A DNA stretch of 33,035 nucleotides from a virus, in IMG/VR virus record IMGVR_UViG_3300011115_000542, positions 1 through 33,035 of that record; one strand, given 5' to 3'. The notes under the pieces were generated by a model. That model made no database searches and was not told where the DNA came from. It saw only the letters and a program-made list of their open reading frames with translations. Shown one piece after another: positions 1-33,035 of the stretch. Each line of letters starts with the position of its first letter. Within the stretch, counting starts at the first letter, position 1. Both the position numbers and the translations under genes were made by a program.

Positions 1-696
1 AAATGGGGCAATAAATATAAAAAATATTGTGATATTAAATGCCAAAGAGAATTTGAATTAATTTCAAGAAAAAAGATATTTGAAAGTAAAAATTGTATTA
101 TTTGTAATAAAGATTTTATACCAAAATCAAGTGTAAATAATTGTTGTTCAGTTAAATGTAAAATAAAAAATAATATAAATAAAAAATCAAATAAGCCTAA
201 AAGTAAAGTTTGTAAAAATTGTGATAAAGAATATATACCATATACATCATTAGATAAATTTTGTTCTGCTAATTGTAGAATAGATAACCAAAAGAAAGAT
301 AGAAAATTTAGATGGAGTAAAGAATCAATAGATAATAGAAGTGGTATAAATAATCCTGCATATAAACATGGATTAAAAATTAGAGGTACTAAACAAAATA
401 ATGATGGCATAAGAGAATTTCAAAGGAATAGAAAAGAATATATAAATGATATAAAAGAAAAATATGATTATTTATTTTGTGAGAAATGCAATAAAAGTAA
501 TGTAAAATTAGAAGCACATCATATAATTTACAGAAGTGAAAAACCTTACCATGAATATTTACATAAAAAAATTAATATTACTTTAGTTTGTGTTAAATGC
601 CATAATTGGTATCATAATAAAAAGAGCAATAGAAATGAAATAGTAGTTGAAAGGAAATTAAACGAATATTTTGGTAATGATGTATTAGATAAATAA
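1..696 (+). CDS. HNH homing-type endonuclease, 3' part (5' end at 32876)
   Basis: This is the main part of an HNH nuclease whose first 11 codons lie at 32876-32908. Merged, it is 242 residues and begins MNCKNCNK. The N-terminal half carries three CxxC...CxxxC zinc-knuckle repeats. A NUMOD3-like stretch (SGINNPAYKHG) follows. The C-terminal HNH fold has zinc ligands CEKC (171-174) and CVKC (208-211), the catalytic pair AHHI (H184/H185) and HNWYH (212-216). HNH proteins cut DNA as free-standing homing enzymes or assist terminase at cos sites; TerS and TerL lie 1.5 kb downstream. The many Lys and Asn codons (AAA, AAT) make it even more AT-rich than its neighbours, which suggests a mobile gene. 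Family sure; role uncertain. Confidence 0.85.
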   Translation, partial: KWGNKYKKYCDIKCQREFELISRKKIFESKNCIICNKDFIPKSSVNNCCSVKCKIKNNINKKSNKPKSKVCKNCDKEYIPYTSLDKFCSANCRIDNQKKDRKFRWSKESIDNRSGINNPAYKHGLKIRGTKQNNDGIREFQRNRKEYINDIKEKYDYLFCEKCNKSNVKLEAHHIIYRSEKPYHEYLHKKINITLVCVKCHNWYHNKKSNRNEIVVERKLNEYFGNDVLDK

Positions 697-705
697 AAAA
701 ACTAA

Positions 706-1209
706 ATGAACACAATACATCCAACTGCAATCATAGGTGATAATGTAATTTTAGGAGATAATAATTACATAGGTGCTTATTGTATAATAGGTGATAATGC
801 CGAATATAAAAAATATTGGGGTAAAAAAGGCAGAGTAGTAATAGGTAATAATAATATAATTACAGGTTTAGTAACCATAGATGCAGGAGCAGTAATAGAT
901 ACTTTAGTGGGCAATGATTGTTTTATTATGAAACATGCACATATAGGACATGATTGCATTATTCAAAATAATGTTACAATAAGTTGTGGTGCTAAAATAG
1001 GAGGTCATACAATAATTAAGAAAAATTGTATTATAGGATTAAATGCAGTTATTCATCAAAATCAGATAATTGAGGAGGGTTGTATGATTGGTGCATTATG
1101 TATGATTACAAAAAAAATAGAAACAAAACCATATACTAAATATGCAGGAGTACCTGCCAAAGAAATTGGAAGTAATGAAAATATGCATAATTCAATTACA
1201 AAAGGATAG
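706..1209 (+). CDS. LpxA/NeuD-like left-handed beta-helix acyltransferase
   Basis: A 167-residue protein built almost entirely of hexapeptide repeats ([IV]GxN type), which fold as a left-handed parallel beta-helix. It resembles LpxA (UDP-GlcNAc acyltransferase) and sugar O/N-acetyltransferases. The stretch KHAHIGHD (76-83) matches the LpxA active-site strand, with H82 in the place of the catalytic His. GGH (99-101) and a His-Gln pair (117-118) match further conserved LpxA histidines. The C-terminal helical domain of LpxA is missing, and the end (YAGVPAKEIG) is instead typical of acetyltransferases of the NeuD or maltose/galactoside type. It starts 9 nt after the HNH gene and overlaps the next gene. 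It probably acylates a sugar on a surface or virion glycan; the substrate cannot be read from sequence. Confidence 0.8.
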   Translation: MNTIHPTAIIGDNVILGDNNYIGAYCIIGDNAEYKKYWGKKGRVVIGNNNIITGLVTIDAGAVIDTLVGNDCFIMKHAHIGHDCIIQNNVTISCGAKIGGHTIIKKNCIIGLNAVIHQNQIIEEGCMIGALCMITKKIETKPYTKYAGVPAKEIGSNENMHNSITKG

Positions 1210-1852
1210 AGAGCATTTAACTAAACAATGTATAAGTAATTATCCAGAGGGAGTTATTACTTGTTTAGTAGATGATTTTTCAAAAGAATTTGTGCAGCAT
1301 TATCCTTATACAGAAGTAATAAAAAATACTGAGCATAAAGGAATAAGCTTTAGTATTAATGAAGGTATAGATTATGCTAAAAGTATTTATGCCGATGCAG
1401 TTGTATTAATGGCTAATGATATTTTAATGCCTAATGGATGGCTAGAAAAAATGGTTATTTGTGCATCTACAATAAAAAATACAGGATTTGTAGGTATTCA
1501 TTGTGTAGAAGATAGAGGTATATTAACTAATATTCAAGGAATGAAAATAGAATTATCTGAAAAAGTATTTGGAAATGTATTATTACCAATGTCTGCAATA
1601 GACAAAATAGGATATTTTAATGAAGATTACGACCCATACGGAGTACAAGATGCAGACTATTGTTATAGATTAAATAAAACAGGTCATATAAATTATTATT
1701 TATCAGAGTTAAGTAGTAATCATATTGGGCATGATGTTGGTGATGGTAGTGAATATAGAAAGATGAAAGATGATAGTTTAAATATAAAATGGCAAAGATT
1801 AAACTATTGGCAACAGTATTATGATATTAATGGATATAAAATAGAAAGATGA
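1175..1852 (+). CDS. GT-A (family 2-like) glycosyltransferase
   Basis: A 225-residue protein with family 2 glycosyltransferase features: an N-terminal strand with VDDFS, a nucleotide-sugar/metal site region VVLMANDILMPNGW (77-90, ND in place of the DxD), and the acceptor-side motif GYFNEDYDPYGVQDADYCYRL (147-166), a typical FxExFxxyGxeDxDxxxRL pattern. An in-frame ATG at 1142 would give 11 extra residues, but 1175 begins directly with the first beta strand (MKICIIQLQ). It overlaps the acyltransferase by 35 nt and the next gene by ATGA, so the three are probably co-translated. Likely transfers a sugar to a host surface glycan or a virion protein. Family confident, substrate unknown. Confidence 0.8.
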   Translation: MKICIIQLQKDREHLTKQCISNYPEGVITCLVDDFSKEFVQHYPYTEVIKNTEHKGISFSINEGIDYAKSIYADAVVLMANDILMPNGWLEKMVICASTIKNTGFVGIHCVEDRGILTNIQGMKIELSEKVFGNVLLPMSAIDKIGYFNEDYDPYGVQDADYCYRLNKTGHINYYLSELSSNHIGHDVGDGSEYRKMKDDSLNIKWQRLNYWQQYYDINGYKIER

Positions 1853-2205
1853 TAATAGTAGCAGCACAGATAGAAGGGATAGCATCCAGAAAGGATAAAA
1901 CTATTAGATTAACTTTAGGAACACAAGAAGTTTCACCTAATGATGCAGCAACTTTATTCCAACTGAATCAGCAGCTATGTTATGTAGCAATTAAAAAAGA
2001 AGATTTCCAAGTAGAGGAACTAGATATAATAGAGAATCTCAAAACGGAATTTGAAAACAAAACACCTTCACAAAGATTAAGAGGAATACTTTACCGAGTA
2101 TATGAATCTAATAATGAAGGATATAAAGACTTTTCTACATATTATCTTTCTAAAATGGATAAAATATGTGAACACTATAAAAGCAAAATAGATGAATGCA
2201 GGTAG
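1849..2205 (+). CDS. Conserved phage protein upstream of TerS, function unknown
   Basis: A 118-residue protein. The N-terminal half (MIIVAAQIEGIASRKD, then TIRLTLGTQEVSP) looks like alternating beta strands; the C-terminal half is helical and acidic. I recall similar short proteins just ahead of terminase genes in Bacteroidota phages, but no function is known to me. It overlaps the glycosyltransferase by ATGA and TerS by 14 nt, so it belongs to the packaging transcript. A role in recombination or packaging would be a guess. Confidence 0.7.
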   Translation: MIIVAAQIEGIASRKDKTIRLTLGTQEVSPNDAATLFQLNQQLCYVAIKKEDFQVEELDIIENLKTEFENKTPSQRLRGILYRVYESNNEGYKDFSTYYLSKMDKICEHYKSKIDECR

Positions 2206-2581
2206 ACCAACAAAGTATGATGAAGAATATTGTGAGAAATTAATAGAACACATGGCAGAGGGGTATTCCTTTGAATCATTTGGTGGAATAATAGAGGTTT
2301 CAGAAGATACTTTATACGAATGGGCAAAAGTACATGAGAAATTTTCCGACTCCAAGAAGATAGGAACACAAAAAAGTATGATTTGGTGGGAGCAAATGGG
2401 TAGGAAAGGCATGATAAATGAAATACCTTTCTTTAATGATAGGATTTGGAGATTGAATATGATTAATAGGTTTAGGTCTAAATGGACCGATGGAACTAAG
2501 AACGAAAATAATGATACTATTAAAAAAGAAATAATTGTCAGATACGCAAGAGATACCGATAACCCTGCCGAATCCACATAA
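2192..2581 (+). CDS. terS: Terminase small subunit
   Basis: A 129-residue protein opening with GRPTKYDEEYCEKLIEHM, the standard start of small terminase subunits, then a helix-turn-helix (about 24-45: SFESFGGIIEVSEDTLYEW). The middle (KSMIWWEQMGRKGM) and the C-terminal region would form the oligomerisation and TerL-contact parts. TerS recognises the phage DNA and feeds it to TerL. It overlaps the preceding gene by 14 nt and TerL by 47 nt, which is usual for this pair. Confidence 0.9.
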   Translation: MNAGRPTKYDEEYCEKLIEHMAEGYSFESFGGIIEVSEDTLYEWAKVHEKFSDSKKIGTQKSMIWWEQMGRKGMINEIPFFNDRIWRLNMINRFRSKWTDGTKNENNDTIKKEIIVRYARDTDNPAEST

Positions 2582-3710
2582 AGGACAAAAGCAAGTATTG
2601 AATTGCAAAAAGCGGTTTATTACTTTAATGTGCGGCAGAAGATGGGGTAAATCTTTAATTTCTCAAAGCATTGCTATTGAAGATGCCATAGAAGGTAAGC
2701 AGGTTGCTTATGTAACTCCTACATATCAGTTAGCTAAAGTTTTCTATGATGATTTAATTAAGATAATCCCAAAGGATTTATATAATGGAAATAAATCTGA
2801 TTTAGTTTTAGAATTTATAACAGGTGGTAGGATTAGATTCTTTACGGGTGAAAGGTTGGATAATTTTAGAGGTTTAAAGTTTCATACTGCTATTATAGAT
2901 GAAGCATCTTACATTCCTAATTTAGAAGATGGATGGCTACAAAGTATAAGACCTACACTAACTGATTATAAAGGGAGAGCTATTTTTCTATCTACACCTA
3001 AAGGGAAAAACTATTTTTATTCCTTGTTTGTTAAGTCTGAAATAGATTGGCAGTCTTTTAAATTTAGCACTTATGATAACCCATACATTGATCCATCAGA
3101 AATAGATGATGCTAGGATGCAGCTCCCAGAAGTTGTATTTGAACAAGAGTATATGGCTAATCCTGCCGAGAATGCTAGTAACCCATTTGGCTCTGCATTC
3201 ATTCGTTCCTGTATTCATCCTATTACTACTAATGAAGTAGTTTGCTATGGAATAGATTTGGCTAAGTCTGTGGATTGGACTTGTATTATAGGACTAGATA
3301 TAAATGGAATGGTATGTTACTATGATAGATTCCAGATGGATTGGCATAATACTAAGCAAAACATATTAAGACTACCAAGAAAGCCTATTTTAATTGATAG
3401 CACAGGGGTAGGCGACCCTATATTAGAGGACCTAATGCGAGAGGGGATACAAATACAGGGTTTAAAGTTTACTAGTCAATCTAAGCAGCAACTGATGGAG
3501 GGATTACAGGCTGCTATCCATCAAAACCTTATTAAGTTCCCTTCTGGAGTTATTACACAAGAGTTAGAAGTATTTGAATATACTTATACTGCAAGAGGGG
3601 TTAGATACTCAGCACCTAGTGGATTCCATGATGATACTGTTATAGCATTGGCTCTTGCATGGCAGAACTTTGCCTTAAAACGAGGTAGTGGCAGATACTC
3701 TTTTGTTTGA
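2535..3710 (+). CDS. terL: Terminase large subunit (ATPase and nuclease)
   Basis: A 391-residue motor protein. Walker A is GRRWGKS (34-40) and Walker B is AIIDEA (119-124) with E123 as catalytic glutamate; the coupling motif FLSTPKG follows. The RNase-H-like nuclease has its acidic residues in YGIDLAKSVDW (D241), LIDSTGVGD (D288) and GFHDDTVIAL (D366/D367). It cuts concatemers and pumps DNA into the prohead through the portal. The frame has a TAA stop at 2532-2534, immediately before a TTG at 2535; the next ATG is at Walker A and therefore too late. TTG is thus the likely start, coupled to TerS translation. Confidence 0.95.
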   Translation: MSDTQEIPITLPNPHKGQKQVLNCKKRFITLMCGRRWGKSLISQSIAIEDAIEGKQVAYVTPTYQLAKVFYDDLIKIIPKDLYNGNKSDLVLEFITGGRIRFFTGERLDNFRGLKFHTAIIDEASYIPNLEDGWLQSIRPTLTDYKGRAIFLSTPKGKNYFYSLFVKSEIDWQSFKFSTYDNPYIDPSEIDDARMQLPEVVFEQEYMANPAENASNPFGSAFIRSCIHPITTNEVVCYGIDLAKSVDWTCIIGLDINGMVCYYDRFQMDWHNTKQNILRLPRKPILIDSTGVGDPILEDLMREGIQIQGLKFTSQSKQQLMEGLQAAIHQNLIKFPSGVITQELEVFEYTYTARGVRYSAPSGFHDDTVIALALAWQNFALKRGSGRYSFV

Positions 3711-3905
3711 TTTGGCTGAGTTTAAAACTCTATACCTAGCCAAAACCTGTCACAAATATCTCCCAAATTTGCGACAAATACCATGTTTGGCTTTTATTTA
3801 CTTCTTATGTTTGGAAAAATAATTTAAAAATATTTTAATATTTTGTCTTTTGTATGTGGAAAGGTTGTATATTTGATATATCAATTAACAATCAAACTAC
3901 GAAAA
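3711..3905 (+). terminator. Post-terL intergenic region with two stem-loops
   Basis: The first structure pairs TTTGGCT (3711-3717) with AGCCAAA (3738-3744) and encloses the palindrome GAGTTTAAAACTC (3718-3730). The second pairs TGTCaCAAAT (3748-3757) with ATTTGcGACA (3767-3776) across one mismatch. Neither is followed at once by a long T run, so termination is plausible but not certain. The rest of the gap holds the promoter at 3842-3875. Confidence 0.5.
3842..3875 (+). promoter_or_regulatory. Bacteroidota-type promoter P1
   Basis: A -33 TTTG at 3842-3845 and a -7 TATATTTG at 3868-3875 are separated by 22 nt, matching the Bacteroidota sigma-A pattern TTTG ... TAnnTTTG. It lies 30 nt ahead of the ATG at 3906. 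It closely resembles the promoter at 26762-26795, including the 12-mer GTTGTATATTTG and the same spacing. Confidence 0.75.
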
Positions 3906-4091
3906 ATGAAAAATTTATCAATCCACTTTACAACATCTTATGGTCGTTTTATTATTAAAACTACTCATTACAACAAAAGCATTGCCTGTACTACTACTAA
4001 CACCGAAGCAATAGATTATGCTAGAGATGGTAAACTATGGGCTATCAAAGAATTAAGAAATGAGATTATTAGAAAAAACAAATTAAACTAA
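3906..4091 (+). CDS. Small hypothetical early-type protein
   Basis: A 61-residue protein starting MKNLSIHFTTSYGRF. An upstream start at 3843 would run through the promoter, so the ATG at 3906 is preferred. The N-terminal half looks beta-rich, and the C-terminal half is a charged helix ending RNEIIRKNKLN. It is the first gene behind P1 in a run of very small genes, a typical place for early host-takeover proteins. No family recognised. Confidence 0.65.
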   Translation: MKNLSIHFTTSYGRFIIKTTHYNKSIACTTTNTEAIDYARDGKLWAIKELRNEIIRKNKLN

Positions 4092-4095
4092 ATAT

Positions 4096-4245
4096 ATGTC
4101 TTATCAAGATTGGCTTAGAGAAAAAGGTTACCTTACTACTCCAGAGGAAGATGCGGAGTTAGAGAATGGATTTGAAGATAGAGAAACTGCTAACCGCCTT
4201 GCAGATGAACAGGCTGAATTATCATTAATAAATTTATCAGAATGA
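4096..4245 (+). CDS. Small acidic protein, 49 aa
   Basis: Begins MSYQDWLREKGYLTTPEE and is rich in Glu and Asp over a helical body. It starts 4 nt after the previous stop and overlaps the next gene by ATGA. Probably co-transcribed from P1. No family recognised. Confidence 0.6.
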   Translation: MSYQDWLREKGYLTTPEEDAELENGFEDRETANRLADEQAELSLINLSE

Positions 4246-4310
4246 AAAACGTATTAACCACTCTTGCAGTTGTATTAGTTATCCTGCTTATTATGTTAGC
4301 AGACAATTAA
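4242..4310 (+). CDS. 22-residue membrane peptide
   Basis: Begins MKNVLTTLAVVLVILLIM and ends ADN: one hydrophobic helix with a Lys near the start. It is coupled by ATGA to the 49-residue gene. Its size and composition fit a single-pass inner-membrane micropeptide, but being so short it could be a chance frame. The tight coupling is the main support. Confidence 0.5.
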   Translation: MKNVLTTLAVVLVILLIMLADN

Positions 4311-4319
4311 AAAATTACT

Positions 4320-4562
4320 ATGATAGCAGAATTACACTTTAATTTGGATGATGCAGATGATTCAATGGAGTATACAAGATGCGTAAAAGCAACTGAGATG
4401 GCTTTAGTCCTTTGGGAGTTAATGCATAATAGCAAAAAGACTTTAGAGTGGGCAATGGAAGCTGATACTATTAACAGGTACGATGCACTAGATATGGTGT
4501 TTGAAAGAATTAGCGAGTTATTAGAAGAACACGATATTAATGTTAATAAACTAATCAATTAG
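4320..4562 (+). CDS. Conserved small phage protein, 80 aa
   Basis: Begins MIAELHFNLDDADDSMEYTRCVKA and continues as an amphipathic helical protein (EMALVLWELMHNSKKTLEW). I recall the start xFNLDDxDDxxxxxRxxKxxxMALVLWE from a recurrent phage family in which this protein is always uncharacterised. It starts 9 nt after the membrane peptide and ends the P1 gene run. Function unknown. Confidence 0.75.
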   Translation: MIAELHFNLDDADDSMEYTRCVKATEMALVLWELMHNSKKTLEWAMEADTINRYDALDMVFERISELLEEHDINVNKLIN

Positions 4563-4777
4563 GGTACAAATTATCCCCTGTTTCTTATAAATGTTAAAAA
4601 TAACAAATTTATGAATTAAACTTATTTACTATCTACTACTGAAAACGTAGTAAATCGCAGTTAAGTTAATGGGGAAAAATACTAAACATTTGACACTAAT
4701 TTTAAAAAGTGTTTTTTATTTAAATCAAATAACCTTTAGGTATTTAAACAAGATAACATACCAATTCAGTAATAAAT

Positions 4778-4803
4778 CTGATATATATACATAATCATTT
4801 CGG
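4778..4803 (+). repeat. 26-bp direct repeat, copy 1
   Basis: The segment from CTGATATATATAC through TAATCATTTCGG is repeated at 5414-5439 with one difference (A against C at the 14th base). Both copies run straight into a stem-loop that opens with TTCGG. No third copy was seen. Confidence 0.85.
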
Positions 4804-4880
4804 GCTTTGCGAAGTTGCTAAACCCGATGCTCAATTTTAGCAGAATGTGTCTGCCTACTTTTGCCAAACCCGTGTTATGT
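4789..4880. other. Long imperfect cruciform (attC-like or structured RNA)
   Basis: Three nested pairings are visible: ACATAA (4789-4794) with TTATGT (4875-4880); CGGGcTTTG (4801-4809) with CAAACCCG (4865-4872), leaving one bulged C; and GCTAAA (4817-4822) with TTTAGC (4836-4841). A local hairpin GCAGA/TCTGC (4840-4854) competes with the inner stem. A T7 run starts at 4886. A single-strand recombination site of the integron attC kind, a structured RNA or a complex terminator would all fit. The core-site consensus of classical attC (GTTRRRY) is not met exactly. Confidence 0.45.
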
Positions 4881-4986
4881 TGTCGTTTTTTTCTTTATTT
4901 TTTGTGCGTTGGGTGTATTTTTTAGTGTTGATTATCAATAAGTTAGAAACTATTTTAAAAATAAATCAAAAATACTTTGAAAAATG

Positions 4987-5017
4987 TTTGCAAGTATCAA
5001 AAGTTTATCTATCTTTG
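4987..5017 (+). promoter_or_regulatory. Bacteroidota-type promoter P2
   Basis: TTTG at 4987-4990 and TATCTTTG at 5010-5017 are spaced by 19 nt, a near-ideal match to the Bacteroidota -33/-7 pattern. It points at the gene starting at 5061 and lies inside the segment bounded by the direct repeats. Confidence 0.8.
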
Positions 5018-5060
5018 TATCGTTGTAAGCAATTAAGCACAACACTAAAAAATAAACAAA

Positions 5061-5249
5061 ATGAAAAACTACGAAGTAACACTATTATTGGTTGTAAATC
5101 CTTCAAGAGATATTGATTTAGACCAACCCGAAACAAAAAGAGTTGAATTTAATGTAGATGCTAATTCCGAAGATGAAGCAAGAGTAAAGGCAAAAGAATT
5201 AGAAACATCAGGACTATCAGTTTGGGAAAGTTGGGCAAATGAAAACTAA
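5061..5249 (+). CDS. Small hypothetical protein of the repeat-flanked cassette
   Basis: A 62-residue protein, MKNYEVTLLLVVNPSR..., with the look of a small alpha/beta domain: a strand, an acidic strand (KRVEFNVDANS), then a helix (SEDEARVKAKELE) and a final WESW element. It sits behind promoter P2 and overlaps the next gene by 11 nt. No family recognised. Confidence 0.7.
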   Translation: MKNYEVTLLLVVNPSRDIDLDQPETKRVEFNVDANSEDEARVKAKELETSGLSVWESWANEN

Positions 5250-5394
5250 AAAAGAAAACAGAGGCGGTAAAAGAAAAGGTGCAGGTCGTAAAAAACTTGC
5301 ACCTACTAAAACTGTTTCATTTAGAGTTAAAGAATCAGATGTTGAAGGTGTAAAAAATGTTGTATCGGAGTTCTTGGGTGGGGAAAAAAAATAA
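5239..5394 (+). CDS. Small basic ribbon-helix-helix-like DNA-binding protein, 51 aa
   Basis: The N-terminus is strongly basic (KTKKENRGGKRKGAGRKK). A strand KTVSFRV (24-30) and a helix (SDVEGVKNVVSEFL) follow. GKRKGAGRxK ahead of a TxxxFRV strand is the usual layout of short ribbon-helix-helix regulators in phages. At 51 residues it is short but complete for that fold, with a second helix that is barely present. It could repress P2 or the repeat-linked promoter downstream. DNA binding is likely; target unknown. Confidence 0.6.
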   Translation: MKTKKENRGGKRKGAGRKKLAPTKTVSFRVKESDVEGVKNVVSEFLGGEKK

Positions 5395-5413
5395 AGAAAA
5401 AAATGCGACATAA

Positions 5414-5439
5414 CTGATATATATACCTAATCATTTCGG
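5414..5439 (+). repeat. 26-bp direct repeat, copy 2
   Basis: Matches 4778-4803 at 25 of 26 bases. It ends in TTCGG, which opens a perfect 6-bp hairpin TTCGGA/TCCGAA with loop AACAA. The copy ends 26 nt before the GTG start at 5466, so it may also act as a promoter or operator. Confidence 0.85.
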
Positions 5440-5465
5440 AAACAATCCGAATTAAACTTAATAAA

Positions 5466-5678
5466 GTGAACAAAGACCAAAAGAAGTATGTAGATGAATC
5501 TTACAAATACTATCCTGTTTCAATTATGGCAGCAGAAATGGGTTTAGATTATATAGAGGTAAAGGCTTATTGTGAAAAAAAAGAATACATTTCTCCTAGA
5601 AATAAGTATAAGAAACCACCAGAGGAAGTAAAAAGTAGTATATTCAACGTAGATAATTATAAAACCTTAACCATTTAA
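5466..5678 (+). CDS. Small HTH-like protein (GTG start)
   Basis: A 70-residue protein. The stretch YPVSIMAAEMGLDYIEVKAYCEKKEYISPR (about 16-45) has the spacing of a helix-turn-helix: a helix, a turn at MGLD, then a recognition-like helix. GTG is the only sensible start; the next Met is inside the putative HTH. It follows repeat copy 2 and precedes the next gene by 2 nt. DNA binding is inferred only from the pattern. Confidence 0.6.
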   Translation: MNKDQKKYVDESYKYYPVSIMAAEMGLDYIEVKAYCEKKEYISPRNKYKKPPEEVKSSIFNVDNYKTLTI

Positions 5679-5680
5679 CC

Positions 5681-6163
5681 ATGAATCAGTTAGACACAAC
5701 CCAAATGCTTAGTCTATTTCAGACTACCAAAGAACAAAGAGTAAACTTCGTACATGAAATTATTTGCAGGATTGAACAGGGAGAGTTAGACCCATTGAAA
5801 ATCCACCTGCAAATAAAATCAATGGAAGAAATGATTGGAAACCTTACAAGTAATTCAAATTACAAAACCTATTTATTAGATGCTGCTGCTACGAATGGTA
5901 AAGCATTTGATTATCAAAATGCTAAATTCAGCATTAGAGAAGTAGGTGTTAAGTTTGATTACTCTCAATGTAATGAGCCTAAGCATTCGCGTTTAAAAGT
6001 GATTGCTGATAGTGCTAATGAGCAATTAAAAACCTTTGAGAAGTTCTTACAGGCAGTTCCTAGTTCTGGAGTTAATCAAGTAGACCTTATTACAGGAGAA
6101 GCCTATACTATTTATCCACCTTCTAAAAGTTCTACTACATCAGTAGCGGTAATCCTAAAATGA
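5681..6163 (+). CDS. Conserved phage protein, 160 aa, function unknown
   Basis: A helical N-terminal half (FVHEIICRIEQGELDPLKIHLQIKSMEE) leads to a conserved-looking centre (LLDAAATNGKAFDYQNAKFSIREVGVKFDYSQC) and an end PPSKSSTTSVAVILK. I recall the family, with its AKFxxxExGxKYDYSxC and PPSKSSTTSVAV motifs, as common in Bacteroidota phages without assigned function. It is co-oriented with small membrane peptides and overlaps the next by ATGA. Confidence 0.75.
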   Translation: MNQLDTTQMLSLFQTTKEQRVNFVHEIICRIEQGELDPLKIHLQIKSMEEMIGNLTSNSNYKTYLLDAAATNGKAFDYQNAKFSIREVGVKFDYSQCNEPKHSRLKVIADSANEQLKTFEKFLQAVPSSGVNQVDLITGEAYTIYPPSKSSTTSVAVILK

Positions 6164-6246
6164 GAAGTATAAAGATTATTTATTTTTTAATCTGCGTAAT
6201 AGTTTGCTCACCGCTTATAATTTACGCACTAATAGTAAAAAAATGA
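6160..6246 (+). CDS. 28-residue membrane peptide
   Basis: Begins MRSIKIIYFLICVIVC and ends ALIVKK: one hydrophobic helix with basic residues at both ends. It overlaps both neighbours by ATGA, which favours real translation. Function unknown. Confidence 0.5.
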   Translation: MRSIKIIYFLICVIVCSPLIIYALIVKK

Positions 6247-6332
6247 TTTACCTTGCAGTAGTTTATTTAGTATTATTATTTTGGTTTGTAAATATAATTA
6301 GACAATATAAAGAAGATGATGAATTGGAGTAA
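6243..6332 (+). CDS. 29-residue membrane peptide
   Basis: Begins MIYLAVVYLVLLFWFVNII with a charged tail RQYKEDDELE: an N-terminal membrane helix and a short polar end. It overlaps the previous peptide by 4 nt and the tail chaperone gene by 17 nt. It is the second of two consecutive membrane peptides; they could act together or be leader-type peptides for the chaperone gene. Confidence 0.5.
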   Translation: MIYLAVVYLVLLFWFVNIIRQYKEDDELE

Positions 6333-6990
6333 AATATCAGTTTGGCAGTATCAGCAGCTAATGCCTATTATTATTAAACCTAAAAAAGAATGGGATAGTA
6401 TAGATATAGATTGCAAGATATTAGGCATCCTTCATGGTATGACTGATAACGAAATAGATTCTTTATCAGTTGAGAAATTCCAAGAATTAAAAAAAGACCT
6501 TGCATTTTTGAATGAGCCTATCTCTGGTAAGCCTGTTAAAAGCATTATCATAGGGGATAGAAGATACAAATTTATTTATGACATTAGAAAGCTAAATGCT
6601 GCTAGGTACATTGAGAGTAAAGTATATAGCGAGGATTTGGTTAACAATTTGCATAAACTCGCTGCAAGTATGGTTAAAATCGAAAAGAAAACACTTTTTG
6701 GTTGGAAGGAGATAGAGTACGATGCAGTTAACCATCCAGACTATGCCGAAGATATGTTATCGGCTAAATTTATAGATGTTTACCATTCCATTGTTTTTTT
6801 TTATCAAGTATACAGAAATTGGATAGAAATTTCACAGGGTTATTTGATAAACGAAATGATGAAAAAGGGGATGGGAGTGAAACAAGCATTAGAGGTGGTA
6901 GCAACTTTATGCGATACTTTGGATGGCAGTATTGCACCAAGATTGTTGCCGAACATGAAGGTATTGCTACCGAAGAAGCCTACAATTTAA
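6316..6990 (+). CDS. Tail assembly chaperone, 0-frame product (gpG-like)
   Basis: A 224-residue, mostly helical, acidic protein placed ahead of the tail-tip and tape measure genes, the usual place of the gpG/gpGT tail chaperones. ATG ATG at 6316/6319 gives two nearly equal starts. Near the 3' end the -1 frame is open from 6768 to 7073 and overlaps this frame by over 200 nt. Two slippery runs lie in the overlap: nine T at 6794-6802 and the heptamer A AAG GGG at 6864-6870. As in lambda, a fraction of ribosomes may slip to make a longer product. Chaperone role inferred from position and frameshift layout. Confidence 0.7.
   Translation: MMNWSKISVWQYQQLMPIIIKPKKEWDSIDIDCKILGILHGMTDNEIDSLSVEKFQELKKDLAFLNEPISGKPVKSIIIGDRRYKFIYDIRKLNAARYIESKVYSEDLVNNLHKLAASMVKIEKKTLFGWKEIEYDAVNHPDYAEDMLSAKFIDVYHSIVFFYQVYRNWIEISQGYLINEMMKKGMGVKQALEVVATLCDTLDGSIAPRLLPNMKVLLPKKPTI
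6864..6870 (+). promoter_or_regulatory. Probable -1 ribosomal slippery site
   Basis: In the chaperone frame the codons read ATG AAA AAG GGG ATG, giving the heptamer A_AAG_GGG, a canonical X_XXY_YYZ slip site. Slipping here joins residue 185 of the 0-frame product to 67 residues of the -1 frame. The T run at 6794-6802 contains T_TTT_TTT in the same phase and is the alternative site. Confidence 0.5.
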
Positions 6991-7073
6991 CGGCTTTACA
7001 TTATCTAAATACTTTATCCTATCTAAAAGCGAAAGCAGATTATGATAGAGAGCAGCATAGGAAGTTAAATTAA
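6870..7073 (+). CDS. Tail chaperone -1 frame extension (gpT-like)
   Basis: After the proposed slip, the frame adds a linker (DGSETSIRGGSNF) and then a compact protein-like segment, MRYFGWQYCTKIVAEHEG and ATEEAYNLTALHYLNTL, ending DREQHRKLN. Its residue choice is that of a real domain and differs from typical shadow frames. It could instead be an independent gene from the ATG at 6909, or a sequencing error in the T9 run may have split one gene. The stop overlaps the start of the hairpin at 7073-7096. Confidence 0.55.
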   Translation, partial: DGSETSIRGGSNFMRYFGWQYCTKIVAEHEGIATEEAYNLTALHYLNTLSYLKAKADYDREQHRKLN

Positions 7074-7096
7074 ACCCCTGCCATTTGGTGGGGGTT
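7073..7096 (+). terminator. GC-rich stem-loop after the chaperone
   Basis: AACCCC (7073-7078) pairs with GGGGTT (7091-7096), with inner TG/TG wobbles and CC/GG around an ATTT loop. The same 24 bases occur at 15743-15766. There is only a weak T tail here (AGTTATTTT), so it may be a partial terminator or a transcript-end stabiliser. Confidence 0.6.
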
Positions 7097-7129
7097 AGTT
7101 ATTTTAAGCCTATAAGTATATTTATTGAC

Positions 7130-7783
7130 ATGAGCATTAGCAAAGCACAGGCAGAAGCATTAAGAGATGGATTCCTAAATACATTAGGGATGCAAGACTA
7201 CCAAAAGGGTGGTAATGATTTACCTGTGGTTGAAAAAATGATGGCGGTAGCAGGATTAGCATTTAATGATTCATTAGTTAAATATCTAGGCAACTCAGTA
7301 GCATCTGGTAAGTTAGCAGAGCCATCTTTGCCTAAGATTAGCAAGTTTGGTAATGTATATACAATGAGTTTGGGTTATGAAAAAGGCTCGGCACAGAGCA
7401 AGTATTATGATTTTGTAAATAAGGGAGTAAAGGGAACGGATAACATTAAAGCAGATGCAAAAACACCTTACTCATACAAAGCAGGTAAAATTTCAGTTCC
7501 TGTTAAACCTATTGAGCAATGGCTAAAGTATAACAAACTGAAAGCAGTATCAGTTAAGAAATATACTAAGCTAGGAGTAGAATCGAAAGCAATAGAGAGT
7601 AAAAAGAGTTTAGCATGGGCAGTAGCGAGAGCAATTCATAGAGATGGATTAAAATCTACTCATTACATGGATAGAGCAGTAGCAGAAGTATTTAACAAAC
7701 AATTTATAGAAACTATGCAAGTTGCATTAGGTGGAGATATTCAAATTAAAATTAGACAAATTGGCAATAACAGTAACAAGTAG
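7130..7783 (+). CDS. Neck/tail completion protein (HK97 gp10-like)
   Basis: A 217-residue protein; the ATG at 7130 (MSISKAQAEALRDGF) is preferred over a non-ATG extension to 7085 that would run through the stem-loop. The middle has YDFVNKGVKGT and TPYSYKAGKISV; the end has SLAWAVARAIHRDGLKSTHY and a final beta segment. The alternation of YxfVxxGvxGt and xxAxaIhrxGIxxt resembles gp10-type neck or tail completion proteins of Bacteroidota siphophages. It overlaps the next gene by 23 nt. Structural role fairly likely, exact position in the virion less so. Confidence 0.6.
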   Translation: MSISKAQAEALRDGFLNTLGMQDYQKGGNDLPVVEKMMAVAGLAFNDSLVKYLGNSVASGKLAEPSLPKISKFGNVYTMSLGYEKGSAQSKYYDFVNKGVKGTDNIKADAKTPYSYKAGKISVPVKPIEQWLKYNKLKAVSVKKYTKLGVESKAIESKKSLAWAVARAIHRDGLKSTHYMDRAVAEVFNKQFIETMQVALGGDIQIKIRQIGNNSNK

Positions 7784-8966
7784 TCCTGCACCTTATTCAT
7801 CAATGCATGATAACCTTTGGTTTGTATCTAGTTCTACGAATAGCGGAACAACAAACTTTAAATTCGTTTATGATGTTTATGTAAATGGAACGCAGATAGT
7901 AAGGAGTAAAGTATTCCCATCACCTTCAGCAGAAGGAAGTTATGGAGTATTTAATGCATCCCCAATGGTAAGAAGTTTTGTAACTAATTACTTTGAGCCA
8001 TCTGGAACATTGCTAGTAACATCTAACAATGATATTAAGGTAGATTATGAAGTAAGAATAGGAGAGGAAGTAAGCGGAGTAGTTACTACAAACTTAGCTT
8101 CTGGTGCTTATTCATCTTATAATTATGTTCCACCATTATTTGCTGATATATTTTTAACTAAGAATAATACACCATTAGTTCTAAGCGACTATTATAATAA
8201 TTTACTATTAGAAAACTTTACAGATGATTTTATTACTGAAAGGGATTTAAATATAAAACTAGAATATGGAGATGAATTTTTTATATCGTTTCTAAGGATT
8301 GCAACAAGTGGATACTCGGCATGGGTTGAAGTGTTGAATGGAGATAATAGTATTTTACAAACTGCATCGGGTAGTATTACTTTAGGTGGTGAGTTTAATA
8401 TGTTTAATTTACAGGCTGCTCATATCAATGCATTCTTTGGCACAACTATTGGAGAGAATACTTATGGCTATAATTTCTATTTAAAGAGAGGTAGTGCTAT
8501 AACAAGGGTAATTAAGTTAGTGCAGAAATGCTATCCTAAGTATCAGCAGTTTAATCTTAACTTCTTAAATAGGTTAGGGGGTTATGATACGATGAAGTTT
8601 GCTTTAGTTAATAGAAGGACTAGCGAATACCAGAGAGCAAGTTATAGGAGAGCAGATTGGCAGTTGAGTGGGGGAACAATGACTAATATAGATGCGTACA
8701 ATAGATATAATGAAACTACTTTCAACTATGCTATTCAGCATAAAGATAAATATCATCTTATTTCTGATTGGGTTAGCGGTCAAGATTATGAATGGCTATC
8801 TCAACTTGTATCTTCACCTATTGTCTATATGGAAGTGCTTGGTGCTTATTTTCCTGTAACTATTAGCACAACTAATTACGAGTTTAAACTAGAGAGTGCT
8901 GATAACTTATTTAATTTTGAAATAGAGATAGAAGTAGGTAAATATTTAACTAGCCAATTCAGATAA
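7761..8966 (+). CDS. Tail protein, probably tail-tip/distal tail component
   Basis: About 401 residues from a TTG at 7761 (MAITVTSSPAPYSSMHDNLWF); a GTG at 7731 would add ten residues, and the first ATG at 7803 would remove the first strand. It is beta-rich throughout, with NFKFVYDVYVNG near the start and a C-terminal domain with LISDWVSGQDYEWLSQLVSS followed by a strand pair. Placed between the neck protein and a second large beta protein ahead of the tape measure. The end pattern (hSdWlsxxexxWLxxLhxSP) is one I associate with tail-tip proteins of Bacteroidota phages. Function inferred from position. Confidence 0.6.
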   Translation: MAITVTSSPAPYSSMHDNLWFVSSSTNSGTTNFKFVYDVYVNGTQIVRSKVFPSPSAEGSYGVFNASPMVRSFVTNYFEPSGTLLVTSNNDIKVDYEVRIGEEVSGVVTTNLASGAYSSYNYVPPLFADIFLTKNNTPLVLSDYYNNLLLENFTDDFITERDLNIKLEYGDEFFISFLRIATSGYSAWVEVLNGDNSILQTASGSITLGGEFNMFNLQAAHINAFFGTTIGENTYGYNFYLKRGSAITRVIKLVQKCYPKYQQFNLNFLNRLGGYDTMKFALVNRRTSEYQRASYRRADWQLSGGTMTNIDAYNRYNETTFNYAIQHKDKYHLISDWVSGQDYEWLSQLVSSPIVYMEVLGAYFPVTISTTNYEFKLESADNLFNFEIEIEVGKYLTSQFR

Positions 8967-11042
8967 ATGATAAGTACGGAAATATATTTAGAAGATAACA
9001 AGATAGATTTATTGCAAGATATATCTACTGAGTTTACTTATTCGATTGATGATGTTAATGATTTTGGTAGTAGAAATACAAGTTTTAGTAAGACAATTTC
9101 AATACCCGGTACTGCATTAAACAATAAATTATTTGGTTATATCTTTGATATGACTAATGCTAATTTTACAGATAATAATTTACCAAATATTGGTTATAAT
9201 TATAATGTAAGCAAGGAAGCATTTTGTAAGATTTTTATAGATAAGATTCAAATATTTAAAGGTACTTTAAGGATATTAGAAATAGTAGTAGATAAAGAAA
9301 CGATTGAATATCAATGCTCTGTTTTTGGTGAGTTAGGGGGGTTTATAAATCAGTTGGCTAATAAAAGATTAGCAGGTAATGAGAATCCTTTAGATGATTT
9401 AGATTTCTCTGCTTATAACCATGTATTAAATACTACTAATATTTCTACTTCATGGAACAATGCAGGGGGTAGTGGTTATTATTACCCATTGATTGATTAT
9501 GGTGGAGTAAGTACAGGAGTTTATGGTGGATTAAAAGTAGATTTTCAATACACTACATTTAGACCTGCTCTTTATGTTAAACAATATATAGAAAAGATAT
9601 TTGCAGGAACTGATTATACTTTTAATTGCGATTTCTTTAGTACTGCTTTATTTAAAAGATTGATAATACCTAATAATCAAACAGGATTAACTTATCTAAG
9701 CACAGGAGCAGTAAATTTAGAAGCAAAGGTTAAACAATATAATAGTACTGTTAATGTTGAATGGGTTACAGGAACATTAGGAAACTTTACCTTAGATGGT
9801 ACAGGATACCTATTTACTTATACTGCTTCTGCTTCATTAACAACTAATATAAGAGCAAATATAGCTGGATTAATTATTAATCAATATCCATACGACCCAG
9901 AGTTTGATATTAGAGTAATTAAAAATGGAGTTATCATTTATCAAGATACTCAAAGTACAGGTTATATGTTGCCTTATGATTTTGTATCTGATATTAATTT
10001 AACAGGCATAACTTTTAATACAGGAGATACTTTTTATATTCAGATTTACAGAGTACAAAAGACTAATATTTTACCTTCTGTATTTATTCATATTGAAACA
10101 AGTACACCAACACCAACAAGAGTAAACTTAGGAGATACTGTTATTATTAATGATACTATCCCTAGAGGAATTTTCCAAAGAGATTTCTTTTTATCTATTG
10201 TAAAGATGTTTAATCTTTATGTTTATGAGAATAAGTTTAATAAAAAGGAATTAATAATAAGTCCTTTTGTAGATTTCTATCCAGAGGTATCTGCTAATGC
10301 TGCTGATTGGAGTTTAAAGATTGATAGGGCTAAACCTTTAAGCATTAAACCTATGAGTGAGTTAAATGCTAGGTATTATAACTATAAATTTAAATCTGAT
10401 AACGATTATTTCGCAGAGAATTATAGAAAGAAGTACACAGAAGGATATGGAGATTATATATTTGATACAGAGTTTAACTTCTCAAAGAATACTGATAATT
10501 TGGAATTAATATTTTCATCTTCTATTTTATACAAAGCAGTTGGAACAGATAAGGTTTATCCTGCCATCTATAAAAAATCTAATAGTAATAATAGTGAGGA
10601 TGCAATGGATTCAGTCATTAGAATATTACAGGCAAAGAAAGTTACAGGGGTGAGTGGGTGGCAGATAATGAATGGAGCAAGTAATTTAGGAGCATTCTAT
10701 GAGTATGGTTATGCAGGACATTTAGATGACCCAAATACACCTACCAATGATATTAATTTTGGAGTACCTAAAGAGATTCAGTTTACCACTTCTGGTTATC
10801 CTTCAACGAATGTATTTAATGCATTTCATTCTCCTTATATGGCTGAAATTACAAGCAAGGATAGTAAACTATTAACCTGTTCTGCTCTATTAAGTTCTTT
10901 AGACATATTTAATTTAGATTTTAGTAAGTATATATGGATTGATGGAGTATTATTTAGATTAAATAAAGTAGATAGTTTTAATCCTATGGAGTATAACACT
11001 ACTAAAATTTCATTATTAAAAGTTATAGAAACAACATATTAA
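8967..11042 (+). CDS. Large tail protein (baseplate/tail-tip hub candidate)
   Basis: A 691-residue protein opening MISTEIYLEDNKIDLLQDIS and TYSIDDVNDFGSRNTSFSKT, then ISIPGTALNNKLFGYIFD. This start is shared by a common, unnamed family in Bacteroidota phages and prophages always found beside the tape measure. The N-terminal third (to about 130) is compact and beta-rich, the centre (150-390) looks like carbohydrate-binding-type beta domains, and the C-terminal part has DFYPEVSANAADWSLKIDRAK and returns to strands. It starts immediately after the previous stop and ends 1 nt before the tape measure. Likely a hub or distal tail protein. Confidence 0.65.
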   Translation: MISTEIYLEDNKIDLLQDISTEFTYSIDDVNDFGSRNTSFSKTISIPGTALNNKLFGYIFDMTNANFTDNNLPNIGYNYNVSKEAFCKIFIDKIQIFKGTLRILEIVVDKETIEYQCSVFGELGGFINQLANKRLAGNENPLDDLDFSAYNHVLNTTNISTSWNNAGGSGYYYPLIDYGGVSTGVYGGLKVDFQYTTFRPALYVKQYIEKIFAGTDYTFNCDFFSTALFKRLIIPNNQTGLTYLSTGAVNLEAKVKQYNSTVNVEWVTGTLGNFTLDGTGYLFTYTASASLTTNIRANIAGLIINQYPYDPEFDIRVIKNGVIIYQDTQSTGYMLPYDFVSDINLTGITFNTGDTFYIQIYRVQKTNILPSVFIHIETSTPTPTRVNLGDTVIINDTIPRGIFQRDFFLSIVKMFNLYVYENKFNKKELIISPFVDFYPEVSANAADWSLKIDRAKPLSIKPMSELNARYYNYKFKSDNDYFAENYRKKYTEGYGDYIFDTEFNFSKNTDNLELIFSSSILYKAVGTDKVYPAIYKKSNSNNSEDAMDSVIRILQAKKVTGVSGWQIMNGASNLGAFYEYGYAGHLDDPNTPTNDINFGVPKEIQFTTSGYPSTNVFNAFHSPYMAEITSKDSKLLTCSALLSSLDIFNLDFSKYIWIDGVLFRLNKVDSFNPMEYNTTKISLLKVIETTY

Positions 11043-11043
11043 G

Positions 11044-12942
11044 ATGGCAGAAAATATAGGGGTAAATATTGTAATAGGTGGAAATGCCACAGAGCAAGTA
11101 GATAAATTAAATCAAGGTTTACAAGAAACTGAAAAATCGGTAGGCTCATTAAAAGCACAATTAAGAGCAGCACAGGCAGAGGTAGGTGCAATGGCTGATA
11201 AGTTTGGTGCTACATCTGTTGAAGCAGTAAATGCTGCAAAGAAAGCAGCAGAATTAAAAGATAGGATAGGAGATGCCAAAGCATTAACGGATGCGTTCAA
11301 TCCGGATGCAAAATTTAAAGCATTAACATCTTCATTGAGTGGAGTTGCAGGTGGCTTTGCTGCGGTACAGGGTGCTATTAGTCTAATGGGAGTTGAGAGT
11401 AAAGATGTAGAAAAGGCTTTATTGAAAGTTCAATCTGCAATGGCTATTTCTCAAGGACTTCAAGCAGTAGGGGAAAGCATTGATAGTTTTAAGCAATTAA
11501 AAACAGTTATAGTAGATGTAGCAAGTAAGGCTTTTGGAAGTTTAAAGGCTGCTATTATTTCAACAGGTGTAGGTGCTTTGGCTATTGCATTAGGTTTGAT
11601 AATTGCAAACTTTGATGAAGTTAAAAGAGTTATTTTAAATCTATTTCCCGGCTTAGGAAAGTTAGCAAGTTATGTAGGTAATTTAGTTGAGAAGTTTACA
11701 GATTTTGTTGGTGCTACAAGTGCAGCAGAACGAGGTTTAGACAAATTATCAAAAGCAAATGCTAGAGGTAATGAAGATATAGAAGCTAAAATAAAATTAT
11801 TATCTGCACAAGGGGGAAAGGAAAAAGAAGTACATGAACTAAGACAAGGGCAAGTAAATAATGAACTTAATCTAATGCGTGAATCTGCAAAGGTTAAGGG
11901 GAAAATGAGTGATGAAGAATTAAAGAAATTTAGGGAATTAAAAAACAATCAGTTAGCTGAAAATGCTTCATTTATTAAGCAGCAAAATGATGATGCTAAA
12001 CAAAGAGCAGATAAGCAATTAGCAATAGATAAAAAGTTAGCTGATGAGCAAAAGAATTTAAGAGAACAAAACAAAAAAGATTTAGATGCTTATTATGAGG
12101 GCAGAGTAAAGAATGAAGAAGATAAGGCTGCTAAACAAGCAAAGTTAGATAAAGAGCAAAAAGAAAGAAATGATGCTCTTATGTCTGCTGCTGAAAAACA
12201 AGCAGAAATAGATGATAAAATTGCTGAGGATAAAGTAAGTAAAGAAATTAAAGCAGCTATTTTAGTTGCTGATAAGAAAAATACAATAGAATCTAATCTA
12301 TTAAGTTCTCAATTAGAACTACAAAAGGCGAATGGAGTACAATCTTATGAAGCAGATTTTGAGTTATTTGATAAAAAAGCAGAGTTAAGTAGAGAGGATT
12401 TAGTTAGAAAACAAGCTACTGCTGATGAACTATTAACATTTGATAATCAAACGGCAGTTGCTAGAATTAAATTAGAGGAACAAGTTAAAGATGCTAAAAT
12501 ATCAGTAGTTAATGCAGGATTGAATGCAGTAGCTGATGCAGTTGGAAGGGATACCGCAGCAGGAAAGGCTTTATCTGTGGCTAGTGCGGTAATTAATACT
12601 TATCAAGGTGCTACTAAGGCATTGGCTACTTATCCACCACCATTTGGTGCTATTGCAGCAGGAGCAACTGTACTTACAGGTATGATGAGTGTAAAAAAGA
12701 TTATTTCTACACCATTGCCGGGTATTGCAGCAGCAGGTGGGGGAGCATCTGTATCTATGCCATCATTATCAGCAGCAGCACCATTAGCACCACCTACACC
12801 ACAGGCACAGACTACAACTTTGAGCAGTCAAACAATAGGGCAGCTAGGAAATCAAGCAGTTAGAGCCTATGTAGTAGAAAATGATGTTACTAGCAACCAA
12901 GAAAGAATCTCAGCCATTAAACAAAGGGCAAGATTTGGATAA
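11044..12942 (+). CDS. Tail tape measure protein
   Basis: A 632-residue protein: long coiled coils (about 15-80 and 260-420, rich in Lys, Glu, Ala, Gln), a hydrophobic segment around 165-190 (STGVGALAIALGLIIANF) and a Gly/Ala/Pro-rich tail (SVSMPSLSAAAPLAPPTP). The stretch AVINTYQGATKALATYPPPF is typical of tape measures. It fixes tail length; at about 1.5 angstrom per residue the tail would be near 95 nm, which suits a siphovirus. The chaperone at 6316 would coat it during assembly. Confidence 0.9.
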   Translation: MAENIGVNIVIGGNATEQVDKLNQGLQETEKSVGSLKAQLRAAQAEVGAMADKFGATSVEAVNAAKKAAELKDRIGDAKALTDAFNPDAKFKALTSSLSGVAGGFAAVQGAISLMGVESKDVEKALLKVQSAMAISQGLQAVGESIDSFKQLKTVIVDVASKAFGSLKAAIISTGVGALAIALGLIIANFDEVKRVILNLFPGLGKLASYVGNLVEKFTDFVGATSAAERGLDKLSKANARGNEDIEAKIKLLSAQGGKEKEVHELRQGQVNNELNLMRESAKVKGKMSDEELKKFRELKNNQLAENASFIKQQNDDAKQRADKQLAIDKKLADEQKNLREQNKKDLDAYYEGRVKNEEDKAAKQAKLDKEQKERNDALMSAAEKQAEIDDKIAEDKVSKEIKAAILVADKKNTIESNLLSSQLELQKANGVQSYEADFELFDKKAELSREDLVRKQATADELLTFDNQTAVARIKLEEQVKDAKISVVNAGLNAVADAVGRDTAAGKALSVASAVINTYQGATKALATYPPPFGAIAAGATVLTGMMSVKKIISTPLPGIAAAGGGASVSMPSLSAAAPLAPPTPQAQTTTLSSQTIGQLGNQAVRAYVVENDVTSNQERISAIKQRARFG

Positions 12943-12976
12943 CTGATAAAATTTACAACATTTAATATTTAAGATT

Positions 12977-13573
12977 ATGGAATTACCTATTTATTTACTT
13001 GATATATCTGAGGACTTAGAAGATGATGCACAAGTGGACTTTATTGCTCTAGTGGATAGACCTGCCATACAAAAGAATTGGAATGCATTTGCTGAGAAAC
13101 AGAAGTTTGAAATAGTTAGCGAGGATAGGCATATTATATCTGGACCTGTTATGTTGGCGGATGTTCCTATTTATAGGAGTGATGCTCAATATGGAGAATA
13201 TTATGTTGTATTTAGTAAGGATACTATTATGAAGATTGCTCAAAAGTTCTTTAAAAAAGGATATCAAAGTAATGTAAACATGATGCATAATCCAGAACTA
13301 TCAGTTGAAGGTGTAACAATGTTTGAGAGTTTTATTACTGATAAGAATAGAGGTATAAGTGCAATGAAAGGATTTGAGGATGCACCAGATGGTTCATGGT
13401 TTGGAAGTTTTATAGTAGATAACACACAAGTATGGGAAGATGTAAAGAGTGGAAAGTTTAAAGGTTTTTCAGTAGAGGGTTTATTTAATTATAAGCCTAA
13501 AAAACAGGCTATGATAGAGGATGATATAATGCAAAAGATTGCTGCGATTTTAAAAGACATTTCAGATTTATAA
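12977..13573 (+). CDS. XkdF-like prohead protease
   Basis: A 198-residue protein starting MELPIYLLDISEDLEDDAQV and DFIALVDRPAIQKNW, which matches XkdF-type putative serine proteases. Likely active-site residues are H104 in NMMHNPEL and S165 in KGFSVEGLF, the H...S order of herpesvirus-like prohead proteases. It would cleave scaffold and capsid during maturation. It comes directly before scaffold and capsid genes, as expected. Confidence 0.8.
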   Translation: MELPIYLLDISEDLEDDAQVDFIALVDRPAIQKNWNAFAEKQKFEIVSEDRHIISGPVMLADVPIYRSDAQYGEYYVVFSKDTIMKIAQKFFKKGYQSNVNMMHNPELSVEGVTMFESFITDKNRGISAMKGFEDAPDGSWFGSFIVDNTQVWEDVKSGKFKGFSVEGLFNYKPKKQAMIEDDIMQKIAAILKDISDL

Positions 13574-13622
13574 GTTTTAAGTGATAACTAAAATAATTTA
13601 TTAATATTTAAAAAAAAAGAAC

Positions 13623-14189
13623 ATGAACGCTAAAGATGCGATTTTAAAAATCAGAGCCTTATTCGAGGACTTACCTGCTGAAATACCTGCTGAGGTAGAA
13701 GCAAAGGTTGAGTTTAAAGAATATTCTTTGAAAGATGGAAGCAAAGTAAACATTTCTGATTTAGTAGTAGATGGAGATGTAGTAGCATTAGATGGCTCAC
13801 CTGTTGCTGATGGCGAATATATTTTGGCTGATGATACTTCTATTCAAGTAGTAGGTAGTAAAATTATCGAAATAGCTTCACCAAAAGAAGATGTATTACC
13901 AGAGGAAGTAATGGATACACCTGCAACAGATATGGGTAAGCAAAAAATGGATGAAGATTTTTCTGCTCTTAAATTAGAGAATGAGAATCTATCTAAAAAA
14001 ATAGTTGAGTTAGAAGCAAAAGTTAAAGCAGGTTTTAGTCAAGTAGCGGAATTAATAGAAGCACTTACAAAAGTTCCTTCATCTGAGCCAATAGCACAAC
14101 CTAAACAAAACTTCTCAAGAAATCAAAATTCACAGGACTTGAAATTCGATAGAATTGAGAAATACAGAAACGCATTATTAAACAAATAA
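13623..14189 (+). CDS. Capsid scaffold protein
   Basis: A 188-residue acidic protein between the protease and the capsid gene. The N-terminal half has a small beta domain (EYSLKDGSKVNISDLVVDGD); the C-terminal half has a coiled coil at about 118-150 (DFSALKLENENLSKKIVELE) and a basic end (RIEKYRNALLNK). That layout fits a scaffold whose C-terminus binds the capsid protein. Position is the strongest support. Confidence 0.7.
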   Translation: MNAKDAILKIRALFEDLPAEIPAEVEAKVEFKEYSLKDGSKVNISDLVVDGDVVALDGSPVADGEYILADDTSIQVVGSKIIEIASPKEDVLPEEVMDTPATDMGKQKMDEDFSALKLENENLSKKIVELEAKVKAGFSQVAELIEALTKVPSSEPIAQPKQNFSRNQNSQDLKFDRIEKYRNALLNK

Positions 14190-14200
14190 AATAAAATAAA

Positions 14201-15151
14201 ATGGCATTTGATGTTACGGCTTTAACTACCTATACTAAAGAAAATGAAGCCTTATTGGTTACTTCATCTGTATTAGGTGCAAAAACTGCTGCTTTGATTA
14301 AATCAAAGGGCAATGTAATGGTAGGAGTAAAATCTACCGAAAAAATTAATATCATGGACACCGATGCCAACTTCCAAGATGGTAGTGTTTGTGGATTTAA
14401 TGCAAGTGGTTCTACTACTTTTACTCAAAGAACAGTTACACCGGGTAAAATCAAAGTAAACGAAGCACTTTGTGTTAAGACTTTAGAAAGTACTTACTTA
14501 CAAAAGGCTTTGCCTACGGGTAGTATGTATGATTCTATTCCTTTTGAGCAAGAATATAGCGATAAAAAAGCTAAAACTATTGCTGCTCAATTAGAAACTG
14601 CTTCATGGCAGGGTGATACTGCATCTGCAAGTATGAACTTAAATAAGTTTGATGGTTTCATTAAATTAATTGGTGCTGCTACCGGTGTAGTTGCTGCTAA
14701 TACCACTACTTATTTTCCTTCTGGTGCTATTACTTCATTAACTGCTGGAAACATTGTATCTGTATTTGATGGTGTATATTCAGCTATCCCTGCTAAAGTG
14801 GTTGCTGCTGATGATATGACTATTTTCTGCGGTCAAGATACTTTCAGATTGTACACTATTGCACTTAAAAATGCTAATAGTTTTTCTTACCAAATTGATG
14901 TAAAAGCAGATGGTGAATTTATCCTACCGGGTACTTCTATCAAAGTTATTGCAGTTGCAGGTTTGAATGGTACTAATAAAATCTATGCATTACGTTTGAG
15001 CAATATGTTCTTAGGAACTGATTTGTTGAACGAAGAAGAGAAATTTGAAATTTTCTATGCTAGAGAAGCTGACCAAGTTCGTTTTGTTGCCGAGTTTAAA
15101 TTCGGTGTAAACATTGCGTTCCCAGATTCAACTGTTAAATTCGTATTGTAA
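14201..15151 (+). CDS. Major capsid protein
   Basis: A 316-residue protein following protease and scaffold. Features fit an HK97-fold capsid: an N-terminal arm (MAFDVTALTTYTKENEALLV), an E-loop-like strand pair, a spine helix around 120-135 (FEQEYSDKKAKTIAAQLE), and a P-domain/A-domain end with ADDMTIFCGQDTFRLY and the final strand FGVNIAFPDSTVKFVL. Codons are less AT-biased than neighbours (for example GGT, GCT, TTC), as expected for the most expressed gene. A strong terminator follows. Confidence 0.85.
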   Translation: MAFDVTALTTYTKENEALLVTSSVLGAKTAALIKSKGNVMVGVKSTEKINIMDTDANFQDGSVCGFNASGSTTFTQRTVTPGKIKVNEALCVKTLESTYLQKALPTGSMYDSIPFEQEYSDKKAKTIAAQLETASWQGDTASASMNLNKFDGFIKLIGAATGVVAANTTTYFPSGAITSLTAGNIVSVFDGVYSAIPAKVVAADDMTIFCGQDTFRLYTIALKNANSFSYQIDVKADGEFILPGTSIKVIAVAGLNGTNKIYALRLSNMFLGTDLLNEEEKFEIFYAREADQVRFVAEFKFGVNIAFPDSTVKFVL

Positions 15152-15158
15152 ATTATAG

Positions 15159-15178
15159 GTAGGGGGTAAAACCCCTAC
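15159..15178 (+). terminator. Intrinsic terminator after the capsid gene
   Basis: Perfect 7-bp stem GTAGGGG/CCCCTAC with loop GTAAAA, followed by TTTAACTTTTT. It would limit read-through from the capsid gene and set capsid mRNA levels apart from the genes downstream. Confidence 0.8.
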
Positions 15179-15201
15179 TTTAACTTTTTAAAAATAATAA
15201 C

Positions 15202-15720
15202 ATGGCATGTGCTTTAACACAAGGATATACTCTTGATTGCCGAGATTCTCTCGGTGGTATTGTTGAAGTTTATTTCATGGCAGCAGCAGATGTTTCATCA
15301 TCAACTGAAGCGAGTGGAGTGATTACTGCATTGGTGAAAGCCACAGGTAAGAAATTCTATAAGTATGAGTTAGTTAGAGGAACATCTATGTTTGTGGAAA
15401 ATATTAATGCCAATGTACAAAATGGTACGGTATTTTATGCTCCCGAACTTACTATTGTCTTAAATAAGCTACAAACTAATACAAGGAATGAAATTTTACT
15501 ACTTGCTCAGAATAAATTGGTAGCAGTAGCTAAAGATAATAATGGTGCTTTTTGGTACTTAGGAAAAACTAGAGGTTTAGACCTTACCGCAGGAAATGGT
15601 GGTAGTGGAACTGCTGAAGGGGATAGAAGTGGATATACTTTGACATTCACAGGTGCAGAAGCTGCTTTAGCTCCATCAGTAAATTCAACTGTTTCATCTG
15701 CTCTTACAACTGCAGGTTAA
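15202..15720 (+). CDS. Major tail tube protein
   Basis: A 172-residue beta-rich protein beginning MACALTQGYTLDCRDSLGGI. The late segment KLVAVAKDNNGAFWYLGKTRG, then AEGDRSGYTLTFTGAE, is typical of tail tube proteins in Bacteroidota phages, where a loop with GGxxxGxxxGDxxGYTLTF precedes the last strands. It has terminators on both sides, so it may be transcribed at a high level by itself. It sits away from the tape measure, which is unusual. Confidence 0.75.
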   Translation: MACALTQGYTLDCRDSLGGIVEVYFMAAADVSSSTEASGVITALVKATGKKFYKYELVRGTSMFVENINANVQNGTVFYAPELTIVLNKLQTNTRNEILLLAQNKLVAVAKDNNGAFWYLGKTRGLDLTAGNGGSGTAEGDRSGYTLTFTGAEAALAPSVNSTVSSALTTAG

Positions 15721-15742
15721 GTTTTGGTTTTGTATATTGTAT

Positions 15743-15766
15743 AACCCCTGCCATTTGGTGGGGGTT
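15743..15766 (+). terminator. Intrinsic terminator after the tail tube gene
   Basis: A 10-bp stem with TG/GT wobbles: AACCCC (15743-15748) with GGGGTT (15761-15766) and CC/GG around ATTT, followed by TTTT. It is the same 24 bases as at 7073-7096 but with a proper T run. Confidence 0.85.
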
Positions 15767-15807
15767 TTTTATTTTGTAAACATTCTTAGTTATTTATATT
15801 TATTGAT

Positions 15808-16182
15808 GTGATACAATTAACGAAAGGAGCAACTCAAAATATTATTTTAACCTTAACGGAAAAGCAGTTATTGACTAATCCAAACTACCTATTTGTATTT
15901 ACGAATAGGAGTAGTAATGTTATAGTTAAATTTGTAGTGCTTAATGCTGCTGATACAAGCCTATATAAAGACAGGTTTAATAAGTTTTCAATAGTTACTA
16001 ACACTAACTTTTCTAGTGCCTTAAATGGGCAGTATACATACGAAATATACGAGCAAGTAAGCACAAGCAATACCAATATATCTGGATTAAATAAATTAGA
16101 AACAGGTATAATGGAATTACAAGGAACTTCTATAAGTTATACAAAATATACAACTACAAATCAATTCACAATAAGACAATAA
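15808..16182 (+). CDS. Small beta-rich virion-type protein (GTG start)
   Basis: A 124-residue protein, MIQLTKGATQNIILTLTEKQ, with LTNPNYLFVFTNRSS and LNGQYTYEIYEQVS. All strands, no clear helix. This family recurs in Bacteroidota phages next to head genes and is probably a structural or decoration protein. GTG is the first start after the terminator; no ATG is suitable. It ends 1 nt before the portal gene. Confidence 0.65.
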   Translation: MIQLTKGATQNIILTLTEKQLLTNPNYLFVFTNRSSNVIVKFVVLNAADTSLYKDRFNKFSIVTNTNFSSALNGQYTYEIYEQVSTSNTNISGLNKLETGIMELQGTSISYTKYTTTNQFTIRQ

Positions 16183-16183
16183 C

Positions 16184-17947
16184 ATGGAATTACAAGTTTA
16201 TAGTTTTGCGGAAGCGAAGCAGCCAGAATATAAAGAAAAGAAAGGTGAAGGGTATATGCAGTATGGTCAAAATAATGACTATCCTAACTATTTGCTAGAT
16301 TTATTTAACAAGTCTGCAAAGCATAATGCTATTATTAAAGGAAAAGTAAATTATATTACAGGAAATGGATGGAAAGGAAATAGTGAGTTTGTTAAGAAAG
16401 TAAATAGAGATGAATCTTTAGATGATATTACTAAAAAGATTTCTTTAGATATAGAATTATTTGGTGGTGCTTATATACAAGTTATTTGGAGTTTAATAGG
16501 TGGGCAGATTGCGGAGTTGTGGCATTGTGATTATAGCAAAATAAGAACAAATAAAGATAATACCCAATATTGGTTTAAAGAAGATTGGAAAAGCAAAGAC
16601 AAAGCAGATGTTTGTCCTGCATTCAATCCACTACATACTTTTGGCTGCCAAATATTTTACATAAAAGAATACAGACCGGGTATTAGTGTTTATTCATTAC
16701 CGGGTTATTTTGGTGCTTTAAATTATATTGAATCAGATATTGAAGTTAGTAAGCATGTATTAGGAAATGCTCAAACAGGATTTAGTGCTAGTAAACTAAT
16801 TACATTACCAAATGGTGAGCCTTCTCCAGATGAAAAAAGAAATATAGATAGACAATTTACAAGAATGCATACAGGTGCAGATGGTAAAAAGTTTATGTTG
16901 TCTTTTGTTAATGATTCAAGTAGAAAGCCAATAGTTGATGATTTAGGAGCTTCTGACTTAACGAAAGAAGATTTTGGTAGGGTAGATATTTTAATTCAAA
17001 CTAATATTTTTAGTGGGCATCAGATAACTACACCATCACTTTTTGGTATTGCAGAAGCAGGTAAGTTAGGAACAAGGACAGAGATGCGAGATGGTTATGA
17101 AATATTCAAAAACACTTATGTAAATTCTAAGCAGATGCACCTTGAAAGTGTATTTAATATGCTTGGAAAATATGCAGGGGTTAATGAGGAGTTAGAAATA
17201 CAACCTGTTGAGCCTATTGGGATAGAATTTAGCGAAAGTGTTATTAAAGATATAGCACCTAAAGAATGGATTTTAGAGAAATTAGGTATAGACATGACTA
17301 AATATGCTCCTGTGGTTGCTCCTGTGGTTGCAGTTAAGCAATCATTTGAAGATGAAATGGCTATTTATTCAGAGTTTGGAGATTCAAAAAATAATTATTT
17401 TATTTGGAAAAGTAAAAAGAAATTTGGTGAAGAAGAATACCAAATGTTTGCAGAAGTTTCACAAATAGAAAGTAATGTTTTAGATTTAATTAGTAAAAGT
17501 AAAGAGATTACTCCAGAAGTAATAGCGGAAACTTTAAAGATTGATGTAAAGCAGGTTGAAAGTATTATAGCAGATTTTATTGATAAAGGATATATTAAGG
17601 TTAAGGAAACTAAAATAGGAAAGGGGATAGATTCTAATATTATTATAGAAAGGACATTAACAGAGCCTTTAAGTAAAATAGTTGAAAAGATTAAACCACA
17701 GACTACTGAAATTCTTATTAGATATTCTTATGAAGGACCACAGGATTCTAAAAATAGAGCCTTTTGTGCGAAGATGATGGAATTAAATAGGGTTTATTCA
17801 AGGAGTGAAATAGAAACAATGAGTGCAAGATTAGGTTATTCGGTTTGGGATAGGAGAGGTGGATGGTATACATTACCGGGAACAGAAACACATAGAGAAT
17901 ATTGCAGACATGATTGGGTATCAAATATCGTGACAAGAAAAAAATAA
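16184..17947 (+). CDS. Portal protein fused to winged-helix and CRHxW head domain
   Basis: A 587-residue protein. Residues 1-375 look like a portal: the entry YGQNNDYPNYLLDLF, a clip/stem region and the crown-side stretch GFSASKLITLPNGEPS. Residues about 425-475 form a winged-helix-like segment (ITPEVIAETLKIDVKQVESI). Residues 508-580 carry RAFCAKMMELNRVYSRSEIE, RRGGWYTLP and CRHDW (574-578), the C-terminal signature of SPP1 gp7/Mu gpF-type head proteins that usually follow the portal as a separate gene. Portal proteins form the dodecameric DNA entry ring. The fusion seems real, since no stop or frame change intervenes. Confidence 0.8.
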   Translation: MELQVYSFAEAKQPEYKEKKGEGYMQYGQNNDYPNYLLDLFNKSAKHNAIIKGKVNYITGNGWKGNSEFVKKVNRDESLDDITKKISLDIELFGGAYIQVIWSLIGGQIAELWHCDYSKIRTNKDNTQYWFKEDWKSKDKADVCPAFNPLHTFGCQIFYIKEYRPGISVYSLPGYFGALNYIESDIEVSKHVLGNAQTGFSASKLITLPNGEPSPDEKRNIDRQFTRMHTGADGKKFMLSFVNDSSRKPIVDDLGASDLTKEDFGRVDILIQTNIFSGHQITTPSLFGIAEAGKLGTRTEMRDGYEIFKNTYVNSKQMHLESVFNMLGKYAGVNEELEIQPVEPIGIEFSESVIKDIAPKEWILEKLGIDMTKYAPVVAPVVAVKQSFEDEMAIYSEFGDSKNNYFIWKSKKKFGEEEYQMFAEVSQIESNVLDLISKSKEITPEVIAETLKIDVKQVESIIADFIDKGYIKVKETKIGKGIDSNIIIERTLTEPLSKIVEKIKPQTTEILIRYSYEGPQDSKNRAFCAKMMELNRVYSRSEIETMSARLGYSVWDRRGGWYTLPGTETHREYCRHDWVSNIVTRKK

Positions 17948-17950
17948 GAA

Positions 17951-18532
17951 ATGAGTTTAAATACATTATTTATATCGGTACAAAACATCAAAGACAGAAG
18001 CGGACTACATGCTAATGTGGATGAAAAATTAGTATTGCCAGAGATTAAGACGGCACAGGATTTATATATACTTGGTGCTTTAGGTAGTGCTTTATATAAT
18101 AGATTACAGGCAGGAATAACGGCTAATAACTTGACTGCAAACGAGGTTATCTTATTAGATAACTATATAGCGGATACTTTGGTGCATTATGTTCTTAGTG
18201 AGTTGCCTATGGGGTTAAGTTATCAATTTTATAATAAAGGATTACTAAGAAAAGGTGGAGAGAATACTGAGAATCCTTCCATGCAGGATATGATTGATGT
18301 TGCTAATAGATATAAATCAAGAGCAGAATTTTATAAGCAAAGGATGATTAAATATTTAAGAGAAAATGCAACTTTATATAATGAGTATTTAAATCCCGGC
18401 AGCGGAATAGATACAATACAACCCGAAAATGATGCTTATACTACTTCAATTTGGTTAGGAGATAAATCTTGCTGCGAGGGTAAAAGTTTTGAGCAGAAAT
18501 ATCAAGGTAATAGAGGTTGCACTAATTGTTAA
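17951..18532 (+). CDS. Head-tail connector (adaptor) protein
   Basis: A 193-residue helical protein directly after the portal. It begins MSLNTLFISVQNIKDRSGLH and has EIKTAQDLYILGALGSALYN, as seen in head completion adaptors of Bacteroidota phages. The C-terminus is Cys-rich (KSCCEGKSFEQKYQGNRGCTNC), with C-C and CxxC pairs that could bind metal. Adaptor function is inferred from position and fold. Confidence 0.7.
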   Translation: MSLNTLFISVQNIKDRSGLHANVDEKLVLPEIKTAQDLYILGALGSALYNRLQAGITANNLTANEVILLDNYIADTLVHYVLSELPMGLSYQFYNKGLLRKGGENTENPSMQDMIDVANRYKSRAEFYKQRMIKYLRENATLYNEYLNPGSGIDTIQPENDAYTTSIWLGDKSCCEGKSFEQKYQGNRGCTNC

Positions 18533-18534
18533 TT

Positions 18535-18651
18535 ATGAGTAAGGTAACAACTTTAAAAAATCAGAATAAACTTAGGGTTTATTTAGAAAAAGTAAAAAAT
18601 GACGTTAAACCAATTAGTAAAGCAAATAAACCAAATAGCAACAGACCATGA
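18535..18651 (+). CDS. Possible 38-residue basic protein
   Basis: Begins MSKVTTLKNQNKLRVYLEKV and ends KPNSNRP; basic and helical. It starts 2 nt after the connector stop but overlaps the next gene by 53 nt, so it may be a chance frame. Its spacing to the connector is the only positive sign. Confidence 0.4.
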   Translation: MSKVTTLKNQNKLRVYLEKVKNDVKPISKANKPNSNRP

Positions 18652-19036
18652 GCAAATTAACTTTGTTTATTTTGGTGATGTTTGGGAGAGGTTAAGCAAT
18701 GGAGAGGTAACTTATCCTGCTATGTTTTATACATTAACAGGTGGAAATGCATTAGCTAAACATATAACGTATTCGTTTAGTATATATTGCATGGATAGAA
18801 TGTTATCAGAAGAAACTAATGAAACAGAAGTGTTATCTGATATGACTTTAGTAGCACAGGATTTATTGGCACAATTACGTTACCCTAAATTTGAATGGGA
18901 TATAAATGATAATGCACCAATAACTTTCTACACAGAATCAGACCCAGACTATTTAGCAGGGGTTAAATTAGATGTTACGATTCAATTACCATTTTTAAAC
19001 GATAGGTGTCAGATACCTACAATATTTACATACTAA
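18599..19036 (+). CDS. Tail terminator/completion protein
   Basis: A 145-residue alpha/beta protein: helix MTLNQLVKQINQIATDHEQI, strands NFVYFGDVWERLS and HITYSFSIYCMDRM, helix ETEVLSDMTLVAQDLLAQL, and an end PFLNDRCQIP that recurs in this family. The mix of one long strand sheet with flanking helices fits gpU-type tail terminators. It lies after the connector and ahead of the tail fibre, overlapping it by one base (TAATG). Confidence 0.65.
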   Translation: MTLNQLVKQINQIATDHEQINFVYFGDVWERLSNGEVTYPAMFYTLTGGNALAKHITYSFSIYCMDRMLSEETNETEVLSDMTLVAQDLLAQLRYPKFEWDINDNAPITFYTESDPDYLAGVKLDVTIQLPFLNDRCQIPTIFTY

Positions 19037-22000
19037 TGATAGGAAAAAAAATTAATGAGTTAGCAACAGAGTTAGACCCAATTTCATCTGATTTAACTAT
19101 TATAGGCGACCCATCAACAGGGGTAAGTAAGAAAGTTACATTAGCACAAATTGCTTCTCTTTTTAGTGGTGCTATTGTGTTTGTAAATAACTATGCAAGT
19201 TTACCTGCAACGGGAACAATAGATATTATTTATTGTTTAAGAGATACTTACAAAATATATATTTGGAATGGTGGTAGTTATGTAGAAACCTTACAAATAC
19301 TTTCTCAAAAAGGAGCAGTTAATGGTTATGCTAGTTTAGATAGTTCTGGTAAAGTTCCTATTTCTCAATTACCTAGTTCTATAATGGAGTACAAAGGAAT
19401 GTGGAATGCATCTACTAATACTCCTACTTTGGCTAATGGAACAGGAGATACAGGAGATGTTTATATTTGTAATGTTGCAGGGAGTGTAAATTTTGGAGCA
19501 GGAGTTATTTCTTTTGCGGTAGGAGATTATGTTATTTATAGTGGAAGTATATGGCAGAGAAGTAGTGGTGCAGTAGGTACTGTTACAAGTGTTGCTTTAA
19601 GTGTTCCTTCTGGATTAAGTGTAAGTGGTTCACCTATTACTACAAGTGGAACTTTAGCAATTACAGGAGCAGGTAATTCAACTCAATATTTAGATGGTAC
19701 AGGTGCTTTGCAAACTTTTCCTACTTTATTAAGTTCTGATAATTTAGTTAAGTTAGTAAGGAATCAGAGTGGTGCTACAATGGTAGAAGGTACTGTTATT
19801 TACATTAGTGGTGCAACAGGAAATAAGCCATTAATATCAAAAGCATTAGCTACAAGTGATGCTACTTCTGCACAAACTTATGGTTTAGTGCAATCTAGTA
19901 TTTCTAACAATGCTGATGGTTATGTAGTAGTTATAGGTAATGTAAGCAATTTAGATACAAGTGCATTAACTGAAGGGCAACAATTATATTTAAGTGGTAC
20001 AACGGCAGGAACATATACAACTACAAAGCCTTATGCACCTATTCATTTAGTTTATGTAGGAATAGTATTGAGAAGCCATCCTACACAGGGAATTATAGGA
20101 GTTAAGATTCAGAATGGTTATGAGATGGATGAATTGCATAATGTAGATGCATATTTGCCTAACAATAATGATATTTTAAGTTACAATACAACTACAAGTT
20201 TATGGGAGCATAAACAAATTGCTACAACTTTAGGTTATACTCCTGCTAATATTAATGGAACAGGTTTTGTTAAGGCTATTGGAACTAGTATTTCTTATGA
20301 TAATTCAACTTACTTAACAGGTAACCAAACAATCACTTTAAGCGGTGATTTAAGCGGTTCGGGTGCTACTGCTATAACTACTACGATAGGTGCTTTAAAG
20401 GTCACTAATGGGATGTTAGCAGGTACTATTAACTATTCTAAAATGGATGGCACTACTGTTCCTACTTGGAATCAAAATACAAGTGGAACGGCTGCTAATA
20501 TTACTGCTACAAGTAATTCAACAATAACTACTTTAACGGCTTTAAGTTTACCTTATTCTCAATTAACTGGTACTCCTTCTTTGAGTGGTTACGTTACATC
20601 CGTTACAGGAACATCACCAATAGTTTCTAGCGGTGGAGTAACTCCTGCTATTTCTATTCCTGTGGCTACTACTTTGGTTAATGGTTATTTAAGTAGTACG
20701 GATTGGACAACATTTAATAGTAAGCAATCGGCTTTAACTAATCCCGTAACAGGAACAGGAACTACAAACTATCTACCTAAGTTTACAGGTAGTAGTACAA
20801 TAGGGAATAGTGCAATTACAGATACAGGTTCTTTGATTACTTTAGGTTCAAGTACTTTAATTACAGGTTCTACAACTGCAAGTGGAGCAATAGCAAGAGG
20901 TACTTATTTAACTCCTACATTAGTAGCAGCAGCAAACTCTGATGTATTAGTAGGTTTGGATATAAATCCTACATTTACTAATGGTGCGTTTACAGGGGTG
21001 GGGAACTATGCTGCAAGGATAAGTGGTATACTTGCAGGTGTAACGCAATATATGAGTACAGGTGCTTCTGCTAATTTCCACTTTCTGCAAATAGTATCAA
21101 GTAGTAGTACAAATGGTGTTGTAAACTTAGTGAGGAATGCAGGTAGTAACGGAACTTATGCATATCAATTAAATAATGGCAGTAGCTATTTCAGTGTTAA
21201 TGTTGGTTCAGGAGAAACTACTTTTGGTTCAAGTAGTGGAGGATATTTTACGAATTTATATTCAGGTGGAACTGAAGGATTAAGAATATTTGGTGCTACA
21301 CGAAATGTACTTATACAAAACGGAGGCACTTTTACCGACGCAGGATACCGCCTAGATATAAATGGTACTTCAAGAGTAAGTGGTGTATTAACTTTAGGTT
21401 CTACAATCACAAACGGAACTTATACCTATACATTGCCAAGTGCAACAGGTACTTTAGCATTAGTTGGTGGTAGTGGTGTAGGAACAGTTACATCGGTAGC
21501 TGCTTTAACAATAGGAACAAGCGGAACGGATTTAAGTTCAACTGTTGCAAATAGTACAACAACTCCTGTAATTACTTTAAATGTACCAACTGCGAGTGCA
21601 ACAAATAGAGGTGCATTGTCAAGTGCGGATTGGACTACATTTAACAATAAATACAACCTACCATCTTTAACAAGTGGCTCGGTGTTATTCAGCAATGGCT
21701 CAACTATTGCACAAAACAACGCTAACTTCTTTTGGGATGATACAAACAATAGGTTAGGTATCGGAACACTCGCCCCAAGTCAGTTATTACATTTACAAAC
21801 TACTCTTGGTTCATCTTCAGGAGTAGGAACTGCAATACAAATTGAAAGTGGTGGAGCAGGTGGAGACCAAGGATGGATTGGAGTAAATAAAGGCATAGGT
21901 AATGGATTAGAGTTTTCAGTTGAAAATAGAGATATAATATTTAACACAGGTGCAACAACTCCATTTGGTGGAACCGAAAGAATGCGTATAACATCAGGAG

Positions 22001-23574
22001 GCAATGTACTAATAGGAACTACTACTGATAGTGGCTACAAGCTAGATGTAAACGGAACGGGTAGGTTTAGTGGGACAGTTTATGCAACAACAGGTTCATA
22101 TACTATGCCTGCATTTAGTCCATCTTATTTTGGATATAGTTCATCATATAATGTTTTAATATTAGGAAATACTAATTCAGCACAAACAAGGTCACTAGCA
22201 TTTAATGTAGATATAAGTGGTAATACAAGTGGAGCATTTAGTGGTAATGGTAGTGAATATGTATGGAGGAATGCCGGTTCATTTATTACTCCTAATTCAA
22301 TTAATAATGGTTACAACACCTTATTAAGTTGGAATAGTAGTGGTCAAATGACATTCACAGGTGCTGCTACATTTAGTAGTTCAATAAATAGTTTAGGAAT
22401 AAATTCAGCTCCAACAAGCACTACAACATCTGCTAACTATATTCAATTTAAAAATACAGGTTCAGATTTTTATATTGGACAAGAAAGTTCTACGGCAGGT
22501 GGATTTTTTACAGGTTCATCAGCTTATGCTAGTGTATTTTATGGTACTACTGCACAAGAATTTATAATAGCAGGAGTAAGAAGATTACAAATAGCTACTT
22601 CAGGTGCTGCCACATTTAGTTCATCGGTATATTCTAGTGGTGTATTACAAGTTGCTCCAACAACAGGAACGGGTATGATTGGTGTGGGTGATAATTTTGG
22701 TGGTAATATAAACGCTGGAATATACAGAGGTGGTTTAGGTGTAACAACTGCTGGTAATTACTTAAATATAGGCGGTTACGATGGTGTAGTAGTAACAACT
22801 GGAAATGCCGCTCTTGGCTCACAAACCACAAGACTTACCATAGCCTCAACAGGTGAAGCTACATTTAGTTCAAGTGTATTAACTAACGATTCCTATAACG
22901 TAAATGTAGCAGGTGGGATTGGGGGGTATACAGGTTTTAAATTAAGATATGGTACTGCTAGCGTTCAAAGTCTTACAATGGGTCAAGCAACCGCAGGTAA
23001 TGGTGCATGGATAGGAATGGCACAATATAGAGCAGGTGGATATTGGCAAACTGAAGGAACTGCCGCAGCAGTTTTACAATTTGAAAGTGACGGTACTTTT
23101 AAAATCAATACTAATTCGGGATTAACTGCAAACACCGATTATAATGTTACTCCAAGACTTACCATATCTAACACAGGTGCTGCCACATTTAGTAGTACAC
23201 TAGGAATTAATGGAGTAAGCGATAACATAAATAGCGGAAGTTATACACCTACACTTGCATCGGAATACAATGTAGCATCTACAACTGCACAACCTTGTCA
23301 ATATATGAGAGTAGGAAATGTGGTAACTGTTAGCGGTGGAGTTAATCTTACAGGAACTGCTAGTAATACTTGGACTAGAATATCAATAACATTACCTATA
23401 TCTTCTAATTTTGATTATTCATATAGAGCAGGAGGTGCAGGAGGTTCGGGTTTTTCAAATCAAGTATGTACTATTAGAGGAGGTGCAGGAACAAGTTTGG
23501 TTTATTTAGATTCTTATCCTGCAACAACATCAAGTTATAGTCATAATTTTAGTTTTACCTATTTAATAATGTAA
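19036..23574 (+). CDS. Long tail fibre / receptor-binding protein
   Basis: A 1512-residue protein from ATG 19036 (MIGKKINELATELDPISSDL); an in-frame GTG at 19006 would overlap the upstream gene and is rejected. The N-terminus (to about 120) has the capsid/tail-anchor look and ISQLPSSIMEYKGMWNAS. The shaft repeats motifs such as GTVTSVA, SSxDWTTFNxK, LGxxxPxxxLH, GYxLDVNGTxRxSG and TGAATFSSS. It ends in a beta domain (about 1385-1512) starting near SGSYTPTLASEYNV that may bind the receptor. Gly, Ser and Thr dominate, as in trimeric fibres. No S74-type self-cleaving chaperone is visible at the end. Confidence 0.85.
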   Translation: MIGKKINELATELDPISSDLTIIGDPSTGVSKKVTLAQIASLFSGAIVFVNNYASLPATGTIDIIYCLRDTYKIYIWNGGSYVETLQILSQKGAVNGYASLDSSGKVPISQLPSSIMEYKGMWNASTNTPTLANGTGDTGDVYICNVAGSVNFGAGVISFAVGDYVIYSGSIWQRSSGAVGTVTSVALSVPSGLSVSGSPITTSGTLAITGAGNSTQYLDGTGALQTFPTLLSSDNLVKLVRNQSGATMVEGTVIYISGATGNKPLISKALATSDATSAQTYGLVQSSISNNADGYVVVIGNVSNLDTSALTEGQQLYLSGTTAGTYTTTKPYAPIHLVYVGIVLRSHPTQGIIGVKIQNGYEMDELHNVDAYLPNNNDILSYNTTTSLWEHKQIATTLGYTPANINGTGFVKAIGTSISYDNSTYLTGNQTITLSGDLSGSGATAITTTIGALKVTNGMLAGTINYSKMDGTTVPTWNQNTSGTAANITATSNSTITTLTALSLPYSQLTGTPSLSGYVTSVTGTSPIVSSGGVTPAISIPVATTLVNGYLSSTDWTTFNSKQSALTNPVTGTGTTNYLPKFTGSSTIGNSAITDTGSLITLGSSTLITGSTTASGAIARGTYLTPTLVAAANSDVLVGLDINPTFTNGAFTGVGNYAARISGILAGVTQYMSTGASANFHFLQIVSSSSTNGVVNLVRNAGSNGTYAYQLNNGSSYFSVNVGSGETTFGSSSGGYFTNLYSGGTEGLRIFGATRNVLIQNGGTFTDAGYRLDINGTSRVSGVLTLGSTITNGTYTYTLPSATGTLALVGGSGVGTVTSVAALTIGTSGTDLSSTVANSTTTPVITLNVPTASATNRGALSSADWTTFNNKYNLPSLTSGSVLFSNGSTIAQNNANFFWDDTNNRLGIGTLAPSQLLHLQTTLGSSSGVGTAIQIESGGAGGDQGWIGVNKGIGNGLEFSVENRDIIFNTGATTPFGGTERMRITSGGNVLIGTTTDSGYKLDVNGTGRFSGTVYATTGSYTMPAFSPSYFGYSSSYNVLILGNTNSAQTRSLAFNVDISGNTSGAFSGNGSEYVWRNAGSFITPNSINNGYNTLLSWNSSGQMTFTGAATFSSSINSLGINSAPTSTTTSANYIQFKNTGSDFYIGQESSTAGGFFTGSSAYASVFYGTTAQEFIIAGVRRLQIATSGAATFSSSVYSSGVLQVAPTTGTGMIGVGDNFGGNINAGIYRGGLGVTTAGNYLNIGGYDGVVVTTGNAALGSQTTRLTIASTGEATFSSSVLTNDSYNVNVAGGIGGYTGFKLRYGTASVQSLTMGQATAGNGAWIGMAQYRAGGYWQTEGTAAAVLQFESDGTFKINTNSGLTANTDYNVTPRLTISNTGAATFSSTLGINGVSDNINSGSYTPTLASEYNVASTTAQPCQYMRVGNVVTVSGGVNLTGTASNTWTRISITLPISSNFDYSYRAGGAGGSGFSNQVCTIRGGAGTSLVYLDSYPATTSSYSHNFSFTYLIM
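22355..23195 (+). repeat. Four-copy module repeat in the fibre gene
   Basis: Short near-identical DNA copies of GGTGCTGCCACATTTAGT and close variants lie near 22360, 22603, 22855 and 23176, spaced about 240-320 bp. They encode TGAATFSSS/TGEATFSSS at the joints between shaft modules. Confidence 0.75.
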
Positions 23575-23603
23575 CTTTATTTAATAAATTAAAAAAAAAA
23601 AAA

Positions 23604-23900
23604 ATGAAGACAATTTCACCTATCCAAAGTTGGATAAACGGAAAATCAGTAACTGCAACAATCTTTAATCTTTACCCTATTGGGGGAGAGTTATTTAAGT
23701 ATGCTAGATTCTACTACGCTTTATTAGATGAAAATATGGGAGTATGTGCTAGTGGTAATCTTGATATGTCAGGCGAAGCGTATCAAGCGTGGGCTAATAA
23801 CGATGAGTATGCCTATACTTGGAGTGCATCACCTGATGTTCTTAACCTTACAATCATTGGGGATTATGTTCCGCCTGTACCTGAAGTAATTGCTATTTAA
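23604..23900 (+). CDS. Small tail-fibre-associated protein
   Basis: A 98-residue protein, MKTISPIQSWINGKSVTATI, with ALLDENMGVCASGNLDMSGE and WANNDEYAYTWSASPDV. It follows the fibre by 29 nt, behind an A-rich leader with thirteen A. Such proteins next to fibres are usually virion components or fibre chaperones; the beta-rich sequence favours the first. Not characterised in any case I know. Confidence 0.65.
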   Translation: MKTISPIQSWINGKSVTATIFNLYPIGGELFKYARFYYALLDENMGVCASGNLDMSGEAYQAWANNDEYAYTWSASPDVLNLTIIGDYVPPVPEVIAI

Positions 23901-24115
23901 TGAAATCAATAATAACTGATGAACTAGGATTATTAAGCAGTAAACGGATTATTGCCTTACTTACTGCGGTATTTCTAATATTTGATATGATAGTAGATTT
24001 ATTTAGTAACTATTCGGCATCTAATGAGATAGTTTATGCAGTTAGTTCTGTATGTTTAGTGGCTATGGGTGCTACAAGTTTAGATAAAAAATCAAATATT
24101 GAAAATAAGTTATAA
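23900..24115 (+). CDS. Holin-like membrane protein
   Basis: A 71-residue protein with two hydrophobic helices, RIIALLTAVFLIFDMIVDLF (16-35) and EIVYAVSSVCLVAMGATS (43-60), and a charged tail LDKKSNIENKL. Two-helix holin layout, just ahead of the spanin and endolysin genes. It overlaps the previous gene by one base. Confidence 0.7.
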   Translation: MKSIITDELGLLSSKRIIALLTAVFLIFDMIVDLFSNYSASNEIVYAVSSVCLVAMGATSLDKKSNIENKL

Positions 24116-24136
24116 TTTTACAAAAAATATATATTT

Positions 24137-24280
24137 ATGATTACTCTAACAGAAGAAAATTTAAAATCAATCGAAAATTTTGCACAAGAATTACCTACTA
24201 AGTATGGCAATCCTTTATTATCTTTTTTTGCTGAATTAATTAAGGCTCAAACACCAGAGAAAAAAGATGATGAATCATAA
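24137..24280 (+). CDS. Small acidic lysis-region protein, 47 aa
   Basis: Begins MITLTEENLKSIENFAQELP and ends TPEKKDDES. One amphipathic helix and a charged tail; no signal or membrane segment. It sits between two holin-like genes and overlaps the second by 14 nt. It might be a holin regulator, which is only a guess from position. Confidence 0.6.
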   Translation: MITLTEENLKSIENFAQELPTKYGNPLLSFFAELIKAQTPEKKDDES

Positions 24281-24434
24281 AGCAGATACAAGTACAATAG
24301 TTAGCTTACTTTCGGCAGTAATTACGATTTCAAGCATTCAGCCTTTAATTTCTATGTTGGCAGGTTTGGTAGCTATTGTATCAGGTTTATTTGCGATTCG
24401 TTACTATTGGACTGCTACTAAAAAAATAAAATGA
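24267..24434 (+). CDS. Second holin-like membrane protein, 55 aa
   Basis: ATG ATG at 24267/24270; MMNHKADTSTIVSLLSAVIT with two hydrophobic helices (about 11-28 and 30-48) and a basic end TATKKIK. Size, helix count and place, immediately before the spanin by an ATGA overlap, fit a small holin. It could be the main holin with the 71-residue protein as antiholin, or the reverse. Confidence 0.6.
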   Translation: MMNHKADTSTIVSLLSAVITISSIQPLISMLAGLVAIVSGLFAIRYYWTATKKIK

Positions 24435-24844
24435 AATATTTTTTATTAATATTTTTATTCTCATGTGCTTCGATAAAAAAAACAGAGAGTAAAAAAGAAA
24501 CTACTATTATAAAAGATAGCATCCATGTTATTTTATTTGATTCAGTAACTAAGACTATTGATAATTGGCAGTACATGACTAAAACAACTACTTACTTTGA
24601 TACTGTTTGGATAACAAAGGATTCAGTTATTTCAGTTCCTAAATACACAACTACTTGGAGCAATGAAGTAAGATTTAGAGAATCAGATTCTAAGGTTAGT
24701 AAGAAAGATAGTTTAAACGATAAAGGGAGTAGCAAGGTTGTAGTATCTGAAAAAAATAAGGTAGTTACTCAAAATAACTTTTGGAAGGTCTTAATAGGTC
24801 TTATTTTAGTTTTGATTATATTATACTGTATATATGAAAGATAA
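24431..24844 (+). CDS. Probable unimolecular spanin (u-spanin)
   Basis: A 137-residue protein with a lipoprotein signal at the N-terminus (MKYFLLIFLFSCASIKK, lipobox LFSC with Cys12) and a single membrane helix at the C-terminus (FWKVLIGLILVLIILYCIYE). The stretch between is polar, Ser/Thr/Lys-rich and beta-like. An outer-membrane lipid anchor plus a C-terminal inner-membrane helix is the defining layout of u-spanins, which fuse the two membranes as the last step of lysis in Gram-negative hosts. Flanked by holin and endolysin genes, overlapping both. Confidence 0.75.
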   Translation: MKYFLLIFLFSCASIKKTESKKETTIIKDSIHVILFDSVTKTIDNWQYMTKTTTYFDTVWITKDSVISVPKYTTTWSNEVRFRESDSKVSKKDSLNDKGSSKVVVSEKNKVVTQNNFWKVLIGLILVLIILYCIYER

Positions 24845-25319
24845 CATAACATTAGAAAGGATTAAACTACTGCATCCTAAGTTAAGAGAAGAAGTAGGAA
24901 ACATATATAACGAAATTTCGGAAGCACTTACAGGTAGTGCTTTTTGTCGTTTTAGTTATACCCTAAGAACTTTTGCGGAACAGGATTCTTTGTATTCACA
25001 AGGCAGAGGAAAGTCTGGGAGTATCGTTACTAACGCAAAAGGTGGGTTAAGTTACCATAACTATGGATTAGCTTTAGATATTGTTATTATTAATGGAAAG
25101 GAAGCCTATTGGGATGAAAAAAAAGATTTTGATGGGGATGGATTAAGTGATTGGAAAGAGATAGTAAAAATATTTAAGGAACATGGATGGGAATGGGGTG
25201 GAGATTGGAAATTTTCAGATACACCGCACTTTCAAAAGACTTTTGGAAAGAATATAAGAGAACTTTTAGCACTATACGAGAATAAAAAAGTAGATGCTAA
25301 TAACTATGTATTAATCTGA
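24834..25319 (+). CDS. M15 peptidase endolysin (L-Ala-D-Glu/VanY type)
   Basis: A 161-residue peptidase. Zinc ligands are H75 and D82 in SYHNYGLALD and H132 in DTPHFQ; the conserved GWEWGGDW (118-125) precedes the last. Such enzymes cut peptide bridges or stems in peptidoglycan. An acidic insert DFDGDGLSDWKE (98-109) has the spacing of a calcium-binding loop. No signal peptide, so it needs a holin. Overlaps the spanin gene by 11 nt. Confidence 0.9.
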   Translation: MKDNITLERIKLLHPKLREEVGNIYNEISEALTGSAFCRFSYTLRTFAEQDSLYSQGRGKSGSIVTNAKGGLSYHNYGLALDIVIINGKEAYWDEKKDFDGDGLSDWKEIVKIFKEHGWEWGGDWKFSDTPHFQKTFGKNIRELLALYENKKVDANNYVLI

Positions 25320-25323
25320 TATA

Positions 25324-26325
25324 ATGGATAAATTTTCTAAAGTTCAAATTGCAAGAAATTATAGGGATAAGTATGGTATGGATATGCCTACTTTGAAACT
25401 TGCAAGAATAATGTTTTCAGAAAATGAGGTAGTATTTAAGAATTTAGATGATGCTAGACACAGGTTAAGGGCAATAGAAGGGAAATTAGGAAAAATACCA
25501 AATGCTAAGATTACCCATTCGCATCCAGAAAGACCAAGAAATCCATATAAATTACCCGATAGTTGGGGTAAATCTAAAGAAGTATTTAAATTACCTATTT
25601 TATGTAATAAGATTGGATTTTTAGGAGATACTCAAATTCCTTTCCATGATAATAAAGCCATCTTAGCGGCAGTAAATTATTTAAAAGAAAAGAAAGTAAA
25701 TACTATATTTTTAAATGGAGATGTAGCTGATTTTTACGGCATTTCATTTTATCAAAAAGACCCAAGAAAAAGAAAGTTTGTAGAGGAGATAGAAGATGTA
25801 AAAACATTTTTTTGTTGGTTAAGAGCAGAATTTCCAGATGCTGCTATTTATTTCAATATGAATGCTAACCATGAATTAAGATGGGAGAAATGGTTAATGC
25901 AGAAAGCACAGGAAGTTTTCGGAATGCCAGAGTTTGAGTTGGAAAATATTTTAAAATTAAATGAGTTTAAAGTAATACCATTAAAAGATTATGATCATAT
26001 TATGATAGGAAAATTACCTGTATTTCATGGACATACTATTTTTGGTAGGTTTGGTAACCAAATTAGTAAAGCTAAAACAGTATTTGATAAATTAAAACAT
26101 GGTGCTATTGCTTCTCATGTTCACGTTACTGATGAATATAATACTAAAGACCATGTTACAGGTAAGATGTTTACTACATGGACTGTTGGATGCTTAATGG
26201 ATTTAAATATTGAATACAACCCACATGGCAATCAATACAATCATGGGTTTGCATATATTGAAACTGATAATGAAGGAGATTATAAAGTAGAAAATAAAAG
26301 AATCTTTAACGGAAAAGTATTATGA
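25324..26325 (+). CDS. Calcineurin-like metallophosphoesterase
   Basis: A 333-residue protein with a complete set of motifs: GDTQIPFHD (GDxH variant, about 100-108), NGDVAD (GDxxD), NANHE (GNHE variant), FHGH and ASHVHV. The first 95 residues are a helical, basic extension with a Pro-rich linker (HSHPERPRNPYKLPDSW). Phage members of this family are annotated as phosphatases or nucleases; the basic N-terminal domain suggests a nucleic-acid substrate. It follows the lysis genes by 4 nt and overlaps the next by ATGA. Confidence 0.85.
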   Translation: MDKFSKVQIARNYRDKYGMDMPTLKLARIMFSENEVVFKNLDDARHRLRAIEGKLGKIPNAKITHSHPERPRNPYKLPDSWGKSKEVFKLPILCNKIGFLGDTQIPFHDNKAILAAVNYLKEKKVNTIFLNGDVADFYGISFYQKDPRKRKFVEEIEDVKTFFCWLRAEFPDAAIYFNMNANHELRWEKWLMQKAQEVFGMPEFELENILKLNEFKVIPLKDYDHIMIGKLPVFHGHTIFGRFGNQISKAKTVFDKLKHGAIASHVHVTDEYNTKDHVTGKMFTTWTVGCLMDLNIEYNPHGNQYNHGFAYIETDNEGDYKVENKRIFNGKVL

Positions 26326-26507
26326 TACCACCTAAAAAATTTTATAAGTTATCAAAAGTAGAGCAGGTAGAATATGCAGTAAAAGAAATGAATAATGCTT
26401 TTAGTATTTATGAGCAATGGAAAAAGGTAAGCCAAGAAGCGAGGATGCATAAAATATTTGAGCCACAGGAAATTGATAGACCAGATTTAGACCTACTAAA
26501 ATCTTAA
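26322..26507 (+). CDS. Small helical protein, 61 aa
   Basis: MIPPKKFYKLSKVEQVEYAV with EMNNAFSIYEQWKKVSQEAR; a single charged helical body. It is coupled by ATGA to the phosphoesterase and may be its partner. No family recognised. Confidence 0.65.
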   Translation: MIPPKKFYKLSKVEQVEYAVKEMNNAFSIYEQWKKVSQEARMHKIFEPQEIDRPDLDLLKS

Positions 26508-26509
26508 TA

Positions 26510-26731
26510 ATGGCAGAAGAAGAAATAGAATCAGAATTTGTATTTACTACTAATACGGAATATATATCTGCTGCCTATTTTGCTTTATCAGCTATTGATG
26601 ATATAGATACTGCGATGATGGATAATAAAGAGAAGGCTAAGATTAAAATAATAAAGAGTAAGAGCATTGATATTATCTATATGTGTATTAAAGAACTATA
26701 TGATGAATGCTATCCTAATGATGAAGTATAA
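26510..26731 (+). CDS. Small acidic protein, 73 aa
   Basis: MAEEEIESEFVFTTNTEYIS, then helices AAYFALSAIDDIDTAMMDNKEK and IIYMCIKELYDECY. Starts 2 nt after the previous stop and is the last gene before the early promoter at 26762. No family recognised. Confidence 0.65.
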   Translation: MAEEEIESEFVFTTNTEYISAAYFALSAIDDIDTAMMDNKEKAKIKIIKSKSIDIIYMCIKELYDECYPNDEV

Positions 26732-26761
26732 GGTATAAAAACCAAACAAAAAAATATTTCT

Positions 26762-26795
26762 TTTGTCCTTTTAATGTCTATATGTTGTATATTTG
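26762..26795 (+). promoter_or_regulatory. Bacteroidota-type promoter P3 of the replication operon
   Basis: TTTG at 26762-26765 and TATATTTG at 26788-26795 with 22 nt between, the same geometry as P1 (3842-3875). Both share TTTTGTC at the upstream end and GTTGTATATTTG at the downstream end. It would drive the genes from 26817 to about 28634. Confidence 0.8.
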
Positions 26796-26816
26796 TGCTT
26801 CATCAAACAATATACA

Positions 26817-26918
26817 ATGTTACAAAATCCTATTTTACCTACTAATTACGATTATGTAGATGACGAGTACACTTACAATGAGTGGTTAATTCTTAACAAT
26901 TTAAATCCTGCCAAATGA
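26817..26918 (+). CDS. 33-residue leader-type protein
   Basis: MLQNPILPTNYDYVDDEYTY and EWLILNNLNPAK; acidic and Tyr-rich. First frame behind P3, coupled by ATGA to the next gene. Either a short early protein or a translated leader. Confidence 0.5.
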   Translation: MLQNPILPTNYDYVDDEYTYNEWLILNNLNPAK

Positions 26919-27097
26919 AAATTGAATTTCTAAAAGAAGTACAAGCTTCTGGAGATGTTTACTATTACACTAATGTAGATAATAGTTATTCATCTGGCTC
27001 TGCTTTTTCAGATTATGAACAAGCAAAAGCGATTTTTGATAAAATTATAGCAAACCCATTTAACACAACCGAAATTTTAGAAAGCCATGTTATTTAA
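26915..27097 (+). CDS. Small early protein, 60 aa
   Basis: MKIEFLKEVQASGDVYYYTN, then SSGSAFSDYEQAKAIFDKII: a strand-strand-helix pattern. Overlaps the ERF gene by 11 nt. I recall similar short proteins (VxYYTxxxxxYxxxSxsxdyxkAxxxf) ahead of recombination genes in related phages, function unknown. Confidence 0.65.
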   Translation: MKIEFLKEVQASGDVYYYTNVDNSYSSGSAFSDYEQAKAIFDKIIANPFNTTEILESHVI

Positions 27098-27620
27098 AAT
27101 ACAAAATGAATTGAAAGCACCTAAAGGTCAATTTAATGCCTTTGGGAAATATCGTTACAGAAGTGCTGAGGATATTATAGAATCTGTTAAACCCATCTTA
27201 TTTAAGCATGGGTACTGCCTTATTATTACCGATGAAATGGTAGAAGTTGGTGGTAGAGTTTATGTTCAATCTACTGCTAGGATTATCAATGGAGAATCAG
27301 TATTTAGTGCAGTAGGTTTTGCTAGAGAGGAGGAAAATAAAAAGGGAATGGATTGCTCTCAGATTACAGGAGCAGCAAGTTCTTATGCAAGAAAATATGC
27401 ATTGAATGGTTTATTTGCTATTGATGACACAAAGGATGCGGATAGTTCTGCACCTGTTGAGGAAGTTAGCGAAGAAGATAGAATGTATTTAATTACTATT
27501 CTGGAGAGTTCTAAGTATGATTCTCAGCAGAAAGATAAGTTAGCTTGTAAGATAAGTACTATCAATAAAGCGAGTGAGTATATAAAAGCAAAAACAACTT
27601 TATTAAACAATCAGTTATGA
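27087..27620 (+). CDS. erf: ERF-family single-strand annealing protein
   Basis: A 177-residue protein. The N-terminal domain has IQNELKAPKGQFNAFGKYRY and RSAEDIIESVKPIL; the signature SQITGAASSYARKYALNGLF and AIDDTKDAD ends the core (about residue 130). This is the ERF superfamily, which anneals complementary single strands during phage recombination and genome circularisation. The C-terminal 45 residues are helical and variable. It may act with the SSB-tailed protein at 27993 and the nuclease at 30096. Confidence 0.9.
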   Translation: MLFKIQNELKAPKGQFNAFGKYRYRSAEDIIESVKPILFKHGYCLIITDEMVEVGGRVYVQSTARIINGESVFSAVGFAREEENKKGMDCSQITGAASSYARKYALNGLFAIDDTKDADSSAPVEEVSEEDRMYLITILESSKYDSQQKDKLACKISTINKASEYIKAKTTLLNNQL

Positions 27621-27799
27621 TGCATTTAACACCAATGGAAAGGCAGCTATTACTTGCAAAGGTTTACCACTATTGTTGGTACAATGAAGCAGCCTATTTT
27701 GAGATACAATTATTTTTAGATTTTTGGGAGAACAACTCCACAACTAAAGCAGTATTTTTTAACCAAAACGATAACGATGAATCAAAGACAAATGGTTAG
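27617..27799 (+). CDS. Small hypothetical protein, 60 aa
   Basis: MMHLTPMERQLLLAKVYHYC with aromatic-rich YNEAAYFEIQLFLDFWENN. ATG ATG at 27617/27620 overlaps the ERF stop; the 3' end overlaps the HTH gene by 23 nt. No family recognised. Confidence 0.6.
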   Translation: MMHLTPMERQLLLAKVYHYCWYNEAAYFEIQLFLDFWENNSTTKAVFFNQNDNDESKTNG

Positions 27800-27992
27800 C
27801 ACCTACCTATTAACAGGTGCAACGATTACACCTTTAGAAGCTTTAAGAAAGTTTGGCTCATTAAGGTTAGCAAGTATTATTTTTGATTTACGAGCCAATG
27901 GATTAAATATCCAGAGTGAGAACGTAAATGTAGGAACTAAGAAAAAAGCTAAATATGTATCTAAGTATTTCATCCCAAAAAAAGTAAAATAA
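27777..27992 (+). CDS. Helix-turn-helix protein (HTH_39-like)
   Basis: A 71-residue winged-HTH protein: VSTYLLTGATITPLEALRKF, then GSLRLASIIFDLRANG, the pattern of the HTH_39 family (LxTGxxITPxeALxxFGxxRLaaxIxdLR), with a basic wing and end (TKKKAKYVSKYFIPKKVK). Such proteins regulate early genes or bind the phage origin. It directly precedes the SSB-tailed gene with no gap. Confidence 0.8.
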   Translation: MNQRQMVSTYLLTGATITPLEALRKFGSLRLASIIFDLRANGLNIQSENVNVGTKKKAKYVSKYFIPKKVK

Positions 27993-28220
27993 ATGAAAGA
28001 ATTTGCAAAAGGAATCTACCTTAAAAAGAAGCAAACACCTAAAGGTGAGGTATTAGAATTAGCATTAGCACAGGCTGATGGAACATATTTAAAATACTCA
28101 TGTTGGGAAAGTAAAAACATTGATAAATATGGTTATACTACATTTTCAGTTTATGAAAATAATTATGTAAAATTAGAAGGAAACAATAGTGTTAAACCAA
28201 AAGAAGATTTACCATTTTAG
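27993..28220 (+). CDS. Small protein with SSB-like C-terminal tail
   Basis: A 75-residue beta-rich protein (FAKGIYLKKKQTPKGEVLEL, FSVYENNYVKLEG) ending PKEDLPF. The acidic, Phe-terminated end resembles the SSB C-terminal peptide (DDIPF type) that docks many replication and repair enzymes. It is too short for a full OB fold of the usual SSB size (about 110 residues or more), so it may be a minimal single-strand binder or a decoy for SSB partners. Placed between the HTH and the DnaA-like gene with no spacing. Confidence 0.6.
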   Translation: MKEFAKGIYLKKKQTPKGEVLELALAQADGTYLKYSCWESKNIDKYGYTTFSVYENNYVKLEGNNSVKPKEDLPF

Positions 28221-28634
28221 ATGTTAAGAAAAATTAGTCCACAGAAATTAAAAGCACTTTATCTTCAGCAGGAAGGTATTTACGAAATGTTAGCAGATAT
28301 TATGTTAGAATTAAATTTAATAGAAAAGAAACCAGAGAAGAAAACTAATTTAAAGGCTAATAAAATAGTGGAGTTAGTTAATGATATTTTTGAATCTGAT
28401 GTAATGGCTAATAACCAAAGAAAAAATACAGTCTTTGGTAGACATGCTGCTGCTTGGACACTAAAAAAATATACTAACCTTTCTTTATCGGAGATAAGTG
28501 CTTTATGCGGTCAATCTCACCATACTACTGCTATAAATTCTATCAAAAAATGTAATGATATGATGGAAACGGAAGCATGGTATAGAAAAAATATAGAACT
28601 TATTTGCCGAGAGTTAGATTTTTATATTGAATAA
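28221..28634 (+). CDS. Orphan DnaA domain IV-like protein
   Basis: A 137-residue protein. The N-terminal 55 residues are helical and charged. From about 58 it follows DnaA domain IV: NNQRKNTVFGRHAAAWTLKK, NLSLSEISALCGQSHHTTAI and NSIKKC, where QSHHTTAI is the DnaA-box recognition signature (usually DHTTV). DnaA domains I and III (ATPase) are missing. It could mark a phage origin for the host helicase, or block the host DnaA. It follows the SSB-tailed gene without gap. Confidence 0.8.
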   Translation: MLRKISPQKLKALYLQQEGIYEMLADIMLELNLIEKKPEKKTNLKANKIVELVNDIFESDVMANNQRKNTVFGRHAAAWTLKKYTNLSLSEISALCGQSHHTTAINSIKKCNDMMETEAWYRKNIELICRELDFYIE

Positions 28635-28638
28635 GTTG

Positions 28639-28746
28639 TATTTTTGTAAAAAGGCACATAGATATACTACGAACTATCTATGTGTTTGGTGGTTAATAAT
28701 TAATAACCCTGTCATTTCGTAGATGATGGGGTTTATTTTTTAAATT
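28639..28746 (+). ncRNA. Possible small RNA or attenuator leader
   Basis: A -7-like TATTTTTG (28639-28646) is followed by a perfect 10-bp stem CACATAGATA/TATCTATGTG (28655-28684, loop 10 nt), then a terminator. GGTTA (28691-28695) can pair with TAACC (28704-28708), which competes with the terminator's 5' arm. No good -33 element is visible, so this may be a leader of the DUF4373 gene rather than a separate RNA. Confidence 0.4.
28705..28740 (+). terminator. Intrinsic terminator before the DUF4373 gene
   Basis: An 11-bp stem AACCCTGTCAT/ATGATGGGGTT with two wobble pairs and loop TTCGTAG, followed by TATTTTTT. It separates the early genes from the DUF4373 gene at 28747. Confidence 0.8.
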
Positions 28747-29514
28747 ATGAAAAAGGATGCATTTTATTTTCCGCACTTTGCTAATGCAAGGCATGATAGA
28801 AAATTAAAAAGAGTTATTAAAGAAATCGGAGTCGAAGGTTATGGTATTTATTTTATGCTTCTGGAGGTATTAAGGGAGCAACAGGATTTTCGCTATCCAA
28901 TGAAAGATGTAGATTTATTGGCTGATGAGTTTGGAACATCGGAGCAAAAACTTAAAACTGTTATTTGTAATTATGAATTATTCCAGATAGATAACGATGG
29001 AAGTTTTTTTAGTATGAAGCAGATTTTTTACCTGCAACCTTATGTAGAAAAGACAGAAAGAGCAAGAAATGCTGCAAAAATCAGATGGGAAGGTATTAAT
29101 AACCAACAAGTTAATGCAAATGCATATGCAAATGCAGAGCAAATGCAATGCTCAAGCAATGCAAGTAAAGTAAAGGAAAGTAAAGTAAAAGAAAGTAAAG
29201 TAAAGATAAGTAAAGGTGAATTACACTTATTTTCAGAAAGTTTAGTTTTTAATATAGAAAAGTTTAAATTAGCATTTGCAGGTACACCATATGAAAGTGC
29301 TAACTTTGATTATTACCATGAGATAGTTAATAATTGGAGCAATGCAAATTTAAATAAAAAAATAGATTGGGTAGCAACTGCTAGAAATTTTATGGCATCA
29401 GATTTAAAAAACGGAAAATTCATAGATTTAAATTATAAACCAAATGCAAGTAACAAGTTATCAGAACAATCAATTAACGAAGCACTTTCTAAACACTTTA
29501 GCAAAGGGAAGTAG
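28747..29514 (+). CDS. Replication protein, DUF4373/Lin1244-type
   Basis: A 255-residue protein. The N-terminal winged-helix domain (about 5-100) has FYFPHFANARHDRKLKRVIK and GVEGYGIYFMLLEVLREQQD, the DUF4373 signature of phage replication initiator/helicase-loader proteins. A low-complexity linker (about 118-155: NANAYANAEQ, then KVKESKVKESKVK) is encoded by repeated DNA. The C-terminal domain (160-235, NWSNANLNKKIDWVATARNF) looks like a DnaD/helicase contact domain. It probably opens the phage origin and recruits the host helicase. It overlaps the next gene by 71 nt. Confidence 0.8.
   Translation: MKKDAFYFPHFANARHDRKLKRVIKEIGVEGYGIYFMLLEVLREQQDFRYPMKDVDLLADEFGTSEQKLKTVICNYELFQIDNDGSFFSMKQIFYLQPYVEKTERARNAAKIRWEGINNQQVNANAYANAEQMQCSSNASKVKESKVKESKVKISKGELHLFSESLVFNIEKFKLAFAGTPYESANFDYYHEIVNNWSNANLNKKIDWVATARNFMASDLKNGKFIDLNYKPNASNKLSEQSINEALSKHFSKGK
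29116..29215. repeat. Iteron-like repeats and purine-rich tract (candidate origin)
   Basis: GCAAATGC occurs at 29116-29123, 29128-29135 and 29139-29146, with the shorter GCAATGC at 29145-29151 and 29156-29162. Spacings are 11-12 bp, about one helical turn. An A-rich repeat tract of AGTAAAG units follows (29163-29215). Iterons plus an AT-rich tract inside an initiator gene is the layout of the lambda origin in gene O. Confidence 0.5.
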
Positions 29515-30028
29515 CGGAGAAATTCATAATGAATTATGTAGGTATAAAGAAAATGGGCATCCTAAGCATTTAGAGGTGCTTAAAATTCCTAAAGAGGATA
29601 GGTTACCTATGTTAGTATCAAAATATGGACAAGACAAAATTTTGGTACTTCTAGCAAAGATTATTACTAAAACACTTTCAAACTTGAATTTGAGAGTAGG
29701 AATGAATGCAGACCAAGTAATAGAACTTGCTTTAGCTTTGATTGATTCAGCAAATGAAGACCAATTAGCTATACAGGACATAATGCTATTTCTGGATGGA
29801 TTACAAAAAGCGAAATATGGAAAGATTTATGACCGAATGGATATGCCTACTTTTTTTGAAATGTTAGAAGTATACAGACAAGATAGGCATGAAGCATTAG
29901 TAAATCATAATGAGGAGTATGAAGCACAGATAAAATGTATTCCTGTAAATTTTAGAATTAGCGAAATGAATTTTGATAGAGATAAACATAAAAGTGCTGC
30001 TATTGAATATTTAAAAAATAAGTTATGA
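29444..30028 (+). CDS. Conserved phage protein, probable replication partner
   Basis: A 194-residue helical protein: IHNELCRYKENGHPKHLEVL, then VGMNADQVIELALALIDSAN, IQDIMLFLDGLQKAKYGKIY and DRMDMPTFFEMLEVYRQDRH. The last pattern (D.hdhxxhxxxhxxYxxxRxxah) recurs in phage proteins next to DUF4373 genes (DUF6633-like by memory), so a role in helicase loading is plausible. The start at 29444 lies 71 nt inside the previous gene; no better start is seen before conserved sequence begins. Confidence 0.65.
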   Translation: MQVTSYQNNQLTKHFLNTLAKGSSGEIHNELCRYKENGHPKHLEVLKIPKEDRLPMLVSKYGQDKILVLLAKIITKTLSNLNLRVGMNADQVIELALALIDSANEDQLAIQDIMLFLDGLQKAKYGKIYDRMDMPTFFEMLEVYRQDRHEALVNHNEEYEAQIKCIPVNFRISEMNFDRDKHKSAAIEYLKNKL

Positions 30029-30105
30029 TTTGCGGAATACATGAAATATTAATGATTGAAGGAGTTTGTATTAAATGTTTAGAGCAAAGTAATAAATGGA
30101 ACTAA
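30025..30105 (+). CDS. 26-residue putative zinc-binding peptide
   Basis: MICGIHEILMIEGVCIKCLE, ending QSNKWN. CxxH at 3-6 and CxxC at 15-18 could form a small zinc knuckle. Overlaps both neighbours (4 and 10 nt). Short frames like this recur in phages; function unknown. Confidence 0.5.
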   Translation: MICGIHEILMIEGVCIKCLEQSNKWN

Positions 30106-30437
30106 CTGCAAACGAGTTAACGCAATGGGCAAAGAAAAAACTCCTGCTACAAAATTGTAGAATTAACCGGGTTAATAATATACCTTATGGAAAAAGGAAA
30201 GGAACTATTGAGAAAGGTTGGTTAGACCTACAAGGATATACAGATAAAGGAGTTTATTTAGCAGTAGAAGTTAAAAAGATAGGGGATAGATTGAGTATTG
30301 AACAAATTGAAAGAATAAAAGATATAATAAATTGTGGGGGATTAGTTTATATTTGTACGGAAATGAGTAATAAACCTACCTTAATTGAACAAACAAAAGA
30401 TAATATTACAACTTTGGGAAAACAAAGAGTTAAATGA
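30096..30437 (+). CDS. VRR-NUC-like nuclease
   Basis: A 113-residue protein with the PD-(D/E)xK pattern of VRR-NUC enzymes: N-terminal helix (ELTQWAKKKLLLQNCRINRV), GWLDLQGYT with the acidic Asp (44), AVEVKK with Glu and Lys (56-61), then LSIEQIERIKDIINCGGLVY. Stand-alone phage VRR-NUC domains are thought to resolve branched DNA. The C-terminal part overlaps the next gene by 53 nt. Confidence 0.75.
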   Translation: MELTANELTQWAKKKLLLQNCRINRVNNIPYGKRKGTIEKGWLDLQGYTDKGVYLAVEVKKIGDRLSIEQIERIKDIINCGGLVYICTEMSNKPTLIEQTKDNITTLGKQRVK

Positions 30438-30861
30438 TGCTATTGAAAAAATGCATCCAGAGGAACTAAGAGAGGATTTAAAGTCTGAACTTTTTGTAGT
30501 GTTGTGTGAGATGGATGAAATTAAGTTGGTAGATATGTTTGATCGGGGGGTTATTAGGTTTTATTTGGTAAGAACAATGCTGAACATGATGCAGAGTAAT
30601 ACTAGCCAATTTTATAAGACTTTTAGGAAGCAATTTGAGCCACAAGCAGCAGTACATGAGAGAGATGAAGATTTATTAGATAAGGTAGATAAGGAAGTAA
30701 ATAAGTTACATTGGTATTGTGCAGACATTTTAAGATTATATGCTTTGCAATTTAATGGTAACGCAAAAGAGTTAAGCAGACATACAGGTATTCCATACAT
30801 GAGTATTATACGGACTTTAAAATTAACTAAAAACCAACTTAAAAAGAAACTACGAAAATGA
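30385..30861 (+). CDS. Sigma-like HTH transcription factor (TTG start)
   Basis: A 158-residue protein from a TTG at 30385 (MNKQKIILQLWENKELNDAI). EKMHPEELREDLKSELFVVL looks like a sigma region 2-type helix, and NAKELSRHTGIPYMSIIRTL (about 128-147) is a region 4-type HTH followed by a basic end KNQLKKKLRK. Phages of this host group often carry such sigma-like proteins for late transcription. It is the only candidate here for redirecting the host RNA polymerase. A later ATG at 30451 would remove part of the first helix. Confidence 0.65.
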   Translation: MNKQKIILQLWENKELNDAIEKMHPEELREDLKSELFVVLCEMDEIKLVDMFDRGVIRFYLVRTMLNMMQSNTSQFYKTFRKQFEPQAAVHERDEDLLDKVDKEVNKLHWYCADILRLYALQFNGNAKELSRHTGIPYMSIIRTLKLTKNQLKKKLRK

Positions 30862-31091
30862 TTATTATTACTGCCATCTGCTTTGCTTTATTTTTTACTG
30901 ATATACATCAGTTGCATATTAAATGGAAATTGAACTTTAAACCTTTTAACTGCTCATCCTGTTTAGCTGCATGGGTGGGATTAGTTTTATATTTCTGCCC
31001 GGTATGGGTTGTAACAATAATGAGTTATATGTTTATTGCAGGATATTTAGCACCAATAATAAATAAATTAGCATGGAAACTTTGGAAATAG
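30858..31091 (+). CDS. Small membrane protein with CxxC
   Basis: A 77-residue protein with hydrophobic segments MIIITAICFALFFTDI, CLAAWVGLVLYFCPVWVVTI and SYMFIAGYLAPI, and a short loop with KPFNCSSC. The PFxCxxCLaaW motif is familiar from small phage membrane proteins near the replication genes. Coupled by ATGA. Function unknown. Confidence 0.65.
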   Translation: MIIITAICFALFFTDIHQLHIKWKLNFKPFNCSSCLAAWVGLVLYFCPVWVVTIMSYMFIAGYLAPIINKLAWKLWK

Positions 31092-31405
31092 ACCACAAGA
31101 ATTTTTTAGAACTGCATATAGCTAATTACGAATGCGTTTTAAATGGATATTGTTCTAATATTGATATTGATATTCTAAGAATGTATGAGCATATTTATAG
31201 AAAGTATGTTAATGCCGATTTTGTTTTAACTCTTTGGTGCAATGCATGTGTATTTGATTGTATTAAAAGGTTATATGATTGGTATGGTAATTATAAGTTA
31301 TTAGTTATAGCGAATCAGTTAGCAATGCAAACAAAAGCATTAACTGAAATATCTGATAAATACGGATATACAGTTGAGGTGGCAAGTAAAAAGAAAAAAA
31401 AATGA
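31073..31405 (+). CDS. Conserved phage protein with CxxC, 110 aa
   Basis: METLEIDHKNFLELHIANYE, then VLTLWCNACVFDCIKRLYDW and a Lys-rich tail. The WCNxCVFDxxxRLY motif recurs in Bacteroidota phages without function. Mainly helical. It overlaps the membrane gene by 19 nt and the glycosyltransferase by ATGA, so it links the early genes to the sugar-modifying block. Confidence 0.7.
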   Translation: METLEIDHKNFLELHIANYECVLNGYCSNIDIDILRMYEHIYRKYVNADFVLTLWCNACVFDCIKRLYDWYGNYKLLVIANQLAMQTKALTEISDKYGYTVEVASKKKKK

Positions 31406-32388
31406 GAATACTTGCTATAACTTCTAAGCATTCTGGGGTTGGTTATCATAGAATAATGATGCCAATAGTAAACATGAGAAAGGAGTATGCTTATATTACT
31501 GATGTATTGAATGATGAAGTTTTAGAAAAAGGTTTTGATATTTTAGTTATAAATAGGATGCTGAATGAGATTAGTGCAGAGCAGATAGAAGCATGGAGAG
31601 ATAAGTATGGTTTTAAATTAATAGTAGATAATGATGATCATTGGCAGTTAGACCCACATCATCTTTTAGCAGATAGATATAAACAATTTGGAATAACGGA
31701 AAAAATTATTAGTTATTTGCGAATTGCTAATCTTTGTACTGTTACCCATGAAAGGTTAGCAGAAGAAGTTAAGCAGTACAATACTAATGTAGAAATATTA
31801 CCTAATTGTTTACCCTATGGAAAGGAGCAGTTTCTAGGAGAAAAGACTGAAAGTGATTTAGTGAGATTATTCTGGAGTGGTAGTGGAACACATGAAGCTG
31901 ATATAAATATTATTAGGAATCCTTTTAAGAGATTACAGGGAGTAAAAACTATAATGTCAGGTTACAATAGTAATGAGAAAGAAGTTTGGGATAAAATGAT
32001 AATAGCATTTACTAATAGTTTAAAATTGAATCCTATCATCTATAACTATGCAGGAGTTACTCAATATATGGGTGCTTATTCAGATTCAGATATAGGTATT
32101 ATTCCATTGTTAGATACTAGATTTAATGCTATGAAAAGCAATTTAAAGGTATTAGAAAATGCTACGATGAAAAACCCATGCATTGTTTCAGATGTGCATC
32201 CATATAAAAATCTACCTGTATTTTATGTAAAAAGCCAAAAAGATTGGGTAAAACACATAAACAATCTAGTAAACGATAAGGATATGAGAGAAGAAAGCGG
32301 TAGGAAGTTATTTGAATACTGCAATAAGCATTATAATTTTGACTTGGTAAATGAGGAAAGATTTAATATTTATAGTAAATGCCTGTAA
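31402..32388 (+). CDS. GT-B glycosyltransferase
   Basis: A 328-residue protein. The N-terminal Rossmann half starts MRILAITSKHSGVGYHRIMM (a gly-rich loop as in GT4 enzymes) and has FKLIVDNDDHWQLDP; the C-terminal half has RLFWSGSGTHEADI and the donor-site signature MKSNLKVLENATMKNPCIVS with DVHPY. Close to the common phage 'glycosyltransferase' found beside tail or early genes. Donor and acceptor unknown; a virion protein, DNA or host surface glycan are possible. Confidence 0.8.
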   Translation: MRILAITSKHSGVGYHRIMMPIVNMRKEYAYITDVLNDEVLEKGFDILVINRMLNEISAEQIEAWRDKYGFKLIVDNDDHWQLDPHHLLADRYKQFGITEKIISYLRIANLCTVTHERLAEEVKQYNTNVEILPNCLPYGKEQFLGEKTESDLVRLFWSGSGTHEADINIIRNPFKRLQGVKTIMSGYNSNEKEVWDKMIIAFTNSLKLNPIIYNYAGVTQYMGAYSDSDIGIIPLLDTRFNAMKSNLKVLENATMKNPCIVSDVHPYKNLPVFYVKSQKDWVKHINNLVNDKDMREESGRKLFEYCNKHYNFDLVNEERFNIYSKCL

Positions 32389-32810
32389 TTAAATGCTCAA
32401 ACGGAAAATACAGAATCGGACAAGGTGCATGTATTTATGATACACAAGATAAAGCCAATAAAGTATGGGCAGCCATATTAGCATCTGGTGCTTATGCTGC
32501 TGATAGTAATAATATTAGTTATGATTTTGATGATACATTAAGTACTGATAGAGGATTTAAGATGGCTCAAAAGGATATAAAGGATGGTAAATCTGTTTAT
32601 ATAATAACTAGACGGCAGCATTCAGCAGGTGCAGAAGTTTATAAGGTAGCAGATAAATTAGGCATAAATCATTCTAAAGTTATTTTTACTAATGGGAGTT
32701 ATAAATGGGAAACTATTAAGCATTTAGGGATAGGAACACATTACGATAATAATAGTAGAGAGATAGAACTAATAAATAGTAAAACACAAGCAAAAGGCAT
32801 ATTAATTTGA
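32379..32810 (+). CDS. HAD-like phosphatase fused to a small phage domain
   Basis: A 143-residue protein. Residues 1-35 (IKCSNGKYRIGQGACIYDTQ) form a short domain often seen at the ends of phage head proteins. Residues 46-135 look like a minimal HAD hydrolase: motif I DFDDT (49-53), motif II VYIITRR with T77, a lysine in the SYKWETIK stretch (109 or 114) and motif IV HYDNN with D123. It may dephosphorylate a sugar or nucleotide for the neighbouring transferases. It overlaps the glycosyltransferase by 10 nt. Confidence 0.65.
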   Translation: MPVIKCSNGKYRIGQGACIYDTQDKANKVWAAILASGAYAADSNNISYDFDDTLSTDRGFKMAQKDIKDGKSVYIITRRQHSAGAEVYKVADKLGINHSKVIFTNGSYKWETIKHLGIGTHYDNNSREIELINSKTQAKGILI

Positions 32811-32863
32811 AAAACCATACGAAAGTATGCAGAAGTAAAATAATAGATGTAATATATATTTAG

Positions 32864-32871
32864 TATCTTTG
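32864..32871 (+). promoter_or_regulatory. -7 element ahead of the HNH gene
   Basis: TATCTTTG matches TAnnTTTG and ends only 4 nt before the ATG, so transcription would start at or near the start codon (leaderless). No clear -33 TTTG is present. Confidence 0.55.
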
Positions 32872-32875
32872 TTAC

Positions 32876-33035
32876 ATGAATTGTAAAAATTGTAATAAAA
32901 TAACAAATAAATGGGGCAATAAATATAAAAAATATTGTGATATTAAATGCCAAAGAGAATTTGAATTAATTTCAAGAAAAAAGATATTTGAAAGTAAAAA
33001 TTGTATTATTTGTAATAAAGATTTTATACCAAAAT
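32876..33035 (+). CDS. HNH endonuclease, 5' part (continues at 1-696)
   Basis: The start (MNCKNCNKITNKWGNKYK) and the first zinc-knuckle of the HNH nuclease. Bases 32909-33035 are the same as 1-127, so the true gene is 32876-32908 joined to 1-696. The start is the first ATG after the -7 element at 32864. Confidence 0.85.
   Translation, partial: MNCKNCNKITNKWGNKYKKYCDIKCQREFELISRKKIFESKNCIICNKDFIPK
32909..33035. repeat. 127-bp terminal redundancy (assembly overlap)
   Basis: Identical base for base to 1-127. The length equals a commonly used assembly k-mer and the overlap falls inside a gene that is restored by joining, so it marks circular closure of the contig rather than a biological repeat. 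It shows that the genome is complete and circular or circularly permuted. Confidence 0.9.

Follow-up and report, generated by a model that had tools for sequence, protein, structure and literature searches.

What is the genetic unit lying between two 26-bp direct repeats in the genome of a tailed phage, and how did it get there? The window, i.e., the whole stretch of 33,035 bases under analysis, is a virus contig whose first 127 bases are the same as its last 127 bases, encodes a terminase large subunit (positions 2535-3710) and belongs to a tailed freshwater Bacteroidota phage. The sequence-only reading of this DNA had viewed the interval between the repeats either as a cassette that can be inserted or excised and bears an attC-like site, or as a region where the repeats serve as operators for a small basic protein. 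From the evidence presented below, it is highly probable that positions 4795-5413 correspond to an integron-type gene cassette of 619 bp, read on the minus strand, which a tailed Bacteroidota phage captured by site-specific recombination with a recombinase supplied in trans.

The unit sits in an accessory-gene locus (3710-5466) extending from the terminase gene to a 70-aa gene at 5466, the length of which ranges from 241 to 2208 bp among 62 relatives; because of this variability, the locus 3' of the terminase was rejected as a conserved site. In the nearest relatives found, whose terminase is 76% identical, the locus is also variable and an exact 17-mer search did not recover the 26-bp repeat. 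None of 80 relatives carries an attC of the Bacteroidota family described below, no relative with an empty site was found among those searched, and no recombinase or IntI integrase is encoded in the window. Elsewhere in the window, two nearly identical terminator-like hairpins are present at 7073-7105 and 15743-15775 (AACCCCTGCCATTTGGTGGGGGTT).

A Family of attC Sites in Bacteroidota and Their Phages

The nested imperfect hairpin proposed at 4789-4880, which had been likened to an attC cruciform, does exist and lies within a diverged member of a Bacteroidota family of attC recombination sites (4786-4885, minus strand). The covariance model R1 matches this site with 48.0 bits and an E-value of 9e-8, the latter being somewhat flattered since the window is among the 35 sequences from which R1 was built; the plus strand gave no hit. 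Independently of R1, the hairpin is tied to the family by an 18-mer, GCYAAACCCGTGTTATGT, which matches 26 IMG/VR stretches and, among GTDB species genomes, 14 contigs, every one from Bacteroidota. Of 118 Bacteroidota genomes drawn, 23 possess a site (E<=1e-5, strict filters), and the family is widespread in Bacteroidota and their phages.

Folded alone as DNA, the hairpin is of moderate stability (z of -2.4 for the minus strand and -1.8 for the plus strand); compared across the family, the structure is conserved and covarying, where 11 of the 22 pairs in the alignment have changed on both sides and two-sided changes amount to 91 cells, versus 35 upon shuffling and at most 30 with the partner slid. 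The family is an imperfect inverted repeat with an R'' box (..AAC), an R' box (GTT..) and a folded stem, the arms being laid out around a variable stem as ACATAAC-ACGGGTTTGGCAAAA..stem..CTTCGCCAAGCCCGAAAACG-TTANNN. Extrahelical bases confer strand selectivity on attC sites, and the alignment offers a candidate for one, a C of CTTCGCC that has no partner in the facing GGCAAAA. The orientation of the sites was settled from arrays adjoining recombinases. In the window, the R'' box, i.e., the 3' cassette end, is found at 4874-4885 (plus strand; CGACAACATAAC on the minus strand), while R' reads AATGA|TTATG where the family has AACG|TTANNN, with a non-consensus crossover base; with AATGATTATG as its R', the window copy is therefore degenerate. 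A search of the region against Rfam returned sub-threshold chance matches only and no family, and a BLAST of one attC against plasmids gave no match.

Limits, Copies and Gene Content of the Cassette

The two ends of an integron cassette, TT.. at its start and R'' at its finish, are complementary, as both derive from one circle. This rule was measured by taking the six bases that follow GTT in one site and comparing them with the six that precede AAC in the next site, the latter read as reverse complement. Over 85 cassettes, the mean match was 5.02/6 with 58 perfect cases, against 2.89 when shuffled (0/10,000), and R'' and R' within a single attC matched at chance (3.03 vs 2.87). A second sample gave 4.77 for 30 viral and 5.07 for 29 bacterial cassettes, shuffled values being around 3. 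Loci with sites on both strands numbered 0/40 in the first sample and 1/71 in the second, the only such locus being L307.

In the window, the ends of the mobile unit 4795-5413, namely GCGACATAA and GTTATGTTGTCG, are mutually complementary as in integron cassettes, over 5/6 bases. They belong to an inverted pair that the earlier reading had missed, i.e., GTTATGTTGTCGTTTTTTTCTTTATTTTTT at 4874-4903 and a near complement ending GCGACATAAC at 5385-5414; this pair and the cassette copies point to a 5' cassette end, complementary to R'', at 5405-5413 (plus strand; TTATGTCGC on the minus strand). The proposed unit is real but its orientation and limits had to be revised, the cassette being oriented from TTATGTCGC at 5413 towards the attC end at 4795, limits which are set by analogy with the AACG|TTA junctions of Muminvirus described below.

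Searching with the second gene of the cassette (ORF2) retrieved three viral contigs (L088, L128, and L129; 88-91% identity) with the same promoter segment and ORF2, next to an ORF1 that is unrelated in each. L128 shares both cassette ends with the window (GTTATGTTGTCG... and ...GCGACATAAC), followed by other sequence, and L129 shares the right end, also followed by other sequence; a preceding cassette in L128 has the ends GTTATCGGC/GCCGATAAC. In L088 (IMGVR_UViG_3300010885_035158), eight tRNA genes are scattered over 14.7 kb.

The promoter described as ideal, of the Bacteroidota type TTTG-N19-TATCTTTG (4987-5017, plus strand), recurs in each of the four copies of the cassette, and both genes announced between the repeats are present on the plus strand, namely (i) ORF1 (5061-5249, 62 aa), without family and occupying the slot that differs among copies, and (ii) ORF2 (5239-5394, 51 aa), the constant gene, with GGKRKGAGRKK and TKTVSFRV motifs. 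The conserved promoter would drive a changeable first gene together with a constant small basic protein. The suggestion that the latter resembles ribbon-helix-helix proteins agrees with its TKTVSFRV motif but not with its predicted structure, a single helix (pLDDT 80). Pfam and PHROGs searches brought nothing useful for either ORF, ORF2 matching PHROGs of unknown function only, and the cassette had no match in a phage collection in DNA and protein searches. Proteins with GGKRKGAGRK that resemble ORF2 are common in phage contigs L127-L176 and lie near attC sites in L130-L133, L135-L138, and L140.

Exact Gain and Loss of Cassettes in Sister Phages

The attC family is also present in the Flavobacterium phages mumin, filifjonk, and tooticki of another genus, Muminvirus, which are described as virulent isolates (PMC7077304) and whose shared DNA blocks are 99.6-100% identical. 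Where mumin reads CCACGAGAACG|TTAGTGGC, filifjonk reads CCACGAGAACG|TTATAAGC...GCGAAACG|TTAGTGGC and has two additional cassettes; where tooticki reads CTGATAACG|TTAACCGC, mumin reads CTGATAACG|TTATGCAAC...CCAAACG|TTAACCGC and has one additional cassette. These indels between isolates fall exactly at AACG|TTA, with exchange at the G|TT core, and are the products expected from recombination at the integron cut point; a recombinase would have caused them. The claim of an insertable cassette thereby gains support, alongside the attC family, the complementary ends and the other copies. The Muminvirus arrays (L221-L223) are rich in DNA methyltransferases. Since methyltransferase differences have been linked to reduced plating between hosts (PMC7077304), cassette exchange might affect host range in these phages.

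The Direct Repeats and the Alternative Explanations

The two direct repeats were correctly described, with copies on the plus strand at 4778-4803 and 5414-5439 that differ by one base; no further copy occurs in the window, and such a pair arose in 0 of 100 shuffles. The TTCGG stem-loops next to both copies exist as well, the left one being the attC arm. Copy 1 is composite, its first 17 bp being phage flank and its last 9 bp the attC outer arm, and copy 2 is phage flank. Joining the flanks without 4795-5413 gives CTGATATATATACATAA|CTGATATATATACCTAA, a 17-bp tandem repeat which on the minus strand reads ATCAG|TTATGT, containing a G|TT core. The other 9 bp of the repeat, TCATTTCGG, are shared with the outer arm of attC, a place taken by CGTTTTCGG or CGGTTTCGG in the family; at three positions, attC therefore agrees with the phage flank and not with the family consensus. 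A search of IMG/VR for the repeat pattern gave three contigs, whose flanks are unrelated.

The 26-mer is absent from the copies in L088, L128, and L129, and the repeats that were proposed to bound the cassette are unlikely to be where it recombines. The same observation bears on two other explanations. A small transposon or IS-like element, with the 26-bp repeats as target-site duplication, would account for a self-contained unit flanked by direct repeats, but the other copies keep the cassette limits without such repeats, no transposase is encoded, the ends obey the integron rule and 26 bp far exceeds usual target duplications, all of which makes this explanation very improbable. Equally hard to credit is the view in which the repeats act as operator or promoter sequences of the phage to which the small basic protein binds, with the hairpin as a terminator or regulatory RNA. 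What favours it is that ORF2 has a basic N-terminus and a TKTVSFRV motif; the operator part of the earlier claim is nonetheless disfavoured because the repeats are missing from the three other copies, as is the exact 17-mer from the relatives, and the hairpin, which matched no Rfam family, belongs to a recombination-site family forming long arrays.

Transfer of the unit out of another cassette-bearing phage through ordinary recombination, homologous or illegitimate, with no integron enzyme acting at the window site, deserves closer attention, considering the 26-bp identity at both ends, the altered outer bases of attC, the mosaicism of phages and the lack of an integrase in the window. It is rather unlikely given that the ends of the unit fall on recombinase cut points and not on random break points. 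Under the favoured explanation, i.e., cassette capture by site-specific recombination, the cassette would have entered the phage at a sequence resembling the G|TT core, ATCAG|TTATGT on the minus strand, the catalyst being supplied in trans, probably by an IntI/XerA-like tyrosine recombinase of the kind heading attC arrays in Bacteroidota hosts. The repeats would then be local sequence made up of the two 17-bp phage repeats and the 9 bp common with the attC arm, perhaps brought about by gene conversion from the flank after insertion; capture by homologous recombination is another reading of their origin. As the outer attC bases are altered, the unit in the window may no longer excise.

Inverted Polarity of Cassettes in Viruses

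A gene facing its attC is usual, rather than strictly defining, for integron cassettes. In the window, the genes point against attC, which therefore lies at their 5' side. Considering the nearest gene on the R'' side of each attC, the numbers on the same and opposite strand were 20/2 for bacterial sites, 2/75 for viral sites and 0/20 for Muminvirus isolates in a first sample, and 48/1 for bacterial and 6/75 for viral sites in a second sample drawn through the other attC arm and a genome draw (Fisher p 1e-27, such p-values being nominal because the loci in a sample are not all independent). Genes thus run towards their attC in bacterial members of the family but not in the window and the viral cassettes. 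In the first sample, the exceptions come from L113 and L125, two MAG contigs of short length and possibly of viral origin. With a terminase match in 13 of the 32 viral records tested, some contigs counted as viral are short or unproven, while the viral status of the Muminvirus isolates and of the window is beyond doubt.

Moreover, 35/79 and 35/81 viral sites, against 4/51 and 2/49 bacterial sites, include an ATG from which a long ORF reads out across the R'' side (thresholds of 50 and 80 aa past the end of the site). For instance, the methyltransferase gp010 of filifjonk is annotated as starting at MIDRITEQPFCQTRV.... This inversion, with start codons in the recombination site, provides a simple and testable rule parting phage from bacterial cassettes.

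Phage-borne integrons, attCs and CALINs are already known, as reported by Qi et al. (2023; PMC9892861), according to whom IntI1 recombined 5/6 of the phage attCs assayed. Like the window, the phages treated there carry attC cassettes without integrase, theirs being virulent; they include Polaribacter P12002L, a phage of Bacteroidota whose cassettes encode methyltransferases, and model R1 detected no member of the attC family of the window in P12002L. No description of polarity against attC or of start codons inside attC, as found here in viral cassettes, was found there, and the strings Flavobacter* and Bacteroid* do not occur in its main text (PMC9892861). In the open-access journal articles searched, no account was found of this Bacteroidota attC family, and neither the inverted phage polarity nor the recombinase association was found described; these three elements are what appears new here.

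Bacterial Arrays and the Linked Recombinase

Sites of the family occur in 14/14 genomes examined. In a Chitinophagaceae MAG, 31 sites, all on one strand, extend over ~93 kb of one contig (C8). Another contig of this MAG (L199-L204), C7, carries a recombinase together with two sites directed towards its end; if the two contigs join, their polarity would allow one superintegron of >100 kb. A tyrosine recombinase lies within ~5 kb of the sites in five genomes, namely G003, G005 (Belliella), G008, G009, and G014 (Fluviicola), and in 5/5 the array starts on the recombinase side. In two genomes, AAG|TTATGTGCAAC adjoins the recombinase and is a candidate attI. Such arrays resemble sedentary chromosomal integrons of the Vibrio and Xanthomonas type, i.e., long one-strand arrays with a recombinase at the head, genes co-oriented with attC and complementary cassette ends, but differ in a recombinase devoid of the ~40-aa IntI insertion.

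The linked recombinases match the IntI model in two pieces and score under the cut-off of TIGR02249, which no protein of the 14 genomes passed. Their best NCBIfam match is NF040815 (XerA-type, "site-specific tyrosine recombinase/integron integrase") with 200-224 bits, one of three exceeding the cut-off of 220. XerA is a chromosome dimer resolvase; in contrast, the array-linked gene heads cassette arrays and encodes an extra N-terminal domain of ~80 residues. Between the basic patch and HxLRH, the linked recombinases have 58-59 residues, compared with 99-101 in IntI and 65-66 in Xer, and lack the ~40-residue insertion specific to IntI. In a tree, they group with IntI on one side of the branch leading to the Xer proteins of their hosts (100/100).

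That a recombinase without the additional domain would move this attC family is the most provocative proposition here, since this domain is described as necessary for activity in the title of Messier and Roy (2001), as listed in PMC2426708, and called essential for integron function elsewhere (PMC8138268); the recombinase and the sites are linked by position, and a different enzyme could do the work. On balance, it seems somewhat probable that Bacteroidota harbour an integron-like system with such a recombinase along with a separate phage pool of turned-round cassettes, where attC would be located 5' and often provide the start codon and an N-terminal tail, and from which phages would gain and lose cassettes, many encoding DNA methyltransferases, via host recombinases in trans.

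As regards detection, IntegronFinder 2.0 reported for Bacteroidetes, where only In0 elements were previously recorded, one complete integron in Salinibacter (PMC9024848), and the attC models available for 11 taxa omit Bacteroidetes (PMC8352920). Detection built on IntI models and attC models of other phyla is predicted to underestimate Bacteroidota integrons. A copy of the recombinase is also encoded on plasmid NZ_CP041688.1 of Chryseobacterium sp. SNU WT5 (L220), with an attC 1.35 kb downstream, which is possibly a mobile integron-like element of Bacteroidota. In a Fluviicola MAG (L126, 5756-5906), two tRNA-like genes, one called with a 4-base anticodon loop and the other as tRNA-Gln, lie in a cassette between a 460-aa ORF and its attC.
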